Below, in pieces: positions 1 to 64,000 of a stretch of 64,000 nucleotides of DNA. The stretch lies in assembly GCF_003667345.1 (NCBI RefSeq), contig NZ_RCWF01000010.1:1-64000 (forward strand), read 5' to 3'. The translations under genes and the position numbers were made by a program. Each line of letters begins with the position of its first letter. Positions within the stretch are counted from its first letter, which is position 1. This stretch comes from Poseidonibacter antarcticus (GTDB lineage: Bacteria; Campylobacterota; Campylobacteria; Campylobacterales; Arcobacteraceae). The notes under the pieces were generated by a model. The model was not told where the DNA came from, made no database searches, and was given only the letters and a program-made list of their open reading frames with translations.

Positions 1-321
1 CAAACTTAAATTACATTGTTAAAGATCATCCTATTTTTCGCAACAACTGTGTCACTTAAATTGGACGGGAATTATAGAACTTTTTTCTCTCTTTGTCAAG
101 AGGATTTACTTTAAATAAACTTAAATTTGTTAATTTATGGTTTGATGTTGTAATTCTAGGTTAAATGAGTTAAATTAGACTATATTCTTTTAGTCTAAAA
201 ATGAAATTTTATTTTCATTAGTAAATATACATCACATTATAGATACTCTTAAAAATTGCATACTAATATAGTTATAATATGATATAATAAGTACTAATAT
301 AAGAGATAAAGGCTATTTATT
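1..321. other. AT-rich gap at left edge
   Basis: No complete gene is visible. A short open stretch on the plus strand from the edge to a TAA at 57-59 could be the tail of a gene cut off by the window, but 18 codons are too few to judge. Just before the next gene the decamer TACTAATATA occurs twice (about 263-272 and 292-301) around a TATAAT-like stretch, which would fit a promoter with repeated regulator sites for the small HTH protein that follows. Confidence 0.4.
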
Positions 322-561
322 ATGACAAAAGAAAGTTTTATTGCAAGACTTAAAGAATTAAATTTATCAAGCAAAGATTTTTCCACAATTGCAGAGGTAC
401 CTTATTCTACTATTGGTAATTGGGGATTTAAATCAAATGATAAGATAATACCTGTTCCTAAATGGGTAAGTCCATTTTTAGTACATTATGAAAAATCTAT
501 TAAGTATGATTATATAAAAAATGAAATATTTGATGTTATGAAAGAATTGGAGAAGAAATAG
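322..561 (+). CDS. Small helix-turn-helix-like protein
   Basis: A 79-residue protein of unknown function. Residues 8-35 read like the first helices of a Cro/CI-type HTH (LKELNLSSKDFSTIAEVPYS followed by TIGNW), the pattern in which a small hydrophobic-rich helix pair precedes a serine/threonine-rich recognition helix. The C-terminal half is charged and helical. Such proteins occur on phage and plasmid DNA, but nothing else here is phage-like. The next gene begins 2 bases after its stop, so the two are probably co-transcribed. The DNA-binding role is inference from the N-terminal pattern only. Confidence 0.6.
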   Translation: MTKESFIARLKELNLSSKDFSTIAEVPYSTIGNWGFKSNDKIIPVPKWVSPFLVHYEKSIKYDYIKNEIFDVMKELEKK

Positions 562-563
562 AT

Positions 564-767
564 ATGTTTGGTAAGTATTTATATATAACAAGAATCTTTT
601 TATTTTTACTTTATTTTATTACTCCTATGTTTATATTTATTAATGCTCAAACTAAGTTAGAATATTTTATTGCTTTTTCTATTTTAATTATGGGCTTTGC
701 TTTAAACTATCTTATTAACAACGTAGGCAATAGGAAAGTTATTGAGTTTTTAGAAAGGTGGCTTTAG
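564..767 (+). CDS. Small two-helix membrane protein
   Basis: A 67-residue protein of no recognised family. Two hydrophobic stretches (about residues 9-27 and 34-52) are separated by a short polar loop, followed by a basic tail ending in a tryptophan. It sits 2 bases downstream of the small HTH gene, suggesting translational coupling. The pairing of a small DNA-binding protein and a small membrane peptide is seen in some toxin/antitoxin-like or phage immunity modules, but no sequence feature here proves such a role. Confidence 0.5.
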   Translation: MFGKYLYITRIFLFLLYFITPMFIFINAQTKLEYFIAFSILIMGFALNYLINNVGNRKVIEFLERWL

Positions 768-882
768 AAATTGTTTTAAGTGATTAAATTTAAACTACTT
801 TTTCAATTTTATTCTATACTAAATATAGGTTAAAAAAGGAATATTTTAATAATTGTGAGTTTATTACTTTAGAACAAAAACT

Positions 883-909
883 TCACTAATATTTTATCTG
901 TATTAGTGA
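883..909 (-). terminator. Intrinsic terminator of the phn operon
   Basis: Perfect 9-bp inverted repeat, TCACTAATA (883-891) and TATTAGTGA (901-909), with a 9-base loop. Read on the minus strand it is followed by AGTTTTTG, a T-rich tract. It lies about 40 bases beyond the phnP stop, so it is the likely end of the phosphonate transcript. Confidence 0.65.
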
Positions 910-949
910 TTATATATGATACGAAGGTTACAGATTAGAAAAAAAAATA

Positions 950-1687
950 TCAAAATATAATCTTTTCATTCTCATTAAGATATTTGTACTTTAAAAATAC
1001 ATTATTTTTTTTAATATATTCTGCTGTAGTATGCGATATATGCATTAGAAAAGCATTTTTAACTTCAAGTTCATCTATTATTTGGCTCGCTTGTAAATAA
1101 TTTAAATGATTTCCTGTCTTCTTTCTTTCATCATAGCAAGCATCAATAAACACATAATCTAATGAAAATGATTTTAGAAATTCCATACTTGTTTTACTAA
1201 TTCCAGCGCAATCAGTTAAATAAGCAATTTTAGTATCTTTGTATTCAATTAAATATCCAAAAGTATTTTTTGAGTGCTTTAACGGAATTGTAGTAAATTT
1301 TATTTCATTTATTATTGTTTGACTAAAAGGCTTTATTTCATTATAAAAAAGCGAATGTTTATGTTTAAATAAATCAGAGAACCCTTGTTCATCTTTTGGA
1401 TGGTAACAATTAATATTATCAAAGGAATGTCTAAGTCTTAAAAGACCTAAACAATGATCTGCATGAAAATGAGTAAGAAAAATAGCTGATATTTTTTTAT
1501 TGTCAAAAATATTTGAAATATCTTCGACTCCTGCATCTATTAAAATAACCTTGTCTTCAATTTCTAAATATGCACAAGTTGATAAATTTCTCATATTATT
1601 ACTTCTATATTCAGAACAAATAGAACAAGTACAATTATGTACAGGAATACCTGCACTATCTGCTGTTCCTAAAAATTTTAGTTTCAT
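950..1687 (-). CDS. phnP: Phosphoribosyl 1,2-cyclic phosphate phosphodiesterase PhnP
   Basis: Metallo-beta-lactamase-fold phosphodiesterase that opens the 5-phosphoribosyl 1,2-cyclic phosphate left by C-P lyase, giving ribose 1,5-bisphosphate for PhnN. The metal motif THFHADH is at residues 72-78, and the extra structural zinc site typical of PhnP is present near the N-terminus as C19-x-C21-x2-C24. Further metal ligands are plausible at the D-C-A-G stretch around residue 159 and the late histidine (HISH, about 216). It is the last gene of the phn operon, starting 3 bases after the MFS gene, with AAAAGG before its ATG. Length 245 is normal for the family. Confidence 0.93.
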   Translation of the reverse strand: MKLKFLGTADSAGIPVHNCTCSICSEYRSNNMRNLSTCAYLEIEDKVILIDAGVEDISNIFDNKKISAIFLTHFHADHCLGLLRLRHSFDNINCYHPKDEQGFSDLFKHKHSLFYNEIKPFSQTIINEIKFTTIPLKHSKNTFGYLIEYKDTKIAYLTDCAGISKTSMEFLKSFSLDYVFIDACYDERKKTGNHLNYLQASQIIDELEVKNAFLMHISHTTAEYIKKNNVFLKYKYLNENEKIIF

Positions 1688-1690
1688 AGT

Positions 1691-2902
1691 TTACCTTTTT
1701 TCTTTTTCAGTTTTTCCAATATCAATCAATTTTATTAAAAAAACTGCAATTACAGTAACAATACTTAAGAAAATTGTTGAAAAAGTTCCACCTAGGGTTT
1801 CTAACATTAAAGCAAAAGTAAAAGGAACCATTGACATAACTATTAATCTAACATGATTTATTTTCCCCATAGTTTTTCCAAACCCCTCTTTTCCAAAAAG
1901 ATATAAGGGTAATGTTCCTCTGACTATATCACTTAGGCCTTGACCTGCTCCATAAAGTATTACAAAATATAAAGCAGCATTTAAATTATATCCACTAAAT
2001 AATAAACATAAAAGTCCAATTGCCATCATTGATATTGAGATACTTGCAGTTAACAAAGGTGTTGCTTTTGAAGAAAAACTCATAAGTAATATTCTTGAAA
2101 AAACTTGTGCTGGTCCAATTAAGGTTCCAAGAGCAATAGCAACACTTGCTTCAATACCAAAACTTTTAAATAATGATAAAAATTGTGTTTGCATAGCAGT
2201 AATAGGAATTGCAATTAGTGAGAAAGCAATAGATACTAATAAAATTGATCTTTTTTTATTACTACCTTCTTGATAAATACATTCTTCAAAACTTTTTTCA
2301 TCAAAGTTTTTATTGTCAATTTTTAGATTCTTTTTCAGGACAAAATAATGAATAGGTAAGGCTAAAAAGAAATGAAATAGTGCAAGTATTTGATAAACCT
2401 CTCTCCAAGAAACAAGAGTTAAAAGATAGGATATTAAAGGCCAAAAAATTGTTGAAGCAAAACCTGCTATTAATGTAATTTGAATAATAGGAAGTTTTGC
2501 TTTAGTTCCTACTAATTGAGAAAAAGCTACAAAAGCTGCTTCGTATAAAACAAGTATTGAAACAGATTCTAAAAATAACATAGCTAGAATAAATTCTAAT
2601 TTTGAAGTAATTAAAGATAATAAAAGTAATCCCATACCACAAAGAATTGAGCCTATACTCATAATTATTCTTGCACCTTTTTTATCTAAAAGTTTTCCAA
2701 TAATAGGAACTAGAAAACCTCCTAATAAGATTCCCACAGATAATACACCAAAGATAAAAGAGTTTGTCCAGTTAAATTGTTTGGATAATTCTTCTGACAT
2801 TATTGTAATAGAATAATACAAAGTACCATAACCAATAGTCATAGTAGTTCCAAGTCCTATAACAGATTTAACAGAGCCTTCAATAAATAATCTTGATAAC
2901 AA
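1691..2902 (-). CDS. MFS transporter within the phn operon
   Basis: A 403-residue major facilitator protein with about 12 hydrophobic segments, a charged central loop around residues 190-215 and the G-x-L-x-D-[KR]-x-G-[AR] motif (GKLLDKKGARI) after the second segment. The preferred start is a TTG at 2902 with AAAGGA 6 bases ahead, overlapping the translation termination area of phnN by a 9-base gap. It sits between phnN and phnP, so it is co-transcribed with C-P lyase. Substrate is not readable from sequence; uptake of a phosphonate or ester, or export of a cleavage product, are both possible inferences. It is not one of the standard phn genes. Confidence 0.8.
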   Translation of the reverse strand: MLSRLFIEGSVKSVIGLGTTMTIGYGTLYYSITIMSEELSKQFNWTNSFIFGVLSVGILLGGFLVPIIGKLLDKKGARIIMSIGSILCGMGLLLLSLITSKLEFILAMLFLESVSILVLYEAAFVAFSQLVGTKAKLPIIQITLIAGFASTIFWPLISYLLTLVSWREVYQILALFHFFLALPIHYFVLKKNLKIDNKNFDEKSFEECIYQEGSNKKRSILLVSIAFSLIAIPITAMQTQFLSLFKSFGIEASVAIALGTLIGPAQVFSRILLMSFSSKATPLLTASISISMMAIGLLCLLFSGYNLNAALYFVILYGAGQGLSDIVRGTLPLYLFGKEGFGKTMGKINHVRLIVMSMVPFTFALMLETLGGTFSTIFLSIVTVIAVFLIKLIDIGKTEKEKR

Positions 2903-2911
2903 ACTAGTCCT

Positions 2912-3442
2912 TTATTCATTTTCTATTTTATTAAGTAATGCATCAAATCTTTGTATTGATTCTTTTAAAGAAGTAGAATTATCAAAATTAATTAAATTCT
3001 TTGCTTCTATTTTCTCATAACTACGAGATAATCTTTTTTCAATTTCTTCTTTTGTTTCTCTTCCACGAAAAATTAGTCTTTGTTTTAGTATTTCTTTTGG
3101 AATTGTTATATTAATTGTATACACATTATCATATTGTTCTTCAAAATCTTTAATTTTAGACCTTGAAATTGATATAACATTAACTCCTGTTGTAATAAGT
3201 CTTTTTGCAATACCATAAGAATTACCATGAGCATTCCAAGATGAAGCAAAATATGAATTATGTTTTAATAACAAAAAAGCATACTCATCTATATAATAAT
3301 TGCTTTCATTTAAATCTGCTTTTCTTGTTATGTATCTTTGAACAAAGTTTAACTTAGAACTTAGTTTTTCTTGTGAAGAGCGTAAAAGTGTATCTTTACC
3401 TACTCCACTTGGTCCAACAATCAATATAATTTTTGTTTTCAT
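2912..3442 (-). CDS. phnN: Ribose 1,5-bisphosphate phosphokinase PhnN
   Basis: Guanylate-kinase-fold enzyme that converts ribose 1,5-bisphosphate and ATP to PRPP, the last step that returns the ribose to metabolism. The P-loop GPSGVGKDTL begins at residue 10, and the guanylate-kinase-like phosphate-binding region (QRYITRKAD, about 35-43) follows. At 176 residues it is slightly shorter than the E. coli protein. It lies between phnM and the MFS gene in the same orientation, with a 47-base spacer before it, and its operon position supports the PhnN call over guanylate kinase. Confidence 0.9.
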   Translation of the reverse strand: MKTKIILIVGPSGVGKDTLLRSSQEKLSSKLNFVQRYITRKADLNESNYYIDEYAFLLLKHNSYFASSWNAHGNSYGIAKRLITTGVNVISISRSKIKDFEEQYDNVYTINITIPKEILKQRLIFRGRETKEEIEKRLSRSYEKIEAKNLINFDNSTSLKESIQRFDALLNKIENE

Positions 3443-3489
3443 TTTCCCTACTTTAAATATTTATACTTCTTAAAATAATCTAGTTAGTA

Positions 3490-4629
3490 CTAAAAATTAA
3501 AACCTCTAATTGCATTATAAATTGATTCTCCATCTTTAATTGTCAAAACAACTTTTGGAATATATGTATCATCAATTACAATAATATCAGCTCTTTTACC
3601 TTCTTTTATAATACCTCTATCTTCCAAGTTTGCGTATGTTGCAGGAGTTGATGTTATCATTGAAAAACCTTTTGCAATATCTAAATTAGCATCTTCTTTC
3701 ATTCTATAAACAGCTTGAAGCATTGATGTTGGATGGTAATCTGAGCATAAGTATTTACATACATCTTCTTTTACTAAATCAATTGCAGCAATATTCCCAC
3801 TTTGACTTCCTCCTCTTACAATATTAGGAGCTCCCATACCAGTTGCTATTCCTTTTGAAACTGCATATTTTGCAACTTCTAAATCTAAAGGAAATTCAGA
3901 AATTTGAACACCAAGGCTAAGTAAACCATCAAGTTTTTCAATACAATCATCATCATGACTTAATAGTGTTAAATTATGCTCTTTTGCATATGAAACTAAT
4001 TCATTGATTTTTTCTTCATTCTTATTTAACTTTTTACTAACAACATCATTAATTTCTTCTTCGTTTAAATTGTAATAATTTTCATAATATGTTTTAAATG
4101 ATTCCAATGATTTAAATTGACCTTGACCAGGACTGTGATCCATTAAAGATAGCATTTTTACCATTGCATTTTTAATCACTTCTTTAATAGGTTCAACCGC
4201 TTCTTCTGAACTAAGCTCAAATCTTGCATGTACAAAATTATCAACACCTAAATGTTTTTTATTTGCCTTATTTATTTCTTTTATTTGTTCAATTGCTAAA
4301 TCAATACTTCTTTTCTTTTTAGGATTATCTTCAAAACCAATAGCATGAAACATTGTAGTAATTCCTGCCATTGATAGTTTTTTATCTAATTCAGCAATAG
4401 CTAGAGAAACAGGGAAAGTAGCACCATGTCTGGGTTCTATTTCTTTTTCAATTGCATCTGAATGTAAATCTACAATTCCTGGAGCTATTTTTTTATCTCC
4501 TAAATCAATTGCCACTTCATTTTCTTTATATTTATCAATTCTTTTTATAAATTCACCTTGAATTACTATATCAGCAGGAACAAACTCTTCATTTATTAAT
4601 ACATTTTTACTTCTTAAAATTGTTTCCAT
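3490..4629 (-). CDS. phnM: Alpha-D-ribose 1-methylphosphonate 5-triphosphate diphosphatase PhnM
   Basis: Amidohydrolase-superfamily enzyme that removes pyrophosphate from ribose-methylphosphonate 5-triphosphate, preparing the PhnJ substrate. The metal motif HSD is at residues 56-58 after the typical APGIVDLH strand, with further histidines at SHDDD (about 224) and SDYHPT (about 297), the last aspartate/histidine pair being characteristic of PhnM. The length of 379 matches the family. The ATG follows one base after the phnL stop, so translation is probably coupled. Confidence 0.94.
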   Translation of the reverse strand: METILRSKNVLINEEFVPADIVIQGEFIKRIDKYKENEVAIDLGDKKIAPGIVDLHSDAIEKEIEPRHGATFPVSLAIAELDKKLSMAGITTMFHAIGFEDNPKKKRSIDLAIEQIKEINKANKKHLGVDNFVHARFELSSEEAVEPIKEVIKNAMVKMLSLMDHSPGQGQFKSLESFKTYYENYYNLNEEEINDVVSKKLNKNEEKINELVSYAKEHNLTLLSHDDDCIEKLDGLLSLGVQISEFPLDLEVAKYAVSKGIATGMGAPNIVRGGSQSGNIAAIDLVKEDVCKYLCSDYHPTSMLQAVYRMKEDANLDIAKGFSMITSTPATYANLEDRGIIKEGKRADIIVIDDTYIPKVVLTIKDGESIYNAIRGFNF

Positions 4630-4630
4630 T

Positions 4631-5320
4631 TTACTTTACTCTCTCTAATTCATAAATTCTATCACTAATAATTTTCATTGCTTCAAGGTCATGGAAAATA
4701 CCAACCATTGCGACACCTTGTTTTTTTAAATCTTTTAATTTTTCTACAACTTTCATCGTATTTGTTTTATCTAATGATGCAGTTGGTTCATCTAATAAAA
4801 GTAATGATTTTGGTGCAATAATACCTTTTGCAATATTTACACGTTGTTGCTCTCCACCTGAAAAAGTCAATGGTGATAAATCAAAAAGTTCCTCTCTTAT
4901 TGATAAATATGATAGTAGATCTTTTGCTTTTTCTCTTGATGATATTTCACTCTCACCTTTAAAGATAAGTTGTTCAGATACAACATCAACTGCACTTACT
5001 CTTGGTAAAATTTGTAAGAATTGAGAAACATATCCAATTTCTGATTTTCTTAAATTTAATATCTCACTTTCACTTGCATTTGAAATATCAATATTACTTC
5101 TATCATCTCTTGTAAAAATGATACTTCCTGATGTTGTAGTATATGTTCGATATAAAGTTTTTAAAATAGATGATTTTCCTGCACCACTTGGTCCAAATAA
5201 AGATAAAAACTCTCCATTTTTAACAGTTAAATTAATATTTTCAAAACCTTTTACTTCAATACTTCCTCTTGTGTGTACTTTAAAAGTTTTATTTAAATCT
5301 TTTACTTCTAATCTAATCAT
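4631..5320 (-). CDS. phnL: C-P lyase complex ATP-binding protein PhnL
   Basis: ABC-type ATPase associated with the C-P lyase core rather than with a membrane permease. Walker A GPSGAGKS is at residues 43-50, the signature FSGGEQQRVNIAKG at about 153-166, Walker B LLLLDEPTAS just after. The signature wording is that of PhnL, which distinguishes it from generic exporters. It lies 9 bases downstream of phnK; the two ATPases are known to dock on the PhnGHIJ core in other bacteria. Length 229 is usual. Confidence 0.92.
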   Translation of the reverse strand: MIRLEVKDLNKTFKVHTRGSIEVKGFENINLTVKNGEFLSLFGPSGAGKSSILKTLYRTYTTTSGSIIFTRDDRSNIDISNASESEILNLRKSEIGYVSQFLQILPRVSAVDVVSEQLIFKGESEISSREKAKDLLSYLSIREELFDLSPLTFSGGEQQRVNIAKGIIAPKSLLLLDEPTASLDKTNTMKVVEKLKDLKKQGVAMVGIFHDLEAMKIISDRIYELERVK

Positions 5321-5329
5321 CTTTTACCC

Positions 5330-6166
5330 TTATAATATTGAAGACACAAGTAGTTGTGTATATGAATGTTGTGGATCTTCTAAAACTTGATCTGTTAATC
5401 CACGTTCAACTATTTGACCATTTTTCATTACAACTGTAATGTCTGTTAAGTGTTTAATAACACCTAAATCATGTGAAACAACAATCATTGCAAAACCAAT
5501 TTCATGTTGTAATTCTTTTATTAAATCAAGTATCTTTGCTTGAACTGATAAATCAAGTCCCGTAGTTGGTTCATCTAAAAGTAATATCTTTGGATTTGAA
5601 GATAGTGCTTTTGATATTTGAATTCTTTGTTGTTGTCCACCTGAAAAATATTCAGGATAATCATCAATTCTACTTACTGGTATTTCTGTTTTTTCTAAAA
5701 AATATAATGCTCTTTTTCTTATTTCATCATACTTTTTATTTCCACTCATAATTACTTTTTCAGCAATATTTCCACCTGCTGAAAACTTATAATTTAATCC
5801 TAATCTGGGGTTTTGATAAATCATAGACATCAAAGAATTTCGCAAATATGATAGTTCATTCAAATTTGCATCTAAAATATTTTTTCTATTCCCTTCTTTA
5901 TCTACAAAATCTTTTACAAAAATATCACCAAGACTTGCTTTTTGATCTTGATATATTAATTGTAATAATGTAGATTTCCCAGAACCACTCTCACCTACAA
6001 TTCCTAAAACTTCACCTTGTGATAAAGTTAAATTTACATTGTTAACTCCAACTACACTTTTACAAGAAGGACAAATTGAACTGTTGACATCAGCTCCTGT
6101 TTCTTCTAGACATTTTGGGCAAAATCTACCAAAAACCTTAGAAACATTTTTCATATCAAGTATCAT
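5330..6166 (-). CDS. phnK: C-P lyase complex ATP-binding protein PhnK
   Basis: ABC-type ATPase that binds the PhnGHIJ core and is needed for C-P bond cleavage in vivo. Walker A GESGSGKST is at residues 58-66, signature YFSGGQQQRIQISKAL about 164-179, Walker B ILLLDEPTTGLD. The C-terminal DPQHSYTQLLVSSIL ending is characteristic of PhnK. A four-cysteine insertion (two CxxC pairs, residues 16-19 and 32-35) sits before the ATPase core; the same extension is found in a subset of PhnK proteins but not in the E. coli one, so it explains the 278-residue length. A zinc or Fe-S role for it is unproven. Its start overlaps the phnJ stop by 4 bases. Confidence 0.93.
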   Translation of the reverse strand: MILDMKNVSKVFGRFCPKCLEETGADVNSSICPSCKSVVGVNNVNLTLSQGEVLGIVGESGSGKSTLLQLIYQDQKASLGDIFVKDFVDKEGNRKNILDANLNELSYLRNSLMSMIYQNPRLGLNYKFSAGGNIAEKVIMSGNKKYDEIRKRALYFLEKTEIPVSRIDDYPEYFSGGQQQRIQISKALSSNPKILLLDEPTTGLDLSVQAKILDLIKELQHEIGFAMIVVSHDLGVIKHLTDITVVMKNGQIVERGLTDQVLEDPQHSYTQLLVSSIL

Positions 6167-6993
6167 TTATTTTCCTTACTTTTTAAATTTGTATCACAAA
6201 AATCTGTATCATTACAATAATAATGTATATCTCCATTGTCATCATAAACTTCATCTAAAAAGCTATGTGTACTTCCACATCTTGAACAAACTTTATTTTC
6301 AAAACTCTCAACTTTAAACTCTCTATCTTCAAACTTTAAAGGTACTACATTTGTATATGGAGGAATTGCATAGATTTTCTTTTCTCTTCCTGCTCCAAAA
6401 ATTTGTAAGGCTTTACAATTATTTAATTTTGGTGTGTCATATTTAGGAATGGGACTTGGATCCATTGCATATCTATTATTTACCATTACTGGATATCTAT
6501 TTGAAATTCTTGAATCTCCAAATTGTGAAGTATCTTCATATAAAAGAACCCAAAGTTTTGAATAATCAGCATTTGCATGAAGCAATTTTGCTTTTGAAAT
6601 ATTAGGTTCAACTGTTTCTAAAATATCTGGCATAGGAACTTGAAATACTAAAGTTTGATTCTCTTCTAAATGTATTTCAGGAATTCTATGTCTTGTTTGT
6701 ATAATAGTTGCATCTGTTGTACTTGTTGTTGTATTTACTTTAGTAACTGATGATATAAAGTTTCTAATGTTTACTGCATTTACAGAACCATCACAACCTT
6801 GATCAATTACTTTTAAATTATCTTCTTCATTTATAATTGCAAGTGTAACTTGAAGACCACCTGTTCCCCATCCTCTAGCAACTGGTAATTCACGTGATGC
6901 AAAAGAAACAATATATCCAGGAATTGCAATTGCTTTTAAAATAGATCTTCTAATTTCTTTTTTTGCTTCTTCATCTAAAAAGGCATATCTCAT
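6163..6993 (-). CDS. phnJ: Carbon-phosphorus lyase PhnJ (radical SAM)
   Basis: Catalytic radical-SAM enzyme that cleaves the C-P bond of ribose 1-methylphosphonate 5-phosphate, releasing methane or another alkane. The atypical iron-sulfur cysteines are at 236, 239 and 260, with the catalytic cysteine at 266, giving C-x2-C-x20-C-x5-C, one residue tighter than in E. coli. The glycyl-radical region reads GWGTGGLQ (residues 41-48). Overlaps of 4 bases with phnI upstream and phnK downstream indicate tight translational coupling. At 276 residues it matches the family well. All residues known to be needed for activity are in place. Confidence 0.96.
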   Translation of the reverse strand: MRYAFLDEEAKKEIRRSILKAIAIPGYIVSFASRELPVARGWGTGGLQVTLAIINEEDNLKVIDQGCDGSVNAVNIRNFISSVTKVNTTTSTTDATIIQTRHRIPEIHLEENQTLVFQVPMPDILETVEPNISKAKLLHANADYSKLWVLLYEDTSQFGDSRISNRYPVMVNNRYAMDPSPIPKYDTPKLNNCKALQIFGAGREKKIYAIPPYTNVVPLKFEDREFKVESFENKVCSRCGSTHSFLDEVYDDNGDIHYYCNDTDFCDTNLKSKENK

Positions 6994-8057
6994 TTTCCTT
7001 CTCCATTTTCATTTTCTTCTACATATTTTTGTGCTGATTTAAAGATTTGATAATCTGTTTGGAAAGTCACATAATGTGGTAATTTAAAGTGATTTGTCAT
7101 TCCAAATGACTCAATTCCATCTAAATGATGCATAATCATGTCAAAATCTGCTGCAACAATATGTTCTCCACCCACTGAATAATGTGAATTATAAAGTGAT
7201 AAATCAATCATAGACATAGAAATAGCTTTTGTTTCATTCTTCCCAAAGCAAAATCCAAATCCAGTTGTTAGTTTTGTATCACCATTTTCATCTTGATTAA
7301 ATGTCCCAACACATTCAACACTAGTTACTTCAACACTTCCAATTTTTACTTCATTTTTTGTAAAAGGATGAGTAAATTTAATATCTAATTCCCCAATACG
7401 TAAATCACCAATAGTAGGATGAATATCTCCATATCCTCTCATTGTTGTATATCCAATACAAAGTAAGGAACCAGATTCTCCTCTACTCATAACTTGTAAT
7501 ACTGCTGATCTTGGATATGGTGCATTTGGATAATTTCTTGTAATATCCCAAGTTTCATCTTCTTTTGGTAAAACTTTTATCAAATTATCATTTCGTAAAG
7601 GTGTTAATGCTGATTTAATTACGTTATCTTCATTTGAATACTCTTCAATATCTACATCTTTATTTTTCAAATCAAGTAATAATTTAATCTCATAATCATT
7701 TGATGGCCCTAATAATTGTCCACCTTCAATATCTTTAAATGCAGAAGAAATTCTTCTACTTAATCTCATATCATTTACATCAATTTCTTTAGCTATTCCA
7801 ATTCTTTGACAAGAACTTCTGTGTGCTCTTAAGAAAAAAGAAGCATTTAATAAATCCCCTGCACTTCTTTTAATAGCTTTTGCAGCTAATTTTTTAGAAT
7901 ATAAAGAACCTTCACTAATTACTTTATCAATTGAAAAAGTTAAACCTTCAATAAGATTTTTATCTTCTATATCATTAGCACTTGATGTTACCTCATCATA
8001 GAAATGTAAAGAGTTTTTAATTGCCTCTTCTCCACCTTTAATTGCATAGTAAGCCAT
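6990..8057 (-). CDS. phnI: C-P lyase core subunit PhnI
   Basis: PhnI carries the nucleosidase/transferase activity that, with PhnG, H and L, joins the phosphonate to the ribose of ATP or GTP. The 355-residue length and recognisable family stretches such as GGEEAI near residue 8, NAPYPRSAVLQVMSRGE (about 190-206) and the GYGDIHPTIG/GELDI block (about 220-240) support the call. It overlaps phnH by one base and phnJ by four, in the conserved GHIJ order. It should form the stable PhnGHIJ hetero-octamer in the cytoplasm. Confidence 0.95.
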   Translation of the reverse strand: MAYYAIKGGEEAIKNSLHFYDEVTSSANDIEDKNLIEGLTFSIDKVISEGSLYSKKLAAKAIKRSAGDLLNASFFLRAHRSSCQRIGIAKEIDVNDMRLSRRISSAFKDIEGGQLLGPSNDYEIKLLLDLKNKDVDIEEYSNEDNVIKSALTPLRNDNLIKVLPKEDETWDITRNYPNAPYPRSAVLQVMSRGESGSLLCIGYTTMRGYGDIHPTIGDLRIGELDIKFTHPFTKNEVKIGSVEVTSVECVGTFNQDENGDTKLTTGFGFCFGKNETKAISMSMIDLSLYNSHYSVGGEHIVAADFDMIMHHLDGIESFGMTNHFKLPHYVTFQTDYQIFKSAQKYVEENENGEGK

Positions 8058-8593
8058 TATAAAATCTCCAGTTTAGTTGTTCTTGATATTGCTAATATCT
8101 CATTTTCTTCATTTAAAAAGAAGACTTCATTTCCTAGGGGAAAGTATGAATTTTTTTCATTAAATGAATTTACAAACGATTCATTAATCGGTAAAGAAAT
8201 ATCTTTTCTTTCATTTATTCCAGGTCCAGTAAGTCTTACATTTAAGCCCTTAAAGTTTTTACATTTAACAATATACGTACTTGAACGCTCAGGATCAATA
8301 GATGTTCCTATTTTCCCTTGGTTAAAAATAAATTCATTTAATTCATCACAAAAAATATAATCTGCATTTTTTGTATCTGCTTCTTTAGGATTTGTAATTG
8401 CTTTAATTAATTCAAACTCTTCTTTACCTTCATAGTAAAAACTAACTTCTGAATATAAAAGAGTATTTGCAATAGCTAAAAAAGATGAGTTAAAAAGCTC
8501 TTCAATTTTTTCAATTTTTCCAGGCATTGATAATACATTCATCATTGATCTAAAATTTTCTCTATTTAATTTTTCTATATCTACTGATTTCAT
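8057..8593 (-). CDS. phnH: C-P lyase core subunit PhnH
   Basis: PhnH is a structural subunit with a PLP-transferase-like fold but no PLP, required for formation of the phosphonate-ribose adduct. The N-terminal RENFRSMMNVLSMPGKI stretch (about 11-27) and the later RLTGPGI motif (about 120-126) are family hallmarks. The length of 178 is close to the usual 190-200. It sits 8 bases downstream of phnG and overlaps phnI by one base, as expected in a conserved GHIJ cluster. Confidence 0.93.
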   Translation of the reverse strand: MKSVDIEKLNRENFRSMMNVLSMPGKIEKIEELFNSSFLAIANTLLYSEVSFYYEGKEEFELIKAITNPKEADTKNADYIFCDELNEFIFNQGKIGTSIDPERSSTYIVKCKNFKGLNVRLTGPGINERKDISLPINESFVNSFNEKNSYFPLGNEVFFLNEENEILAISRTTKLEIL

Positions 8594-8601
8594 TTCTAAC
8601 C

Positions 8602-9015
8602 TTACATTAAATCAAAAGAGACTCTAGTTGAGTTAACTTTTCTATTTGTTTTTTTAATATTTTCTTCTTTTATATTTTTTGCATCTATTAGTAAACTTTC
8701 AATTTCTTCTTTACAAATATTTGCTTCAAAAGATGCATCTAAAACTGCTGTATATAATGATATTTCTTCATTTAAATCCATTACCATTGACCAACCTTTT
8801 ACTTCTTCAACTTGAACAATTGTAGAAGTTACAAGCACTTCACCTGCGTAAAAACTTCCGCCTGAAATTGGATCTTGTACAGGAACTAAAAGCGTTTGCT
8901 CTGTTGCTTGTGTTAAAATCTTTACTTTATGATTCTCTTCAATTTTTTTATATAATTTTTCTAATTTTTCAATTTGCACTAATTGTGCTAAATCATTTAT
9001 TTCTTCTCTTTTCAT
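8602..9015 (-). CDS. phnG: C-P lyase core subunit PhnG
   Basis: PhnG is the small subunit of the C-P lyase core. The 137-residue length, the VPVQDPISGGSFYAGEVLVT block (about 64-83; P-x-x-G-x-F-x-x-GEVLVT is typical) and the GWSMVMD stretch afterwards fit the family. It begins 3 bases after phnE and is followed by phnH after 8 bases. It has no membrane segment or signal peptide, consistent with a cytoplasmic complex. Confidence 0.92.
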   Translation of the reverse strand: MKREEINDLAQLVQIEKLEKLYKKIEENHKVKILTQATEQTLLVPVQDPISGGSFYAGEVLVTSTIVQVEEVKGWSMVMDLNEEISLYTAVLDASFEANICKEEIESLLIDAKNIKEENIKKTNRKVNSTRVSFDLM

Positions 9016-9018
9016 TTT

Positions 9019-9876
9019 TTAAATAAACCTTTTTCTAATTAATGCACTCATTTTGTCTAAAGCCCAAACAGTTAAAACAATAACAATAATAATCGTACAA
9101 ACATCACCGTTTTCAAAAGCTCTCATTTTGTCAAATAAGTAAAACCCAATTCCACCAGCTCCTACAAAACCAAGTATTGAAGCTGATCTTACATCTGATT
9201 CAAATCTATATAAAACCATCGATACAAAATGAGGCATTGTTTGTGGAATTACTGCAAATATTAATACTTTAATAAATCCAGCACCAGTTGTTGTTAAAGC
9301 TTCAACAGGACCTGGATCAATTGCTTCATTTCCTTCACTTAAAAGTTTTGATAATACTCCTGCTGTATGTACACCTAAGGCTAAAATACCTGCCATTGGA
9401 CCAAGTCCTACTGCACTTACAAAAATTAAAGCCCAAATAATTTCATTTATAGATCTGAAAATATTTGATATTAAAGTAGCACTTCCATATATCACTTTTT
9501 TTGAAAAAATATGGATAGGAGATTTTCCTGGAATTAAAATATCAAGTATATTTCTTGAACTCATATATGACAATGGAACTGCTACTATAATTGATAAAAC
9601 AAGGGCAACAACTGCCATTTGTATAGTTTCAAGCATTGACAAAGCATACGTTAATAAATCATCACTATTTAAATTAGGCGGAAAGAAACCACTATTTTCA
9701 ATATTTGGATTTCCTTTTATATATTCAAGCATATATTGCCAACCATCAATTAATGAAGTAAAGCTCATATCTGTATCTTTCCAAGATTGTATGAAAATCA
9801 ATAATAAAATGATTATCACTATTGATTTAGAAAAAGAAAATGGGTTACTCTGTGCTTTTAACTCGTCTATATTCAT
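9019..9876 (-). CDS. phnE: Phosphonate ABC transporter permease PhnE
   Basis: Integral membrane permease of the PhnCDE importer. About six hydrophobic helices are visible, with the binding-protein-dependent transport motif EAL-TT-GA-G around the last third (PVEALTTTGAGFIKVLIFAVIP). An upstream in-frame ATG at 9918 exists, but the ATG at 9876 has AAGGAAAC placed 6 bases ahead and gives a normal PhnE N-terminus (MNIDELK), so that start is used. It follows phnD and precedes phnG, tying import to the lyase in one transcript. Confidence 0.93.
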   Translation of the reverse strand: MNIDELKAQSNPFSFSKSIVIIILLLIFIQSWKDTDMSFTSLIDGWQYMLEYIKGNPNIENSGFFPPNLNSDDLLTYALSMLETIQMAVVALVLSIIVAVPLSYMSSRNILDILIPGKSPIHIFSKKVIYGSATLISNIFRSINEIIWALIFVSAVGLGPMAGILALGVHTAGVLSKLLSEGNEAIDPGPVEALTTTGAGFIKVLIFAVIPQTMPHFVSMVLYRFESDVRSASILGFVGAGGIGFYLFDKMRAFENGDVCTIIIVIVLTVWALDKMSALIRKRFI

Positions 9877-9930
9877 GTTTTGTTTCCTTGGAAGTTTAAG
9901 TAGGCAAGAAATGCCCACTTTATAATTTGG

Positions 9931-10797
9931 TTATTTTTTCTTTTTTAATTCGTTTTTTAATTTGATTAATTCTCTTACTGGATTATAAACAGAATCATCA
10001 CCTTTAATAAATCCTTTATTCTTAAGTCTTTTTAATCCTTCTGGATCGTTATAAGAAAGGAAAGCACCTTTTAAAGCCATTTTTAAAGAAGTTGGTAAAT
10101 CTTTTCTAGCTGCAATTGGAGCACCTGGAATTAGGTCTGAAGTCCAAAGAATATTAAATTGATCTTTTTCCCAATGTTTTCCTAAACCTCTATTGAAGTC
10201 TAAATTATTTGTAGATGCTGCATCAACTTTTCCAGCTTTAACTGAAAGAATAGAAGCTTCATGCCCACCTGAATAAATTACTTTTGAGAAATATTTTTTT
10301 GGATTTATTCCTGCTTTTGAAAACATAACAGTAGGAACTAAAGTTCCAGAAGTTGATTGAGAAGAAGTAAATGCCCAAGTTCTACCTTTTAAGTCTGCTA
10401 AAGTTTTTAAACCAGAACCTTTTTTAGTAATAATTGTTCCTACATAACCTGGTAATCCTGATTCTCCATCAACTTCAACAACTAAAGCTTCTGCATTTGC
10501 TCTTTTTGCAGCTTCAACATAAGATTTTGGCCCTAAGTAAGCAAAATCAATATGTTTATGTTGCATTGCAGTAATAATACCTGTGTAATCACCTGCTAAT
10601 TTCATTTCAACTTTAATTCCTAAAGATTTAGAAATATAATTAGTTAATGGTCCGAAGTTTTCTTTCATTGAAGTAGAACCAGCTACTGGAATTACACCAA
10701 AAACAAGTTTCTCTGGCCATTTTTCTTGAGCCATCATAGATGTAGTTGTTAGACCTAATACGATCGAAGAAGATATAATTTTCTTAATAAATTTCAT
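9931..10797 (-). CDS. phnD: Phosphonate-binding periplasmic protein PhnD
   Basis: Periplasmic solute-binding protein for phosphonates (phosphate/phosphite/phosphonate ABC family). A signal peptide is clear at residues 1-23 (KK then a hydrophobic run ending SMMAQ). The ligand site of the family shows as PVAGSTSMKEN near residue 37, YLGPKSYVEA and SSQSTSGTLVPT. The SxxxTS loop binding the phosphonate group is conserved. The length of 288 is slightly short of E. coli PhnD but normal for epsilonproteobacterial relatives. ATG has AAGGAAT ahead. It lies between phnC and phnE. Confidence 0.93.
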   Translation of the reverse strand: MKFIKKIISSSIVLGLTTTSMMAQEKWPEKLVFGVIPVAGSTSMKENFGPLTNYISKSLGIKVEMKLAGDYTGIITAMQHKHIDFAYLGPKSYVEAAKRANAEALVVEVDGESGLPGYVGTIITKKGSGLKTLADLKGRTWAFTSSQSTSGTLVPTVMFSKAGINPKKYFSKVIYSGGHEASILSVKAGKVDAASTNNLDFNRGLGKHWEKDQFNILWTSDLIPGAPIAARKDLPTSLKMALKGAFLSYNDPEGLKRLKNKGFIKGDDSVYNPVRELIKLKNELKKKK

Positions 10798-10823
10798 TTT
10801 AATTCCTTGTTTTAAATGTTTTA

Positions 10824-11567
10824 TTATGCTTTTTCATTGTTAGCATATATTTTTTCAACTAACTCATCAGTTAATTTCTCGCTTTTATCATCAAACACTA
10901 CTGTTCCATTATTGACACCAATAATTCTGTCACAGTATTCATTTGCATACTCCAAATGATGAAGGTTAGCAATTACAGTTACCCCATAAGTTTCATTAAC
11001 CTTCTTCAATATACTCATAATCTTTTTTGCACTCTTTGGGTCTAAAGCAGAAACAGGTTCATCTGCTAAAATAATCTTTGGTTCAGCGGCCAATGCTCGT
11101 GCAATTGCTACACGTTGTCTTTGACCTCCTGAAAGTTCATCACACCTTTTTAATGAGTGTTTTGTCATATCAACAATATCCATGTATTCTTTTGCTTTTT
11201 GTAACTCCTTTTTTTTATAAAGTTTAATAATTGCTCTTGTAAGTGGTATATCTTTTAACGTTCCACTTATTACATTATCTAAGACAGATATTCTGTCAAC
11301 TAAATTGTAACCTTGAAAAATTACACCAATCTGCTCTCTTAATTTAATTAAGTTCTTTTTTTTAATATTTTCTAAATCATAATCTAAAACTTCAAATTTT
11401 CCATCAAATACTTTTATTCCACCAGTAACTGCCATTAATAAAGTAGACTTACCTGCTCCACTAGGACCTATAATTCCAATAAATTCACCTTTTTTTATTT
11501 TAATACTTACATCGCTTAATATTTTTTCTTTTTTATAACCTAATGTAAGGTTTTTCATTTTTATCAT
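10824..11567 (-). CDS. phnC: Phosphonate ABC transporter ATPase PhnC
   Basis: ATPase that powers phosphonate import with PhnD and PhnE. Walker A GPSGAGKSTLL is at residues 33-43, the signature LSGGQRQRVAIARALA about 144-159, Walker B IILADEPVSALDP. The QGYNLVDRISVLDNV region after the Q-loop is typical of PhnC. Length 247 is standard. It is the first structural gene after the regulator phnF, with a 16-base gap, so the transporter genes head the operon. Confidence 0.93.
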   Translation of the reverse strand: MIKMKNLTLGYKKEKILSDVSIKIKKGEFIGIIGPSGAGKSTLLMAVTGGIKVFDGKFEVLDYDLENIKKKNLIKLREQIGVIFQGYNLVDRISVLDNVISGTLKDIPLTRAIIKLYKKKELQKAKEYMDIVDMTKHSLKRCDELSGGQRQRVAIARALAAEPKIILADEPVSALDPKSAKKIMSILKKVNETYGVTVIANLHHLEYANEYCDRIIGVNNGTVVFDDKSEKLTDELVEKIYANNEKA

Positions 11568-11583
11568 TTATAATTCTCCTAAA

Positions 11584-12306
11584 TTAGATTAAATCGACTT
11601 TTATTTTTACTGCATCTGCCCTTGAATATGATGTTCCAAATTCAACAAGGTTGCCATCTTGATCTTTTGAAATTGTACTTGCACTTAAGATTGGAGTATT
11701 TGAACGTAAATTAAGTAAAGAGCTTAATTCTGATGTTGGGTTTAATGCTTCGAAAACTGTTGACATTTTTGTTATTTTCATATTTGGATAACATTTATTT
11801 AAAACTTTATATAAAGAAAAAGGTTTCATATCTAAATGCTTTATCATATCTCTAAAAACATATGCATCAAAGTAAGAATAGGAAACAGTTATTGGCAAAT
11901 CATTTGCAAACCTAAGAAGTTTAATTTCTATTACATTTAGATTTTTATTTAATCCTAGTTTTTTTGACACTTCAAGATTTGGTTCAATAATATCAACACT
12001 TAAAACTTTAGTAGTAGGTTCATAACCTAAATCTAATATTCGTTGTGTATATGAACTTTTATCTGAGATAGAATAAGGAATCTTTATATTAGAAATATAA
12101 TTACCTTTACCTTTTAATGTATAAATAAAACCTTCATCTTTTAGTAATTGTAAAGCTTGTCTTACTGTATGTCTATTAACATTAAATTCAGATGCAAAAG
12201 TATTTTCTGATGGTAATTTATAATTAATATTATATTTTTTATTCTCAATATTTTCTAAAATTTTATTATATAATCGTAGATATAATGGTCTATCAAAACT
12301 CTTCAT
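11584..12306 (-). CDS. phnF: GntR/HutC-family regulator PhnF
   Basis: Transcription regulator of the phosphonate operon. The N-terminal winged helix (about residues 1-70 from MKSFDR) contains PLYLRLYNKI and the LPSENTFASEFNVNRHTVRQAL recognition segment of GntR proteins; the C-terminal UTRA effector domain follows (LDLGYEPTTKVL onward, ending in the family-typical V-E-F-G-x-S-Y-S-R-A-D pattern). A longer in-frame start exists at 12333, but AAAGGAAAT precedes the ATG at 12306 and the extension would run through an operator-like repeat, so 12306 is chosen. It is the first gene of the operon and probably autoregulated. Confidence 0.9.
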   Translation of the reverse strand: MKSFDRPLYLRLYNKILENIENKKYNINYKLPSENTFASEFNVNRHTVRQALQLLKDEGFIYTLKGKGNYISNIKIPYSISDKSSYTQRILDLGYEPTTKVLSVDIIEPNLEVSKKLGLNKNLNVIEIKLLRFANDLPITVSYSYFDAYVFRDMIKHLDMKPFSLYKVLNKCYPNMKITKMSTVFEALNPTSELSSLLNLRSNTPILSASTISKDQDGNLVEFGTSYSRADAVKIKVDLI

Positions 12307-12320
12307 TTCATTTCCTTTAT

Positions 12321-12334
12321 CTTGTCTATACAAG
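12321..12334. promoter_or_regulatory. Operator-like inverted repeat O1 before phnF
   Basis: CTTGTCTATACAAG, a near-perfect 14-bp palindrome with one mismatched pair, lying just ahead of the phnF ribosome binding site and downstream of a TATACT -10 candidate (12347-12352, minus strand). The TGTATA/TATACA core resembles sites bound by HutC/FarR-type GntR regulators, so PhnF is the likely ligand. Confidence 0.6.
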
Positions 12335-12346
12335 CTGAACGTTGGA

Positions 12347-12352
12347 AGTATA
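12347..12352 (-). promoter_or_regulatory. -10 candidate of the phn operon promoter
   Basis: TATACT on the minus strand, preceded by a T-rich tract and without a clear -35, which is normal for Campylobacterota sigma-70 promoters. It is flanked on both sides by the operator-like repeats at 12321 and 12381, consistent with repression by PhnF. Confidence 0.45.
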
Positions 12353-12380
12353 AAACAGTAGAATTACACTTTAGTTACAT

Positions 12381-12416
12381 CTTGTATATACAAGTTATAT
12401 CTCTTGTATAGGTAGA
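12381..12416. promoter_or_regulatory. Operator-like repeats O2 and half-site O3
   Basis: CTTGTATATACAAG at 12381-12394 is a perfect 14-bp palindrome. A half-site, CTTGTATA, follows at 12403-12410. Together with the repeat at 12321 this gives two full sites and one half-site spaced about 60 and 22 bases apart around the promoter. It is the expected layout for cooperative repression by a dimeric GntR regulator; binding itself is inferred. Confidence 0.6.
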
Positions 12417-12419
12417 TGC

Positions 12420-12598
12420 CAAATTGTCAGTTATGAAAAAGCACTAAAGGATATGATAAAAATAGATGCAGAGGAATTTACAAAAGATATAAAATCAAGT
12501 AAAAGTATCGGCGAAGAGAAGCTGTATTTGTAGTAGAAATAAATTCTCATTTAGCTCAAAATCTAAATAAAGAATCAAAAACAGAAAAAAGACTTTAG
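12420..12598 (+). pseudogene. Possible decayed gene remnant
   Basis: Two short plus-strand reading stretches look protein-like and lie in different frames: a 37-codon stretch ending at TAG 12531-12533 (containing SYEKALKDMIKIDAEEF) and a 22-codon continuation in another frame (VVEINSHLAQNLNKESK) ending at TAG 12596-12598. The amino-acid make-up is that of a charged soluble protein and the second picks up exactly where the first stops, as after a frameshift. No start codon with a ribosome site is visible and I do not recognise the family. The rest of the gap to 12775 shows nothing I can identify. Confidence 0.3.
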
Positions 12599-12775
12599 TT
12601 CACACAATAAATATCATATTTAACTATTAGTTTTGACTGTTTTATTCTATTTTTGGTGGATAATATAAAAGGACAAAGCAAAATATTAAAACTGAGGATA
12701 TTAAGCACTTCTAATATTTGATTCAATTTGTTCAAAAAGTTTATCTTGAAAATAACAAAAAATGATTTAATATTA

Positions 12776-13417
12776 TTATGTTAAAAGAGTATATCCCCTA
12801 TTTGAGGATGCTTTTATAGTAAGCGTTGTCATTTTTTTCCTTAATCTTCTTATTAATGTCCGAATTGCATCAATTGAAGCATATTCACCATTCCAAACAT
12901 AATTTTGGATACTTTCATATGTAACTAACTTATTTCTATTTGTTGAAAATAAGTTTACTAATAAGTTTTCTTTCTGAGTTAATTCATTTTTAATATTATT
13001 AACTGTTAGTGTGCTTTCAGCAAAATTAAATACACACGTGGAATTTAACGAAATTTCTTTCTTAGGTATATTACATAATTTATCTATCTTAATTTCTAAT
13101 TCATCTATATAAAATGGCTTTTTTAAATAATCATTACAACCAAAAGCATAAGATTCCTTTATAATATCAAGTTCAACAGTAGAAGAAATTATAATTACTG
13201 GTGAATCTTCATAAAATTCTCTAATCTTTTTAAGAATTTTAATTCCATCAATATTTGGAACATGAATATCAAGAAGGAAACAGGCATAACCATCGGTAAT
13301 ACTATCATAGGCATCTTGTCCACAAATAAAGGAATGAACCTTATATCCTTTTAGTTCTAATTTTAATTTAATCGTTTCATTTAAAGTTTTATTATCTTCT
13401 AGTAACAGAATTTTCAT
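12776..13417 (-). CDS. OmpR-type response regulator
   Basis: Two-domain regulator: receiver (residues 1-115; acidic pocket E7/D8, phospho-acceptor D50, conserved K100-P101) and a winged-helix output domain (about 120-213) with the transcription-regulator pattern TQKENLLVNLF, SIDAIRTLIRRLRKK and a wing ending NRGYTLL. It begins one base after the stop of the kinase gene upstream, so the two form a two-component pair. Its targets are not evident; the adjacent fatty-acid oxidation genes are the nearest candidates, which is inference from position. Confidence 0.88.
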   Translation of the reverse strand: MKILLLEDNKTLNETIKLKLELKGYKVHSFICGQDAYDSITDGYACFLLDIHVPNIDGIKILKKIREFYEDSPVIIISSTVELDIIKESYAFGCNDYLKKPFYIDELEIKIDKLCNIPKKEISLNSTCVFNFAESTLTVNNIKNELTQKENLLVNLFSTNRNKLVTYESIQNYVWNGEYASIDAIRTLIRRLRKKMTTLTIKASSNRGYTLLT

Positions 13418-13418
13418 A

Positions 13419-14531
13419 TTAAGACCTTATTATTTTAGGTATTTTTATTGTAAATATTACATTATCATTATCATTTTTAACTAAAATTTTTCCATGTATT
13501 TTATCTTCAATAATTGTTTTTGCCATATATAAACCATATCCTGTCCCATTCTCTCTTGTCGTAAAAAAAGGGTCAAATATTTGATCTATAATTGATTCGT
13601 CAATAACTCCTGCATTATCAATTATTTCTATAATATTTAGATTTTTATTACTCTTTAATCTAATTGTAATTATTCCATCAAAATTAATTTCTTTATATCG
13701 TTCTATTATTTTATTTTTAGCATTATTTACAATATTTAATATAACTTGCTTCAATTGATTTTTATAAGTAAATGTTAAAAATTCTTCTTCTTTATTATAA
13801 TCAAAAATAACATTTATATTAAAATAAAATATTTGTTTGCCAACAATATCAAAAATTTCAGAGATTGCATTTTTTAAATCAAACTCTTCTTTTAATGTAG
13901 ATGGTTTTAAAAAGTTTCTAAAGTCATTTAATGTTTCAGACATATATTGTATTGGAACCATAGACTCTGATACAAAATTAGAAATTTTCTTTTTATTAAT
14001 TTGATTAGTTGAATAATATAATTCCATTTTTTGAACCTGCGCTGAAAGTTCAACTAAAGGTTCATTCCATTGATGAGCAATTGATGCAATCATTTCTCCC
14101 ATCTCTACAAATTTACTTTGTTGAATAAGAATTTCTTTTTCTTTAATTCTTTCGGTAATATCTGTCATAATACAAACAATACCTTCAACTACACAATCAG
14201 TATTTTGACAGACTGCTTTACTCAATTTATAGTACCTCAATTCACCATTTTTTCTTATGAAATGAACTTCATCTTCATAAGGCTTTAATGTTTTCATTAT
14301 TTGCTTGTCAATTAATTTATTTCTATCTGCGGCACTTTTAGGAAAGAAATCATAGGCAGATTTACCTATGATTTCTTTTTTACAAGTATTTGTTAATTCA
14401 GAAAAGCCTCTATTACATCTTATAAAATCACCTTTTACATCTTTATAATATATTGGGTTGGGTAAAGCATCCAATAATACATCCTCAAAATTTAATTTTT
14501 TTTCTAAATCATAATAGTATTTTTTATTCAT
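13419..14531 (-). CDS. Cytoplasmic PAS-sensor histidine kinase
   Basis: A 370-residue kinase without membrane segments. A PAS domain covers residues 15-130 (LPNPIYYKDVKGDFIRCN, ending in the MTDITERIKEKE linker). The phosphorylated histidine is H153 in IAHQWNEPL, the variant of the AHQWRQPL box common in Campylobacterota. The ATP-binding domain shows N-box NIVNNAKNK, the D-box DNAGVID and GTGYGLYMAKTI. Three cysteines in the PAS region (residues 108, 113, 120) are noticeable but their role is unknown. It is co-transcribed with the response regulator and lies just downstream of the thiolase operon in the same orientation. Confidence 0.88.
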   Translation of the reverse strand: MNKKYYYDLEKKLNFEDVLLDALPNPIYYKDVKGDFIRCNRGFSELTNTCKKEIIGKSAYDFFPKSAADRNKLIDKQIMKTLKPYEDEVHFIRKNGELRYYKLSKAVCQNTDCVVEGIVCIMTDITERIKEKEILIQQSKFVEMGEMIASIAHQWNEPLVELSAQVQKMELYYSTNQINKKKISNFVSESMVPIQYMSETLNDFRNFLKPSTLKEEFDLKNAISEIFDIVGKQIFYFNINVIFDYNKEEEFLTFTYKNQLKQVILNIVNNAKNKIIERYKEINFDGIITIRLKSNKNLNIIEIIDNAGVIDESIIDQIFDPFFTTRENGTGYGLYMAKTIIEDKIHGKILVKNDNDNVIFTIKIPKIIRS

Positions 14532-14578
14532 TTACATTCCAATTCATATTTATAAAAATTGTATCATAAATAAAAATA

Positions 14579-15778
14579 TTATTTTACTTTTTTCAATAAA
14601 ATAGCTGTTCCCATTCCTCCACCGATACATAATGAAGCTAAACCGTAAGTAAAATCTTCTTTTAGCATCTCATGAACAAGTGATACTATTATTCTATTTG
14701 CACTTGCTCCAACAGGATGTCCTAAAGCTATTCCACTTCCATTTATATTCATTTTCTCTTCTAAAATTTCATCTGTTAAATTTACTTTTTCTTTAAGTAA
14801 TTCAAAAACTCCTAGAATTTGAGAAGCAAATGCTTCATTAATTTCAAGAACATCTATTTCATCGATAGAAATACCTGTTTTATTTAAAAGTTTTTCAATA
14901 GCATAAGCAGGGCTTAGTCCCATCAACGAAGGTTCAATTCCTACTTGGGCAATATCTATTATTTCAACTAATGGTTTTAAATTATATTTTTTAATAGCAT
15001 CTTCTGATGCAATTAATGTAAAACTAGCACCATCATTTATTCCAGATGAATTTCCAGCTGTTACTGTTCCTTCTTTTTTAAAAGCTGGTCTAAGTTTTGC
15101 TAATTTTTCTAAAGAAGTATTTCTATTAATGTATTCATCTCTATCAAAAATAATATCACCCTTTCTTGTTTTAACAACAATAGGAGTTATCTCTTGTTTA
15201 AATTTCCCTAAATCATCTGCTTCAATAGCTTTTCGTTGAGATTCAAGGGCATAACTATCTTGTAACTCTCTCGTAATATTAAATTTTTCTGCAATATTCT
15301 CAGCAGTAATACCCATATGGTATCCTTCAAAAGCATCAGTTAATGCATCACTCATAGAATCAATAAGTTTCCCATCTCCTAACGCTTTTCCAGACCTTGT
15401 TTTTGGAGAAACTAAAAAAGGAGCTTGGGACATATTTTCAACACCACCAGCAATTATTACATCTTTTTCTCCAGATTTTATTTCAGCAACTGCATTCATA
15501 ACTGCCTTCATACCCGAACCACATAGCATATTTACAGAATAAGCAACCGTCGAGTTAGGGATTCCCCCCAATATTGAAGCTTGTCTTCCTACTCCTTGTA
15601 AATGTCCTGCACTTAAAATATTTCCTACAATTACTTCATCTACGATATTATTATCAATATTTTTAGTTAAATCTTTTATAACTTGACCACCTAAATCTCC
15701 TGGTTTAATATCTTTTAAGCTTCCAAGGAAACTCCCAATAGCACTTCTCTTTGCTTCAACTATATATACTTTCAACAT
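14579..15778 (-). CDS. atoB: Acetyl-CoA acetyltransferase (thiolase)
   Basis: Thiolase II that cleaves acetoacetyl-CoA with CoA to two acetyl-CoA (or the reverse). The acyl-accepting cysteine is C86 in NMLCGSGM, the histidine box is GHPVGASA (about 355-362) and the second cysteine is in CIGGGMG (about 387). Length 399 is typical. It is the last gene of an apparent three-gene unit after CoA-transferase subunits A and B, spaced 11 bases, so it should act on acetoacetyl-CoA produced by them or by the beta-oxidation enzymes encoded just upstream. Confidence 0.93.
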   Translation of the reverse strand: MLKVYIVEAKRSAIGSFLGSLKDIKPGDLGGQVIKDLTKNIDNNIVDEVIVGNILSAGHLQGVGRQASILGGIPNSTVAYSVNMLCGSGMKAVMNAVAEIKSGEKDVIIAGGVENMSQAPFLVSPKTRSGKALGDGKLIDSMSDALTDAFEGYHMGITAENIAEKFNITRELQDSYALESQRKAIEADDLGKFKQEITPIVVKTRKGDIIFDRDEYINRNTSLEKLAKLRPAFKKEGTVTAGNSSGINDGASFTLIASEDAIKKYNLKPLVEIIDIAQVGIEPSLMGLSPAYAIEKLLNKTGISIDEIDVLEINEAFASQILGVFELLKEKVNLTDEILEEKMNINGSGIALGHPVGASANRIIVSLVHEMLKEDFTYGLASLCIGGGMGTAILLKKVK

Positions 15779-15789
15779 ATCTCCTTTTA

Positions 15790-16422
15790 TTATTTTAATG
15801 CAACAATATAAGTTGCAGGTGTTTGTTCTTTAATTTCTTCTAGTGTTGTATTACCCATAAGTTCAGTTAAATGTAATTTCCCATCAACATATTCAAATAC
15901 ACCTAATTCTGTTATTAGCATATCTATTACACTTTTTCCAGTTAAAGGTAAAGTACATCTTTCAAGAATTTTAGGTGCTCCTTTTGCTGTATGTTGCATT
16001 GCAACAATTACTTTTTTTACACCACTTACTAAATCCATTGAACCACCCATTCCAGGTACAAATTTTCCTGGTATAGTCCAACTTGCTAAACTAGCTTCTT
16101 CATCAACCTCTAAAGCCCCAAGGACAGTAATATCTATGTGCCCACCTCTAATAATTTCAAAGGAACTAACCGAGTCAAAAAATACACCTCCAGCTTTTAG
16201 TTTTACATAGTTTCTACCTGCATCAATCATATTTTCATCTATATCATTTTCTTCTGCTTTATCCCAAAGTCCTGCAAAACCATTCTCTGAATGTAAATTA
16301 ATTTTTATTTCTTTTGGTATATAGTTCGCAACTAAAGTAGGTAATCCAATCCCTAAGTTTATGAAATCACCATCTTTAAATTCTTTTGCAACTCTATTCG
16401 CAATTATTTTCTTTGCTTCCAT
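15790..16422 (-). CDS. scoB: 3-oxoacid CoA-transferase subunit B
   Basis: Beta subunit of a class I CoA-transferase. The catalytic glutamate is E46 in the HSENG motif, preceded by GIGLPTLVANYIP. The GAxQVD-type strand and GGAMDLV-like GGSMDLVSG stretch (about 117-125) are present. It follows subunit A after 2 bases and precedes thiolase. Typical substrates are succinyl-CoA or acetyl-CoA with acetoacetate or butyrate; which pair is used cannot be told from sequence. Confidence 0.9.
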   Translation of the reverse strand: MEAKKIIANRVAKEFKDGDFINLGIGLPTLVANYIPKEIKINLHSENGFAGLWDKAEENDIDENMIDAGRNYVKLKAGGVFFDSVSSFEIIRGGHIDITVLGALEVDEEASLASWTIPGKFVPGMGGSMDLVSGVKKVIVAMQHTAKGAPKILERCTLPLTGKSVIDMLITELGVFEYVDGKLHLTELMGNTTLEEIKEQTPATYIVALK

Positions 16423-16424
16423 TT

Positions 16425-17072
16425 TTATGCCTTTATAATATGATTTATATATACAAATGGAGTATGGATAGTATGAGGATCTATTTCTCCATTTTCAACT
16501 AACTCTTCAACTTCAGCAATTGTTACTTTTGCTGCACCTGCCATTGGAACATTAAAATTACTCGTTGCACCATGATAAACCAAATTCCCAGCTCTATCTC
16601 CAATTTGTGCTTTAACAATTGCTAAATCTAAATAGATTGGTTTTTCTAATATATAATCTTTACCATCAATAGAAATAGTAGTCTTACCTTCTTGAACGAA
16701 AGTACCTATACCTGTTTGAGTTAAAACACCACCTAAGCCAGCAGTTGCAGATCTTAATCTTTCAGCCAATGTTCCTTGAGGTACTAGTTCTAATTCAATA
16801 AAGCCTTCATTAACTTGTTTTTGAGTATCTTTATTAGTACCAATATGACTAGCCATTAATTTAGAAACTCTTTTTTCTGTAATAAGCTTTCCAATTCCTT
16901 GAGCTTCAAAAAAAGTGTCTGTTGCTACTAAAGTCAAATTTTTAACATCTGTTTTTAGTATTTCATCTATTATATTATGTGCATTACCACAACCTAAAAA
17001 TCCACCAATACCAATAGTCATACCATCTTTTAGAAATTTTCCAACTTCAGTTATATCTAATTCTTTGTCCAT
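16425..17072 (-). CDS. scoA: 3-oxoacid CoA-transferase subunit A
   Basis: Alpha subunit of the class I CoA-transferase, 215 residues. The glycine-rich GGFLGCGNAHNIID segment (about 23-36; family pattern GGF-x-x-x-G-x-P) shows asparagine/alanine where many members have glycine-proline, a minor variation. TQTGIGTFVQEGK and AKVTIAEVEELVENGEIDP are family blocks. It is the first gene of the scoA-scoB-thiolase unit. A TATACT -10 candidate is at 17105-17110 with a conserved upstream box at 17133. Confidence 0.9.
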   Translation of the reverse strand: MDKELDITEVGKFLKDGMTIGIGGFLGCGNAHNIIDEILKTDVKNLTLVATDTFFEAQGIGKLITEKRVSKLMASHIGTNKDTQKQVNEGFIELELVPQGTLAERLRSATAGLGGVLTQTGIGTFVQEGKTTISIDGKDYILEKPIYLDLAIVKAQIGDRAGNLVYHGATSNFNVPMAGAAKVTIAEVEELVENGEIDPHTIHTPFVYINHIIKA

Positions 17073-17104
17073 GTATCTCTCCCTTTAATTACATTTACTT
17101 TGAA

Positions 17105-17138
17105 AGTATATGAATAAATAATGATAAACTTATGGCAA
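17105..17138 (-). promoter_or_regulatory. Promoter region of scoA with shared upstream box
   Basis: On the minus strand TTGCCATAAGTTTATCATT lies upstream of TATACT (17105-17110), 22 bases separating TTGCCA from the -10. Nearly the same box with the same 22-base spacing occurs before the enoyl-CoA hydratase and the NDH-like genes (26020, 27243), suggesting a shared promoter class or activator site. Confidence 0.45.
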
Positions 17139-17206
17139 ATTAGAATTTCTAATAATAAGTTACTTTAAATAGTAAAAATTTATTTTTTTGATTTTTATAA
17201 GAGTAG

Positions 17207-17232
17207 TTACTACATAAAAAATTATGTAGTAA
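17207..17232 (-). terminator. Hairpin terminator after the ybgC-like gene
   Basis: Perfect 11-bp inverted repeat TTACTACATAA / TTATGTAGTAA with a 4-base loop, starting 6 bases beyond the stop of the thioesterase gene. The downstream T-tract is poor on the minus strand, so termination efficiency is uncertain. Confidence 0.5.
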
Positions 17233-17237
17233 TCTAG

Positions 17238-17612
17238 TTATTTTTTATTTTCTAAGACTTGAAAAATTTTATCAGGGATGGGTATTGCTTTATAATTTTT
17301 CACATAAACTAGTACAACATCAAATGTACAAATAAGTTCATTATCTCTTACAATACTATGCTTTAAAATCACTGATGTATTTTTTCGTTCAACAATTTCT
17401 GTTTTAACTTCAATTATATCACCCAAAAAGGCAACTTGAACAAAATCACTAACAATATGTCTTACAACAAAATGTTCATCTTTATTATTATTTTTATGAA
17501 AACCTTCTTGAAAGAAAAGTTCTGATCTTGCTCTTTCACAATATTTTATAAAATTAGTATGATAAACAATACCTGCTGCATCTGTATCTTCATAATAAAT
17601 TCTAATTTTCAT
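17238..17612 (-). CDS. YbgC/4-hydroxybenzoyl-CoA-type thioesterase
   Basis: Hotdog-fold acyl-CoA thioesterase of 124 residues. The catalytic aspartate lies in YEDTDAAGIVYHTNFIKY (about D9-D11 region), the signature of the YbgC/FadM branch. No TolQRA-Pal genes are nearby, unlike E. coli ybgC; instead it is the last gene of a beta-oxidation operon, one base after another thioesterase gene, so a role in releasing CoA from short or branched acyl-CoA intermediates is inferred. A hairpin follows directly. Confidence 0.85.
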   Translation of the reverse strand: MKIRIYYEDTDAAGIVYHTNFIKYCERARSELFFQEGFHKNNNKDEHFVVRHIVSDFVQVAFLGDIIEVKTEIVERKNTSVILKHSIVRDNELICTFDVVLVYVKNYKAIPIPDKIFQVLENKK

Positions 17613-18038
17613 CTAAGCTTCTTTTATAACAGCAATTGTTAATCTTGAAACACAAACCATTTTCTTCGTTTCTTTATGGAATATTTTGATTTCCCATACT
17701 TGGGTAGTTCGTCCAATATGAATAGCTGTTGCAATTCCTAAAACACTCCCATCTGAAAAACCTCTTAAATGATTCGCATTTATATCTAATCCAACAACAG
17801 TAAAACCTTCCCTTGCTGCTAATAATCCAGCAAGGCTACCTAATGTCTCTGCAAAAAGTACAGAAGATCCACCATGTAGAATACCTTGTATTTGATGAGT
17901 TCGCGTATCAATTGGCATTTCACCTTCTAATGAATCTTCACCAATTTTAGTAATTTTAATTCCTAAACTTTCTATTGCTGTATTTTTACCCATTTCATTG
18001 AGTTCTTCTAATGAAATTTCTTTATTCCAAATATTCAT
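17613..18038 (-). CDS. PaaI/MenI-like hotdog thioesterase
   Basis: A 141-residue hotdog thioesterase. The family signature HGGSSVLFAETLGSLAG (about residues 55-71) contains the catalytic glutamate E64 and the helix that caps CoA. Relatives hydrolyse phenylacetyl-, 1,4-dihydroxy-2-naphthoyl- or other acyl-CoAs. It lies between the 3-hydroxyacyl-CoA dehydrogenase and the YbgC-like gene, suggesting a CoA-recycling or overflow role in this pathway. The exact substrate cannot be told. Confidence 0.82.
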   Translation of the reverse strand: MNIWNKEISLEELNEMGKNTAIESLGIKITKIGEDSLEGEMPIDTRTHQIQGILHGGSSVLFAETLGSLAGLLAAREGFTVVGLDINANHLRGFSDGSVLGIATAIHIGRTTQVWEIKIFHKETKKMVCVSRLTIAVIKEA

Positions 18039-18059
18039 AATTATTCTCCTAATATTCTT

Positions 18060-18935
18060 TTATCTTGTTGGAATTGGTGTATCTGAAGAATAATCATAAA
18101 AACCTTTTCCTGACTTTACTCCATACCAACCAGCTTCAACATATTTCACCAATAATGGACAAGGTCTATACTTAGTATCAGAGAATCCTTCATAAAGAAC
18201 ATTCATAATTGCTAAACAAGTATCTAATCCAATTAAATCTGCTAATTGAAATGGACCCATTGGATGTGCCATTCCTAGCTTCATTGTAGTGTCAATTGAT
18301 TTTATATCACCAACTCCTTCATGTAAGGCATATATTGCTTCATTTAACATAGGAATTAAAATTCTATTTGATAAAAAACCAGGAAAATCTTTTGAAACAG
18401 CAACAACCTTCCCTAAAGACTCTGCAAATTGTTTTGATGTCTCAAACATTTCATCTGTAGTTGCAATGCCAGGTATTATTTCCACTAACTTCATTACAGG
18501 AACTGGATTCATAAAATGTAAACCAATAAATTTTTCTGCTCTATCAGTTGTAGATGCTAATTTTGTAATAGAAATACTTGATGTATTTGTTGATAATAAA
18601 CAATCTTTTTTTATATGTTCTAATACTCCTTGAAATATTTTTACTTTTAAGTCAAAATTTTCTGTAGCAGCTTCAATTACTAAATCAACATTTTTAAGAG
18701 CTTTTGAATCAGTATTTGTTGTTATTTTACTAATAGCTTCATCCATCTTTTCTTGAGATATTTTATTCTTTTGTACTTGTCTATTAAGATTCTTTTCAAT
18801 AGTCTGCATTGCTTTATTTAATGCTTCTTCTGCAATATCTATTAATACAACTTTATACCCTGAAAGAGCACAAACATGTGCTATTCCATTTCCCATTTGT
18901 CCTGAACCAATAATCCCAACTTCTTCTATATTCAT
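18060..18935 (-). CDS. hbd: 3-hydroxybutyryl-CoA dehydrogenase
   Basis: NAD-dependent oxidation of L-3-hydroxyacyl-CoA to 3-oxoacyl-CoA. N-terminal Rossmann motif GSGQMGNGIA (about residues 10-19), catalytic histidine/glutamate region FIGLHFMNPVPVMKLVEII (H138 area), and the C-terminal domain PMGPFQLADLIGLD with the closing YGVKSGKGFYDY. Length 291 is that of stand-alone Hbd/PaaH. It lies upstream of the two thioesterases in the same operon as EtfAB, matching the third step of butyryl-CoA oxidation. Confidence 0.93.
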   Translation of the reverse strand: MNIEEVGIIGSGQMGNGIAHVCALSGYKVVLIDIAEEALNKAMQTIEKNLNRQVQKNKISQEKMDEAISKITTNTDSKALKNVDLVIEAATENFDLKVKIFQGVLEHIKKDCLLSTNTSSISITKLASTTDRAEKFIGLHFMNPVPVMKLVEIIPGIATTDEMFETSKQFAESLGKVVAVSKDFPGFLSNRILIPMLNEAIYALHEGVGDIKSIDTTMKLGMAHPMGPFQLADLIGLDTCLAIMNVLYEGFSDTKYRPCPLLVKYVEAGWYGVKSGKGFYDYSSDTPIPTR

Positions 18936-18963
18936 AATTTTTCCTTTTCTAAATTTTATATTT

Positions 18964-19605
18964 TTAACTATTTTTTAATAACCAAATAGTCTCTTTAGCT
19001 TGCGATTTACGTTTTAAACCACTTGGAATATTAATATTCTCATTAAGTAATGTAATCTCATAATATTCCAAATAATGTAGTTGAATTTCATGATAAGGAA
19101 CTGAAAAAGGTGGTCCTTTCATTATATTTTGATCATAGTCATAACTAATTAATAATTGAGGTGCTACATTTGTAATATCTAATAAATGAGATACATAATT
19201 CAAACGCATATCCTCAGGGAGAGCAACTAATGCTGCTCTATCATAAATAGCATCAATATAACCAATCAACTCCTTTGTTAATTCAAAAAAATCACCTACA
19301 AAAATATTTATATTATCAGCACTGTAGGAAAGAAAGTTTTTATACTTTGATATTGTAGGAATGATATTTAAATCAATAAATAAAGAATCAATTGCTGTTT
19401 TATTTAATTCAATACCAACAATATGATATTCATTTAACAATAACCATTTTATATCTAATGTTTTTCCACATAAAGGTACAAATATACGTTTTCCTTTTGA
19501 TAAATTTAATTCATTAAAATGATTAACTATCATAGGGTTTATTTCCTTCATATGAAAAGCTATTTCATTCTTTTCCCATCGCTCATTCCAAAAATTAATA
19601 TCCAC
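18964..19605 (-). CDS. Thiopurine S-methyltransferase-like protein
   Basis: SAM-dependent methyltransferase of the TPMT family: NFWNERWEKNEIAFH at residues 4-18, then the LxxxxGxRxFVPLCGKxLD motif (about 35-51) and IVGIELNKTAI. Bacterial relatives methylate thiol, selenium or tellurium compounds, often aiding detoxification. The start is GTG with GGAGAAG ahead. It is inserted between etfA and hbd in an operon otherwise devoted to acyl-CoA oxidation, an odd location with no evident metabolic link. The length of 213 is normal. Confidence 0.85.
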   Translation of the reverse strand: MDINFWNERWEKNEIAFHMKEINPMIVNHFNELNLSKGKRIFVPLCGKTLDIKWLLLNEYHIVGIELNKTAIDSLFIDLNIIPTISKYKNFLSYSADNINIFVGDFFELTKELIGYIDAIYDRAALVALPEDMRLNYVSHLLDITNVAPQLLISYDYDQNIMKGPPFSVPYHEIQLHYLEYYEITLLNENINIPSGLKRKSQAKETIWLLKNS

Positions 19606-19626
19606 CTTACTTCTCCAAACTAACTA

Positions 19627-20538
19627 TTATGATAATTTATTTGTTAGAATTGGAACAAACTGAAGTACATCAGCAACAACTAGAATATCTGCAACCTCAC
19701 TAATTGGAGCATCTTTATCTGTATTAATTGCAACAATAAATTCAGATTTTTTCATCCCAGCTAAATGTTGTATAGCCCCTGAAACACCGCAAGCTACATA
19801 TAATTTAGGAGAAACAGTCTGTCCTGTGGTACCAACTTGGTGACTTTGATCAACCCATTCATTATCAGCAACTGGTCTACTAGCACCTAATTCACCACCA
19901 AATTTATCTGCTAAAGCTTGAATGATTGGGATATTATCTTTTTTACCAACTCCCCTACCTGCTGTAACTATTATTTCTGCTTTTGTTAAATCTAAACCTT
20001 TTTCTTCCGCTTTTTCATATCCAACAAAATTTATATCTGATGTAGTACTTATTGATATATTTTCAATTTCAGGAACTCCAACAGAATCATAAAGAGGAGT
20101 AAAAGCACCAGCTTGAATTGTAATAACAGTCTTTGAAGTTTTAGATTTTAGTTCTCTTCTCAACTTTGAATTACAAGAAGGAACAATAAAAGAATTGTCC
20201 TTATACTCAACAACCTCTGTCAATTGTGTTGCTTTTAATGAAGTAGCAACTCTAGGAGCTAAATCCCAGCCAAAAGAAGAATGTATAAATACTATTAAAT
20301 CTGGGTTTTCTTTTTCAATAACATCTAAAATCAATTGTTTATGAGTTGAAGGGTTATACTCCCCTAGTTCATTGGCATCTGCTAAGTAAAGCTTGCCATC
20401 AAACTTTGGGACATCTGATTCATAACCAATAGCTACCATTACTTTTTCTGATTCTAATTTATCTGCAAATCCTATTAAATCGTAAGTAACATCCAACAAT
20501 TTATTTTCTCTATATTCTCCAACTAATAATAATTTCAT
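19627..20538 (-). CDS. etfA: Electron transfer flavoprotein alpha subunit
   Basis: FAD-binding subunit of ETF, which takes electrons from acyl-CoA dehydrogenase. The C-terminal FAD domain carries the family signature VTAGRGVGKKDN, GASRPVADNEW, VGTTGQTVSPKLYVACGVSGAIQHLAGM and the closing INTDKDAPISEVADI. Length 303 is typical of short-chain ETF-alpha. It follows etfB by 12 bases; electrons should pass on to the membrane oxidoreductase encoded upstream. Confidence 0.95.
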   Translation of the reverse strand: MKLLLVGEYRENKLLDVTYDLIGFADKLESEKVMVAIGYESDVPKFDGKLYLADANELGEYNPSTHKQLILDVIEKENPDLIVFIHSSFGWDLAPRVATSLKATQLTEVVEYKDNSFIVPSCNSKLRRELKSKTSKTVITIQAGAFTPLYDSVGVPEIENISISTTSDINFVGYEKAEEKGLDLTKAEIIVTAGRGVGKKDNIPIIQALADKFGGELGASRPVADNEWVDQSHQVGTTGQTVSPKLYVACGVSGAIQHLAGMKKSEFIVAINTDKDAPISEVADILVVADVLQFVPILTNKLS

Positions 20539-20550
20539 AATAATTTCCTT

Positions 20551-21318
20551 TTAAAGAACCGAAGTTTTTTCTTTTAATATTGTAATTAATTTATCTGCAA
20601 GCTCTGAAGTATCACCTTCTAAAATAAGACAAGCACCACTTTTCTCTGGATAGTAAAAATTAAGTGTTTCATTTAAACTATCAGTACTTGATAACTCTAA
20701 ACTATCAATAGTTAATAGTTCTTTCTTTTTTGCTTTCATAATATTAGGTAAAGTAGGATATCTTGGAGTATTAAGTCCTAATTGACAAGTTAATACAACA
20801 GGAGTATCTACTTTAATAATAGACTTTAATCCACCTTCTAGTTCTCTTTTAACAGTAATGCTATCGTTATATTCAAAATCTGCTATTGTAGATACGCAAG
20901 CAATATTTAACAATTCTGAAATAATAACACCAACTTGTGCAGATCCTCTATCTTGTGATTGCATTCCAGTGAAAATAATATCAAACTCCTTATCTTTAGA
21001 GAAATCAGCAATTAAGCTTGCAATTTGTGAAGAATCTTTTATATATGATTCTTCATCTTCAATATGAATAGCTCTATCACATCCCATTGCTAGAGCTTTT
21101 TTTAAAGCTTCCTTAACTCTATTTGGACCTACAGATAAAACAGTAATATCAACATCTGATAATTGTTCTTTTAGCTGAACTGCTTGCTCAATAGCATATT
21201 CATCATACTCATTTATACGATATGCTAAATCATTTTCATCAAACCAATTATTTTGAGCATTTACTTTAAATTTTGATTCCATATCAGGAACTTGTTTAAT
21301 ACATACAAGTATTTTCAT
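20551..21318 (-). CDS. etfB: Electron transfer flavoprotein beta subunit
   Basis: AMP-binding subunit of ETF. The N-terminus MKILVCIKQVPD, the NEYDEYAIEQAVQLKE stretch (about 36-51) and DIIFTGMQSQDRGSAQVGVIISELL (about 117-141; G-x-Q-x-x-D) are family hallmarks; the recognition-loop region PRYPTLPNIMKAKKKEL (about 186-202) interacts with the dehydrogenase in relatives. Length 255. It sits 14 bases after the quinone oxidoreductase gene and 12 before etfA. Confidence 0.95.
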   Translation of the reverse strand: MKILVCIKQVPDMESKFKVNAQNNWFDENDLAYRINEYDEYAIEQAVQLKEQLSDVDITVLSVGPNRVKEALKKALAMGCDRAIHIEDEESYIKDSSQIASLIADFSKDKEFDIIFTGMQSQDRGSAQVGVIISELLNIACVSTIADFEYNDSITVKRELEGGLKSIIKVDTPVVLTCQLGLNTPRYPTLPNIMKAKKKELLTIDSLELSSTDSLNETLNFYYPEKSGACLILEGDTSELADKLITILKEKTSVL

Positions 21319-21332
21319 TTATATATCCTTTA

Positions 21333-23342
21333 TTATTTTTTTAGTCTTTCAACTATTATTTCTGATAAATCTTTTACTACAAGACTATCTTCACAATCTG
21401 CCATTTTAATTCCATCTTCAAACATTGTAAGACAGAAAGGACAATTAGAAATTAACGTTGGAGCCCCTGTCTCTTGAGCCATATTTACTCTATCAACATT
21501 AATCTTCTTATTTCCAAGATGCTCTTCGGCAAGAATTCTTCCACCACCTGCACCACAACAAGAAGTATCTTTCCTACTTTTAGTCATTTCTATAATATTT
21601 GCACCAGCAGAATTTAAAAGAGATCTAGGCTCTTCATCTATATCATTGTGTCTTACTAAATAACATGAATCATGATAAGTACAATCAAATTCTTTTTCTT
21701 CCATAGGAATTCTTTTTTCTTTTTCCAGTCTATTAAGAAAAACCGTATAATGCTCTACTTCTGTTTCAAATCCTAAATCTCTATAGTCTTTATTTAAAGT
21801 ATTAAAACAGTGTGGACAAGTTGTTACAATTTTAAGTGCTTTATATTTATCTAGGTTTTGAATGTTTTCTTTTGCAAGTTCTTGATATAAATATTCATTA
21901 CCCATTTTACGAATAGGTTCCCCACAACATTTTTCTTCTTTTCCTAAAATACCTACTTTAATCCCAGAAGCATTACATATTTCAACGAAATTCTTTGCAA
22001 TTTTCTGATTTCTAGCATCAAAAGAAGCATAACATCCTACGTAATAAAGAACATCAACAGGATTTTCTATTATTTCATAAGTATCACTCATAATTACAAC
22101 ATCAAGTCCAATTGCCCAATCACCTCTTGATGCTAGTGCCAACCCCATAGGATTACCATTAACTTCAACATTATCCATGGCTTTCATAACTTCATCCCCA
22201 GCAAATTCACCTTCCATAAGAACAAGGTTTCTTCTAATATCTACGATTTTACTTACATGCTCATTTGCAGAAGGACAAATATCTTCACAAGCCCTACATG
22301 TAGTACACGACCAAATAGAGTCTCGACCAATATCTTCTATTAAATTTCGTTCTGGATCATTAAAAGCAGCATCGCCTATTTTATGGATTATACTCATTGG
22401 AGATAAAGGTTTTCCTGTTGCATTTGCAGGACAAATATCTTCACATCTATTACAACTTATACAAGCATCTGCATCAAAGATATCTTTCCATGTAAAATCT
22501 GCCACCTTAGAAGCTCCAAAAGTCTCAATATTTTCATCTTCCATATTTAAAGTAACAAGTTTACCCGTAGGTCCTGTATCTTTAAATACATAATTTGCTG
22601 TAATTGTAAACATATGTCTTAATTTAGTTAAAGGTATCACAACAAAAAAAGCAAGCACGATAAAAAGATGTACCCACCATAATATTTTATGTGTAAGTAA
22701 TAAAGTAGTAGAATCTACCTCTGAAAGCATATTAGCTATAACCATACCAATAGGAGAAAAAATCATCCATTCTGGATTAGTTATAAGTTCAGTTGCAGCC
22801 ATTCTTATACCCTCAATTAAAAATCCAGTAATTAAAATCAGATATAAAAGAATATGTATAATTGTATCCTCACGTGAAGTTATTAGGTTTTTAGGTTTAA
22901 AAATAAATCTTCTAATAAATAAAGCTGTCATCATTATTATTGCAACAAAACCTGCTATATCTAGAGATAGTGAATAAATTTTATAAAAATCACCTTTTAG
23001 AAAAACATAATCAAATAAAAGGTTAGTAATATCTGCTTGAACAAATACTAAAAATGTTCCAATAAATAAAATTATGAATGACCAAAAGAATATACTATGT
23101 GCAATTCCTGGACGACTATTTCTTCTAACTCTAATTTGTCCCATCATATTAGTAAGCATATACTTAATTCTTTTACCAATATTATCAGTTCTATTTAAAG
23201 GTCTTCCTAATTGATATACTTTGTATCTTTTATAAAAAAAATACACAACTAATCCCATTGCTAAAAAAGTAAACAAATACATTAATCCTATTGTTGTTGC
23301 ATTATTACCAACATTCCAATATACTTCTCTAGTTATTTCCAT
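21333..23342 (-). CDS. Membrane ETF:quinone oxidoreductase (EtfD/EMR type)
   Basis: A 669-residue fusion of a NarI-like cytochrome/quinone-binding membrane domain (about residues 15-250, five or six helices with histidines at H82, H161, H218 and H226 able to serve heme), a two-cluster ferredoxin domain (CISCNRCEDICP and CTTCRACEDICP) and two CCG domains (GCYASFD...CCGEP and SCYLVRH...CCGAGGG). This architecture is that of the ETF-linked menaquinone reductases that oxidise reduced ETF. It heads the etfD-etfB-etfA run, supporting the role of feeding electrons from acyl-CoA dehydrogenation into the respiratory chain. Confidence 0.9.
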   Translation of the reverse strand: MEITREVYWNVGNNATTIGLMYLFTFLAMGLVVYFFYKRYKVYQLGRPLNRTDNIGKRIKYMLTNMMGQIRVRRNSRPGIAHSIFFWSFIILFIGTFLVFVQADITNLLFDYVFLKGDFYKIYSLSLDIAGFVAIIMMTALFIRRFIFKPKNLITSREDTIIHILLYLILITGFLIEGIRMAATELITNPEWMIFSPIGMVIANMLSEVDSTTLLLTHKILWWVHLFIVLAFFVVIPLTKLRHMFTITANYVFKDTGPTGKLVTLNMEDENIETFGASKVADFTWKDIFDADACISCNRCEDICPANATGKPLSPMSIIHKIGDAAFNDPERNLIEDIGRDSIWSCTTCRACEDICPSANEHVSKIVDIRRNLVLMEGEFAGDEVMKAMDNVEVNGNPMGLALASRGDWAIGLDVVIMSDTYEIIENPVDVLYYVGCYASFDARNQKIAKNFVEICNASGIKVGILGKEEKCCGEPIRKMGNEYLYQELAKENIQNLDKYKALKIVTTCPHCFNTLNKDYRDLGFETEVEHYTVFLNRLEKEKRIPMEEKEFDCTYHDSCYLVRHNDIDEEPRSLLNSAGANIIEMTKSRKDTSCCGAGGGRILAEEHLGNKKINVDRVNMAQETGAPTLISNCPFCLTMFEDGIKMADCEDSLVVKDLSEIIVERLKK

Positions 23343-23376
23343 AATCTTCCCTAAATTAAATTATATATATATTATT

Positions 23377-23405
23377 TTAGGAGTGAGAAATATTTCTACT
23401 CCTAA
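23377..23405. terminator. Hairpin between acd and etfD
   Basis: TTAGGAGT (23377-23384) pairs with ACTCCTAA (23398-23405), extended inwards by AGAAA/TTTCT, making a stable stem 6 bases beyond the acyl-CoA dehydrogenase stop. There is no U-tract on either strand, so it may be a processing or attenuation hairpin rather than a full terminator. Confidence 0.4.
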
Positions 23406-23410
23406 ATCTA

Positions 23411-24550
23411 TTACTTTATTAACATCTTACCAATGATTATTCTTTGAATCTCACTAGTACCTTCGTATATTTCTGTGATTTTTGCATCTCTATACATTCT
23501 TTCAACTTCATATTCACATATAAATCCATAGCCACCATGAACTTGAATTGCATCTTTTGTAACAAAAGTAGCTGTTTCAGAGGCAGAAAGTTTTGCCATA
23601 GCTGATTCCATAATATATGGTTTATCATTCTCTTTTAACCAAGCAGCTTTATAAATTAACAATTTACTTTGCTCTATTCTAACTTTCATTTCAGCTAATT
23701 TCATAGATACAGCTTGAAAAGCAGAAAGTGGTTTTCCAAATTGTTTTCTTTCTTGTGTATAATCAATAGATTTATCAAGTGCACCTTGGGCAATACCTAA
23801 AGCTTGTGCTCCAATACTTATTCTTCCAGCATTAAGAGTTTCCATGGCAATTTTAAAACCATCACCTTCTTTTCCTAATAAGTTTTCCTTAGGAATCCTA
23901 ACTGAATCCAAACCAAAAGCTGTAGTGTAGCTACCTCTAATACCCATCTTTACTTCATTTTTAGTAACTTCAACACCTGGTGTTGATAAATCAATAATAA
24001 AAGCAGATAAGCCTTTATGTCCTAATGTCTTATCTTTTGTGGCAATTAAAATACCTGTACCTTTATATGCTCCATTAGTGATAAATATTTTAGAACCTGA
24101 TATTACATAACAATCATCTTCTTCTTTATATTTTGTATCAATATTTACAACATCACTTCCAGCATTTGGTTCTGTTTGTAAAAAACAACCAATTTTTTTA
24201 CCGCTAGCTAAATCAGGAAGATATTGTTTCTTTTGTTCCTCTGTTCCATAAGATAATATTGGTCCACAACATAATGATGTATGTGCTGCAATTAAAACAC
24301 CTGTTGAAGCACAAGCTTTTGAAACTTCTTCTACTGTTAAAATGTAAGAAAAATAATCCATTCCTGCCCCACCATATTCTTCAGGAATATATGTACCCAT
24401 AAATCCCAACTCACTCATCTGTGTAATCAAAGATGTTGGTATTTCATGTTTTTCATCAATTTCGATAGCTATAGGTTTTATCTCATTATCAACAAAGTCT
24501 CTAAGACTATCTACTAATACATTATGATCCTCACTGATTCCAAAATTCAT
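23411..24550 (-). CDS. Short-chain acyl-CoA dehydrogenase
   Basis: FAD enzyme oxidising acyl-CoA to 2-enoyl-CoA. From MNFGISEDHN it is 379 residues. FAD and substrate motifs are QTEPNAGSDVV, FITNGAYKGTGI, QERKQFGKPLSAFQAV, and QVHGGYGFICEYEVERMYRDAKI followed by the catalytic-glutamate stretch IYEGTSEIQRIIIGKM, typical of short-chain/butyryl-CoA dehydrogenases (Glu in YEGTSE). A longer start at 24601 is possible, but the ATG at 24550 has AAGGAG ideally placed. It precedes the ETF genes and is the electron donor for them. Confidence 0.93.
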   Translation of the reverse strand: MNFGISEDHNVLVDSLRDFVDNEIKPIAIEIDEKHEIPTSLITQMSELGFMGTYIPEEYGGAGMDYFSYILTVEEVSKACASTGVLIAAHTSLCCGPILSYGTEEQKKQYLPDLASGKKIGCFLQTEPNAGSDVVNIDTKYKEEDDCYVISGSKIFITNGAYKGTGILIATKDKTLGHKGLSAFIIDLSTPGVEVTKNEVKMGIRGSYTTAFGLDSVRIPKENLLGKEGDGFKIAMETLNAGRISIGAQALGIAQGALDKSIDYTQERKQFGKPLSAFQAVSMKLAEMKVRIEQSKLLIYKAAWLKENDKPYIMESAMAKLSASETATFVTKDAIQVHGGYGFICEYEVERMYRDAKITEIYEGTSEIQRIIIGKMLIK

Positions 24551-24594
24551 TATTAACTCCTTATTTTTTATATAAATTAGTATATATAGAAAAG

Positions 24595-24612
24595 ATGACA
24601 TTAAAATGTCAT
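24595..24612. promoter_or_regulatory. Operator-like palindrome before acd
   Basis: ATGACATT (24595-24602) and AATGTCAT (24605-24612) form perfect 8-bp arms with a 2-base centre, about 45 bases ahead of the acyl-CoA dehydrogenase start and just upstream of a TATACT-like -10 on the minus strand. It fits a dimeric regulator site (TetR-like length), but no such regulator gene lies next to it. Confidence 0.45.
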
Positions 24613-25171
24613 AAGGAAGAATTATTTAAAAATTATGAAGAGATAAAGAAAGAAAACCTATTTTTAAATAAATAAATTCTTTACTCTTTATTTTGTATCT
24701 TAGAATCTATAAAGGGTAAAGATTTATTTTACGATATTAGAACTATCATCTCTTCAAAAACAACATTATTACTGTCATACTTACCTAAATGTTTTGATCT
24801 TTCAAGTAAACAATATAATATTAATCCAGTTGAAATTTTAAATGTAAAAGGTATATAGGAGATATTACATATATTCCTACTACTAAAGAATAGTTTTCTC
24901 AAGTAAGAATAATAGATTTATATTTAAGAAAGATGATAACTTAGATATTTTAATTATGTTTCTTAAGTATTATCAAATCATTTTATATTAAGAACTAATA
25001 TAACTATTATTGCAGGAAATAACTTTTTTCATATTTCCTGCTTCTTTAAATAATGTTGTAACAATAAGATAAATTACAAAATAGTAAATAGTACCATGGT
25101 TGATACTACAATAAGAATTGTTCTATTAAAAGAAATAGCAAAATATTAACTACTAAAAGTTCCACTCAATT
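24613..25171. other. AT-rich gap with a possible gene remnant and a hairpin
   Basis: No intact gene. A plus-strand open stretch from about 24685 to TAG 24856-24858 encodes a protein-like sequence (KDLFYDIRTIISSKTTLLL, then YLPKCFDL) without a plausible start; I do not recognise it and take it as a possible remnant. A perfect 10-bp inverted repeat, GCAGGAAATA/TATTTCCTGC (25012-25041), lies about 130 bases downstream of the enoyl-CoA hydratase stop and may act as its terminator. The rest shows nothing recognisable. Confidence 0.35.
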
Positions 25172-25945
25172 CTATTGTTCTTTATTAAAAATAGGTTCTC
25201 TTTTTTCAATAAAAGCAGAACAACCTTCTTTTTGATCAGGGAGATTAAAACACATCCCAAAAATATCTGATTCTCTAGATAAATAACAATCTGAATTCTC
25301 TAAATAACTATTCATAATTCTTTTTGTATATTTCACTATATCTTGACTCTTTAAAGCTATTTTATTAGCTAGGTCCATAGTGACTTCTGAAAGTTCATCA
25401 TCAGTAATCTTGCTTACTAGACCTATAGTATAAGCTTCTTCAGCTTCTATAATTCTTCCAGTTAAAATTAGCTCTTTAGCTTTTTCTAGTCCAACATATC
25501 GAATCAATCTTTGAGTCCCTCCAAAACCAGGTATTAGTCCAAGATTTATTTCAGGTTGACCAAACTTAGCTTTTGTAGAAGCAATCCTAATATCACATGC
25601 CATTGCAAGTTCGCATCCTCCACCTAAAGCAAATCCATTTATACCTGCTATAAAAATTTTGTCTGATAACTCTATTTTCCTAAATAAAGCTGAGCCCTGA
25701 TTGCTAATGTCTCTACCTTCATCTACGCTCAAACCTTCAAATTCTTTTATATCAGCACCTGCAACAAATGCTCTTCCTTTACCACTCATTACAATAACTG
25801 TCACCTCTTTATCCTTATTTATATTGTCAATTAATAATGATAATTCTTGAAGAGTTTCTTTATTTAGAGCATTTAATGCACTTTCTCTTGTAAAAGTTAT
25901 TATTCCTACTTTATTATTTTTTTTATATTCTAAATTTCTATACAT
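25172..25945 (-). CDS. Enoyl-CoA hydratase (crotonase family)
   Basis: Hydrates 2-enoyl-CoA to L-3-hydroxyacyl-CoA. The oxyanion-hole segments AFVAGADIKEF (about 62-72) and GFALGGGCELAMACDIRIAS (about 101-120) are intact, and both catalytic glutamates are in place: E115-equivalent in GGGCELAMA and E135-equivalent in GQPEINLGLIPGFGGTQRL. Length 257. It is transcribed alone upstream of the acyl-CoA dehydrogenase with a long spacer, but completes the set for crotonyl-CoA conversion. Its promoter shares a box with those of scoA and the NDH-like gene. Confidence 0.93.
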   Translation of the reverse strand: MYRNLEYKKNNKVGIITFTRESALNALNKETLQELSLLIDNINKDKEVTVIVMSGKGRAFVAGADIKEFEGLSVDEGRDISNQGSALFRKIELSDKIFIAGINGFALGGGCELAMACDIRIASTKAKFGQPEINLGLIPGFGGTQRLIRYVGLEKAKELILTGRIIEAEEAYTIGLVSKITDDELSEVTMDLANKIALKSQDIVKYTKRIMNSYLENSDCYLSRESDIFGMCFNLPDQKEGCSAFIEKREPIFNKEQ

Positions 25946-25991
25946 TTTATATCCTTATAATTAATTATAATATTAAACAAAGCCTTTTGAT

Positions 25992-26025
25992 ATTTTATAT
26001 TTATAAAATGATAAAATTATGGCAA
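25992..26025 (-). promoter_or_regulatory. Promoter region of the enoyl-CoA hydratase gene
   Basis: Minus strand TTGCCATAATTTTATCATT, then 22 bases after TTGCCA a -10 candidate TAAAAT (25992-25997). It matches the box before scoA at 17 of 19 positions and keeps the same spacing. Confidence 0.4.
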
Positions 26026-26039
26026 AATCTAATTTATTT

Positions 26040-27182
26040 TTATTTCATAATAAATTTTATTTTATGCATATAAGTAACAAAATTCTTTAATAAAAATGCT
26101 ACATACCCTTTAATGAATAATTTATTAAAAACTAAACCTATCCCATATTTACCACCTAAGGAAATCAAAACACCGTTTGATTTAGGATTAAATTTTTCTG
26201 TATATTTAAACGACAGTTCATTTTGAATATATTTTGATACATATTCACCTGATTGAATTGCAAGTTGTGCAGTTGGAGCAAAATATTTATCATTTAAAGT
26301 TATTTCAGCAGCATCACCTATAACAAAGATATTCTTTTCATTTCTCATTTTTAAATTTTGATTGACAATATATTGATTCAATTTATTAACATCATGGTTC
26401 TTATTGGAATTAATTGTAACAGCTTTAATCCCTCCTGTAAAAATAAAATAATCGTAATCAACAACAGTTTCATTAGTTAAATAAATCTTATTTTTATCTA
26501 CATCCGTTATAAATGAACCTAAATATGTTTTTACATTTAATTCATCTAATCTTTTTTCACAAGCTCTGACTAATCTATCATCCATATTTGGTAAAACCGT
26601 TTTCATACCATCTACAATAATGATATTTATCTCTAAATTATTATCTTTCATATTATGAAATTTATCTTTTATAATTGCAGCCATCTCAGTAGCTACTTCT
26701 ATACCAGAAAGACCCGCACCACCAATAACAATATTAAATTTTTTATTTTTATTTTTAATAAGAGAACTAAACAGTCGTTCTACTTTGACAGCACTTTGAA
26801 GAGTTTTAATTCCAATTGAATATTCTTTAATATTTGGAACTTGAATAGGAAAATTTGTCAGAGATCCTGTTGCAATTATTAAATAATCATAAGAATATTT
26901 AATATTCTTATCTGTAATAACTTCATTTAATTCTGAATCAAAATAATCTATTTTTTCATTATAAAAATTTATATTTTTATTTAAACTTTTTATATATTGA
27001 CTTATATTTATAGTAACGTCATCAATATTTTGAGATGTTGATACAAAAGAATAAGATTCCACTTGAATATAATGATATTCATTTTTATCAAATAAAACAA
27101 CTTCAATATTCTTACACTCTGAAAAATTTTTAACAGCATAGAGACCAGCATAACTAGCTCCAATAATAATCACTCTTTTCAT
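26040..27182 (-). CDS. NDH-2-like FAD/NAD(P) oxidoreductase
   Basis: A 380-residue pyridine-nucleotide oxidoreductase with two dinucleotide-binding folds: FAD motif IIIGASYAGLYAVKNF (residues 4-19) and the NAD(P) motif IVIGGAGLSGIEVATE (about 152-167), plus the FAD-contact strand NIFVIGDAAE (about 285). The C-terminal 20 residues are hydrophobic-basic and may attach the protein to the membrane, as in type II NADH dehydrogenases. No conserved redox-active CxxC is present, ruling out disulfide reductases. It could regenerate NAD from the 3-hydroxyacyl-CoA dehydrogenase step, an inference from its location. Confidence 0.8.
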   Translation of the reverse strand: MKRVIIIGASYAGLYAVKNFSECKNIEVVLFDKNEYHYIQVESYSFVSTSQNIDDVTINISQYIKSLNKNINFYNEKIDYFDSELNEVITDKNIKYSYDYLIIATGSLTNFPIQVPNIKEYSIGIKTLQSAVKVERLFSSLIKNKNKKFNIVIGGAGLSGIEVATEMAAIIKDKFHNMKDNNLEINIIIVDGMKTVLPNMDDRLVRACEKRLDELNVKTYLGSFITDVDKNKIYLTNETVVDYDYFIFTGGIKAVTINSNKNHDVNKLNQYIVNQNLKMRNEKNIFVIGDAAEITLNDKYFAPTAQLAIQSGEYVSKYIQNELSFKYTEKFNPKSNGVLISLGGKYGIGLVFNKLFIKGYVAFLLKNFVTYMHKIKFIMK

Positions 27183-27214
27183 TCTTATCCTTCGGAATAA
27201 TATATAATCTTTTG

Positions 27215-27248
27215 ATTATAATTGGAAATAATGATAAAAATATGTCAA
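27215..27248 (-). promoter_or_regulatory. Promoter region of the NDH-like gene
   Basis: Minus strand TTGACATATTTTTATCATT, then TATAAT at 27215-27220, again 22 bases after TTGACA. Same box and spacing as before scoA and the enoyl-CoA hydratase gene. Confidence 0.45.
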
Positions 27249-27376
27249 TTGTCACTAAACTTACACCGGCTATTATTTAACTCTTATTTTATATATTATT
27301 TTATTCCAATAATTAAGTGATAAACAAATCAAATAAGATTATGTACCTATTAAGTTCTAAATATTTGTACCTAAAG

Positions 27377-27533
27377 TTTAGTTATAATAAAAATATATTT
27401 AATATATAATTTTATATTTATATATAGGAATAATAAGTAATAATATATTAGTTATAATTAAATATAGAAATAATTAGTAAAAGCTTATATTATCGTATGT
27501 TGTTTATAGTCTACAAGTATCTAAAAGGTAGAG
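27377..27533 (+). repeat. Decayed copy of the parA leader and first codons
   Basis: About 157 bases align at high identity with 36241-36395, which carries the AT-rich leader, ribosome site and first codons of the ParA gene. Compared with that copy there is a 10-base deletion, the AGGAG ribosome site has become AAAAG, the TTG start has become TTA (27490-27492), and a 10-base insertion leads to a stop at 27529-27531. The repeat is therefore a non-coding relic, in direct orientation 8.9 kb from the intact copy. The rest of the 27183-27554 gap holds only the NDH-like promoter and AT-rich sequence. Confidence 0.8.
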
Positions 27534-27554
27534 TTTTAAAATTTTTGACTTTTT

Positions 27555-28310
27555 TTATGAGCAGAATTCTTCAATTTTTGATGCAAAATATACTGGACAT
27601 TCTAACATTGGATAATGCCCTGCTTCTTGACACTCTATAATTTCTAAATCATTATAATATTCTGAAAATAGTTTTGTAACTAATTTTAATGAAAAAATAG
27701 GAAAATCATACTTTCCAACTATTATTTTAATAGGAATATTTATATTTTCTACTTCATTGGAAAAATCAGTTTCTAAATACATTTTCATATACCCTACTCT
27801 AGCTTTTAAACTTGATGCTTCGTATGCCATTTTTATTCTACTTTTTGCCCAAGTTTTATTGTATCTTTTACTTGAACTATATACTATTTCTTCAATTTTA
27901 TTTTTATTTTCACTCATTTCATTTATAAGTTTATTTTTTGCTATTTCTGGAAGTTTTATACCAGATGCAGGAATGGGTGTGATAAGAATAAGTTGTAAAA
28001 CTCTTGTATCTAATAGTGCGATTTTTTGTGCTATCATCGTAGACATAGAGTGTGCTACAATAACAACTTCATCTAAATCCAACAAAGTTATAAGATTTTT
28101 AACATCATTTGCAGCTTCAATACAACTATACTCACCTTCAATATCTTTTGACAATCCATATCCTCGTAAGTCCACATATATAAAAGTATATTTTTGAGTA
28201 TCCAAGTAAGGGAAAGTGGGTTCATAATTTTTATAATTTCCCATAAGTTCATGTAAAAACATAACTTTTTTTGTACCTGTTCCAATTATTTTATGACCTA
28301 AGTCTATCAT
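27555..28310 (-). CDS. Alpha/beta hydrolase
   Basis: A 251-residue alpha/beta-fold hydrolase. Oxyanion region LHELMG, strand YVDLRGYGLS (about 44-53), nucleophile serine in VIVAHSMSTMIAQ (G-x-S-x-x type with alanine at the first position), acid near VGKYDFP (about 200) and histidine in CQEAGHYPMLECP (about 229). It resembles 3-oxoadipate enol-lactonase and general esterases; substrate unknown. It is a single gene, divergent from the multidomain response regulator. Confidence 0.75.
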   Translation of the reverse strand: MIDLGHKIIGTGTKKVMFLHELMGNYKNYEPTFPYLDTQKYTFIYVDLRGYGLSKDIEGEYSCIEAANDVKNLITLLDLDEVVIVAHSMSTMIAQKIALLDTRVLQLILITPIPASGIKLPEIAKNKLINEMSENKNKIEEIVYSSSKRYNKTWAKSRIKMAYEASSLKARVGYMKMYLETDFSNEVENINIPIKIIVGKYDFPIFSLKLVTKLFSEYYNDLEIIECQEAGHYPMLECPVYFASKIEEFCS

Positions 28311-28480
28311 TTTTATCCTATTTGCTTTTACTTAATATTTGATTTAGTTCTTATTATATCAAAAGCCAATTCAAACAATACTAAGCTTTAGAAAAGAAAA
28401 TTTCAAAATAAATAGTTTTATGTTCATTAAATATTCATTTTTTTTATATAATATGAAATAATACGAAAATAAGGTACATA

Positions 28481-30334
28481 ATGAATAGTACAAAAATACT
28501 ATATGTAGATTCAAACAAAGAATATGGTCAAAAACTTTTATTAGCATTATTAGCTCAAAACTATAACGTAAAATATACAAGTACTTTAAAAGATGCTATC
28601 ATAGAAAATTCTTTTCATAATCCAGATATAGTAATCACAGATACTCAATTAAAAGATGGTAATGGTATAAATTTAATAAAAAAAATAAAAAAAATATCTC
28701 CTACTATTAAAAGTGTAATAATTACAAGTGAATCAAATAAAGATATTTTACTTCAAGCTATTAAAGTAAAAGTAGATGAGTTTTTATTTAAAGATATTAC
28801 TTTAGAGAAAATATTAAATGTTATAAAAAAACTCATAATAATTGATAAAAGTTTAAAAAGTAAAAAGGTAAAAGTTGATTTAAATTTTGACTTAGGTAAG
28901 CATTATATTTATAATGGAAATGATATTAAAACAGCAGAAAATAAAATTATTAAACTTACTTCTCAAGAAAACAATTTAATAAGAATACTAATTGATGCAA
29001 AAGGTTCATGCGTATCTTATGAAACAATACAAAATACTATTTCTAAAAATAGAACTTCATTAGATACTATTAGGACAGTAATTAGAAAAATACGTAAAAA
29101 GAGTTTTAATGAAATAATTTTAAATCAAAGTGGAATGGGATATAAAATCTCTTGGAATAATCCTAATTCGAAGATTAAATTTAACACTACTTATGAAAAA
29201 TTAGATGTAAAAGTACTTATTGTGAAAGGAAATTATAAGAGAAATGAACGTTTATCTTACAAACTTGAAAGATATGGTTTTAAATGTGAAAATGCTTATA
29301 CACTACAACAAGCAAGAGATTATATAAATAATAGTAAATATGCTTATATTATTTTAGACTTAGACCTTCCTGATGGAGAAGGTATTGATTTTATACGAAA
29401 ATTTGAAGAGCTTTATACTACAAAAATTATCGTATTATCAAGTACTGAAGATGTTCATTACAAAGATTATCTTTATTTTAAAGGTGTTTTAGATTATATA
29501 GTAGATATTTCTGATGTAGATTATTTATCAAATTCCATTTATAAAACAATCTATAAAGTAGAAAACAACACAAGATTCAATAATATTCTTATTATTGAAC
29601 AATCAAAAAAAACTTGTCAGCAAATAAAAGATTTATTAGTTCCACGAAATTATGATGTAGATATTTTAAATAATTTTGAAGAAGCTTTTGATTTAATAAA
29701 ATCAAAACCATATAGTTTAATTATACTAGACCTTAATTATGAAAACTGCTTTGAATTTATACAATTAATCAAACAAGATATATCAAAAGTAATTAGTTTC
29801 TTTGTTTTATCTGATGAAAATAGAACTTATGCAACTGTTAGGGAATCATATAATAATGGAGCTGATGAATGTTTACGTAAACCTATTTTTGCAGAAGAGT
29901 TTATATTAAAAGTCGAGCAACATATTGATAATACAAAGTTAATATTCGAATTAAGTGATAATAAAAAAATATTAGATAATTATAAAAAAATTGTTGATCA
30001 GTCTGCTGTAATATCTAAAACTAATATAAATGGAATAATTACTTATGTTAATCCTGTATTTTCAGATTTATCAGGTTATACAAAAGAAGAACTAATAGGT
30101 CAAGCTCACAATATTATTAGACATCCTGATTCTCCTAAAGAAATGTTTACACAAATGTGGGATACTATAAAATATAAAAAAGAAATTTGGTCTGGTGTAT
30201 TAAAAAATAGAGCAAAAGATGGTCATGCATACTATGTACAAACTTCAATCATGCCAATATTAAATCATGATGGAGATATAGAAGAATTTATTGCGCTTCG
30301 CAATGATATTACAAATATATATAAATTAGGATAA
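28481..30334 (+). CDS. REC-wHTH-REC-REC-PAS response regulator
   Basis: A 617-residue protein that begins as a normal OmpR-type regulator and then continues. REC1 (residues 4-122) keeps D10, D54 and K104. A winged helix spans about 138-224 (TSQENNLIRILIDAKG, SLDTIRTVIRKIRKK, GMGYKI). REC2 (about 243-360) retains D293 but lacks the acidic pair and the terminal lysine, so it is probably not phosphorylated normally. REC3 (about 367-485) has D417 and K467-P468. A C-terminal PAS domain (about 505-612) is of the Aer-like type with GYTKEELIGQAHNIIRHPD. DNA-binding by the internal HTH and signal input from the PAS end are inferred. AAGG precedes the ATG. Confidence 0.88.
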   Translation: MNSTKILYVDSNKEYGQKLLLALLAQNYNVKYTSTLKDAIIENSFHNPDIVITDTQLKDGNGINLIKKIKKISPTIKSVIITSESNKDILLQAIKVKVDEFLFKDITLEKILNVIKKLIIIDKSLKSKKVKVDLNFDLGKHYIYNGNDIKTAENKIIKLTSQENNLIRILIDAKGSCVSYETIQNTISKNRTSLDTIRTVIRKIRKKSFNEIILNQSGMGYKISWNNPNSKIKFNTTYEKLDVKVLIVKGNYKRNERLSYKLERYGFKCENAYTLQQARDYINNSKYAYIILDLDLPDGEGIDFIRKFEELYTTKIIVLSSTEDVHYKDYLYFKGVLDYIVDISDVDYLSNSIYKTIYKVENNTRFNNILIIEQSKKTCQQIKDLLVPRNYDVDILNNFEEAFDLIKSKPYSLIILDLNYENCFEFIQLIKQDISKVISFFVLSDENRTYATVRESYNNGADECLRKPIFAEEFILKVEQHIDNTKLIFELSDNKKILDNYKKIVDQSAVISKTNINGIITYVNPVFSDLSGYTKEELIGQAHNIIRHPDSPKEMFTQMWDTIKYKKEIWSGVLKNRAKDGHAYYVQTSIMPILNHDGDIEEFIALRNDITNIYKLG

Positions 30335-30406
30335 TTATAAATTAAATTCATTTTTTATTCATTAAATTCAATTAAAATAATAACTCAAAGAGTAATTAGG
30401 ATAAAT

Positions 30407-30997
30407 ATGAAAACTTTAATTTATGATAAAAATCCAGATACATATAATCAAATATCTAATATTATCCAAAATCTGTCAATAGATATCCATATAGAATACG
30501 TATCTACTCTTAATAATTTTCGTAATCAATATAATCAATATACTTATGATATTGTTTTTATAGATTTTGATAATAAAATAAGTATAGAAATTGTAGACCA
30601 TATTCACAATATGCATAAACAACAAAATATTATACTATTAAATGATGAATTTACTTGTTTTAATAATATGGACTGTGTAAAATGTAGAGCGGAAAATAAA
30701 ACAAATATTTTAATTAAACCTTTTGATCCAAGTCAAATTATAAAAATTTTTCTTAATAACTTTAATTGTGAAATTGTTAATATAAATGAAGAAATATTCA
30801 TAATTGAGAAATTTAAAAAAGAAGTATTAAAAAAATATCCATATATTTCTTTTATTGATAAAACAAATAAATTTAAGATAAATAGTATGACTAAACAATC
30901 AAAACTAGAAGCACTAATTGAAATTACAGAACTACTTGAAAAAAGTGAAATAAAACATGAAATCGAAGATGAATATATTCAACTTAAAGATATTTAA
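30407..30997 (+). CDS. Receiver-like protein
   Basis: A 196-residue protein whose first 120 residues resemble a receiver domain: hydrophobic strand KTLIYDKNPD (D7), VFIDFDN with a candidate acceptor aspartate (D54), and a late NILIKPFDP with conserved lysine-proline (about K104-P105). A CVKC pair sits in the region where helix 4 should be. The remaining C-terminal 75 residues are charged and helical, without a recognised output domain. It follows the multidomain regulator by 72 bases in the same orientation and may be its partner in a phosphotransfer or titration role; this is inference. Confidence 0.65.
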   Translation: MKTLIYDKNPDTYNQISNIIQNLSIDIHIEYVSTLNNFRNQYNQYTYDIVFIDFDNKISIEIVDHIHNMHKQQNIILLNDEFTCFNNMDCVKCRAENKTNILIKPFDPSQIIKIFLNNFNCEIVNINEEIFIIEKFKKEVLKKYPYISFIDKTNKFKINSMTKQSKLEALIEITELLEKSEIKHEIEDEYIQLKDI

Positions 30998-31302
30998 GCT
31001 ATTTTAAATTATTCAACTTTATATTTTAACGATATAAGATTATCTAATATTATATTCATAAATTAAATAAATATAGACTATTCTCTTATTAAAAATGCTT
31101 TTATCATATTATTTTTTATAAGCTAAAAGCAACTTAACATATAATTATTATTAAATAATATTTTATTTATATTTATAATTTGAAATTTTTATACTATTTT
31201 TCATAAAAAACTCTATATTTTATTACTTAAATATATATCTTAACATACATTTAAGTTATAAATGATTATACTTTCAATAATTAAATAATAAAGGAGCCAA
31301 AA
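30998..31302. other. AT-rich gap
   Basis: About 305 bases, more than 80 percent A+T. One imperfect hairpin (TGCTTTTA at 31096 and TAAAAGCA at 31134) is the only structure seen; the promoter of the lysine-rich gene probably lies near the right end, before AAGGAG at about 31291. Nothing else is recognisable. Confidence 0.4.
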
Positions 31303-31491
31303 ATGGCAAAAGAATTAAAGAAAAAAGTAATCACTAAAGTTGCAAAAAAAGCAGTTAAAAAAACGGATCTTAAAAAGAAAAAAGCGGCTAAATTAGTAAA
31401 AACAGTTAAAAAAGTACTTGTTAAAAAAGCACCTAAAAAATTAAAATGTGCTAAAAAAATTGCAAAAAAAGCAGTTAAAAAAGCTGCATAA
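31303..31491 (+). CDS. Lysine-rich histone H1-like small protein
   Basis: A 62-residue protein with 28 lysines, few acidic residues and no hydrophobic core; alanine and valine fill most other positions. The heptad-like element AKKAVKK occurs near both ends (residues 14-20 and 54-60), and KK pairs recur every three to five residues, as in the tail of eukaryotic histone H1 and bacterial HC2/AlgP-like proteins. A single cysteine is at C49. AAGGAG lies at the right distance from the ATG, and a hairpin follows the stop. A role in nucleoid binding is inferred from composition only. Confidence 0.7.
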   Translation: MAKELKKKVITKVAKKAVKKTDLKKKKAAKLVKTVKKVLVKKAPKKLKCAKKIAKKAVKKAA

Positions 31492-31497
31492 TTAAAA

Positions 31498-31522
31498 TAA
31501 GGATAGAGTTTCTCTATCCTTA
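31498..31522 (+). terminator. Hairpin after the lysine-rich gene
   Basis: TAAGGATAGAG / CTCTATCCTTA with a three-base loop, perfect 11-bp stem a few bases after the stop. The following sequence is only moderately T-rich, so it is a probable rather than certain intrinsic terminator. Confidence 0.6.
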
Positions 31523-31608
31523 ACTCTATTTCCTATCCAATCTTCATTTATTAACATTTATTTAACTTATTCGTAATATAATTTTACAAACAAAAATAAG
31601 GAAAACTA

Positions 31609-32712
31609 ATGTTAAAAAAACTGCTAATTATGCTAAGTATTGTAGGACTAGCTCTTACATCACTAAATGCAAATGAACATAAAATGTTCCAAACTGTAAA
31701 ATCTGAAGATGCTACTTTGGTAAAAACTGATTCAAGTAAAAACTTTTGTAATGTATGTGGAATGCACTTAACAAAATTTTACAAAACTAATCACGTTACA
31801 ACTTTCAAAAATGGTAATAAAGAACAGTATTGTTCTCTTCATTGTCAAGCAAAGATTCATAATCATTATAATGACAAGATAGAAAAAATTGAAGTTGTTG
31901 ATACAAAATCATTAAAATTAATTGATGCACAAAAAGCATTTTATGTAGTGGGTTCTTCAAAAAAAGGTACGATGAGTGCTATTAGTAAATATGCATTTTT
32001 AAATGAAAATGATGCTATAGCTTTTCAAAAAGAGTTTGGAGGAAAAATTCACAACTTTGATGAAGCATTAGAAATTGCAAAAAAAGATATAAATAAAGAT
32101 AATGCGATGGTTGATAAAAAAAGGGTTCCTGTTGCAAAAAAAGGTAAAAAAATTTACGAAGCTATGTGTAAACAAGATAAACATCCTGAGTTTAATTCTG
32201 TAGGTGAAGCTAAAAAATATATTATAGATAATAAATTATGTAAACCTTTAAAAGCAAATATGCAACAAGCAGTTGCGATTTATTTATATGACCCTATTTT
32301 AGCTGCAAATAAAGATAAAATGATAAAAGTACCTGAAGATGCAAAATGCCCAGTATGTGGAATGTTTGTATCAAAATATCCAAAATGGGTAGCGCAAATT
32401 GATGTAAGTCAAAAACACACTCATTATTTTGATGGTGTAAAAGATATGATGAAGTTTTATTTTAATCCAAGTAAATTCAATCATAATCATAAAAAAAGTG
32501 ATATAAGTAAAATGATTGTAACTGATTATTATAGTTTAAATGCAATTGATGCAAAAAGCGCTTATTATGTAATAGGTTCAAATATTTATGGACCAATGGG
32601 TGAAGAATTAATTCCTTTTAAAAATGAAAAAGAAGCCAAAGAATTTTCTCAAAGTCATGCTGGTAAAAAAATATTAAAATTTGAAGAGATTAAAGAAGAG
32701 ATTTTATATTAA
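31609..32712 (+). CDS. Tandem NosL-domain exported protein
   Basis: A 367-residue protein with a cleavable signal peptide (residues 1-21, ending LNA). Two NosL-like domains follow. The first (about 45-155) has C-x2-CGM at FCNVCGM and a further YCSLHC pair, then DAQKAFYVVGSSKKGTMS. The second (about 250-365) has KCPVCGMFVSKYPKW and AIDAKSAYYVIGSNIYGPMG. NosL proteins bind Cu(I) through the CGM cysteine/methionine region and deliver copper to nitrous oxide reductase or other cuproenzymes. No nos gene is nearby, and the first domain carries extra cysteines, so the client is unknown. No lipobox is visible, unlike classical NosL. Confidence 0.85.
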   Translation: MLKKLLIMLSIVGLALTSLNANEHKMFQTVKSEDATLVKTDSSKNFCNVCGMHLTKFYKTNHVTTFKNGNKEQYCSLHCQAKIHNHYNDKIEKIEVVDTKSLKLIDAQKAFYVVGSSKKGTMSAISKYAFLNENDAIAFQKEFGGKIHNFDEALEIAKKDINKDNAMVDKKRVPVAKKGKKIYEAMCKQDKHPEFNSVGEAKKYIIDNKLCKPLKANMQQAVAIYLYDPILAANKDKMIKVPEDAKCPVCGMFVSKYPKWVAQIDVSQKHTHYFDGVKDMMKFYFNPSKFNHNHKKSDISKMIVTDYYSLNAIDAKSAYYVIGSNIYGPMGEELIPFKNEKEAKEFSQSHAGKKILKFEEIKEEILY

Positions 32713-32716
32713 ACGT

Positions 32717-32745
32717 TTTACAATGCGATTAATTCGCATTGTAAA
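32717..32745. terminator. Bidirectional hairpin terminator
   Basis: Perfect 12-bp stem TTTACAATGCGA / TCGCATTGTAAA with a five-base loop, lying between the convergent NosL-like and ppnP genes. A/T-rich flanks on both sides allow it to serve both transcripts. Confidence 0.65.
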
Positions 32746-32764
32746 TAAACTTTATAAATTTATT

Positions 32765-33082
32765 CTAATTATTTTTTATAAATGAACAACAATAGTCAAC
32801 TAATGATGTCACTCTTAATTTGAATTTTGAATTTGCAGGAACCTTAAATGTTGCAGGTCCTTTGTATGAAACCCACTCTTTTGCAGGTAAAAGAACTTCC
32901 AACTCACCTCTTTGAATATCCATAATTTGAGTATGAACTGTATTTAATTCATATTCTCCTGGTAGCATAATACCTAAAGTTTTTCTAGAACCATCATCAA
33001 ATTCAATACTTCTGCTTGTTATATTACCTTCAAAAAGAACGCATGCAGCTTTTGCGATAGAAACATTATTAAATTCTGCCAT
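32765..33082 (-). CDS. ppnP: Pyrimidine/purine nucleoside phosphorylase PpnP
   Basis: A 105-residue cupin-fold protein of the former DUF1255/YaiE family, which phosphorolyses a wide range of nucleosides. Family-typical stretches are NVSIAKAACVLFEGNITSR, RKTLGIMLPGEYELNT and the MDIQRGELEVLLP block, followed by FKVPANSKFKL. Length and order match E. coli PpnP closely. It is transcribed alone with AAGGAA before the ATG, convergent to the NosL-like gene. Confidence 0.9.
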   Translation of the reverse strand: MAEFNNVSIAKAACVLFEGNITSRSIEFDDGSRKTLGIMLPGEYELNTVHTQIMDIQRGELEVLLPAKEWVSYKGPATFKVPANSKFKLRVTSLVDYCCSFIKNN

Positions 33083-33198
33083 TAAATTTCCTTACATAAT
33101 TATTTTATTGATTATATCAGATTTATTATTTGGTTTTATTGAAGCAAAAGGCTAGTTTTTTTTAGATACAATTGCAAATAAATTAAACAAGGATACTT

Positions 33199-33453
33199 AT
33201 GACTATTCAAGAAGAATTAGCCTCTTTAATAAAGAATGACGTACTAATAGAAATAGAAGATTACATTGATGAATTATTTGAAATAATTGCAGCAAAAAAA
33301 GAAGATGAAAGAACAAAAGAAGAGTTAAGCTCTATGCAAGAGATGAGAGATGATTTTAATGCTATGCTTCAAGATATTGAAGATGATGCTATTGATAATG
33401 AGGAAGCAAAAGAAATAATTGAAGAAATAAATGAAATGAGAAAAGAGGACTAA
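33199..33453 (+). CDS. Small acidic conserved-looking protein
   Basis: An 84-residue, strongly acidic helical protein (many E/D and few aromatic residues) with no domain I recognise. Residues 6-30 (ELASLIKNDVLIEIEDYIDELFEII) and 45-84 look like two or three amphipathic helices. AAGGA precedes the ATG. It ends 7 bases before recO, so both are likely translated from one transcript; a role with RecO is possible but only by location. Confidence 0.7.
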   Translation: MTIQEELASLIKNDVLIEIEDYIDELFEIIAAKKEDERTKEELSSMQEMRDDFNAMLQDIEDDAIDNEEAKEIIEEINEMRKED

Positions 33454-33460
33454 TCTTTTT

Positions 33461-34075
33461 ATGCAAGGTTATATAATAGATATAAAACCTGTAAAAGATG
33501 ATGACTTAATTGTTTCAATACTAACAGAGACATCTATTTTAACAACTTATAGATTTTATGGTGCTAGACATTCTAATATTAATATAGGTTATAAAATAGA
33601 TTTCGAACTAGAAGATACAAAATCAACGATTCCAAGACTAAAAGATGTAATACAACTAGGTTTTGAGTGGATTTTAGATTATGAAAAAATGTATTGCTGG
33701 CAAAGATTTATAAAAAACTTCAAACCTCATTTTAAAGACTTAGAAGAAATTGATTCTTTTTATTTTTATAATTTAGATAATTTAGTACATATTATGATTA
33801 AACAAAATGCACTAAGAGCAATTTGTGAATCTTATTTATCTATTTTAGAACATGAGGGAAGACTCCATACAGATTATGAATGTTTAATATGTGAGAATAA
33901 AATTACTGAGAATATCTCATTGGTTAGAGGTTTTCTTCCTGTTCATGCTAAGTGTACTTATTCAAGAATATTTGAATTGAAAAAAATAAAAGAGTTATTT
34001 GAAGAAAAAAAATTAATCAATCTAAATGATGAAGAAGTAGAATATTTATGGAATATTATTTTGCAAGGTTTATAA
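33461..34075 (+). CDS. recO: DNA repair protein RecO (Campylobacterota type)
   Basis: RecO-like recombination mediator that helps load RecA onto SSB-coated gaps. The N-terminal OB-fold starts MQGYIIDIKPVKDDDLIVSIL, the typical RecO opening, followed by a helical domain containing the C-x2-C of ECLICENKI (about 145-148) and a later C in HAKC (about 168), partly preserving the zinc site. At 204 residues it matches the short RecO of Campylobacter and relatives rather than the 240-residue E. coli form. Confidence 0.8.
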   Translation: MQGYIIDIKPVKDDDLIVSILTETSILTTYRFYGARHSNINIGYKIDFELEDTKSTIPRLKDVIQLGFEWILDYEKMYCWQRFIKNFKPHFKDLEEIDSFYFYNLDNLVHIMIKQNALRAICESYLSILEHEGRLHTDYECLICENKITENISLVRGFLPVHAKCTYSRIFELKKIKELFEEKKLINLNDEEVEYLWNIILQGL

Positions 34076-34089
34076 TAGATTATTAGACT

Positions 34090-34908
34090 TTATTCATCTA
34101 ATAATCTATCTTCTAATTTTTCAATTGCTTCTTCTAAAGCTTTTACATTTAAACCATAATTTTTAGCTTTTTTAATTGCAAGAGTTATATTTTTTTGGCT
34201 TAATGGATTTGTAATTTCACATGCGGTTTTAATTACATCAAGTATTTGAACTTTCTCTTTAATTCTTTCATCACAGTTAGAAATATTATCAACATTTTCA
34301 ATTAATTCAATTAAGTTTTCACTTAATTTCCAATGTCTAAATATTTTCGCAGTAATTTCTGAACTACTAAATCCAACAACTTCTTTTTCAGCAAGAGCTA
34401 AATTTATACCTGAAGAAATTTTTGCTTTAAACTCTTCACATTTCCCATCATTAATTATATTATCTGCTAAAATAAATTTTCCAGTTTCTTGTAATAATGC
34501 AGGAAGTAATAACTCTTCTTTTAAATCATAATTAACTTTTCCTAACCATAAACTTACAAGTGATGAAGAGAGATTTGATGTTCTCATAAAATCATCACTT
34601 GTAATTCCATATGGCTCTAAATTAGTCTTTAAAAGATTTTGAATCGTTCCACCAATAGCAATAGTAATTGTAAAATTAATACCTAATAAATTAACAGCAC
34701 GACTTGGTGTTTCTACTTTAGACCTAAATCCAAACATTGCAGAATTAGAAATTTTTAATAAAGTAGAAATAATTAAAGCATCTTTTTCTATTATTTCTAA
34801 TAAATCAGAAGCCTCCTTATCACTTTTTTTTCTAAACTCTTCAATATCTATAATTGTTTTAGGTAAAGGAGACAATGACTCAATTCTTTTTATAATATCA
34901 GTACTCAT
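34090..34908 (-). CDS. HDOD-domain signalling protein
   Basis: A 272-residue HDOD protein. The domain covers about residues 8-205, with the opening SLSPLPKTIIDIEEF, ISNSAMFGF and SRAVNLLGI stretches typical of the family and degenerate HD residues, so it is a signalling rather than a hydrolytic domain. The C-terminal part (210-272) is helical. The ATG at 34908 overlaps the stop of ychF (TGATG arrangement); a GTG three bases earlier is also possible. HDOD proteins often act downstream of two-component or c-di-GMP pathways; no partner is evident. Confidence 0.83.
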   Translation of the reverse strand: MSTDIIKRIESLSPLPKTIIDIEEFRKKSDKEASDLLEIIEKDALIISTLLKISNSAMFGFRSKVETPSRAVNLLGINFTITIAIGGTIQNLLKTNLEPYGITSDDFMRTSNLSSSLVSLWLGKVNYDLKEELLLPALLQETGKFILADNIINDGKCEEFKAKISSGINLALAEKEVVGFSSSEITAKIFRHWKLSENLIELIENVDNISNCDERIKEKVQILDVIKTACEITNPLSQKNITLAIKKAKNYGLNVKALEEAIEKLEDRLLDE

Positions 34909-36011
34909 CACGTATTAAATCTAAAGTGCATAATATCACCATCTTGAACAACATAATCTTTACCTTCAAGTCTTAACTTTCCAGCTTCTTTTGCTTTTGC
35001 TTCTCCACCTAAGGCAATGAAATCTTCATAAGCTATTACTTCTGCTTTAATAAAACCTTTTTCAAAGTCATTATGAATAACAGCTGCTGCTTGTGGTGCT
35101 TTTGTATTTTTTGGAATTGTCCAAGATCTTACTTCAACTTTTCCAGCTGTAAAGTATGATTGAAGTCCAAGTTTATCAAATGCTTTATGAATAATTTGTT
35201 CTAATCCAGATTCTTCTACACCTAAATCTGTTAAAAATTCTTGTGCTTCATCATCATCAAGTCCAACTAATTCTTCTTCAATTTTTGCACATAATACAAT
35301 TACATCAGCTTGCACTTTTGAAGCGTGTTCTTTTACTAAATCAACAAATTTATTTCCACCATCTGCTAAAGAATCTTCATCAACATTTGCACCATAAATA
35401 ACATCTTTATTTGATAAAAGTCTTAACTCTTTATCTAATTCAATAAATAATTCATTTTCACAATCTTCAAAAGTTTTAGCAGATTCTAAATTTTCTAAGT
35501 GTTTTAATAAAGCTGATGCAATTTCAAATTTTGCAGCTGCAACTTTATCAAATTTTGATTCTTTTTTTAATTTGTCACATTTTCTTTCAACTTGAGTAAT
35601 ATCGGCATAGATAAGTTCAGTTTCAATAATTTCAATATCTCTTAAAGGATCAATTCCACCTTCAACATGTACAACATTTTCATCTTCAAAACATCTAACC
35701 ATATGTAAGATAACTTCAACTTCTCTAATATTAGATAAAAATTTATTTCCTAAACCTTCACCTTTAGATGCACCTTTTACTAAACCTGCGATATCAACAA
35801 AATCAATAGTTGAATGTTGGATTTTATCAGGAATTACAATTTTTGCTAATTCATCTAATCTTTTATCTGGAACGGGTACAATTGCTTTATTTGGTTCAAT
35901 TGTACAAAATGGATAATTTTGTGCCTCTGCATTTTGAGCTTTTGTCAAAGCATTAAAAGTCGTTGACTTTCCTATATTTGGTAATCCTACTATTCCTACA
36001 CCTAATCCCAT
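34908..36011 (-). CDS. ychF: Redox-regulated ATPase YchF
   Basis: Universally conserved Obg-related P-loop NTPase that prefers ATP and associates with ribosomes. G1 motif GLPNIGKST is at residues 9-17, G3 DIAGLVKGASKGEGLGNKFL (about 73-92), the switch NVDED region (about 209) and the C-terminal TGS-like domain ending with the family-typical VQDGDIMHFRFN. Length 367 is standard. Its stop overlaps the start of the HDOD gene. Confidence 0.95.
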   Translation of the reverse strand: MGLGVGIVGLPNIGKSTTFNALTKAQNAEAQNYPFCTIEPNKAIVPVPDKRLDELAKIVIPDKIQHSTIDFVDIAGLVKGASKGEGLGNKFLSNIREVEVILHMVRCFEDENVVHVEGGIDPLRDIEIIETELIYADITQVERKCDKLKKESKFDKVAAAKFEIASALLKHLENLESAKTFEDCENELFIELDKELRLLSNKDVIYGANVDEDSLADGGNKFVDLVKEHASKVQADVIVLCAKIEEELVGLDDDEAQEFLTDLGVEESGLEQIIHKAFDKLGLQSYFTAGKVEVRSWTIPKNTKAPQAAAVIHNDFEKGFIKAEVIAYEDFIALGGEAKAKEAGKLRLEGKDYVVQDGDIMHFRFNT

Positions 36012-36363
36012 TTCTATCCTTTAGTATTTATTCTATAATAACCCATCAATTAAACAGAGTATTTTCTACAAACAGATTATAAACGATAATGGCAAAGAAG
36101 TAGATAAAATTTATCTTATTAAACATAAGAAATAATGAGTTTATTTTTTTAATTAGTATAAATATAGTTAAACAATTGTTTATTCTTATATTTATATATA
36201 GAAATATTATATAAAATATAAATAAAATAATAACTCTCTATTTAGTTATAATAAAAATATATTAAACATATAATATTATATTTATATATAGAAGTAATTG
36301 TTAATAATATATTAGTTATAATTATTTTATATCAAATATAGAAATAATTATTAGGAGCTTATA
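36012..36363. promoter_or_regulatory. Iteron-like AT-rich leader of the ParA gene
   Basis: About 350 bases, nearly all A and T. The element TTATATTTATATATAGAA occurs at about 36186 and 36276, and TTAGTTATAAT at 36242 and 36312, with AAATATAGAAATAATTA nearer the gene. The repeated blocks look like sites for the ribbon-helix-helix partner or a centromere-like array. AGGAG (36353-36357) serves the TTG start at 36364. The right part is the source or sister of the decayed repeat at 27377. Confidence 0.55.
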
Positions 36364-36960
36364 TTGTCGTATGTTGTTTATAGTATAAAAGGTGGAGTTG
36401 GTAAAACTACTCTATCTGTTCAGGTATCTCAAATGTTAAATTATACTTATGTTACGAATGATTCTCATTCATCTGCACATAATTTAATGCCAGAAGAAAA
36501 AGGTTTTTTAGTTTCAACTGAAGATTATGATGAAATTCCATTTGATGAAAATGTAGTTTATGATTTTGGTGGATTTAAAGATTCTAGAATAAATGATATT
36601 ATTAAACAAGCTAGTAAAATTATAATACCAACACTTACTTCAATTGTTGATGTTCAAGCTACTATTGCAACACTTAAAGATGTATCTGAAATTAACAAGG
36701 ATATAATCATTGTAATTAATAGAACTAAGAACAACAACAAAGCTATTGAGTTAAAAGAGTATTTAGAAGAAGAGATAAAAAAATCATATAAAGATATAAA
36801 TTTTACTATTTTATTTGTTAGAGATTCTTCTGTATTAGAAGATAGTTTATTTGATTGTGAAGCTATTGAAAATAAAGCTGGAACAAATAGATTTAAAAGA
36901 CATATTTATAGAAATGCAATAGAAGATATGAATAATATTAAAAAAGCACTAAAGGATTAA
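36364..36960 (+). CDS. Small ParA-family ATPase
   Basis: A 198-residue Walker-type partition ATPase without an N-terminal HTH (type Ib size). The deviant Walker A KGGVGKTT starts at residue 9, a Walker B-like VVYDFGGFKD is at about 64-73 and a VINRTKNNNK stretch (about 118-127) follows. The start is TTG, supported by AGGAG 6 bases ahead and by the MSYVVYSIKGG opening. It is followed after 2 bases by an RHH protein, a standard plasmid partition layout. It is distinct from the large chromosomal Soj/ParA, and no replication gene is nearby, so it is probably a plasmid-derived cassette. Confidence 0.85.
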   Translation: MSYVVYSIKGGVGKTTLSVQVSQMLNYTYVTNDSHSSAHNLMPEEKGFLVSTEDYDEIPFDENVVYDFGGFKDSRINDIIKQASKIIIPTLTSIVDVQATIATLKDVSEINKDIIIVINRTKNNNKAIELKEYLEEEIKKSYKDINFTILFVRDSSVLEDSLFDCEAIENKAGTNRFKRHIYRNAIEDMNNIKKALKD

Positions 36961-36962
36961 TT

Positions 36963-37238
36963 ATGGGCTATGCAGATAAGTTAAAACAAAATTCTTCAAA
37001 AATTCAAACTAATGAAAAAGTTTTAAAAGAAAAAGCACCTACAAAGAAAAAAGCAGGAAGACCAAAAAAAGTACAAGAAGAAGTAAGAAATGTAGCTATT
37101 CCTGTTGCATTAAACAAACATGAAAAAGATTGGATTGAGCAACAGGCTTTAAATATGTCAAGAGAAGTTGGAGTTAAGATTACTACTTCAGCTTGGATGA
37201 GAATGACTTTATTAAAAGAGATGGAAAAGGATCTTTAA
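36963..37238 (+). CDS. Ribbon-helix-helix partner of ParA
   Basis: A 91-residue basic protein. The N-terminal 40 residues are lysine-rich and likely flexible (KKKAGRPKK AT-hook-like stretch at about 29-37). Residues 45-90 fit a MetJ/Arc fold: VRNVAIPVALNKHEKDWIEQQA, then a helix ending in TTSAWMRMTLLKEM. It starts 2 bases after the ParA stop, as do small centromere-binding proteins of type Ib partition systems. DNA binding to the upstream AT-rich repeats is inferred. Confidence 0.75.
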   Translation: MGYADKLKQNSSKIQTNEKVLKEKAPTKKKAGRPKKVQEEVRNVAIPVALNKHEKDWIEQQALNMSREVGVKITTSAWMRMTLLKEMEKDL

Positions 37239-37321
37239 TTTTATTATTTAATAAAATACTAACAAAACATCGTATAAGTATTTTTTGCTTATAATGATTA
37301 TTATCAATAAAAAGGTCTTAT

Positions 37322-37999
37322 TTGAAATATCGTATATTAATAGTTGAAGATGAACTTGTCACTTTAAGTATGCTATCAAAAGTTTTAAAAGAAGATTATA
37401 ATGTAATTACTGCAGTTAATGGTAAAAAAGCTTTTGAACTTTATAAAAAATTTAATCCTCATGTAATTATAAGTGATTTAAAAATGCCAATTATGGATGG
37501 AATTGAACTTATAAAAAAGATACGAGAAATTGATCAAAACTCAAAAATAATAATTACAACTTTTAAAGATGATATTGATACACTTTTAGCAGCAACAGAA
37601 CTTAAACTTTTTAAATATTTAATCAAACCAATAAACTTAATAGAACTAAAAAAAATTATTGTTAACTCTTTAGAAGAGCTAAGTAGATTTAATACAATTT
37701 CATTAGATAGTATAAAAATATCTAATGATCTTATATGGAAAAGAGATGAATTTGAGCTCTATAATGATAATAAAATACTAAAGCTTACACCAAAAGAGAA
37801 AAAAGTATTAAATTTTTTACTAACAAAACCAAACCAAGTTTTTACTTATAATGAAATTATTTATGAAGTTTGGCAAAAAAATGATGAGATGGGTGATAGA
37901 AAAACTTTAAAAACTATTATTACAGGTTTAAGAAAAAAAATTATAAATATCCACATTAGTAATGTCTATGGTTTTGGTTATAAAATAGAATGCTTTTAG
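37322..37999 (+). CDS. OmpR-type response regulator
   Basis: A 225-residue regulator with an N-terminal receiver (D10 in LIVEDE, acceptor D52 in ISDLKMP, K103-P104 in YLIKPIN) and a C-terminal winged helix (LTPKEKKVLNFLL, TLKTIITGLRKK, VYGFGYKI). It uses a TTG start with AAAAGG 8 bases ahead. No kinase follows directly; the nearest are the REC-kinase at 41130. It precedes the SiaC-like gene, and both may belong to one surface-attachment or biofilm signalling set (inference). Confidence 0.85.
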   Translation: MKYRILIVEDELVTLSMLSKVLKEDYNVITAVNGKKAFELYKKFNPHVIISDLKMPIMDGIELIKKIREIDQNSKIIITTFKDDIDTLLAATELKLFKYLIKPINLIELKKIIVNSLEELSRFNTISLDSIKISNDLIWKRDEFELYNDNKILKLTPKEKKVLNFLLTKPNQVFTYNEIIYEVWQKNDEMGDRKTLKTIITGLRKKIINIHISNVYGFGYKIECF

Positions 38000-38064
38000 T
38001 TCTTCTTACCATTTCATAACAATTTAAATATATAATTTGCTTTATTAAAATAAGGAAAAATTTT

Positions 38065-38442
38065 ATGGAAAATTTTATTATAAAAGAAACAAAATATACA
38101 CCAGAGGTAAATCTTAATCTTAATGAAGGAGTAATGAATATAAAAGGAAATTCTTATCCTGAAAATACTCTAGAATTTTATGACCCAATTTTAAATATAT
38201 TAGAAAATTTTTTTAAAAATACAGTAAATAAAGACATTATTTTAAATATTGAAATAGTTTATTTTAATTCAAGTAGTTCAAGAGTTTTCTTTGAAATATT
38301 TGATCTTATTGAAGATTTTAGCCATTCATTAAATTTTGTAATTAATTGGATTTGTCATAATAATGATGAAGTCACAAAAATTGGAGAAGACTTCAAAGAA
38401 GACTTCGAAAAATTAAACTTTAATATTATATCAAAAGCATAA
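38065..38442 (+). CDS. SiaC-family regulatory phosphoprotein
   Basis: A 125-residue protein of the former DUF1987 family. Family stretches are KGNSYPENTLEFYDPIL (about 27-43) and EIVYFNSSSSRVFFEIFDLIE (about 63-83). In characterised SiaC the phospho-acceptor threonine lies in the YFNTSS position; here it is serine (S69). SiaC partners are a PP2C phosphatase (SiaA) and a kinase (SiaB) that regulate a diguanylate cyclase (SiaD); none of these is in the window. AAGGAA precedes the ATG. The call rests on two motifs and size. Confidence 0.8.
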   Translation: MENFIIKETKYTPEVNLNLNEGVMNIKGNSYPENTLEFYDPILNILENFFKNTVNKDIILNIEIVYFNSSSSRVFFEIFDLIEDFSHSLNFVINWICHNNDEVTKIGEDFKEDFEKLNFNIISKA

Positions 38443-38475
38443 AATAAAAAGATAAAAATCTTAGAAAAAGTAATA

Positions 38476-39780
38476 TTAAATACTACTTTTTAAAAGTTTT
38501 ATAAGTTTTTTTGCACTTTGTTTTGATCCATATAATGTACTATCTAGTGTAATATGGTAATTTGTTGCATCTCGCCAATCTTTTTTTGTAAAATGCATAC
38601 AATAATTCGCTCTTTGCTCATCTGATTGTTTTAAGTCATTATTTTCTAAAGGTATTTTTACATTATATTCTTTATTTATTTTCTCTTTTCTATACTCTTC
38701 ATTTGCATGAATAAAAATATTTATACAATTTGGATGATCTTTTAAAATGAAATTTGCACATCGTCCTACTATTACACATGATTCTTTTGCACAAATTTCT
38801 CTTATTATTTTACTTTGAACTAAAAAAAGTGCATCTTTTGGTGGTATCTCATCATTTACATAAGTATAGTTTTGTTCATATAAATCATATATTAATGAAT
38901 TAGTAAGTTTCTGCTCATTTTCTTGAATATATTGTGTTGTGTAACCTGTTTGTTTTGCGGTTAAATCAATTAATTCTTTATCAATAAATGATATTCCTAA
39001 TTCTTGTGCGATATATTTTCCAATCTCATGTCCACCACTACCATACTCTCTTGAAATTGTAATAACAAATGTATTATTATATTTATTACTTAAATCTTCA
39101 TTTTTTGATTCTTTTATTTCTTCATTAAAAAGCCATTTTTCTACAACATTTAATTTAACACTAAAAAACTTAATAAGTGCTCCAATTAATAATGCAGCGA
39201 TAATACTACCTTCTCTTATTCCTACTAATTCATTTAAAAAAATAAATGAGCTAATTACTCCTATTACTACCATTAGGCTATCCATAGAAATTTTTATTTT
39301 CCCAAACTCTTTTTTAAAAGTTTGCGAAATAACAAGAACCAATCCTTCTAATGGAAGATAGGTTAATCTTGTTTTAATAACAAGAAATATTCCAAAGGCT
39401 AATACAACACAAGCAATTAAGCACAAAATTAGTTGTTCCATATAATTTATTGGGTTTAAGTTTTCGACCAAAGGCATTGCAATATCAATACAATAACCAA
39501 AAACTATAATAGCAGGAAGTTGTACTAACTGAACAATATTATATTTTTTACGAAGTATTGCTATTTGGATTACCATAAATAAAGCATTTAAAATTATTGT
39601 AAGTTCCCCTATTGATAAAGGAAACTTTAAACTATATATATAAGGTACACATGATATAGGTGATACTCCTATATCTGCTTTTATAGAAAAGGAAATTCCA
39701 AAGGCCATAATAAAGAGTCCTAGTGTAAAAACAAGTACTCTTTTCATAAAATTTATATTAATTATTTTTTCTTTTAACAA
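38476..39780 (-). CDS. YczE-like membrane domain fused to cytidylate-kinase-like domain
   Basis: A 434-residue two-part protein. Residues 12-215 hold five or six hydrophobic helices with the FGISFSIKADIGVSPISC opening of YczE/YitT-like membrane proteins. After a charged linker (220-235), residues 237-430 form a cytidylate-kinase-like P-loop domain: TISREYGSGGHEIGKYIA in place of Walker A, then LIDLTAKQTGY and VIVGRCANFILK. Known from some Firmicutes as separate or fused genes; unusual in this group. The start is uncertain: TTG at 39780 or ATG at 39747. Substrate unknown. Confidence 0.8.
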   Translation of the reverse strand: MLKEKIININFMKRVLVFTLGLFIMAFGISFSIKADIGVSPISCVPYIYSLKFPLSIGELTIILNALFMVIQIAILRKKYNIVQLVQLPAIIVFGYCIDIAMPLVENLNPINYMEQLILCLIACVVLAFGIFLVIKTRLTYLPLEGLVLVISQTFKKEFGKIKISMDSLMVVIGVISSFIFLNELVGIREGSIIAALLIGALIKFFSVKLNVVEKWLFNEEIKESKNEDLSNKYNNTFVITISREYGSGGHEIGKYIAQELGISFIDKELIDLTAKQTGYTTQYIQENEQKLTNSLIYDLYEQNYTYVNDEIPPKDALFLVQSKIIREICAKESCVIVGRCANFILKDHPNCINIFIHANEEYRKEKINKEYNVKIPLENNDLKQSDEQRANYCMHFTKKDWRDATNYHITLDSTLYGSKQSAKKLIKLLKSSI

Positions 39781-39834
39781 ATTAGTTCTTTCTTTTTGAG
39801 TATTGGTTAGATTAACTAAGTTAGGGGAATTAAG

Positions 39835-41034
39835 TTATTTAGTTCTTTCGATTTTTAAGACTTCTTCTAGTTCTCGAACACGTTTAACCAGATTTATTGT
39901 AGTCTCTCTTATCTTAATATTTTCTTTCTCTAGTAATTCTATTTTATTTTTGATTATACTATTCTCTTCAGTAAGAGCATCAACTTTAATTATTTCTTTT
40001 TGAGCTTTTTCTATATGATTCTCAAGTTCACTTCTTTTAGACATCAGCATAGAATTGTATTTTTCATCTTTTTTATTTAAATCTTTTTCATACTTATCTA
40101 CTTGAGAGAGTAAAGTATTTACTCTTTTTTCTAAAATATCAGAAGAGTTTGAAAACATTGATAAATTTGATCTTTCAAATTTAAGATTTTCTATTTCTTT
40201 TTTATAATTAAATTCTTTTATATTAAATTCTTTTATACTATTTAAAACTTTTTTATGAAAATCTCTTTTTTCAAGATTCTCCTTAGTTGTTAAAAAAGAA
40301 ATAGTTATATAAGAATCTTCTTCTGTATCTAATTTAAAAATCGTATTATTTAAATGAAATTCTTCTTTATTCTTACTTATAAACTTTGTATTACCTTTCC
40401 AAAGTTTTCCTTCTTTTAAGGTATTCCAAGTATCATCAATATATTTTTTATCTATATCAGGATGAATAATATCTTCAAAAGATAAATCTTTTAGATCCTC
40501 TTCTTTATATCCTGTAACTTCAAACATAGATTCATTCATATAGGTTATATTACCATTTGATTGCATTTTATAAATCAAGGCTACACTATTAACAGAATCT
40601 AGATAATTATTAATCTCATTCTTTCTTAATTCAGCTTTATATTTAAAATATTTTCCTTCACAAAGCATATCAATTTTTCGAATAAGAGATTGAAGATTAA
40701 TAGGTTTTGGTAAAAAAGAACTAACATTTAAATTAATTGCTTGAATTAATATTTCTTGATCAAGATTTGCTGAAACAATTAAAAAAGGGATTTGCATATC
40801 AGAACGTCTAATAAGTTTTAATAACTCTATTCCGTTTATCTTAGGCATATTTATATCTGAAATTATAATATCAATATTTTTATTTTCTTCATAAATATTA
40901 AAAGCATCTGCACCATTTGAAGCTGTATGAACTTTTTTAAAATATCTACCTAGAGATTTAGAAATGACTTCTAAGTCTGTATTATTATCATCAACTATTA
41001 AAATACTTATACTTTTTAAAAAGTCATCTACCAT
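39835..41034 (-). CDS. REC-PAS protein with long coiled coil
   Basis: A 399-residue signalling protein. REC at residues 8-125 (DDNN pocket D15/D16, acceptor D60, FLPKPIN lysine about 112). PAS at about 140-260, with GNITYMNESMFEVTGYKEEDL. The last 140 residues (about 260-399) are a continuous charged coiled coil rich in E, K and L, with no HTH or catalytic output. It may dimerise or dock on a partner such as the REC-kinase encoded divergently 95 bases away. Its stop is 55 bases from the upstream start of the YczE-kinase fusion, same strand. Confidence 0.82.
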   Translation of the reverse strand: MVDDFLKSISILIVDDNNTDLEVISKSLGRYFKKVHTASNGADAFNIYEENKNIDIIISDINMPKINGIELLKLIRRSDMQIPFLIVSANLDQEILIQAINLNVSSFLPKPINLQSLIRKIDMLCEGKYFKYKAELRKNEINNYLDSVNSVALIYKMQSNGNITYMNESMFEVTGYKEEDLKDLSFEDIIHPDIDKKYIDDTWNTLKEGKLWKGNTKFISKNKEEFHLNNTIFKLDTEEDSYITISFLTTKENLEKRDFHKKVLNSIKEFNIKEFNYKKEIENLKFERSNLSMFSNSSDILEKRVNTLLSQVDKYEKDLNKKDEKYNSMLMSKRSELENHIEKAQKEIIKVDALTEENSIIKNKIELLEKENIKIRETTINLVKRVRELEEVLKIERTK

Positions 41035-41129
41035 TAAATTAATACCTATTATTTAGTTTCTAGATTTTATCTTAATAAGCATAAATATATGCTAATATAA
41101 ATCTTATTTAATTTAGGAGATATTTTTTT

Positions 41130-42245
41130 ATGATAAATTTGAGAGTAATAATTGTAGAGGATGATGAATTTTTATTAAAAAAAATAGCAACTGTTTTAGA
41201 AAAAGAAGTTTCAAATATATATACCTTTAAAAATCCAATTGAAGCTATAAGCAAAGTAAATGAAATCAAGCCTGATATAATTATTTCTGACATAGATATG
41301 CCTGAGATGAGTGGTATAGACATGTATAAAGAATTAAAAGAAAATAATTTAGATATTCCTATTATTTTAGCTTCAGCGTTTAGTCAACCAGAATATTTTA
41401 TTGAAGCTATAAAATTAAAAGTAAAAAATTTCATTCTTAAACCAATAGATTTAGACGATTTAATAATTGAACTTAAACAATTTGAAAAAGAGTTACAAAA
41501 TGAACAAGCGATTATTAAACAAGAACGAATGTTAGTAATTCAATCAAAAATGGCTGCCATGGGAGAGATGTTAACAAATATTGCACATCAATGGAGACAA
41601 CCTTTAAATACAATTTCTATTTGTGCTTCAAGTATAAAACTTGAAGAAGAATTTGGTAATATAATAGATGAAAACAATACAATAAAAAGTATGGTCTCAA
41701 ATATAATGAATTCAGTAGATTATATGAATAATACATTAAATGATTTTCAAGGTTATTTAAAACCAAATAAATTAGAAAGTTCTTTTTATATACAAGATAC
41801 TTTAAATAAAGTTGAAAAATTAATACTTTCACAAACAAAAACACACCATATAAAATTAATAAAAGAAATTAATGATTTTCATTTAACTACATATCAAAAT
41901 GAACTAATTCAAGTTTTAATAAATATTAAAAATAATGCAATTGAAGAACTTGTGAAATCAAAAGAAGATAGAATAATTAAAGTAGCAACAGAAGAAATTG
42001 ATAATAAACTTATTATTACTGTTCATGATAATGCAGGAGGAATTCCTGAAGAATATTTAGATAAAGTTTTTCAAGCATATTTTACTACAAAAGAAATCAC
42101 AGGAACAGGAATTGGTCTACATATGTCAAAACAGATTATAGAAAATCATTTAAATGGAGAAATTTCTGTTTCAAATGAGAAATTTATATATAAAGACACT
42201 ACGTATTATGGAGCTAATTTTAAGATTTCACTACCTTTGTCTTAA
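41130..42245 (+). CDS. REC-histidine kinase (receiver at the N-terminus)
   Basis: A 371-residue protein with a receiver (residues 1-115; D11/D12, acceptor D54, K104-P105) followed directly by a soluble kinase core: H153 in IAHQWRQPLN, N-box NIKNNAIEEL, DNAGGIP and GTGIGLHMSKQII. The reversed order (REC before kinase) makes it a response-regulated kinase of the kind common in Campylobacterota. It is divergent from the REC-PAS-coiled-coil gene. Its last 15 bases overlap the remains of an opposite-strand gene. Confidence 0.88.
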   Translation: MINLRVIIVEDDEFLLKKIATVLEKEVSNIYTFKNPIEAISKVNEIKPDIIISDIDMPEMSGIDMYKELKENNLDIPIILASAFSQPEYFIEAIKLKVKNFILKPIDLDDLIIELKQFEKELQNEQAIIKQERMLVIQSKMAAMGEMLTNIAHQWRQPLNTISICASSIKLEEEFGNIIDENNTIKSMVSNIMNSVDYMNNTLNDFQGYLKPNKLESSFYIQDTLNKVEKLILSQTKTHHIKLIKEINDFHLTTYQNELIQVLINIKNNAIEELVKSKEDRIIKVATEEIDNKLIITVHDNAGGIPEEYLDKVFQAYFTTKEITGTGIGLHMSKQIIENHLNGEISVSNEKFIYKDTTYYGANFKISLPLS

Positions 42246-42529
42246 AAACCTATATTTTAATAGCTTCTCTACCTTATTTTGATTACCACTTAAGGCTGAG
42301 TGTTTACCTTCTATTTTAGCTGTTAATGCTTGTTCTTTCTTTTACTTTTTTAAGTATGTCAATAATATTTCTTTGATTCCTTGATAAATCATCAATTTTC
42401 ATAATACTGCAAAGTTTTTACAAAATAAGAAAGAAACTGTTCAGAAAAAGATACAAGCACAGCAAAAGATCCTATTACAATTTGAGAAATATTTTCTAAG
42501 TTAAGATATGAACTTAGTCTTTTTGGCAT
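42231..42529 (-). pseudogene. Decayed gene with at least two frame breaks
   Basis: Minus-strand remains in three frames. ATG at 42527-42529 opens 45 codons (MPKRLSSYLNLENISQIVIG, then SFAVLVSFSEQF; one hydrophobic segment) ending at 42392. Overlapping it a second piece from 42402 encodes KIDDLSRNQRNIIDILKKVKE, after which a one-base shift restores EQALTAKIEGKHSALSGNQN and KVEKLL up to a stop at 42231. The smooth amino-acid sense across the shift argues for a real former gene. I do not recognise the family. Confidence 0.5.
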
Positions 42530-42552
42530 TTATTTAGCTTTCTGTAAAATAG

Positions 42553-42607
42553 CGTCTTGAATGTGATTTATTTACATAGTAATTGTCAATAAATCACATT
42601 TAAGATG
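42553..42607. repeat. Long 20-bp inverted repeat
   Basis: CGTCTTGAATGTGATTTATT (42553-42572) and AATAAATCACATTTAAGATG (42588-42607) are complementary over 20 positions with two G-T pairs, perfect over the inner 13 bp, around a 15-base spacer. It lies between the decayed gene and the small gene at 42659. It could be a terminator, a regulator site or the closely spaced ends of a lost mobile element; no transposase is adjacent. Confidence 0.6.
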
Positions 42608-42658
42608 TTCATAATTAACATTATTATATACTTAATTCTACATTTGAAAGGAAAAAAA

Positions 42659-42883
42659 ATGCTAGACAAAAATTATGCGTATATAAAAACACAAGATGGT
42701 GATGAAATCCAAGGATTAACAATCGAAGAGTTTAATAATGCTATAGTAAAGTTAGATTATAAAAAATTGGAAAAATCTGATAGAGTTATATACTTTATTA
42801 AAAAACAAAAAAAAGTTGATAATATCAATTATTTTGAGAGTGATTATATAGAACAATATAAAGACAATACAAACACAATCTAA
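42659..42883 (+). CDS. Small hypothetical protein
   Basis: A 74-residue charged protein starting MLDKNYAYIKTQDGDEIQG with AAAGGA ahead of the ATG; a longer start at 42605 would add a hydrophobic leader but runs into the inverted repeat and has no ribosome site. I recognise no family. It is single and followed by about 175 bases of AT-rich sequence before the convergent pepA, in which I see nothing notable. Confidence 0.5.
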   Translation: MLDKNYAYIKTQDGDEIQGLTIEEFNNAIVKLDYKKLEKSDRVIYFIKKQKKVDNINYFESDYIEQYKDNTNTI

Positions 42884-43058
42884 TATCTAAATTAAACTTC
42901 ATTAATTACTGTACCAATAAATATTAATATAATTTATTCTTTTAATAGTAAACATTTCAAAAAAAATTATTTAGTAAACCAAATACACAAGTTAGTTTAG
43001 AGTGGTAATTTAAAGTAAGAATAATTAGTTTTATGACAAGAGTCATAAAAAGTATTAA

Positions 43059-44489
43059 TTAACTAATACTTTTTAAAAACTCTATTGTCATTCTAACACC
43101 AGCACCACTTGCACCATGTGGATTATATCCCCATGCTTTTTCAACATAAGCAGGTCCTGCAATGTCAAAGTGAATCCATTTGTTTTTATTTTCTTCATAT
43201 ACAAAATTATCCAAAAATAATCCAGCTGTAATAGCTCCACCATATCTAGTACTTGCAATATTTGAGATATCTGCAATTTCTGATTTGATTGATTTTCTTA
43301 AAAATCTATTAAAATCTAAAGTTGTTGCATATTCACCTGAATTATGTGCTGATGAAACAGCACTTGCTTTTAATACCTCATCATTTCCCATAATTCCAGT
43401 TGTATATTCTCCAACTCCAACTACACAAGCACCAGTTAGTGTCGCATAATCAAAAATATAATCAATATCATCTATCTCATCTTGTGCATAACATAAACAA
43501 TCAGCAAGAACAAGTCTTCCCTCTGCATCTGTATTTCTTACTTCAATAGTTTTACCATTTTTAGCAACTAATACATCATCAGGTTTATAAGCATCTCCAC
43601 CAATCATATTTTCAACCGCACCTACAACTGCATGAACTTCATAAGGTAATTCAAGTTTAGCAATAGCCCAAATAGTAGCTAATACTGCACAACCACCTGA
43701 TTTATCAGATTTCATAGTAACCATATAATCAGCAGGTTTTAAAGAAAGCCCACCTGAATCATAAGTAAGTCCTTTTCCAACAAGAACAATTTTACTTTTA
43801 GCTTCTTTTGGTTTATATGATAAATGAATTAATTGAGACTCATGAATAGATGCACGTCCTACACTTAACATTGCATTCATATCATTTTTTTCTAAATATT
43901 TTTCACCCTTGATTTTACAATCAATATTTGCATCTTTTGCTAGTTTTTTAGCAACTTCTGCCATTACTTCAGGATAGAAATCAGCAGGAGTTGTATTTAC
44001 CATATCTCTAGTTTTATTAACAGCTTTTGAGATAATTTTAGATTCTTCTAAAATTGAATTTAACTCGATATTATCTAAAGATGGTGAGTCCTCTTCAATA
44101 GAAATAGTTAATTCTTGTTTTTTCTTTTTATCTTTTTTTGATTTATAATTATCAAAAGTATATGCACCTAAAAGTGTACCTTCAACAATAAACTTTAATA
44201 CACGAGAATCTAAAGAAGTCAAATCTAATTTTGCACTTTTAAAAGATGTCGTTTGAAACTTTTTAATCGCAGTAGCAATTGCAATTGCTAAAGAGTCATA
44301 AGTCTCTTCTTCAAAACCTACAAATATTTTTCCTGATTCAGGTAAAAAAGCTATAATCTCATCATGAGCTTCAAAACCTAAACTTTCTAATAACTCTTTT
44401 TCTTCTACATCATCAATATTATCTACTAATACAATTTGTAAATCTGATTTTATTTTATCTATATTTGTATTTGTTAAATTAATTTTCAT
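43059..44489 (-). CDS. pepA: Leucyl aminopeptidase (M17)
   Basis: Zinc/manganese cytosolic aminopeptidase. The M17 metal site is intact: KSDKSGGCAVLATIWA stretch after VGKGLTYDSGGLSLKP (about 240-255), NTDAEGRLVLAD (about 320-331) and the IFDYATLTGACVVG strand. From the ATG at 44489, chosen because AAAAGG lies 8 bases ahead, it is 476 residues. It overlaps the end of dedA by 11 bases and is the last gene of the apt-trpB-dedA-pepA run. Confidence 0.94.
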   Translation of the reverse strand: MKINLTNTNIDKIKSDLQIVLVDNIDDVEEKELLESLGFEAHDEIIAFLPESGKIFVGFEEETYDSLAIAIATAIKKFQTTSFKSAKLDLTSLDSRVLKFIVEGTLLGAYTFDNYKSKKDKKKKQELTISIEEDSPSLDNIELNSILEESKIISKAVNKTRDMVNTTPADFYPEVMAEVAKKLAKDANIDCKIKGEKYLEKNDMNAMLSVGRASIHESQLIHLSYKPKEAKSKIVLVGKGLTYDSGGLSLKPADYMVTMKSDKSGGCAVLATIWAIAKLELPYEVHAVVGAVENMIGGDAYKPDDVLVAKNGKTIEVRNTDAEGRLVLADCLCYAQDEIDDIDYIFDYATLTGACVVGVGEYTTGIMGNDEVLKASAVSSAHNSGEYATTLDFNRFLRKSIKSEIADISNIASTRYGGAITAGLFLDNFVYEENKNKWIHFDIAGPAYVEKAWGYNPHGASGAGVRMTIEFLKSIS

Positions 44490-45201
44490 TTGAAACCTTT
44501 TCATTTATATTTATTTTTTCTACTTTTTTTGAAGCTTTGTTAAAGTAATAAATCATACTTCCTCCAAAACCTAAGACAATAGGTAATACAAAATACCAAT
44601 ACTCTTTTATCCAATGTAATACTTCTAATATTTCTTCACCAAAATACCAAACAGGAACAATAGTAAAAGTAGCCCAACACCAAGCAGAAAGAAGATTGAT
44701 AAAAGCAAACATTTTTGCTGAATATCTTGTAAGTCCTATTGAAATAGGAATAATAGTTCTCATACCATACATATATCTTTGTGCAAAAATAATAGGCCAA
44801 CCATATTTTTGTAATAAAAGGTGAGCAAGGGCAAATTTTCTTCTTTGACCTTTAAACTTTTTATTTACATAAGATTTGTTAAATCTACCAATATAAAAAT
44901 ATACTTGATCTCCTGCAAAACCACCAAGACCTGCAACAAAAATTGCAATATAAAGATTCATATGTCCTGAATGAGATAATAGCCCAGCCATTATAAGACC
45001 AGCTTCACCCTCAATCATTCCCCATGCAAAAAGTATAATATATCCATACTCTTTTAATAAGTACATAAATCTATTTTCAAAACCTGTAACAGGCGCTTGA
45101 TAAAGGCTATAGGCTATAAAAGAAATAAATATAAGCAATATAACAGCTAATATTTTTCCAGCGTGAGTCTGTAACTTTTTAAAGAACTCTTGCATTTTCA
45201 T
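44479..45201 (-). CDS. DedA-family membrane protein
   Basis: A 240-residue DedA/SNARE-associated protein with a first helix at about 13-31 and four or more later. Family blocks are GMIEGEAGLIMAGLLSHSGHMN (E62/E64; acidic residues needed in relatives), GLGGFAGDQVYFYIGR (about 90-105) and the F-A-Q-R-Y-M-Y-G-M-R-T arginine motif (about 137-147). DedA proteins take part in lipid-carrier flipping and membrane-potential homeostasis. It follows trpB by 3 bases and precedes pepA. Confidence 0.88.
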   Translation of the reverse strand: MKMQEFFKKLQTHAGKILAVILLIFISFIAYSLYQAPVTGFENRFMYLLKEYGYIILFAWGMIEGEAGLIMAGLLSHSGHMNLYIAIFVAGLGGFAGDQVYFYIGRFNKSYVNKKFKGQRRKFALAHLLLQKYGWPIIFAQRYMYGMRTIIPISIGLTRYSAKMFAFINLLSAWCWATFTIVPVWYFGEEILEVLHWIKEYWYFVLPIVLGFGGSMIYYFNKASKKVEKININEKVSNEN

Positions 45202-45204
45202 TCC

Positions 45205-46413
45205 TTAGTCAAAATCTAATAAACTTTTTGCTTGAATCATATCTTTATCACCACGACCTGATAAATTTACAATTACTGTTTTACCCTTTAATTTTTCTTT
45301 AGCTTTCTTTAAATATGCAATTGCATGTGAACTTTCAAAAGCAGGAATAATACCCTCAGCTTGACTTAACCAAACGAAAGCATCTAATGCTTCTTGATCT
45401 GTAATTGAATCGTATTGAATACTTTTATTATCTTTATGGAAAGAGTGTTCAGGACCAATTCCTGGATAATCAAGCCCTGCACTAATAGAATGTGCTTCTA
45501 ATACTTGACCATCTTCATCTTGAAGTAAATAAGAACATTGACCATGTAAAACTCCAGGACTTCCTTTTTCAAGTGAACATCCGTGTTTATTAGTATCAAG
45601 TCCTAAACCACCAGCTTCAATTCCAATACAAGTAACTTCCTTATCTTCTAAAAAGTGTGAAAACATACCAATAGCATTTGAACCACCACCAATACATGCA
45701 ATTACATAATCAGGTAATCTATTTTCTTTTTGCAAAATTTGTTTTCTTGCTTCATAACCAATAACTGCTTGGAAATCTCTAACCATCATAGGATAAGGAT
45801 GAGGACCTGCAACTGTTCCAATTATATAAAAAGTATCACGTGCATTTGTAACCCAATATCTAATTGCATCATTCATTGCATCTTTTAATGTTTTACTTCC
45901 ACTTTCAACTGCAATTACTTTTGCACCTAATAGTTTCATTCTAAATACATTTAACTCTTGTCTTTTTACATCTTTTGCACCCATAAATACAGTACATTCT
46001 AAACCCATAAGAGCAGCAATTGTAGCAGTTGCAACACCGTGTTGCCCTGCTCCTGTTTCTGCTATTACTTTTGTTTTACCAAGTTTTTTAGCTAGTAATC
46101 CTTGAGCAATAACATTATTAATTTTATGTGCACCTGTATGATTTAAATCTTCTCTTTTTAAATATACCTTTGCTCCTATTTCTTTTGAAATATTTCCTGC
46201 AAAATAAAGTGGATTTTCACGTCCTACATAATCTTTTAATAAAGCATTTACCTCAGACCAAAACTCTTTATCAAATCTGTATTTTTTATACTCTATTTCT
46301 AACTCTTTTAACACAGGCATTAAAGTTTCAGGAACATATTGTCCTCCAAAAATGCCAAACTGACCTTTTGAATCTGGATCAAAAGCACTTGTTTTTGGTA
46401 TATAATCACTCAT
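45205..46413 (-). CDS. trpB: Tryptophan synthase beta chain
   Basis: PLP enzyme joining indole and serine. The Schiff-base lysine is in [11 protein letters not shown] (K about 93), the phosphate-binding loop is [12 protein letters not shown] (about 233-244), and the catalytic glutamate lies in [17 protein letters not shown]. Length 402 is that of TrpB1. trpA and other trp genes are absent here; instead trpB is placed between apt and dedA, an order known from relatives. Confidence 0.94.
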
Positions 46414-46425
46414 AATATCTCTTTC

Positions 46426-46980
46426 TTATATTTCTAATACTGAATAAACAGGTGCAATTTGTTTTAATTTTTTAACACCACCTAAAATTTCAATATTCAT
46501 TAAAAAACACACTTCAACTAAGTCAACATTTAACTTATTTATCAAGCTAGCAGCAGCATAAGCTGTTCCACCACTTACAATAATATCATCCATTAAAAGT
46601 ACACGTGCATCTTTATCATCTCTAAAAGCATCCAAGTGTATTTCTACCTCATCAAAACCGTATTCTAACTCATATTTTTCACATACTGTCGTATTTGGAA
46701 GTTTTCCTTTTTTTCGAACAGGAACAAAACCAATTCCTAATCTATCTGCAAGTGCAGCTGCAAAAATAAAACCTCTTGCATCAATTCCTGCAATATAATC
46801 TAAATTATAATCTTTATATCTATCTTCTAAATGTGTCATTAGAAGTCTAAAGGCCTTTTTATCATTTAATAAAGTCGTAATATCTTTAAATATTATCCCT
46901 TCTTTAGGGAAATTATCAACACTTCTAATTGAATTTAGTAATAAATTTTTTTCATCTTTTGTTAATATTTTTTTACTCAA
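46426..46980 (-). CDS. apt: Adenine phosphoribosyltransferase
   Basis: Purine salvage enzyme converting adenine and PRPP to AMP. The PRPP-binding motif [17 protein letters not shown] is at about residues 127-143; [16 protein letters not shown] (about 63-78) and [10 protein letters not shown] follow the Apt pattern. Length 184 is typical. It is the first gene of the four-gene run with AAGGATT-like sequence before the ATG. PRPP is also the end product of the phn pathway encoded upstream in the window. Confidence 0.93.
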
Positions 46981-47116
46981 AATAATCCTTAAGTTACACT
47001 AAATCTAGTGAAAAGTAAATTATTTTATCTAAATAATTATTATGACTTTATGATTTAATTGAAATATTTAATATCATTTTAAATATAATAAAATAAATTA
47101 TTTTAAAAGAGTTATT

Positions 47117-47926
47117 ATGAGATTACTTTTATTACTTATACTATTATTTACTTTACAAATTTCTTTATTTTCTATAGAGTTACAAAAACCAAAAACATAT
47201 AATCATTCTCAAAATATTACAAATTGGTTAATGAGTGAGAAACTTGATGGAATAAGAGCATATTGGAATGGAAAAAATTTACTAAGTAAAAATGGAAATA
47301 TTATAAATGCCCCTTCTTGGTTTATCAAAAATTTTCCAAAGTTCCAACTTGATGGTGAATTATGGACTAAAAGAGATGATTTTGAGAATATTCAAAGTAT
47401 AGTTTTAGATAAAATTCCATCAAAACATTGGAATGAAATAACTTATAATATATTTGAAGTTCCAGAAGAAAAAGGTAATTTTCTAAAAAGATTAGAAAAA
47501 ATAAAAAAATTTCAAGAAAAACATCATAATAAATATATCAAGATAATTAAACAAATAAGATGTAAAAACAAAGAACATTTGGAAGAATATTTAAATAAAC
47601 TAGTAGAGCAAAAAGCTGAAGGTTTAATAATAAAAAATCCAGATTTAGAATATTTTATAGGTAGAAGTCCAAATATCTTAAAAGTAAAAAAATTTAAAGA
47701 TATGGAAGCAGAAGTAATTGGAATAAATTATAAAAATGGCAATTTTAAAAGTTTAGTTCTAAAACTTGAAAATGGAATTATTTTCAATTTAGGAAATGGC
47801 TTTTCAAAAGAAGAAAGAATAAATCATCCAAAAATCAAAGATATGGTTAGCTTTAAATACTATAATCTTACAAAATATGGTAAACCAAAATTTGCTTCTT
47901 TTTTAAGAGTTAGAAAATTAGAATAA
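47117..47926 (+). CDS. Periplasmic ATP-dependent DNA ligase (LigE type)
   Basis: Small ATP-dependent ligase with a signal peptide (residues 1-20, ending FSI). Catalytic lysine K42 in EKLDGIRA (motif I), DGELW at 79-83 (motif III), EGLIIK at 168-173 (motif IV) and LKVKKFKD (motif V). The OB-fold domain occupies about 195-269. Such exported ligases act on extracellular or incoming DNA in Neisseria and Campylobacter relatives. Its stop directly abuts the stop of the convergent pseudopilin gene. Confidence 0.9.
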   Translation: MRLLLLLILLFTLQISLFSIELQKPKTYNHSQNITNWLMSEKLDGIRAYWNGKNLLSKNGNIINAPSWFIKNFPKFQLDGELWTKRDDFENIQSIVLDKIPSKHWNEITYNIFEVPEEKGNFLKRLEKIKKFQEKHHNKYIKIIKQIRCKNKEHLEEYLNKLVEQKAEGLIIKNPDLEYFIGRSPNILKVKKFKDMEAEVIGINYKNGNFKSLVLKLENGIIFNLGNGFSKEERINHPKIKDMVSFKYYNLTKYGKPKFASFLRVRKLE

Positions 47927-48328
47927 TTAATACAAGTCATAAGTAGTTTCAATAATTCCATCTTCATTTAACTTTTTACAAATAGGACCAACATCAGGGG
48001 TTATGCTAAGTGTTAATTCATCTCCATCATCATCTTTTTTTACTTCTAATACAACACAATTATTTTCATTTTCTTTATAAGTAACTTTTAAATCTTCTAT
48101 TGTCCAATTTTGTTCATTTAAAGTAACAGCATCAGATATTTTATCAATTTCATTATTTACTAAATAATAACTTTGAATAGAAGTAGTAGCAGTTGCTATA
48201 TCTCTTTTAATAGTAGAAATTACAGCAGAATTTTTAGTATCTAAGTATTTTGGAATTGCAAAAGAAGAGATAATACCAATAACTACAATAGCAAATATTA
48301 ACTCTAAAAGTGAAAATGCATTTTTCAT
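47927..48328 (-). CDS. Type IV pilin-like / pseudopilin protein
   Basis: A 133-residue pseudopilin with the prepilin-peptidase site just before FSLLELIFAIVVIGIISS (cleavage after A4, glutamate at mature position 5). The rest is a short globular domain with two cysteines (about C90 and C116) that could form a disulfide. It may belong to a type II secretion or DNA-uptake pseudopilus; no assembly genes are nearby. Convergent with ligE, with no intergenic base between the two stops. Confidence 0.85.
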   Translation of the reverse strand: MKNAFSLLELIFAIVVIGIISSFAIPKYLDTKNSAVISTIKRDIATATTSIQSYYLVNNEIDKISDAVTLNEQNWTIEDLKVTYKENENNCVVLEVKKDDDGDELTLSITPDVGPICKKLNEDGIIETTYDLY

Positions 48329-48376
48329 TATAATCCTTTATATTAATAATATAAAACATTATAAAGTAATTTTACT

Positions 48377-49717
48377 TTATTTTGCCCCTACTTTTGATAG
48401 TACAACATTAATTGTTTTCATAAAAATTACAAAATCCATCCATAATGACCAATTTTGGATATACCATTTATCAAGTTCTATTCTTTCTTTGAAAGTTAAT
48501 TCATTTCTTCCACTAACTTGCCAAAGCCCTGTAATACCAGGTTTTACTTTTAAGATAGTATCTTCATTTATTTTACCTATTTTTGCTTTTTCATTTAGCA
48601 TATAAGGTCTAGGACCTATTAAATTCATATCACCTCTTAAAATATTAAAAAATTGAGGAAATTCATCTAATGATGTAGCTCTTAAAAATTTACCTATTTT
48701 TGTAATTCTAGGATCGTGTTTATATTTATGATAGATATTATAATACTCTATTTCTTCGGAATTTTCTTTTAAATATTTATCTAAAAGTTCATTTCCATTT
48801 ATATACATAGTTCTATATTTATAACATCTAAAAATTTTTCCATTTTTCCCAAAACGCTTTTGTTTAAAAAAAACAGTACCTTGAGAATCAAGCTTAATCA
48901 CAATAGCTATAAAAAGATGTAAAAGTAATGCAAATGGTAAAATACAAATAACTAAAGATTTTTCAAAAACATATTTAATAAGTATATTTTTGAAATTTAA
49001 CAATCTATTTTCAATATGAATAGCAGATAATCTAATATTAAAATAATCTACTACATTTGTATGTGAAAAATCTAAGTGATACATATAAGGAATAATATAC
49101 ATATCTCTTGTTCTTTTTGAATGTATTTTAATGATTTTTTCTAATTTTTTAATTTCAAAATTTTTTGAAGATATAAGAACTATATCATATCTTTTTTTTG
49201 ATATTTTAAAACCAAAATACCAGTTTTCAATCATTTCATTACATAATGTTTCATATTGTGAGGAGTTTGCAATTATTTTTACTTTTATTTTAAAAATATC
49301 AAAACGAAATAAAAATCTCTTAAATAACCTTTTTGAAAAAGGAATTAAAAAAGCAGATATTAAAAAGAATATTATTATAAAACTTCTTGAATAATCATTT
49401 GATATTTTTGCAAAAGTCATAACTGTAAAAACAGCTATAAAAGATAAAATCAAGCCTTTAAAAACTCTTTTTGTATCAGCCCAAAAATCATATCGTATAA
49501 AATAAATTTTTTCTAAAATAAAAATAAAAAGTACAACTAAAATTATCCAATAATAATTGCTAATATTTGAAGCAATAAATTCTGGCATAGTATTTGTTGG
49601 GATATCACTTCTTAGATACTTACTTATTTCCAAAGAAAAAAGTAAAATAAGAAAATCCATACTAAGTAATAAAAACATATATATTGTAGTTGATAGATTA
49701 AATTTATTTATTTGCAT
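48377..49717 (-). CDS. Polyprenyl-phosphate sugar-1-phosphate transferase (WbaP-like)
   Basis: Initiating glycosyltransferase that loads a sugar phosphate onto undecaprenyl phosphate. Four or five N-terminal helices (to about residue 125), a soluble middle region, one re-entrant helix (about 247-270) and the catalytic domain: QKRFGKNGKIFRCYKYRTMY, RATSLDEFPQFFNILRGDMNLIGPRPY and PGITGLWQVSGRNELTF. Length 446 is that of the large WbaP/WcaJ class. It closes the gmd-rmd-GT-GT gene run, so it probably starts the glycan those genes build. Confidence 0.9.
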   Translation of the reverse strand: MQINKFNLSTTIYMFLLLSMDFLILLFSLEISKYLRSDIPTNTMPEFIASNISNYYWIILVVLFIFILEKIYFIRYDFWADTKRVFKGLILSFIAVFTVMTFAKISNDYSRSFIIIFFLISAFLIPFSKRLFKRFLFRFDIFKIKVKIIANSSQYETLCNEMIENWYFGFKISKKRYDIVLISSKNFEIKKLEKIIKIHSKRTRDMYIIPYMYHLDFSHTNVVDYFNIRLSAIHIENRLLNFKNILIKYVFEKSLVICILPFALLLHLFIAIVIKLDSQGTVFFKQKRFGKNGKIFRCYKYRTMYINGNELLDKYLKENSEEIEYYNIYHKYKHDPRITKIGKFLRATSLDEFPQFFNILRGDMNLIGPRPYMLNEKAKIGKINEDTILKVKPGITGLWQVSGRNELTFKERIELDKWYIQNWSLWMDFVIFMKTINVVLSKVGAK

Positions 49718-49741
49718 AAATCATTATACTTTATTTTATAA

Positions 49742-50836
49742 TTAAATTTGTTTAATTTTACTATCTACAAATAATTTAAACTCTTTTTTAAATCGTTCTT
49801 GGCTATATTTTTTTGATAATAAAGATATTTTTTTATAATCAAAATCCATAAGTTCAAACCTTTTAATAGCATCAATAATATCTTCACAAGTTTGTTTTTG
49901 AAAATGAACACCATTTACTCCATCAATTACAGTTTCAGCTGTTCCACCATCGTTTAAAGCAATAACAGGCGTACCACAAGCTTGCGCTTCAATAGGAACT
50001 ATTCCAAAGTCTTCAATAGCTGCATATACAAAAGCACGAGCTTTTTGCATATACTTTATCATTTCATCAAACTCTTGATAACCTAAAAGTACAATATTTT
50101 CTTTTGCTATTTTTTTAATTAACTTATATTCTTCACCATTTCCAATTACCACTAGTTTTTTATTTGGCATTTGATTAAAAGCTTCAACTATTAATTTTGT
50201 TTTTTTATATGGAACTAATCTACATGCAGTTAGATAATAATCTTCTTTTTTTTCATTTAAAATGAATTTGTTTGTATTTACAGGTGGATAGATTACTGTA
50301 GATTCTCTTTTATAAGTTTTATCTATTCTTTTTTGTACAAATTCTGAATTTGCAATAAAAAAATCAACTCTTGATAAAGTTTTTATATCCCATTTTCTTA
50401 ATCTTTTTAAGGTTTGCTCTACTAGAATTTTTTTGGGTTGTTTTATATTTGAAGTATATTCATCATATAAATCCCATGCATAACGAATAGGAGTATGACA
50501 ATAAGATATATGAATCTGTGAAGGTGCAGTTTTAACACCTTTTGCAACAGCCCATGAAGAAGAAATTATTAAATCATAAGAAGATAAATCAAAACTTTCA
50601 ATTGCTTTTGAGAATAAAGGTAAATAGTTTCTAAAATGATTTTTTGCAAAAGGAAGTTTTTGTATAAAAGAAGTTTTTACTATTTTTTCATTTATTACAT
50701 CTTTTCTATTCTTTTCATTTAAAAAGTCAACTAAAGAAAAAATATCAGAACTTGGATAAATATCTATTATATTTTTCAGAACTTTTTCAGCACCTGCATT
50801 TGTAACAAGCCAGTCGTGTATTATTGCTATTTTCAA
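49742..50836 (-). CDS. GT4-family glycosyltransferase
   Basis: A 364-residue retaining glycosyltransferase (GT-B). N-terminal IIHDWLVTNAGAEKVLKNI (nucleotide-sugar-independent acceptor domain with the GAEK motif), and the C-terminal EX7E motif within EDFGIVPIEAQACGTPVIAL (about 279-298). Its ATG overlaps the previous gene's stop by 4 bases. With the neighbouring GMD/RMD genes, a D-rhamnosyl or mannosyl donor is the likely substrate; this is inferred from context. Confidence 0.88.
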   Translation of the reverse strand: MKIAIIHDWLVTNAGAEKVLKNIIDIYPSSDIFSLVDFLNEKNRKDVINEKIVKTSFIQKLPFAKNHFRNYLPLFSKAIESFDLSSYDLIISSSWAVAKGVKTAPSQIHISYCHTPIRYAWDLYDEYTSNIKQPKKILVEQTLKRLRKWDIKTLSRVDFFIANSEFVQKRIDKTYKRESTVIYPPVNTNKFILNEKKEDYYLTACRLVPYKKTKLIVEAFNQMPNKKLVVIGNGEEYKLIKKIAKENIVLLGYQEFDEMIKYMQKARAFVYAAIEDFGIVPIEAQACGTPVIALNDGGTAETVIDGVNGVHFQKQTCEDIIDAIKRFELMDFDYKKISLLSKKYSQERFKKEFKLFVDSKIKQI

Positions 50837-51951
50837 TTTTTTAAAACTTCTTCAAATAAATCAAGATGTTCTTTTGCTGATTTTTCCCATGAAAACAACT
50901 TTGCTCTTTTAAGTCCTTTTTCTATCATCCTAGTTTGTAATTTTGTATCATTTAACACCAATTCTATTTTATCTTTTATATCTTTTATCTCATAAGGATT
51001 ACAATATACAACAGCATCTGCACCAACTTCTGGTAAAGAAGTAGTATCACTACAAATAACAGGAGTTCCACAAGCCATAGATTCAAGAATAGGTAAACCA
51101 AAACCTTCATAAAAAGAAGGAAATAAAAAACAAGAGCTAAGATTGTAAACTTTTGCAAGTTCAATATCAGAAATAAAACCAAGATAAATAATATTTTCTT
51201 TGTTTTTATTTATAATATTCATTATCTCTTTATTTTCCCACCCTTTAAACCCAGCCAGAACAAGCTTATATTCATTTTTTATATTATCTGATAAAAGATT
51301 ATATGCTTGTAATAATCCAATCAAGTTCTTTCTTGGTTCTATACTTCCAACACTAAATATAAACTTCTTAGGAATTTCAAAATCCAATTTTAAATCATTA
51401 TGAATTTTAAATAAATTATGGTCTATTCCATGATAAATTACTTTAATTTGCTCGTCTTTAAAATCTAATCTTTCCAAAATCTCTTGTTTAGAAAATTCTG
51501 ATCCTGTAATAAGCATATCGCTTCTAATTATATTTTTGAAAAAATACTTTTCAAAATATTCTATTCTTTCTTTTGGATGGAAATCTTTATGTAATATAAA
51601 TGAAAAGTCATGTACTGTTGTAATAGTTTTCTTTGCTTTTATACCTTCATTTGGTATAAAATTAGGTTGCCAATAAAGATCATAAGATGGAACAAAAAAT
51701 CTACTAGAAACTCCTATGATTTTTCTTGCTACTTTTTTTAATATTTGACTTTTCGATAAAAGTTTCTTCAATATTTTCAAATCTCTTTTATCCGTAGATT
51801 GAATCAATGTTTTACTATAATATCCATAAAAGAAACTACTTTGAATATCTTTGTTCTTTTCTATTTTTTTAGCAATTGCATAAGTATATCTACCAATTCC
51901 AGTTAAAGGAGATAATAAAGAAATACAATCAATAAGAATCTTAGGCTTCAT
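50833..51951 (-). CDS. GT4-family glycosyltransferase
   Basis: A 372-residue GT-B retaining transferase: LLSPLTGIGRYTYAIAKKI near the N-terminus (the SPxxGIGRY pattern is that of mannosyl/rhamnosyl GT4 enzymes), FSVGSIEPRKNLIGLLQAY at the interdomain site, and PSFYEGFGLPILESMACGTPVICSD carrying the EX7E motif. It overlaps the reductase gene upstream by 11 bases and the next GT by 4, showing a tightly coupled operon. Confidence 0.9.
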   Translation of the reverse strand: MKPKILIDCISLLSPLTGIGRYTYAIAKKIEKNKDIQSSFFYGYYSKTLIQSTDKRDLKILKKLLSKSQILKKVARKIIGVSSRFFVPSYDLYWQPNFIPNEGIKAKKTITTVHDFSFILHKDFHPKERIEYFEKYFFKNIIRSDMLITGSEFSKQEILERLDFKDEQIKVIYHGIDHNLFKIHNDLKLDFEIPKKFIFSVGSIEPRKNLIGLLQAYNLLSDNIKNEYKLVLAGFKGWENKEIMNIINKNKENIIYLGFISDIELAKVYNLSSCFLFPSFYEGFGLPILESMACGTPVICSDTTSLPEVGADAVVYCNPYEIKDIKDKIELVLNDTKLQTRMIEKGLKRAKLFSWEKSAKEHLDLFEEVLKN

Positions 51952-52798
51952 ATAAGCCCTTTAAAGTATTTTCTATTTTATCTATTTTTATTTCACCTAT
52001 TAATTCAAAAAGTTTTTTTGAACTTCCACATAAAGTTTTTATTTCATCTTTTCGCACAAAAGCAGGATTTACTAAAACTTTTATTTCATATCCTGATATT
52101 TTATTCATTAGTTTTATTACATCTAAAAGTGCAATAGGATTTTGTGAAGCTATATTTACTATTTGGCTTTTTTCTTTTGTTATAAGTAACTTAGAATAAA
52201 CCTCACAAACAAAATTAACATCATTAAATTCTCGTTTTACATCTAAATTACCCAATTCTATTTCTTTTTTATTCTCTTTAAAGTGAGAAACAATTTTAGG
52301 TATTAAAAAATGTTGGGCTTGTCCTATTCCTGTATAATTAAAAGGTCTTGTAATAATTATTGGTAATTTATTAAAATATCCACTTGCTAAACATTCCATA
52401 GAGTATTTACTAGCTCCATAATGATTAGCTGGCTTTGGACAAAGAGATTCATCTAATACTTCTTTACATTGATTTCCATATATGGTTGCAGAGCTTGAAA
52501 GTATAATATTTTCTACTTTTAAATTTGTTTGTAAAATTGCATCAAGTAAGTTTGTTGTTCCAATTGTATTGATTTTATAAAAATCTTCATTGTTTTTATG
52601 TGCAGCAAAAGATATTCCAGCTAAATGAATTATAAAATTTGGTTTAAATTTATTTAATACATTTACAATATCTTCTTTATTTGTAATATCACAAGTTTTT
52701 GAAGTAGTACCTACTACTTCAAAATTCTTCTCTTTTAGATATTTTTCTAAGTGTTTTCCTGTGAAACTATTAATTCCAGTTATTAAGACTTTTTTCAT
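51941..52798 (-). CDS. rmd: GDP-6-deoxy-D-mannose reductase (Rmd-like)
   Basis: Short-chain dehydrogenase/epimerase of 285 residues. NAD(P)-binding GINSFTGKHL (residues 7-16), catalytic serine/threonine region LSSSATIYG and the YxxxK pair in YGASKYSME (about 148-156). Together with GMD immediately upstream it should reduce GDP-4-keto-6-deoxy-D-mannose to GDP-D-rhamnose; a reaction to GDP-L-fucose is less likely because the epimerase-reductase WcaG is larger. The assignment depends on the GMD pairing. Confidence 0.8.
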   Translation of the reverse strand: MKKVLITGINSFTGKHLEKYLKEKNFEVVGTTSKTCDITNKEDIVNVLNKFKPNFIIHLAGISFAAHKNNEDFYKINTIGTTNLLDAILQTNLKVENIILSSSATIYGNQCKEVLDESLCPKPANHYGASKYSMECLASGYFNKLPIIITRPFNYTGIGQAQHFLIPKIVSHFKENKKEIELGNLDVKREFNDVNFVCEVYSKLLITKEKSQIVNIASQNPIALLDVIKLMNKISGYEIKVLVNPAFVRKDEIKTLCGSSKKLFELIGEIKIDKIENTLKGLYEA

Positions 52799-52801
52799 TT
52801 A

Positions 52802-53836
52802 TTAAAAAGAAAAACCTATTTCATTTCTTCTTAAATCTTCTTTTACCATCATTGCACATAATTCTTCAAGTGTACACTTAGGTTCCCATCCTAATTCATC
52901 TTTTGCTTTTTGTGGATTTCCAATTAGAAGTTCAACTTCAGCTGGTCTATAAAATTTTGGATTTACTTTTACTAAAGTTTTTCCTGTTGCTTTATCTACT
53001 GCTATTTCATCTTCAGCTTTTCCTCTAAATTCAACTTCAATTCCAACTGCTTTAAAAGACATTGTTACAAAATCTCTTACTGTTTCAGTTCTATTAGTTG
53101 CAAGTAAAAAAGTGTCAGGTTTAGGAGCTTGAAGCATAAGATACATTCCCTCAACATAATCTTTTGCAAAACCCCAATCTCTTTTTGCATCCATATTTCC
53201 AAGTTCTATATGATCTAATTTCCCAAGTTTTATTTTTGCTACACTATCTGTGATTTTTCTTGTTACAAATTCTTGACCTCTTAATGGTGATTCATGATTA
53301 AAAAGAATTCCACTTGTTGCAAATATATCATAAGCTTCTCTATAATTTACTACCATCCAATGTGCATACATTTTTGCAGCTCCATAAGGACTTCGTGGCC
53401 AAAATGGTGTTTTTTCTGTTTGTGGAATTTCTTGAACATCACCAAACATTTCAGAAGTACTTGCTTGATAAAATTTAATTTTAGGATTTACAATTCTAAT
53501 AGCTTCAAGTAAATGAACACAACCAAGACCTGTAATATGAGCTGTTGCAATTGGTTGTTCAAAAGAAACTCCCACAAAACTTTGAGCTGCTAAATTATAG
53601 ATTTCATCAGGTTTAATATCAGCTACCATTCTAATACTATTTGATTGATCAGTTAAATCATATTCTACTAAATGTAAGTTTTCATGATTTTTAATTCCTA
53701 ACTCTTCAATTCTCCAAAAATTAACAGAAGAAGTTCTTCTATATGTACCATAAACATCATAACCTTTTTCTAAAAGTAAGGCAGCTAAATAAGCTCCATC
53801 TTGTCCTGTAATACCTGTAATTATTGCTTTTTTCAT
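52802..53836 (-). CDS. gmd: GDP-mannose 4,6-dehydratase
   Basis: Converts GDP-D-mannose to GDP-4-keto-6-deoxy-D-mannose. The Rossmann motif [14 protein letters not shown] is at residues 8-21, [12 protein letters not shown] (about 37-48) binds NADP, and [19 protein letters not shown] contains the catalytic YxxxK. Family blocks [18 protein letters not shown] and [17 protein letters not shown] (about 289-305) are present. Length 344. It begins 25 bases after the tolC-like gene on the same strand, so the sugar pathway may be co-transcribed with the secretion system. Confidence 0.94.
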
Positions 53837-53861
53837 ATAATTTTTCCCTTCAATATATATA

Positions 53862-55115
53862 TTATAATGCTAAATTTAGATTTCCTGCTAAGAATTTAAG
53901 TCTTAGATTTATTCTTAGTTTTTCATATTTAGCTTCAATTATTTTGTGTTTCTTTTCTGCAAACATAAATTCTACTTCTGCTAAATCAACTCTATTTTTT
54001 AAATTTTTCTCAAAACTTTTTAATATAGAATTATAATATATTTCAGTATCTTTTATAGCTGAACTATAAATCTCGATTTTTTCAACTTGTATTTCTTTTA
54101 ATAACATAAGCTCTTCATACTCATTTTTTGTTTGCTCAATTTTATCAATAAAATCCATTTTTGAAGCTTCATAAGATAATCTATTTTGCTCAATCTTAGC
54201 ATTAGTACCTCCACCTTCATAAAGTGGTATTTTTAATTCAAATAATATTCTTTTATCTGTTTCATAATCATCAATATAATTATTTGAATCATATTTTGTA
54301 TAATTTGCTCTTAATGCTAATACGGGATAATGTCCAGTTTTAGATGTTTCTACTCTTTGTTTAACTAAATTAATTCCAACTTTTCCACCTTTTAGTTTTA
54401 AGTTATCAAGAAGTAATTTATCAAATTCATAATTTACATCATAACTTTCTATATCTTTAACTTCTTCAAGACTATCAACTTTTTTATTCATAAAATGATG
54501 AAGTTTTAATTTTTCTAATTTTAGATCATTTTTATATTCATTTAACTTAATATAAATATCATTATAATCCAATTTCGATTTATCTAATTGATTTTTAGCA
54601 AGTAGATTTAGTTTATACATCTTTTCAAATTGAAGTCTTTTTGTTTCATAGTATTTTAACTCTTTTTTCGTAGTTTCAATTAAACTTTTTGAAATCAATC
54701 CATCAATAAAAACATCTATAGCTGATAAAGCTGTTTCTTGTTTTTTTTCTTCTAGAAGTATTTCTTGCAATTTCATATCATATTTAGCCTCTTTTATAGA
54801 AGAATAAATAGATCCATCATATATAGATTGAGAAAGAGAAAATTCTAAACTATTATAATTTTCTTTTTCTGTTCTTTGGATTTCAGTATTTGTTAAATAA
54901 GATCTATTTGACTTAGTCAAAGTAGAACTAATATTAGGATATAATCTTGCTTTTTGAATATCTAAATCTTGCTTTCTTGATTCAGTATCATAATAATTAG
55001 TTTTAATAGATTCATCATTTTGTAAAGTAAATGAATAAACATCTTTTAATGAAATTCCAAATGAAAGTATAGGAATAATCGTTAAAATGGGGATATATCT
55101 TAATTTATTTTTCAT
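53862..55115 (-). CDS. Outer-membrane channel of type I secretion (TolC/SapF-like)
   Basis: A 417-residue TolC-family outer-membrane efflux protein. Signal peptide at 1-22. The two helical hairpin repeats (about 24-215 and 225-410) show the heptad pattern of periplasmic alpha-barrels; [17 protein letters not shown] and [23 protein letters not shown] are the paired repeat openings. It follows the membrane-fusion gene by 2 bases, giving the ABC-adaptor-TolC order of a dedicated type I system, as in sapDEF. Confidence 0.88.
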
Positions 55116-55117
55116 TA

Positions 55118-56425
55118 TTATTCCTCATTAAATGCTCTACTAATCATATCAACAAATGGCTTAATCAAATAACTAAGAGTAGTTCTATTTCCTGTTTTTA
55201 TCATAGCTTCAACTGGCATACCAGGAAGTAAATAAAATCCATTTTCTTTAAGTTGTTTTTTACCCTCTTCTGTTAATATTAATTTCACTTCATAATAAGA
55301 TGATCCACTTTGTTCATCAACAAAAGCATCTGCTGAAATATTTATAACTTTTGATTCTACTGTATACGTTTGTTGAGTATTAAAAGCTGAAAATCTAGTA
55401 TCTGCTAATAACCCTACTTTTAATTTATCAATATCTTGAGTTTGAGCCTTTGTTAAAATAAATAAATCACTGTCTTTTGGAACAATACTTAATATTGGTT
55501 TTGAAGAATCTATTACACCACCAATCGTATGAGCACTTAAGCCAATAATATAACCTGATACAGGAGCTGTAATATTAACTCTTTTTAATTGATCTTTTGA
55601 AATTGTAATTTTTGATTGTAAATCAACTTTTTTTAAATCATACTCAACAATACTATTTAAAACTTCATTTTGAAATTCTTTATTTTTTAATTCTTGTTGA
55701 CCTTTAACCTCTTCAATTTGTGCATATAATCTTTTTTTATCAGATAAAGAGTTTTGAATATCACCTTTTATTTTTATCTCTTCTCTTCTTAACTCTTGTA
55801 GTTTTTGAATATCAACTAATCTTTGAGCAAATAATTCTTCTTGTGCACTAATATCAGTTGATATTGATTTTAATCTATCTTTATTACTTTTTATAATAGA
55901 GTTTAAACCTGCAATCTGATTTTTAGATTGCATTATTTTTTGTTTACTTATTAATTCTTCTTCTTCTACTGATCTTAGTTTAGATCTTAAAATATTAGTT
56001 TGACTATCTATAATAGTTTTTATACTTGCTTCATCTTTTTTATCTAATAACTCTTTAGGAAAATGTATAGTTAAACTTTTGTTTTTTTGAGCTTCAAGTC
56101 TTGCAGCTGCTGCTATTACACCATAATATTGATTTTGATTTGTTCTTAAACTTGATTCTATTTGAGTAGAGTCTAAAACAATTAATGACTCGCCTTTTTC
56201 TACAAAATCACCATCTTTTACCAAAATCTCTTTTATTATTCCACCTTCATAATGCTGAACAGTTTTTTTATTCGTATCAACTGAAACTTCACCAGCTGAT
56301 ACAATAGATATTGCTAAAGGAGCAAACGCCATCCAACCAAAAAATAATCCAAATACTATAAAAAGAACACTAAATCCAAATTTTATAATATTATTTGGAT
56401 TACTTATAATCTTATCATTTTCCAT
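55118..56425 (-). CDS. HlyD-type membrane-fusion protein (SapE/PrtE-like)
   Basis: A 435-residue adaptor. One N-terminal transmembrane segment (about 15-41), then the barrel-sandwich opening GEVSVDTNKKTVQHYEGGIIKEILVKDGDFVEKGE (about 41-75), a long coiled coil (about 85-285) and the closing ITAPVSGYIIGLSAHTIGGVI lipoyl half. C-terminal PGMPVEAMIKTGNRT is characteristic of HlyD/PrtE. Its ATG overlaps the ABC gene stop by one base. Confidence 0.92.
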   Translation of the reverse strand: MENDKIISNPNNIIKFGFSVLFIVFGLFFGWMAFAPLAISIVSAGEVSVDTNKKTVQHYEGGIIKEILVKDGDFVEKGESLIVLDSTQIESSLRTNQNQYYGVIAAAARLEAQKNKSLTIHFPKELLDKKDEASIKTIIDSQTNILRSKLRSVEEEELISKQKIMQSKNQIAGLNSIIKSNKDRLKSISTDISAQEELFAQRLVDIQKLQELRREEIKIKGDIQNSLSDKKRLYAQIEEVKGQQELKNKEFQNEVLNSIVEYDLKKVDLQSKITISKDQLKRVNITAPVSGYIIGLSAHTIGGVIDSSKPILSIVPKDSDLFILTKAQTQDIDKLKVGLLADTRFSAFNTQQTYTVESKVINISADAFVDEQSGSSYYEVKLILTEEGKKQLKENGFYLLPGMPVEAMIKTGNRTTLSYLIKPFVDMISRAFNEE

Positions 56426-58167
56426 TAATTAGCTCCTGGTTTACTTAATTGTATTTTAGGTTTTACTTTATTTTCAAGCCCTTTTACAGCAGGTTGAGAC
56501 ATCCCTAGTTTTTGTAAAACTTCTTGTGTAGGACCATATAATTCTACTTTTCCATCTTTCATATATGCAAGTTTTGTAGTTGCCATTAAAACATTTCTTT
56601 TATGAGTAATAAGAATAACAGTAGTTCCTCTTTCTTTTAATGCTTTAAGTGCTTCAACTAATGCTAATTCACCAACATCATCTAGATTTGAATTTGGTTC
56701 ATCTAAAACTACAAGTATAGGATCATCATATAAAGCTCTTGCTAATGCAATTCTTTGTTTTTGACCACCTGAAAGTGAAGAAGAATTTATAACTGTGTCA
56801 TAACCATCTGAAAGTTGTAAAATCATTTCATGAACACCAGCCATTTGTGCAGCTTTAACAACTTTTGTTGAATCTACTTCTGTAAATCTTGCAATATTTT
56901 GAGCAACAGTTCCTTCAAATAATTCTATATCTTGAGGTAAATATCCTATGAATTTTCCTAAAAACCCTCTATCATATTGTTTAATATCTGCTTTATCAAG
57001 TCTTACATTTCCATTATTTAATGGCCAAATACCTAATATAGCTCGAGCTAAACTTGATTTACCAGCGGCACTAGGTCCAATAATACCTACTATTTCACCT
57101 TTATCAATTTGAAGATTTACACCAAAAAGAGATGGTTTTGTAGCTTTTGGTGGAACTAAAACTATATTTTCAACACTAATTTCACCTACAGGATCAGGAA
57201 GTTGCATATACTCAATATCAGCTGGCGAATTTTCTAAAAGTTCATCTATTCTTTTATATGATGTTCTTGCACTTGAAAATTGTTTCCATGTATTTACTAT
57301 TAAATCCAAAGGAGCTAAAGCTCTTCCTAAAACAATAGAACCAGCAATCATCATACCAGGAGTAACTTCATTTGTAATAGCCAAATATCCACCTAAACCT
57401 AACATAAGTGATTGAAACATCATTCTTAATGTTTTTGTACTATTTGTCCAAATTGATGCATTTTCACTTGCAATAGTTTGTTGAGTTAAAAAATCATCAT
57501 GTTTTTCTTTCCATGTCTTTTTTATACTAGGTAACATACCCATAGCATGAATAACTTCTGAATTTCTAATATTTGATTCTACAAAAATAGAAGTACCTCT
57601 ATTGGCTGCATTTGCTCTTCCTAAAGGTTCTTTTGTATGTTTTTCATTTATATAAGTTACAATTACTAAAACAGTTGCTGCAAATATTGCAAAATAACCA
57701 TAATAAGGATGAAATATAAAAAGAATTCCTAAATATATAGGAAACCATGGAGCATCAAAAAAAGCAAATAGACCATTTCCTGTCATAAATTGTCTCATTT
57801 GCGTTACATCAGAAATAGGAGAAGAAGTAGCTCTTGCTGGATCTTTATTTGCTTGATAAAATATTGAATCAAATACTCTAACAGTTAAAATATCATCAAT
57901 TTTATTACTAAGTCTTACTATAATTTTTGATCTTGTTATTTCTAAAAGAGACATAGTAATAAATAGTATTACAACAATCATTGTTAATAAAATCAATGTA
58001 TCTACACTTTTACTAGTTACAACTCTGTCATATAGTTGTAACATATATAGGGGTGGAACTAACATTAAAAGATTGATAAAAAAACTAAAAAATCCTACTA
58101 TTAAGAAATACTTTTTTAGTTTAAAAATAGAATCTTTTAATTCTGAGATTTGACCAGGTTTTTGCAT
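56425..58167 (-). CDS. Type I secretion ABC transporter (PrtD/SapD-like)
   Basis: A 580-residue ABC exporter half-transporter. Six-helix membrane domain (about 15-310) without an N-terminal C39 peptidase-like domain, as in PrtD-type RTX/S-layer exporters. ATPase domain: Walker A GPSAAGKSSLARAI (about 362-375), signature LSGGQKQRIALARAL, Walker B ILVVLDEPNSNLD and the H-loop ITHKR. It follows the RAYT-SapC gene by 10 bases. The exported substrate is not encoded in the window. Confidence 0.93.
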   Translation of the reverse strand: MQKPGQISELKDSIFKLKKYFLIVGFFSFFINLLMLVPPLYMLQLYDRVVTSKSVDTLILLTMIVVILFITMSLLEITRSKIIVRLSNKIDDILTVRVFDSIFYQANKDPARATSSPISDVTQMRQFMTGNGLFAFFDAPWFPIYLGILFIFHPYYGYFAIFAATVLVIVTYINEKHTKEPLGRANAANRGTSIFVESNIRNSEVIHAMGMLPSIKKTWKEKHDDFLTQQTIASENASIWTNSTKTLRMMFQSLMLGLGGYLAITNEVTPGMMIAGSIVLGRALAPLDLIVNTWKQFSSARTSYKRIDELLENSPADIEYMQLPDPVGEISVENIVLVPPKATKPSLFGVNLQIDKGEIVGIIGPSAAGKSSLARAILGIWPLNNGNVRLDKADIKQYDRGFLGKFIGYLPQDIELFEGTVAQNIARFTEVDSTKVVKAAQMAGVHEMILQLSDGYDTVINSSSLSGGQKQRIALARALYDDPILVVLDEPNSNLDDVGELALVEALKALKERGTTVILITHKRNVLMATTKLAYMKDGKVELYGPTQEVLQKLGMSQPAVKGLENKVKPKIQLSKPGAN

Positions 58168-58177
58168 TTATTTTCCT

Positions 58178-59539
58178 TTATTGTTGTCTAGCATTTGCTA
58201 AATCAAATAATTTTTCTATATTATCAAGTGATTTTAAATGCTGTTCAATAAATTTTATTGTTCCATTTCTAACCCATTTAGCAAGTATAGAATCATCTAA
58301 AGCATGATATTTTTCTATATCTACAACTTTGAAGTTTTTTACTAAAATATTTTTAATTTCACCATCATTTACAGCGATTTCTCTTTCATCTAAAATACCA
58401 CTTTGAATTATCTCTTTTATAATATCTTGAGTTTTTTCTCTATTTTGCATAGAAGTTTTTAAAAAACTACCTATTTCATTTAATCTATCACTTGCGTTCC
58501 CCTCAGGTGTAAATAAAGCTTCGCCTTCTTCATATGATAAAACCTCTGATTTTTCATCAAATAATATTACTTGTTGTTCAACATTAGAAGGATGATTAAC
58601 CATTGAAAAAGGATGTTTTCTTATTTCATTTGGGATATAAGGAATTATCCATTTCCCTTGAGGATTTATAGCTAAATTCTCTCCACCTAAGGAAGTTAAA
58701 ATTAGAAGATTATCATAATTTTCACCTCCAAAAACTATTGGTAAAAATGGAGAAATCTTATCTAACTCTATTTCTAAGATAGGAATAGCTTGTAAGTTTT
58801 TTGCAAAATTTAAATTTTGTAACTTTTTAATTTTTAAATCTTTGTGTTTTACTTTATCTAATAACATTTTATTTCCATACATTTGTTTCCTTTTTGGAGG
58901 TCTTCCTTTTTTTTGTGTTACAAGTTTTAACCCTGTTAATTCTTCTAATTTAGCTATAAAGATATTACTACCTATAACTTCTTGTTTATTTATAGAATTA
59001 TCAAACCAAGAACTTATATATCTATCAAAAGATTGTTTGATTGCAAGTTGATATTTATTTACTCTATTTTCAGCACTAGAAGCTAAAGCTAAATATGATT
59101 TATGACTTATAATCAAATCGTCTTTTATATTTTTTGTATTTTTATCTAAACTATTTCTTTGTGATTTTTTTGATTCAATATGATGCATAAGTAAAAATAA
59201 AAAATTATCTACATCAACCAAAGATGCCTTATATCTTCCTTCCCATAGAGTTCCTGTACGAGTATACTTTTTATTAAAATATACAACATATCGTTTACTA
59301 AGGTTTTGAATAAATTTAGATAAAGTATTATCTTGTTTTGGTGTTGCTAAAAATTCTATAGTGTTAGAGGAAAAGCAGTAAGCATGTATATCTAAAAATA
59401 AATTTTTACTTAATTCTAATGCTTGATTATAAAAATAATTACAATCATCTACATCTTTAAAAAGCTCAATTTCATTTATAGCAGATATTTTAATATATTG
59501 AGGAATATCTTCTACAAAAACTCTTTGTTTTCTAGCCAT
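58178..59539 (-). CDS. RAYT transposase-like domain fused to SapC
   Basis: A 453-residue two-part protein from the ATG at 59539 (a longer start at 59605 would run into the preceding terminator). Residues 1-215 resemble REP-associated tyrosine transposases: MARKQR opening, D50-IHAYCFSSNTIEFLATP, RTGTLWEGRYKASLV, and the GRPPKR tail. The HUH histidines are replaced (N59-T60-I61-E62 for NHVH) and the catalytic tyrosine position (near 119-120) has histidines, so it should be inactive as a transposase. Residues 250-453 are SapC: FLPIVFGGENYDNLLILTSL, GKWIIPYIPNEIRKHPFSMV, and a helical tail. SapC precedes the S-layer type I exporter genes in Campylobacter fetus, and the exporter genes follow here by 10 bases. 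Confidence 0.85.
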   Translation of the reverse strand: MARKQRVFVEDIPQYIKISAINEIELFKDVDDCNYFYNQALELSKNLFLDIHAYCFSSNTIEFLATPKQDNTLSKFIQNLSKRYVVYFNKKYTRTGTLWEGRYKASLVDVDNFLFLLMHHIESKKSQRNSLDKNTKNIKDDLIISHKSYLALASSAENRVNKYQLAIKQSFDRYISSWFDNSINKQEVIGSNIFIAKLEELTGLKLVTQKKGRPPKRKQMYGNKMLLDKVKHKDLKIKKLQNLNFAKNLQAIPILEIELDKISPFLPIVFGGENYDNLLILTSLGGENLAINPQGKWIIPYIPNEIRKHPFSMVNHPSNVEQQVILFDEKSEVLSYEEGEALFTPEGNASDRLNEIGSFLKTSMQNREKTQDIIKEIIQSGILDEREIAVNDGEIKNILVKNFKVVDIEKYHALDDSILAKWVRNGTIKFIEQHLKSLDNIEKLFDLANARQQ

Positions 59540-59603
59540 AATAATCTTTATAATAAATTTTATGAAAGTATAGTGTAGAAAACTTAAATTTTGTTTAAAA
59601 AGC

Positions 59604-59645
59604 ACTCTGGCACTATTTAAATAAAAAATTTATTAGTACCAGAGT
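59604..59645 (-). terminator. Intrinsic terminator of the second sapC-like gene
   Basis: ACTCTGGCACTA (59604-59615) pairs with TAGTACCAGAGT (59634-59645) apart from one position, with an inner AT-rich part. On the minus strand it is followed by GCTTTTTAAAC. It lies between the second SapC gene and the RAYT-SapC gene, so the two are probably separate transcription units. Confidence 0.7.
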
Positions 59646-59666
59646 AAAGAGAAGTAATTATATTAT

Positions 59667-60347
59667 TTATTTTATAAGTTTTTCAATATTGCTTAATGAT
59701 TTTAAATGAGCATCAATAAAAGTTAAAATACCATTTCTAGCCCACGAAGCAAGTGTACTATCAGGTAATTCATATAATTTTTTTCTATTTACTATTTTAA
59801 ATCCTGAAATCAATGTTTTTTTAGCTTCTTTACTAGAAACAGAACCATTTTCTAATATTCCACTTTTATCTAACATATCTATAATTTTTTGTGTATGTAT
59901 TTCTTGTTCACTTGCTAAAAGTAATTGTTCTTTTATATCTTTTAGATATTTTGATTCTTCACCTTTTTTTGTATATAAAGGTTTACCTTTATTTTCATCT
60001 AAAAGTTCTGAATCTTTATCTAAAAGAATTATTCTTTCGTTTTTATTCTTTTCATTTACTATAGTTAAAAAAGGATATGTTTTTATAGAACTTGGTACAT
60101 ATGAACCTTTCCACTCATTTTTTTTACCTAAAGCTATATTTTTTACTCCATCAATAGAAATTATTGCTATTAAAGAAGTTTTTTCACCTGTAATAAAAAC
60201 GATTGGAAAATCTTTTGCAATTATGTCTGCTTCATTTGCAAATATATTTATTAGGTTTTGACTCTTTAGAAACTCATAAGACTTTACAGAACTTATTTTT
60301 AGATTCTGATGTAAGTTTTGACTTAATGCTTGTAAATTTTTTTGCAT
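59667..60347 (-). CDS. SapC-family protein (second paralogue)
   Basis: A 226-residue stand-alone SapC. It aligns end to end with the C-terminal half of the RAYT-SapC protein: FPIVFITGEKTSLIAIISID, W-x-x-SYVPSSIKTYPF, IILLDKDSELLDENKGKPLY and the closing DSTLASWARNGILTFIDAH and LKSLSNIEKL blocks correspond. No signal peptide or membrane helix. The ATG at 60347 has AAGG at 9 bases; an upstream start at 60386 lacks one. It ends in its own terminator and is divergent from a glycosyltransferase gene. The SapC function is unknown in any organism as far as I know. Confidence 0.85.
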   Translation of the reverse strand: MQKNLQALSQNLHQNLKISSVKSYEFLKSQNLINIFANEADIIAKDFPIVFITGEKTSLIAIISIDGVKNIALGKKNEWKGSYVPSSIKTYPFLTIVNEKNKNERIILLDKDSELLDENKGKPLYTKKGEESKYLKDIKEQLLLASEQEIHTQKIIDMLDKSGILENGSVSSKEAKKTLISGFKIVNRKKLYELPDSTLASWARNGILTFIDAHLKSLSNIEKLIK

Positions 60348-60464
60348 ACGAAACCTTGTAATTAAATTTTGGTAGTGATTATACAAAAATAAGTATTAAA
60401 ATTTATCATTATTTTAAAATTATAATAAAGAATAAATGAAGTATAAACATAATAAGATTATTTT

Positions 60465-61652
60465 ATGAAAAATAAGAAAAAAATACTATGGGTAAGTCCA
60501 ACAAATTTATTTGATACTACAAGTGGTTTTGCATTAAGTGTTAAGCAAATGCTAAAACAACTTCATAAATCTAATTATGCAGTTCATATTTTGTCTGCTA
60601 CAATCTTTGATAAAAAAGAGGGTATGTCAAAAATACAACAACACAAAGAATTTACAGCAAAAAATCTTAATAAATTTATTAAGATTCTTGATGGAGATTT
60701 AATTCATAATACTTTTGTTACAAAAGATATAAAAAGAGAAAAAATGATGTCTTACGAAGAAAACATTTTTTTTCAAGAATATTGTAAAATTTTAGAAGAT
60801 TATCAAATAGATTTAGTTTTTACTTATGGTGATGGATTACTTGATTCAAATATTACAAGAGAAGCAAAAAATCTAAATATAACAACAATGGCTTATCTAG
60901 TAAATCCAAATTTTAAAGGTAAAAGATGGATAAGAGATATTGATCTTATTATCACAGATTCTCTTGCAACGAGTAAAATGTATAAGCAAAGGGAAGGATA
61001 TGATATTACTTGTGTAGGTGATTTTTTATCAAAAGATATGTATATTTCAAAAACATACACAAAAAAAAATATTTTATTTATAAATCCAAGTTTACAAAAA
61101 GGTGTTTTATTTGTTATTCAACTTGCCCTTTATCTTGAAAAAATTGCTTCAGATATAGTTTTTGAAGTTGTTAATTCCAGAGGAAATTGGCAAAGTATAT
61201 TAAAACATATTACAAAAAAATTAGGAAATGAACGAGAATCATTACCAAATGTTATTGTAACTGAGAATACTTATGATATGAAGAGCGTCTACTCAAGAGC
61301 AAAATTGCTTTTAGTACCTAGTTTTTGGTTTGATAGTGGTCCAAGAGTAATTGCCGAAGCACAACTAAATGCTATTCCAGTAATTGGTAGTACAAGTGGT
61401 GGGATTCCTGAAATGATTGGAAAAGGTGGATTATTGATAAATTTTTCTGATGAATTTTATAAAGAACCATATACTACACTTGTAGATATTAAGACAATAG
61501 AAAAAATTGGCTCAAATATCCTTAGATTTTATAGTGATGATGAGTATTATAAAGATTACTCAAAAAAAGCTTTAGAACATGCCAATAAACATCATAACAT
61601 TTATGACAATACAAAAAAGTTAGTTAAAACGATTGATAGCCTCTTATCATAA
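60465..61652 (+). CDS. GT4-like glycosyltransferase
   Basis: A 395-residue GT-B enzyme. N-terminal ILWVSPTNLFDTTSGFALSVKQML (SGFALS loop for acceptor binding) and C-terminal VPSFWFDSGPRVIAEAQLNAIPVIGSTSGGIPEMIG, where E-A-Q-x4-P replaces the exact EX7E wording. The central region contains LFINPSLQKGVLFVIQLALYLE. It starts in the divergent gap with the SapC paralogue; glycosylation of the surface protein exported by the nearby system is an attractive but unproven role. Confidence 0.83.
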   Translation: MKNKKKILWVSPTNLFDTTSGFALSVKQMLKQLHKSNYAVHILSATIFDKKEGMSKIQQHKEFTAKNLNKFIKILDGDLIHNTFVTKDIKREKMMSYEENIFFQEYCKILEDYQIDLVFTYGDGLLDSNITREAKNLNITTMAYLVNPNFKGKRWIRDIDLIITDSLATSKMYKQREGYDITCVGDFLSKDMYISKTYTKKNILFINPSLQKGVLFVIQLALYLEKIASDIVFEVVNSRGNWQSILKHITKKLGNERESLPNVIVTENTYDMKSVYSRAKLLLVPSFWFDSGPRVIAEAQLNAIPVIGSTSGGIPEMIGKGGLLINFSDEFYKEPYTTLVDIKTIEKIGSNILRFYSDDEYYKDYSKKALEHANKHHNIYDNTKKLVKTIDSLLS

Positions 61653-61666
61653 ATATTAACTAGTAT

Positions 61667-61693
61667 GTTCTGTTATTATAATAATAACAGAAC
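61667..61693. terminator. Bidirectional hairpin terminator
   Basis: GTTCTGTTATTAT / ATAATAACAGAAC, perfect 13-bp arms around a single base (in practice a 12-bp stem with a short loop), between the convergent glycosyltransferase and secreted-protein genes. Confidence 0.65.
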
Positions 61694-61721
61694 AACTTCC
61701 TAGTACTAAAATCTCAAAATA

Positions 61722-62519
61722 TTAAAACTTTGTTCTTATATATTCAAATGCAAATAAACTTTTTCTAGAATCAGAGTTATAATATTGACAATAAACCTTT
61801 TCTCCACCTTTTGGAGCCATTGCAGTTTTTATTGCTTTAAGACTAAACATCTTTTTCCCGTTTTTATCAAGTTTCTTTTTCCATGCGCCAGCTCTAGTAC
61901 TATTACTACCCTTAGCACACTCTTTAATACCTTCTGAATTACCACAATGAAGCATCATTGCTTTTTCACTTAAGAATCCTTCTCTTGGGTATTCATTTTC
62001 AAGTGTACCTGCATCTGGATTAGCAGATCTTATACATTGCATAGACCATTTATTTGAGTTACCTAATGCTTTGAATTTTTTAGCATCTACTTCTAAATAT
62101 ACAGATTGACCTGGACTTAAAGATGGTAAAATACAATTATTTGAAACTTTACCTTTTTCTCTTTTTATAAATCCACTACGTTTTTCTGTTTTAAAACCAT
62201 CTTTAAAAGTATAACTTCCATCATAACCTAGCATAACATTTGATATTTTTAAATTTGTACATTTAGTTAATGCAATTAAACTAGAATCTGGTTTTTCTGC
62301 TTTAAGTGATGTTGCACCTTGAGAAATTCCTGCAGTAGAGTGAGGAACTCTTCTTTTTCCTAATTCTTCAGCTGAAGAATGAACACTTAATTCTTTTTCT
62401 ACTTTGTTATCTGCACCATTAATAGTATCATTAACTATACCTGATACAACACTATCGAACATACCTGCACTCAAAGTTGAAAGACCTAGAACAAATGTCA
62501 TTGTAATAATTTTTTTCAT
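61722..62519 (-). CDS. Secreted cysteine-containing protein of unknown function
   Basis: A 265-residue protein from the ATG at 62519 (AAAGGAAT ahead; a longer start at 62561 has none). A signal peptide is clear (MKKIITMTFVLGLSTLSAG). The mature part starts with a glycine/serine-rich amphipathic segment (MFDSVVSGIVNDTING), then a charged region and a domain with six cysteines between about residues 86 and 244, likely disulfide-bonded. I recognise no family. It lies between the surface locus and a membrane kinase, and could be a surface protein, but nothing ties it to either. Confidence 0.65.
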   Translation of the reverse strand: MKKIITMTFVLGLSTLSAGMFDSVVSGIVNDTINGADNKVEKELSVHSSAEELGKRRVPHSTAGISQGATSLKAEKPDSSLIALTKCTNLKISNVMLGYDGSYTFKDGFKTEKRSGFIKREKGKVSNNCILPSLSPGQSVYLEVDAKKFKALGNSNKWSMQCIRSANPDAGTLENEYPREGFLSEKAMMLHCGNSEGIKECAKGSNSTRAGAWKKKLDKNGKKMFSLKAIKTAMAPKGGEKVYCQYYNSDSRKSLFAFEYIRTKF

Positions 62520-62600
62520 GTAATTCCTTTTATTTTTTAAATTATATAAAAAAGATGTCATACCTACATAAGTTTTTTGTCATATCTATGTCATATAAGA

Positions 62601-64000
62601 TTATTCTTGTTTTTTTATTTCTTCTTTAAAATAGTATTTAAAAACATTCATTTCATCTTCATATTTTACTTCATAAAAAATATTATATTTAATACAAATT
62701 ATTTTTACCATATCTAAACCTAAACCCAAACTACGTTTTGCATCTTTATTTTCTTGGTAATTTTTTATAAAAATCTTTTTTATATCAGAAATGGCTTCTG
62801 CTTTAGATGCAAAACTTAAACAAAAGAGATTATCTACTTTATAAAGTTTCACATAAATCGTACTATTTTTTTGACTATATTTAATTGCATTAGAAAGGTT
62901 ATTATCAATTAAACGCTCTAATTCTATACTATTAATTTTTATATATACATCTTTATCAAAAGTATAATTTAGTATACGATTTTGTACTTGTGCAATAGAA
63001 GAAAAAAAGTCAATTCGTTCTTGTATAAATGAACTTAAATTCACACAAGTACTTTTGTAAATAACTTGATTATCTGTGGATAAATATTCAAGATCATCAT
63101 AAGATTTTTTCAACATATTAATAGCTGAATTAATCTGAGTTAGATATTTGTGAAGTTTTTTTGATAAGTCTTTTTCTAAGAATGAAAAATTATTCATAAT
63201 AACGCGTAATGGCATACGCATATGATCTTTCATCAAAATAATAAATTCTTTATTTTCTTCTAAAATTGATGCTTCTACTTTTTTCTCTTTTTCTAATGCA
63301 AGTTGAGAAATATGGTATTTTTTTGTAAAAAAATAAAGTATTATAAGAAAAGAAAGATGAATTAAAATAAAAATATAAAAATAAAATCTTATTTTTTCAT
63401 CTAATTGTTTTTCATACTTCATATCTATATAAAGTTCCAAAACAAAATCTCCCATTAATACAAGATATTCATTGTTTTTTTTAATTAAAGGAATATAAAA
63501 TACAATTGCATCTTCTAGATTTCTTTTTATTATCCTTCCTTTTCTATTAGAATTTATAATTGGATTATCACTTACTATATATTTATTAAATTTTTTTCTA
63601 GATTTTATATAATCTTCTTTTGATAAGTGTGTTTTCTTATCTAGAACATTATCATAATATTCCGTATCATCTAACTTTTGTTCTATTCTATAAAGTTGAC
63701 TTCTCTTATCTGTTATAGTTTGGATGTTTTTCATTGTATCTTTTAATATATCTTTTATATTAAAATTAATAAAACCTATTTCTAAATAAAATGAATCATC
63801 AACTTTAGCATAAGAATAACTTTTTACATTAGAATTTATAATATCAATTGAAATTGTATTAGATTGGTATACTAAACCATCAACTTTTGTTCGATTTAAC
63901 TCTTTACGAGCATCAGGAACAAGCGATAAATCAAAACCTATATCATTTATATAAGTTGATTCAGTAATAAGATAATTTTTATTAATATAAAAAAGATGAA
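62601..64000 (-). CDS. Membrane sensor histidine kinase, 5' end outside the window
   Basis: The minus-strand frame is open from its stop at 62601 right to the window edge, so the gene starts outside; the ATG at 63734 is internal. The visible part has a periplasmic, Cache-like sensor stretch, one transmembrane helix (about 117-137 counted from the internal ATG), a linker coiled coil, a DHMRMPLRVI box where the phospho-histidine box lies (H in KDHMRMPLR), and an ATP-binding domain with DNNLSNAIKYS (N-box) and SLGLGLDMVKIIC. A D-box glycine pattern is weak (SFASKAEA), so kinase activity is likely but not certain. Confidence 0.8.
   Translation of the reverse strand, partial: HLFYINKNYLITESTYINDIGFDLSLVPDARKELNRTKVDGLVYQSNTISIDIINSNVKSYSYAKVDDSFYLEIGFINFNIKDILKDTMKNIQTITDKRSQLYRIEQKLDDTEYYDNVLDKKTHLSKEDYIKSRKKFNKYIVSDNPIINSNRKGRIIKRNLEDAIVFYIPLIKKNNEYLVLMGDFVLELYIDMKYEKQLDEKIRFYFYIFILIHLSFLIILYFFTKKYHISQLALEKEKKVEASILEENKEFIILMKDHMRMPLRVIMNNFSFLEKDLSKKLHKYLTQINSAINMLKKSYDDLEYLSTDNQVIYKSTCVNLSSFIQERIDFFSSIAQVQNRILNYTFDKDVYIKINSIELERLIDNNLSNAIKYSQKNSTIYVKLYKVDNLFCLSFASKAEAISDIKKIFIKNYQENKDAKRSLGLGLDMVKIICIKYNIFYEVKYEDEMNVFKYYFKEEIKKQE

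Follow-up and report, generated by a model that had tools for sequence, protein, structure and literature searches.

The closest described counterparts of the feature analyzed here, a decayed piece of a parA leader in Poseidonibacter antarcticus, are the gene fossils found at points of rearrangement or island loss. Like these, the piece, to which we refer as the scar, is truncated and frame-broken, has a shared flank, lies by a breakpoint and shows a neutral-looking decay, but it differs from them in consisting mainly of regulatory DNA, the repeats of a leader, with about 14 codons attached. As to the intact cassette to which the scar is related, the closest system is ParF-ParG-parH of plasmid TP228, whose partner protein, according to the outline in PMC7308502, is of the ribbon-helix-helix type with a flexible N-terminus and is accompanied by repeated upstream sites. 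The intact cassette shares with this system a small ParA (198 aa, predicted fold matching ParF with a Z of about 15), a small partner that is predicted to have a flexible N-terminus and a ribbon-helix-helix-like C-terminus, and AT-rich upstream repeats, but it is chromosomal, its ParA is about 15-18% identical to ParF in a structural alignment, its partner is unrecognized by Pfam, and its repeats are putative binding sites. Another relevant example is presented by the tyrosine-recombinase islands, with a recombinase at one end, a duplicated target at both ends and a single target copy in most island-free genomes. The island at ychF described below follows this pattern, but it has the 5′ end of ychF for a target, the target repeat enters the recombinase N-terminus, and the window, by which we mean the whole 64,000-nucleotide stretch of DNA that was analyzed, keeps a remnant only. 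Against this background, the scar is very probably a dead fragment, the debris of an earlier, island-linked copy of the cassette that was cut by a rearrangement and has since decayed. The features of the window are as follows.

27240 to 27382, forward strand: F′, a relic of segment F, which immediately precedes the cassette of P. lekithochrous
27377 to 27541, forward strand: the scar, a decayed parA leader plus about 14 parA codons, approximately 165 bases
27417 to 27435, forward strand: operator-like motif 1 in the scar, TTTATATATAGGAATAATA, its AGAA core mutated to AGGA, with a putative role in binding
27457 to 27475, forward strand: operator-like motif 2 in the scar, ATTAAATATAGAAATAATT, likewise with a putative role in binding
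27555 to 28310, reverse strand: alpha/beta hydrolase gene, with its stop codon at a distance of 13 bases from the right edge of the scar, forming the right side of the breakpoint
36043 to 36129, forward strand: remnant of the N-terminus of the island tyrosine recombinase, immediately preceding the intact leader and including the repeated stretch 36075-36108
36154 to 36363, forward strand: intact parA leader, with AT-rich repeats, TATAAT-like boxes, TATATAGAA motifs and a ribosome site
36364 to 36960, forward strand: parA, encoding a 198-aa ParA-type ATPase with a KGGVGKT Walker motif (Pfam CbiA, 6e-9)
36963 to 37238, forward strand: partner gene (91 aa), its product modelled with a basic, flexible N-terminus and a ribbon-helix-helix-like C-terminus (predicted helices 52-69 and 75-89)

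When the leader segment 36241-36395 was searched against the window's own genome (G000, 55 contigs), positions 27377-27517 matched 36241-36391 in direct orientation, with 84% identity over 151 columns (169 bits, E 6e-43), at a distance of 8.9 kb from the intact leader, and the further copies sought amounted to three other places of 39-44 bits each. The direct match of about 157 bases noticed in the preliminary description is thus confirmed, with its right end shifted from 27533 to about 27541. By pairwise alignment with the intact copy, the repeats comprise 88 matches, 8 mismatches and 10 gapped positions, the ribosome-site zone 14 matches and 3 mismatches, and the first codons 29 matches and 3 mismatches; past these, a local alignment reveals a 10-base insertion in the scar, after which homology to parA resumes up to codon 14. 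The earlier claim that start codon, ribosome site and frame are lost also holds: the scar has TTA where intact parA has TTG, and AAAAG where the intact leader has AGGAG, and the 10-base insertion breaks the frame in the coding part. Homology to an intact gene is therefore combined with truncation and with loss of start codon and frame, as in decayed gene copies. That the match represents a chance likeness of AT-rich DNA is almost inconceivable. The sequence is extremely AT-rich, and many matches of 40-60 bits are found in relatives, but the best score in 100 simulated 64-kb sequences was 63.5 bits under an AT-rich order-1 model and 44.6 bits under a whole-window model, so that the alignment exceeds the expectation for AT-rich DNA, and the match moreover takes in parA codons and continues into a shared flank. 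A structured RNA was also considered for the scar and rejected, with zero Rfam family matches in 20-45 kb of the window.

The shared flank lies to the left. The left limit of 27377 given in the preliminary description holds for the leader match, and the fossil continues beyond it, to about 27240, as homology to the upstream flank of the cassette in Poseidonibacter lekithochrous A1R12 (G001), in which the segment directly upstream of the parA leader is here termed F. Aligned to the respective locus (L080), window positions 27240-27382 are homologous to and colinear with F, matching at 86% over 76 bases (E 1.6e-18) and at 83% over 63-66 bases (E 3.2e-11). F′ is devoid of an internal piece of about 100 bases, the edges of the gap being the short repeat AAGTG, and it joins the leader copy at TTTAG, leaving out approximately 90-250 bases, depending on the alignment, that separate F from the leader in G001. 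The whole fossil, of about 300 bases, thus comprises F′, leader′ and parA′, arranged as in the G001 cassette, and because its left flank is colinear with what immediately precedes the G001 leader, we interpret it as a fossil of an F-leader-parA junction, which both supports and sharpens the earlier proposal of a scar of a previous cassette copy. F itself is not specific to the cassette, since it is positioned 23 kb from the cassette in G002, where it adjoins a tyrosine recombinase, and is present without a cassette in G009, where it lies beside the right end of the island. Over its length of about 250-300 bases (L080:1602-1903, L114, L116/L158), F carries a long imperfect inverted repeat, TTAGAGCTT ... 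AAGCTCTAAATATTT, and it recurs next to the recombinase or the island right end (G002, G009) and beside the cassette (G001), in the putative role of an attachment arm or a small RNA.

On its right side, the scar ends beside the hydrolase gene. Homologues of this gene (about 80-82%) are found in five congeners, with other neighbours and no scar; around these homologues, and around those in two other family genomes, neither the window's neighbour genes nor leader-like sequence were detected, and the flank behind the gene is unlike that of the window in five of the five congeners. As the surroundings of the gene are different in the congeners, we consider the junction of scar and hydrolase gene to be a rearrangement breakpoint. 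Between the scar and the ychF block, which is conserved, positions 28481-30997 encode a response-regulator-like protein of 617 aa and another protein of 196 aa. The DNA of both has weak partial matches at most in five congeners, which suggests a potentially lineage-specific stretch.

The genomes of relatives reveal the structure of the island in question. In G001, a recombinase gene (372 aa, integrase families) adjoins ychF on contig C43, contig C42 harbors F, the cassette and, as far as a PAS-domain gene, another three small genes, and a second ychF 5′ end is found in front of the PAS-domain gene; with the island spread over two contigs, this arrangement is read across an unassembled junction. 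G009 possesses this arrangement without the cassette, with two ychF 5′ ends 25.5 kb apart. Both genomes thus have a recombinase at one end, beside ychF, and a direct repeat of the target at both ends. Across 10 genomes of the genus, the ychF 5′ end is present in two copies in G001 and G009, in one copy in seven genomes including that of the window, and in none in G004 (at one mismatch). The target repeat continues into the recombinase N-terminus (window 36043-36129; L153:475-1593; L160). A tRNA as the target of the island was ruled out, as the seven loci scanned contain none. The recombinase remnant of the window matches the recombinase in L153 at 66% over 29 aa (E 6e-8). In G006 and G002, ychF is directly beside the PAS gene, and in G003 the two are 1.7 kb apart, in each case with no cassette between them, and in G005 the best match to the PAS gene is on another contig; G002 keeps a recombinase remnant at the ychF/PAS place and has its cassette elsewhere. 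The remnant before the leader and this comparison of relatives together place the intact cassette of the window in the remains of an island. The island-end repeat was not seen near 39.7-39.9 kb of the window, the expected right end, and outside Poseidonibacter the recombinases among the matches listed are on other contigs or at least 34 kb away from the cassette. The scar, which lies across ychF from the intact cassette, is, judging from these sequence comparisons, a detached copy of the F-leader-parA junction of the island.

The intact cassette encodes a protein that, at about 200 aa, without an N-terminal DNA-binding domain and with a KGGxGKT motif, has the properties of a small ParA. Its predicted structure (pLDDT 76) has as the nearest folds 3cwq/small ParA, FlhG and ParF (Z 15-16), and a sequence search of solved structures returned none for parA at 1e-3. 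With a dN/dS of 0.075 versus G001, parA is under purifying selection. The partner was modelled with a pLDDT of 67 overall, the helices being better predicted, and its first half is without regular structure, followed by two helices. The best structural match, obtained in a second look, is to CopG 1ea4 (Z 5.5, 42 of 42 residues, rmsd 1.6); Foldseek gave no match at E 0.001, no Pfam family scored above the cut-off, and the single match from the sequence search of solved structures is meaningless (E 0.38). As a lead, the modelled layout would be that of ribbon-helix-helix partners such as ParG. By analogy, the intact cassette most likely works like ParF-ParG: the small protein would bind the TATATAGAA repeats around the parA promoter and repress parA, and it would also link the repeat DNA to the ParA ATPase. 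The intact leader contains, at 36241-36346, a doubled promoter-like unit (TTAGTTATAAT twice) that is absent from the G001 leader.

Such cassettes are not limited to Poseidonibacter antarcticus. A leader search of 104 family genomes uncovered, among the matches listed, at least 18 parA/partner cassettes in at least 17 genomes. All 18 contain parA, and the partner is recognized in 17 of the 18 by ORF clustering and in the eighteenth (G002) by tblastn. Cassette locations differ between genomes, and several are near genes that, from their sizes and order, we take to be fusA-rpsG-rpsL or rpoBC. The motif TATATAGAA is present in 16 of the 18 leaders, which for this count extend one codon into parA, versus 0.68 expected from shuffles. 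One genome, G108, has two parA/partner cassettes (L096, L103), one near the usual neighbourhood of its genus and the second behind a four-gene cluster common to G103 and G120, the sizes of these genes suggesting a putative efflux pump with a regulator. A plasmid or phage origin of the cassette was considered and rejected: the ParA superfamily is shared, but the cassette was not found on plasmids, the relatives of parA, which are on 251 plasmid records, mostly of Campylobacter, being all below 60% identity (E 7e-13 for the best among the matches listed), the partner gene having no relatives on plasmids and parA none in phage records. None of the titles and abstract openings listed in literature searches names this cassette or the ychF island, which does not show that they are undescribed.

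The preliminary description further stated that the repeats of the scar are well conserved and proposed, as one of two explanations, that they are kept as binding sites. The conservation is real but not special, as the coding part, which would serve no purpose in binding, is conserved to an equal degree (Fisher p = 1.0), and we found no positive support for the proposal, which we regard as improbable. According to it, the scar would persist because the small DNA-binding protein has a further cluster of sites there, serving as a satellite centromere or as a repressor-titrating decoy apart from the main cluster. Two motif-like sites do remain (motifs 1 and 2), but the first of these is without the AGAA core, and a 10-base gap is located among the repeats; the cluster is, besides the cassette, the sole one of its kind among the own-genome matches listed, but no detached leader of comparable strength is found among the matches listed from the 104 family genomes. 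By three-way parsimony, with G001 as the third sequence, the private changes in 59 repeat columns number three in the scar and three in the intact leader, in agreement with retention of the repeats inasmuch as the repeats of the scar have not changed faster than their intact counterparts. Over the 59 columns that begin at the ribosome site, the numbers are eight and zero (Fisher p = 0.006), i.e., the scar has changed faster than the intact copy where the latter is constrained, on small numbers. Within the scar, the repeats have changed less than the part that starts at the ribosome site (3/58 versus 8/58, with 58 columns per part instead of 59), but not significantly (p = 0.20). The numbers in all these three-way counts are small and depend on how the AT-rich repeats are aligned, and conservation is read from one genome per species. 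A dispersed family of binding sites was ruled out, the 19-base motif (up to three mismatches) showing no genome-wide excess, with 86 places versus 73 for the reversed control; that the scar holds two of the better matches is as descent predicts. Overall, scar-specific change amounts to 11 of 118 columns (9%), and as this is about half of the value by which G000 and G001 differ at synonymous sites of parA (0.20), neutral decay since about the species split fits. The decay of the scar thus looks neutral in these comparisons.

A more specific reading, that the scar is a captured satellite centromere, a gene-less leader piece left by a partition cassette and retaining sufficient binding sites to be bridged to the intact leader 8.9 kb off, we find quite improbable; were it true, the chromosomal ParA system would now act at two sites, one on each side of a segment with ychF in it. 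Also to be considered is that the TATAAT-like boxes of the scar form a live promoter, giving a short transcript opposed to the hydrolase gene at its 3′ end. The scar has kept both of the leader's TTAGTTATAAT boxes, and these are aimed at the convergent hydrolase gene, but such boxes are common in DNA this A/T-rich, and a live promoter seems very improbable.

Under the preferred reading, of dead debris, the scar would do nothing at present, and the order of events may have been the following. An earlier cassette, comprising F, leader and parA, would have stood at the place of the scar, carried by or duplicated from the ychF-targeting island. A rearrangement would then have broken parA near codon 14 and fused it to the DNA immediately following the hydrolase gene, with the loss of the rest of parA and of the partner gene, and the remnant would have decayed through point changes and through deletions between short repeats. 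Two histories fit this scheme. In one, a stretch ending in parA codon 14 would have been duplicated from 36 kb, followed by complementary losses; in the other, a second island or cassette would have entered next to the hydrolase gene and been lost again by deletion. A simple copying of the G001 arrangement does not account for the scar, which shares with the window leader the doubled TTAGTTATAAT unit that G001 does not have, and this doubled unit may slightly favor duplication.

In conclusion, the scar as a feature appears to be ordinary debris, and its interest lies in the history that it records: the partition cassette of this lineage has moved, or been duplicated, along with DNA of an island. 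Two more unusual subjects follow from it. One is the chromosomal cassette of parA and its partner, with its conserved repeated motif, present in differing places in at least 17 of the 104 family genomes; the other is the Poseidonibacter island that integrates at the 5′ end of ychF.

Follow-up and report, generated by a model that had tools for sequence, protein, structure and literature searches.

Introduction

TIR-associated tyrosine transposases (TIRYTs) make up subclass 2.1 of TnpA-Y1 (PMC3733652, PMC6006769), and their terminal-repeat motif was published as GGGGWSAS in the same papers. Domesticated RAYTs are already known, the TnpA-REP proteins having been called the first domesticated prokaryotic transposases (PMC8266576). 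The REPs of the E. coli TnpA-REP protein are abundant and GTAG-tagged (4er8; PMC8266576). In Campylobacter fetus, SapC is encoded ahead of the SapDEF-type exporter genes, with DUF4214-like substrates (PMC4943207, PMC3887049). SapC itself is a nearly unstudied protein of S-layer export. Here we describe a gene of Poseidonibacter antarcticus, contained in a window of 64,000 nucleotides (the whole stretch of DNA that was analysed), in which a RAYT/TIRYT-like half is fused to SapC. To our knowledge, no RAYT has been described that is fused to a secretion factor, retains its terminal repeat as a single-copy site at its putative promoter and has a conserved internal start. A preliminary description, made from the sequence alone, had likewise known of no account of the architecture; our search of largely open-access literature gave no account of the fusion, nor of part of SapC deriving from a RAYT, nor of two products.

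A transposase-like domain fused to SapC

The frame of the fusion gene is uninterrupted (Table 1), and a RAYT-like N-terminal half and a SapC C-terminal half, as proposed in the preliminary description, were recovered by Pfam, fold and profile comparisons. Pfam matched a full-length SapC domain (PF07277) to residues 227-444 (E 7e-49, profile positions 1-220) and Y1_Tnp (PF01797) to residues 39-111 at E 9e-5, which is exactly the curated cut-off. Alignment of the fused RAYT half to standalone RAYTs with hhalign gave a probability of 99.9. The AlphaFold model of the whole protein (pLDDT 84.8) has a pTM of 0.49, so the relative placement of the two halves is unsure. The RAYT half adopts the TnpA fold in this prediction: the best solved match found by Foldseek was IS608 TnpA (2a6m, E 2e-6), and E. 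coli TnpA-REP with its REP hairpin (4er8) matched at E 4e-5 with a target TM of 0.68. SapC was modelled at pLDDT 90.7, and a search with its fold among solved structures gave no significant match. A phmmer search of the PDB with the single fusion protein returned chance matches only, the NCBIfam search gave no family for it, PHROGs gave no match and the phage records searched held no relatives of the RAYT half. A frame error or chimera, the alternative named at the outset, is excluded by the many genomes in which full-length orthologs of 40-47% identity have an unbroken frame.

The alignment also bears out the reading that the HUH histidines are replaced by T60 and E62 and that the catalytic tyrosine is missing, its position being taken by a histidine. 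The window protein resembles TIRYTs in sequence, fold, C-terminal GRP+K motif and the GGGGTCAG-type terminal-repeat motif, but differs from them in being fused to SapC, in its conserved synteny and in the loss of catalysis in most fusions. From E. coli TnpA-REP, with which it shares the fold, it is set apart by the absence of HUH and tyrosine. As expected from the preliminary description, the gene stands in front of a type I secretion system: the ABC transporter gene starts 10 bp past the fusion stop and is followed by the HlyD- and TolC-type genes, which is the order of a sapCDEF-type operon.

Table 1. Features of the sap locus, in window coordinates.
Feature	Position	Strand	Basis or remark
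TolC-type outer membrane protein, SapF-like	53862..55115	-	PF02321
HlyD-type membrane fusion protein, SapE-like	55118..56425	-	domain search
Type I secretion ABC transporter, PrtD/SapD-like	56425..58167	-	TIGR01842, 732 bits
rayt-sapC fusion gene	58178..59539	-	453 aa, ATG start
SapC half, equal to the predicted short product from the internal start	58178..58882	-	234 aa
Internal ATG, predicted start of free SapC	58880..58882	-	
AAGGA, putative internal ribosome-binding site	58888..58892	-	29/30 genes and simulation
RAYT/TIRYT (Y1_Tnp) half, residues 1-217, C-terminal GRPPKR motif	58889..59539	-	Pfam, fold, profile
Catalytic tyrosine position, here His120	59180..59182	-	alignment
Former HUH site, residues T60-I61-E62	59354..59362	-	alignment
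TATACT, -10-like box	59567..59572	-	conserved position
TTTAAG, promoter-like box	59583..59588	-	conserved position
TIR/REP-like hairpin, proposed operator	59601..59648	-	
sapC2, second SapC without RAYT half	59667..60347	-	directly upstream of the fusion; near fused SapCs in tree

Distribution and phylogeny of the fusion

About 25 distinct fusions were found in Arcobacteraceae and in Sulfurimonas- and Sulfurospirillum-type genomes, and nearly all adjoin the same exporter genes. Of the 104 family genomes, seven encode a full fusion, the window genome among them; in one of these, G025, the alignment falls into two pieces but the frame is open. A SapC survey of 397 genomes of the phylum recovered frames of 455-477 aa in further families, which encode the same RAYT-SapC protein with exporter genes after it. 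A contig collection gave no match when searched with the single fusion protein, and searched with the alignment it yielded members in Poseidonibacter, Arcobacter, Aliarcobacter, Sulfurimonas, Sulfurovum and Sulfurospirillaceae. Single MAG contigs with the fusion are also labelled Odyssella, probably through misbinning, and Piscirickettsiaceae (L145), where a transfer outside Campylobacterota, or again misbinning, is possible. At L145 the ABC and HlyD genes are divergent from the fusion. A second fusion copy with the same upstream hairpin, broken by an assembly gap, lies at the end of contig 7 of G402 (L189).

The distinct non-Campylobacter fusions form one group, with support of 60/87 in the RAYT tree and 77/81 in the SapC tree. 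The latter tree places Campylobacter SapC and the window sapC2 beside the fusions; the other standalone SapCs, which share the SapC domain (PF07277) but have neither a RAYT half nor a hairpin match, fall outside. The RAYT tree gives the Campylobacter remnants a very long branch and an unsure placement. A constraint joining all fused rows without sapC2 gave an AU p of 0.066. A single origin of the fusions, though unproven, is compatible with these data. From its position close to the fused SapCs in the tree, sapC2 may have arisen by duplication and then lost its RAYT half.

Catalytic residues are lost to different degrees. Three Sulfurospirillum-type fusions (L094, L150 and L142), and only these, keep both HUH and tyrosine, with NH[VIL]H and YIES[NH]P aligned as in intact RAYTs; Y1_Tnp matched the two that were tested at E 3e-12 and 2e-13. 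Most other fusions read.[YFS]FE[FL] at the HUH site, with a near-invariant glutamate, and keep the tyrosine variably. The most conserved stretches of the RAYT half are not the catalytic residues but KF.Q.L...YV.Y.NKKY and GT.W.GR.K. The former lies within a predicted helix (residues 72-91), which is likely the counterpart of the hairpin-contacting helix of TnpA-REP (PMC8266576). The pattern looks like a loss of catalysis with retention of a presumed DNA-binding surface rather than plain decay. The preliminary description of a degraded domain therefore stands for the window protein but not as a one-off case: the fused protein is conserved in the order, some members still have intact catalytic residues, and erosion has gone further in Campylobacter SapC.

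A predicted internal start within the fusion genes

The SapC half begins at a methionine where standalone SapCs start. At least AAGGA is present 4-12 nt before this internal ATG in 29/30 genes, including all seven Campylobacter ones, although the 30 genes are related and thus not independent. A simulation with synonymous codons for the same peptides (2000 runs) gave a mean of 4.5 and a maximum of 11 genes with AAGGA, and none of 201 other internal ATGs had such a site. The peptides encoded at AAGGA differ (K-D, K-G, K-R, Q-G), so the motif persists although the frame in which it is read varies, and this points to selection at the nucleotide level. In 27/32 distinct genes the outer start codon is TTG. 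Judged from this conservation, the fusion gene very probably also makes SapC alone from the internal start. Most simply, the ribosome-binding site of the original sapC gene would have persisted at the fusion joint, where it would continue to yield free SapC.

A hairpin upstream of the fusion genes

An inverted repeat lies upstream of each fusion gene. All 25 distinct non-Campylobacter upstream regions have arms of the form ACTMTGGCACC and GGTGTCRGAGT around an AT-rich loop of 15-18 nt, mostly at about -106 to -63 from the fusion start. Arms were placed by their core motifs and the option that paired best was retained, a procedure that somewhat favours pairing and takes no account of relatedness. 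Arm pairing was 303/375 (80.8%) vs a mean of 277 upon random re-pairing between loci (0/10000), and a separate shuffle test of arm covariation gave 80.8% paired vs 74.0% shuffled (0/500). Pair changes on both sides were above the shuffles and far above slid versions.

A covariance model run on the 104 family genomes reached E <1e-5 only at the seven fusion genes (next best E 0.005); as these seven sites were in its training set, the informative part is the absence of such matches elsewhere. A model built from the seven Arcobacteraceae sites only was run on 438 kb of other loci. Its matches with E <1 were all upstream of 17 fusion genes and of L099, a Campylobacter sapC locus; a second Campylobacter site (L098) followed at E 1.7, behind two chance matches, and the Piscirickettsiaceae-labelled locus was not found by this model. 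Rfam gave no family at the hairpin; its one match, below threshold and attributed to chance, lay at another place.

Plasmid-borne standalone TIRYTs of the same class have GGGGTCAG-type motifs upstream, several of them also the complement downstream, and the fusion hairpin matches these terminal repeats. Whereas the TIRYT motif forms flanking repeats, the fusion genes lack flanking REPs or terminal inverted repeats and have the cognate motif solely as a back-to-back upstream hairpin, the perfect pattern being single-copy in the genomes searched. Hairpin recognition is shared as a principle with E. coli TnpA-REP, but the fusion has one site per genome, without GTAG. A dispersed REP family was considered and rejected, given that the hairpin is single-copy and strong matches occur only at the seven fusion genes among the 104 genomes. 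In the window genome no standalone Y1_Tnp protein scored above the cut-off, which leaves the fusion as the only evident candidate for binding the hairpin there.

RAYT remnants in Campylobacter SapC

Campylobacter-type SapCs (352-404 aa) precede exporter genes and are often near DUF4214-type or sapA-like genes. Pfam gave no match in the N-terminal part of the C. fetus-like SapC. In profile-profile comparison, however, the N-terminal ~140 residues of Campylobacter SapCs are colinear with the fused RAYT halves (probability 97.3, E 2e-11), and an independent comparison with standalone RAYTs gave 96.5 (E 1e-9). Controls remained low: column shuffles gave at most 0.8 and 21, reversed profiles 3.5 and 0.2, and an unrelated profile 0.8. 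By these alignments, Campylobacter SapC, including that of C. fetus type, carries a further degraded RAYT remnant.

The left half-site, ACTYTGGCACT, is present upstream of 6/7 Campylobacter sapC genes, and the first covariance model scored 5/7 of these loci at the half-site place, weakly (E 0.05-4.5). In Campylobacter, erosion of the hairpin goes along with that of the RAYT half. The C. fetus-like SapC shares a RAYT remnant and the internal start with the fusions, but its remnant is far more degraded and the hairpin is absent; unlike in other Campylobacter genomes, its gene also lacks the half-site. The genome in question (G256), very probably C. fetus, has several sapA-like genes with the same start, and sapC is adjacent.

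A putative operator of the exporter operon

On balance, we favour the following explanation. A TIRYT-type (RAYT subclass 2.1) gene with its terminal-repeat motif would have landed directly upstream of sapC in a Campylobacterales ancestor, and the two genes would have fused in frame. The transposase half would then have lost catalysis in most lineages and kept a presumed hairpin-binding surface, and the terminal-repeat palindrome may have turned into a single-copy operator immediately in front of the sapC-exporter operon promoter. A scarce long form, with its TTG start in most relatives, would bind this operator and autoregulate the operon, and free SapC from the internal AAGGA-ATG start would serve in export. 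Since the long form and free SapC both carry the SapC fold, the state of export or substrate sensed by SapC could feed back on transcription; the fold search found no solved SapC-fold relative hinting at sensing. We consider somewhat probable the whole of this explanation, a domesticated transposase as autogenous regulator with free SapC as second product. It builds on what the sequences contain, namely the fusion, its synteny, the graded catalytic loss, the position and covariation of the hairpin, the promoter-like boxes and the internal start. From family knowledge and from the shared distribution and shared erosion of hairpin and RAYT half, we infer that the latter binds the operator; the direction of regulation, the coupling to export and the function assigned to SapC are likewise presumed. 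TnpA-REP proteins recognise hairpins in single strands, so that duplex DNA would have to be opened, or a cruciform extruded, for the operator to be bound.

The stretch from hairpin to start codon holds TTAAG-like boxes, concentrated at -60 to -43, and TATAAT-like boxes, which fall at -42 to -34 in 17/25 loci (vs at most 6 in any other 9-nt bin). With these boxes as promoter, the hairpin lies immediately upstream of it, where a DNA operator would be expected. The preliminary description had proposed a domesticated transposase acting as a nucleic-acid- or mRNA-binding module in control of an exporter or its substrate; the domestication agrees with our data, catalysis being lost and the presumed DNA-binding surface kept, whereas an mRNA target appears less likely than the DNA hairpin. 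Read-through or an upstream promoter could nevertheless place the hairpin in the sapC leader, where the RAYT half would bind it as RNA and govern either how the long form is translated or how stable the mRNA is. G-U pairs are frequent in the stem, the folding z-score as RNA is -3.8, and a sigma-70-like match (TTGAAA-18-TATAAT) upstream of the hairpin makes an RNA role possible in the window. Across loci, however, no conserved -10-like box was found upstream of the hairpin, the conserved boxes lie downstream of it in most loci, an upstream gene directly precedes it in many, and binding of single-stranded DNA is known for the family (PMC8266576). We therefore regard the RNA reading as unlikely, and the most likely target of the RAYT half, as far as sequence can tell, is DNA, the single-copy TIR-type hairpin upstream of its own promoter.

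It is similarly doubtful that the hairpin serves otherwise, as terminator of the upstream gene or as site of an unrelated regulator, with the RAYT half a structural or protein-interaction extension of SapC. Inverted repeats often close transcription units, the window stem is followed by GCTTTTT, and the C. fetus-like SapC has a remnant without the site. A terminator was rejected, as none was called and the 15-18-nt loop and the absence of a conserved T run do not fit one; moreover, upstream genes vary by lineage, yet the hairpin keeps its spacing to the fusion start, its motif is shared with the ends of TIRYTs, and strong hairpin matches occur only with the fusion. A continuing role of the fusion as a mobile-element enzyme acting on DNA at the sap locus, such as the rearrangement of S-layer genes, is very improbable: HUH and tyrosine are intact in three Sulfurospirillum-type fusions, but the window protein and the majority of the others have lost catalytic residues, the perfect hairpin occurs only once even in one genome whose fusion retains them, and conserved synteny argues against movement.

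Under the autoregulator reading, one gene would code for both the regulator and the regulated factor. The combined proposition that a single-stranded DNA transposase turned into the autoregulator of an export operon, its terminal repeat becoming the operator, that a ribosome-binding site buried in the joint yields the export factor and that Campylobacter SapC is a worn-down descendant seems to us about evenly balanced between right and wrong. In the C. fetus-like genome at least, operator control must be gone, the half-site being absent. The stages of domestication stand side by side, as a fusion with intact catalytic residues, an inactive fusion, a worn remnant and what may be a RAYT-less duplicate. 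Because the presumed target site is preserved, the effect of transposase domestication on the host becomes testable with one protein and one hairpin. SapC gains an origin and a likely regulatory role, and these sapC genes appear to encode two proteins.

Genes around the fusion

A large candidate surface protein is encoded nearby. An ORF of 3533 aa with an N-terminal DUF4214 domain, in which it resembles the C. fetus-like SapA homolog, lies at contig positions 67004-77605 (L036:3004-13605), ~3 kb past the window end, and is likely the cargo of the exporter. Genes for a sensor kinase and a response regulator are located between this ORF and the sap genes. Standalone SapCs of the family (L045, L046, L047, L051, L054, L038) are often beside very large repetitive ORFs, which again ties SapC to large exported proteins. 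After the exporter genes, GDP-mannose dehydratase-type and other sugar genes (48377-53836) follow in the same order in several fusion genomes, which suggests a linked surface glycan. Just upstream of many fusions, a protein of ~150 aa is conserved (L088:11078-11530, with equivalents in L089, L090, L091, L094 and L150); the one member tested gave no Pfam match, and the protein shows the pattern M..IxAKTFTPxYD...DFMITRSFxL.
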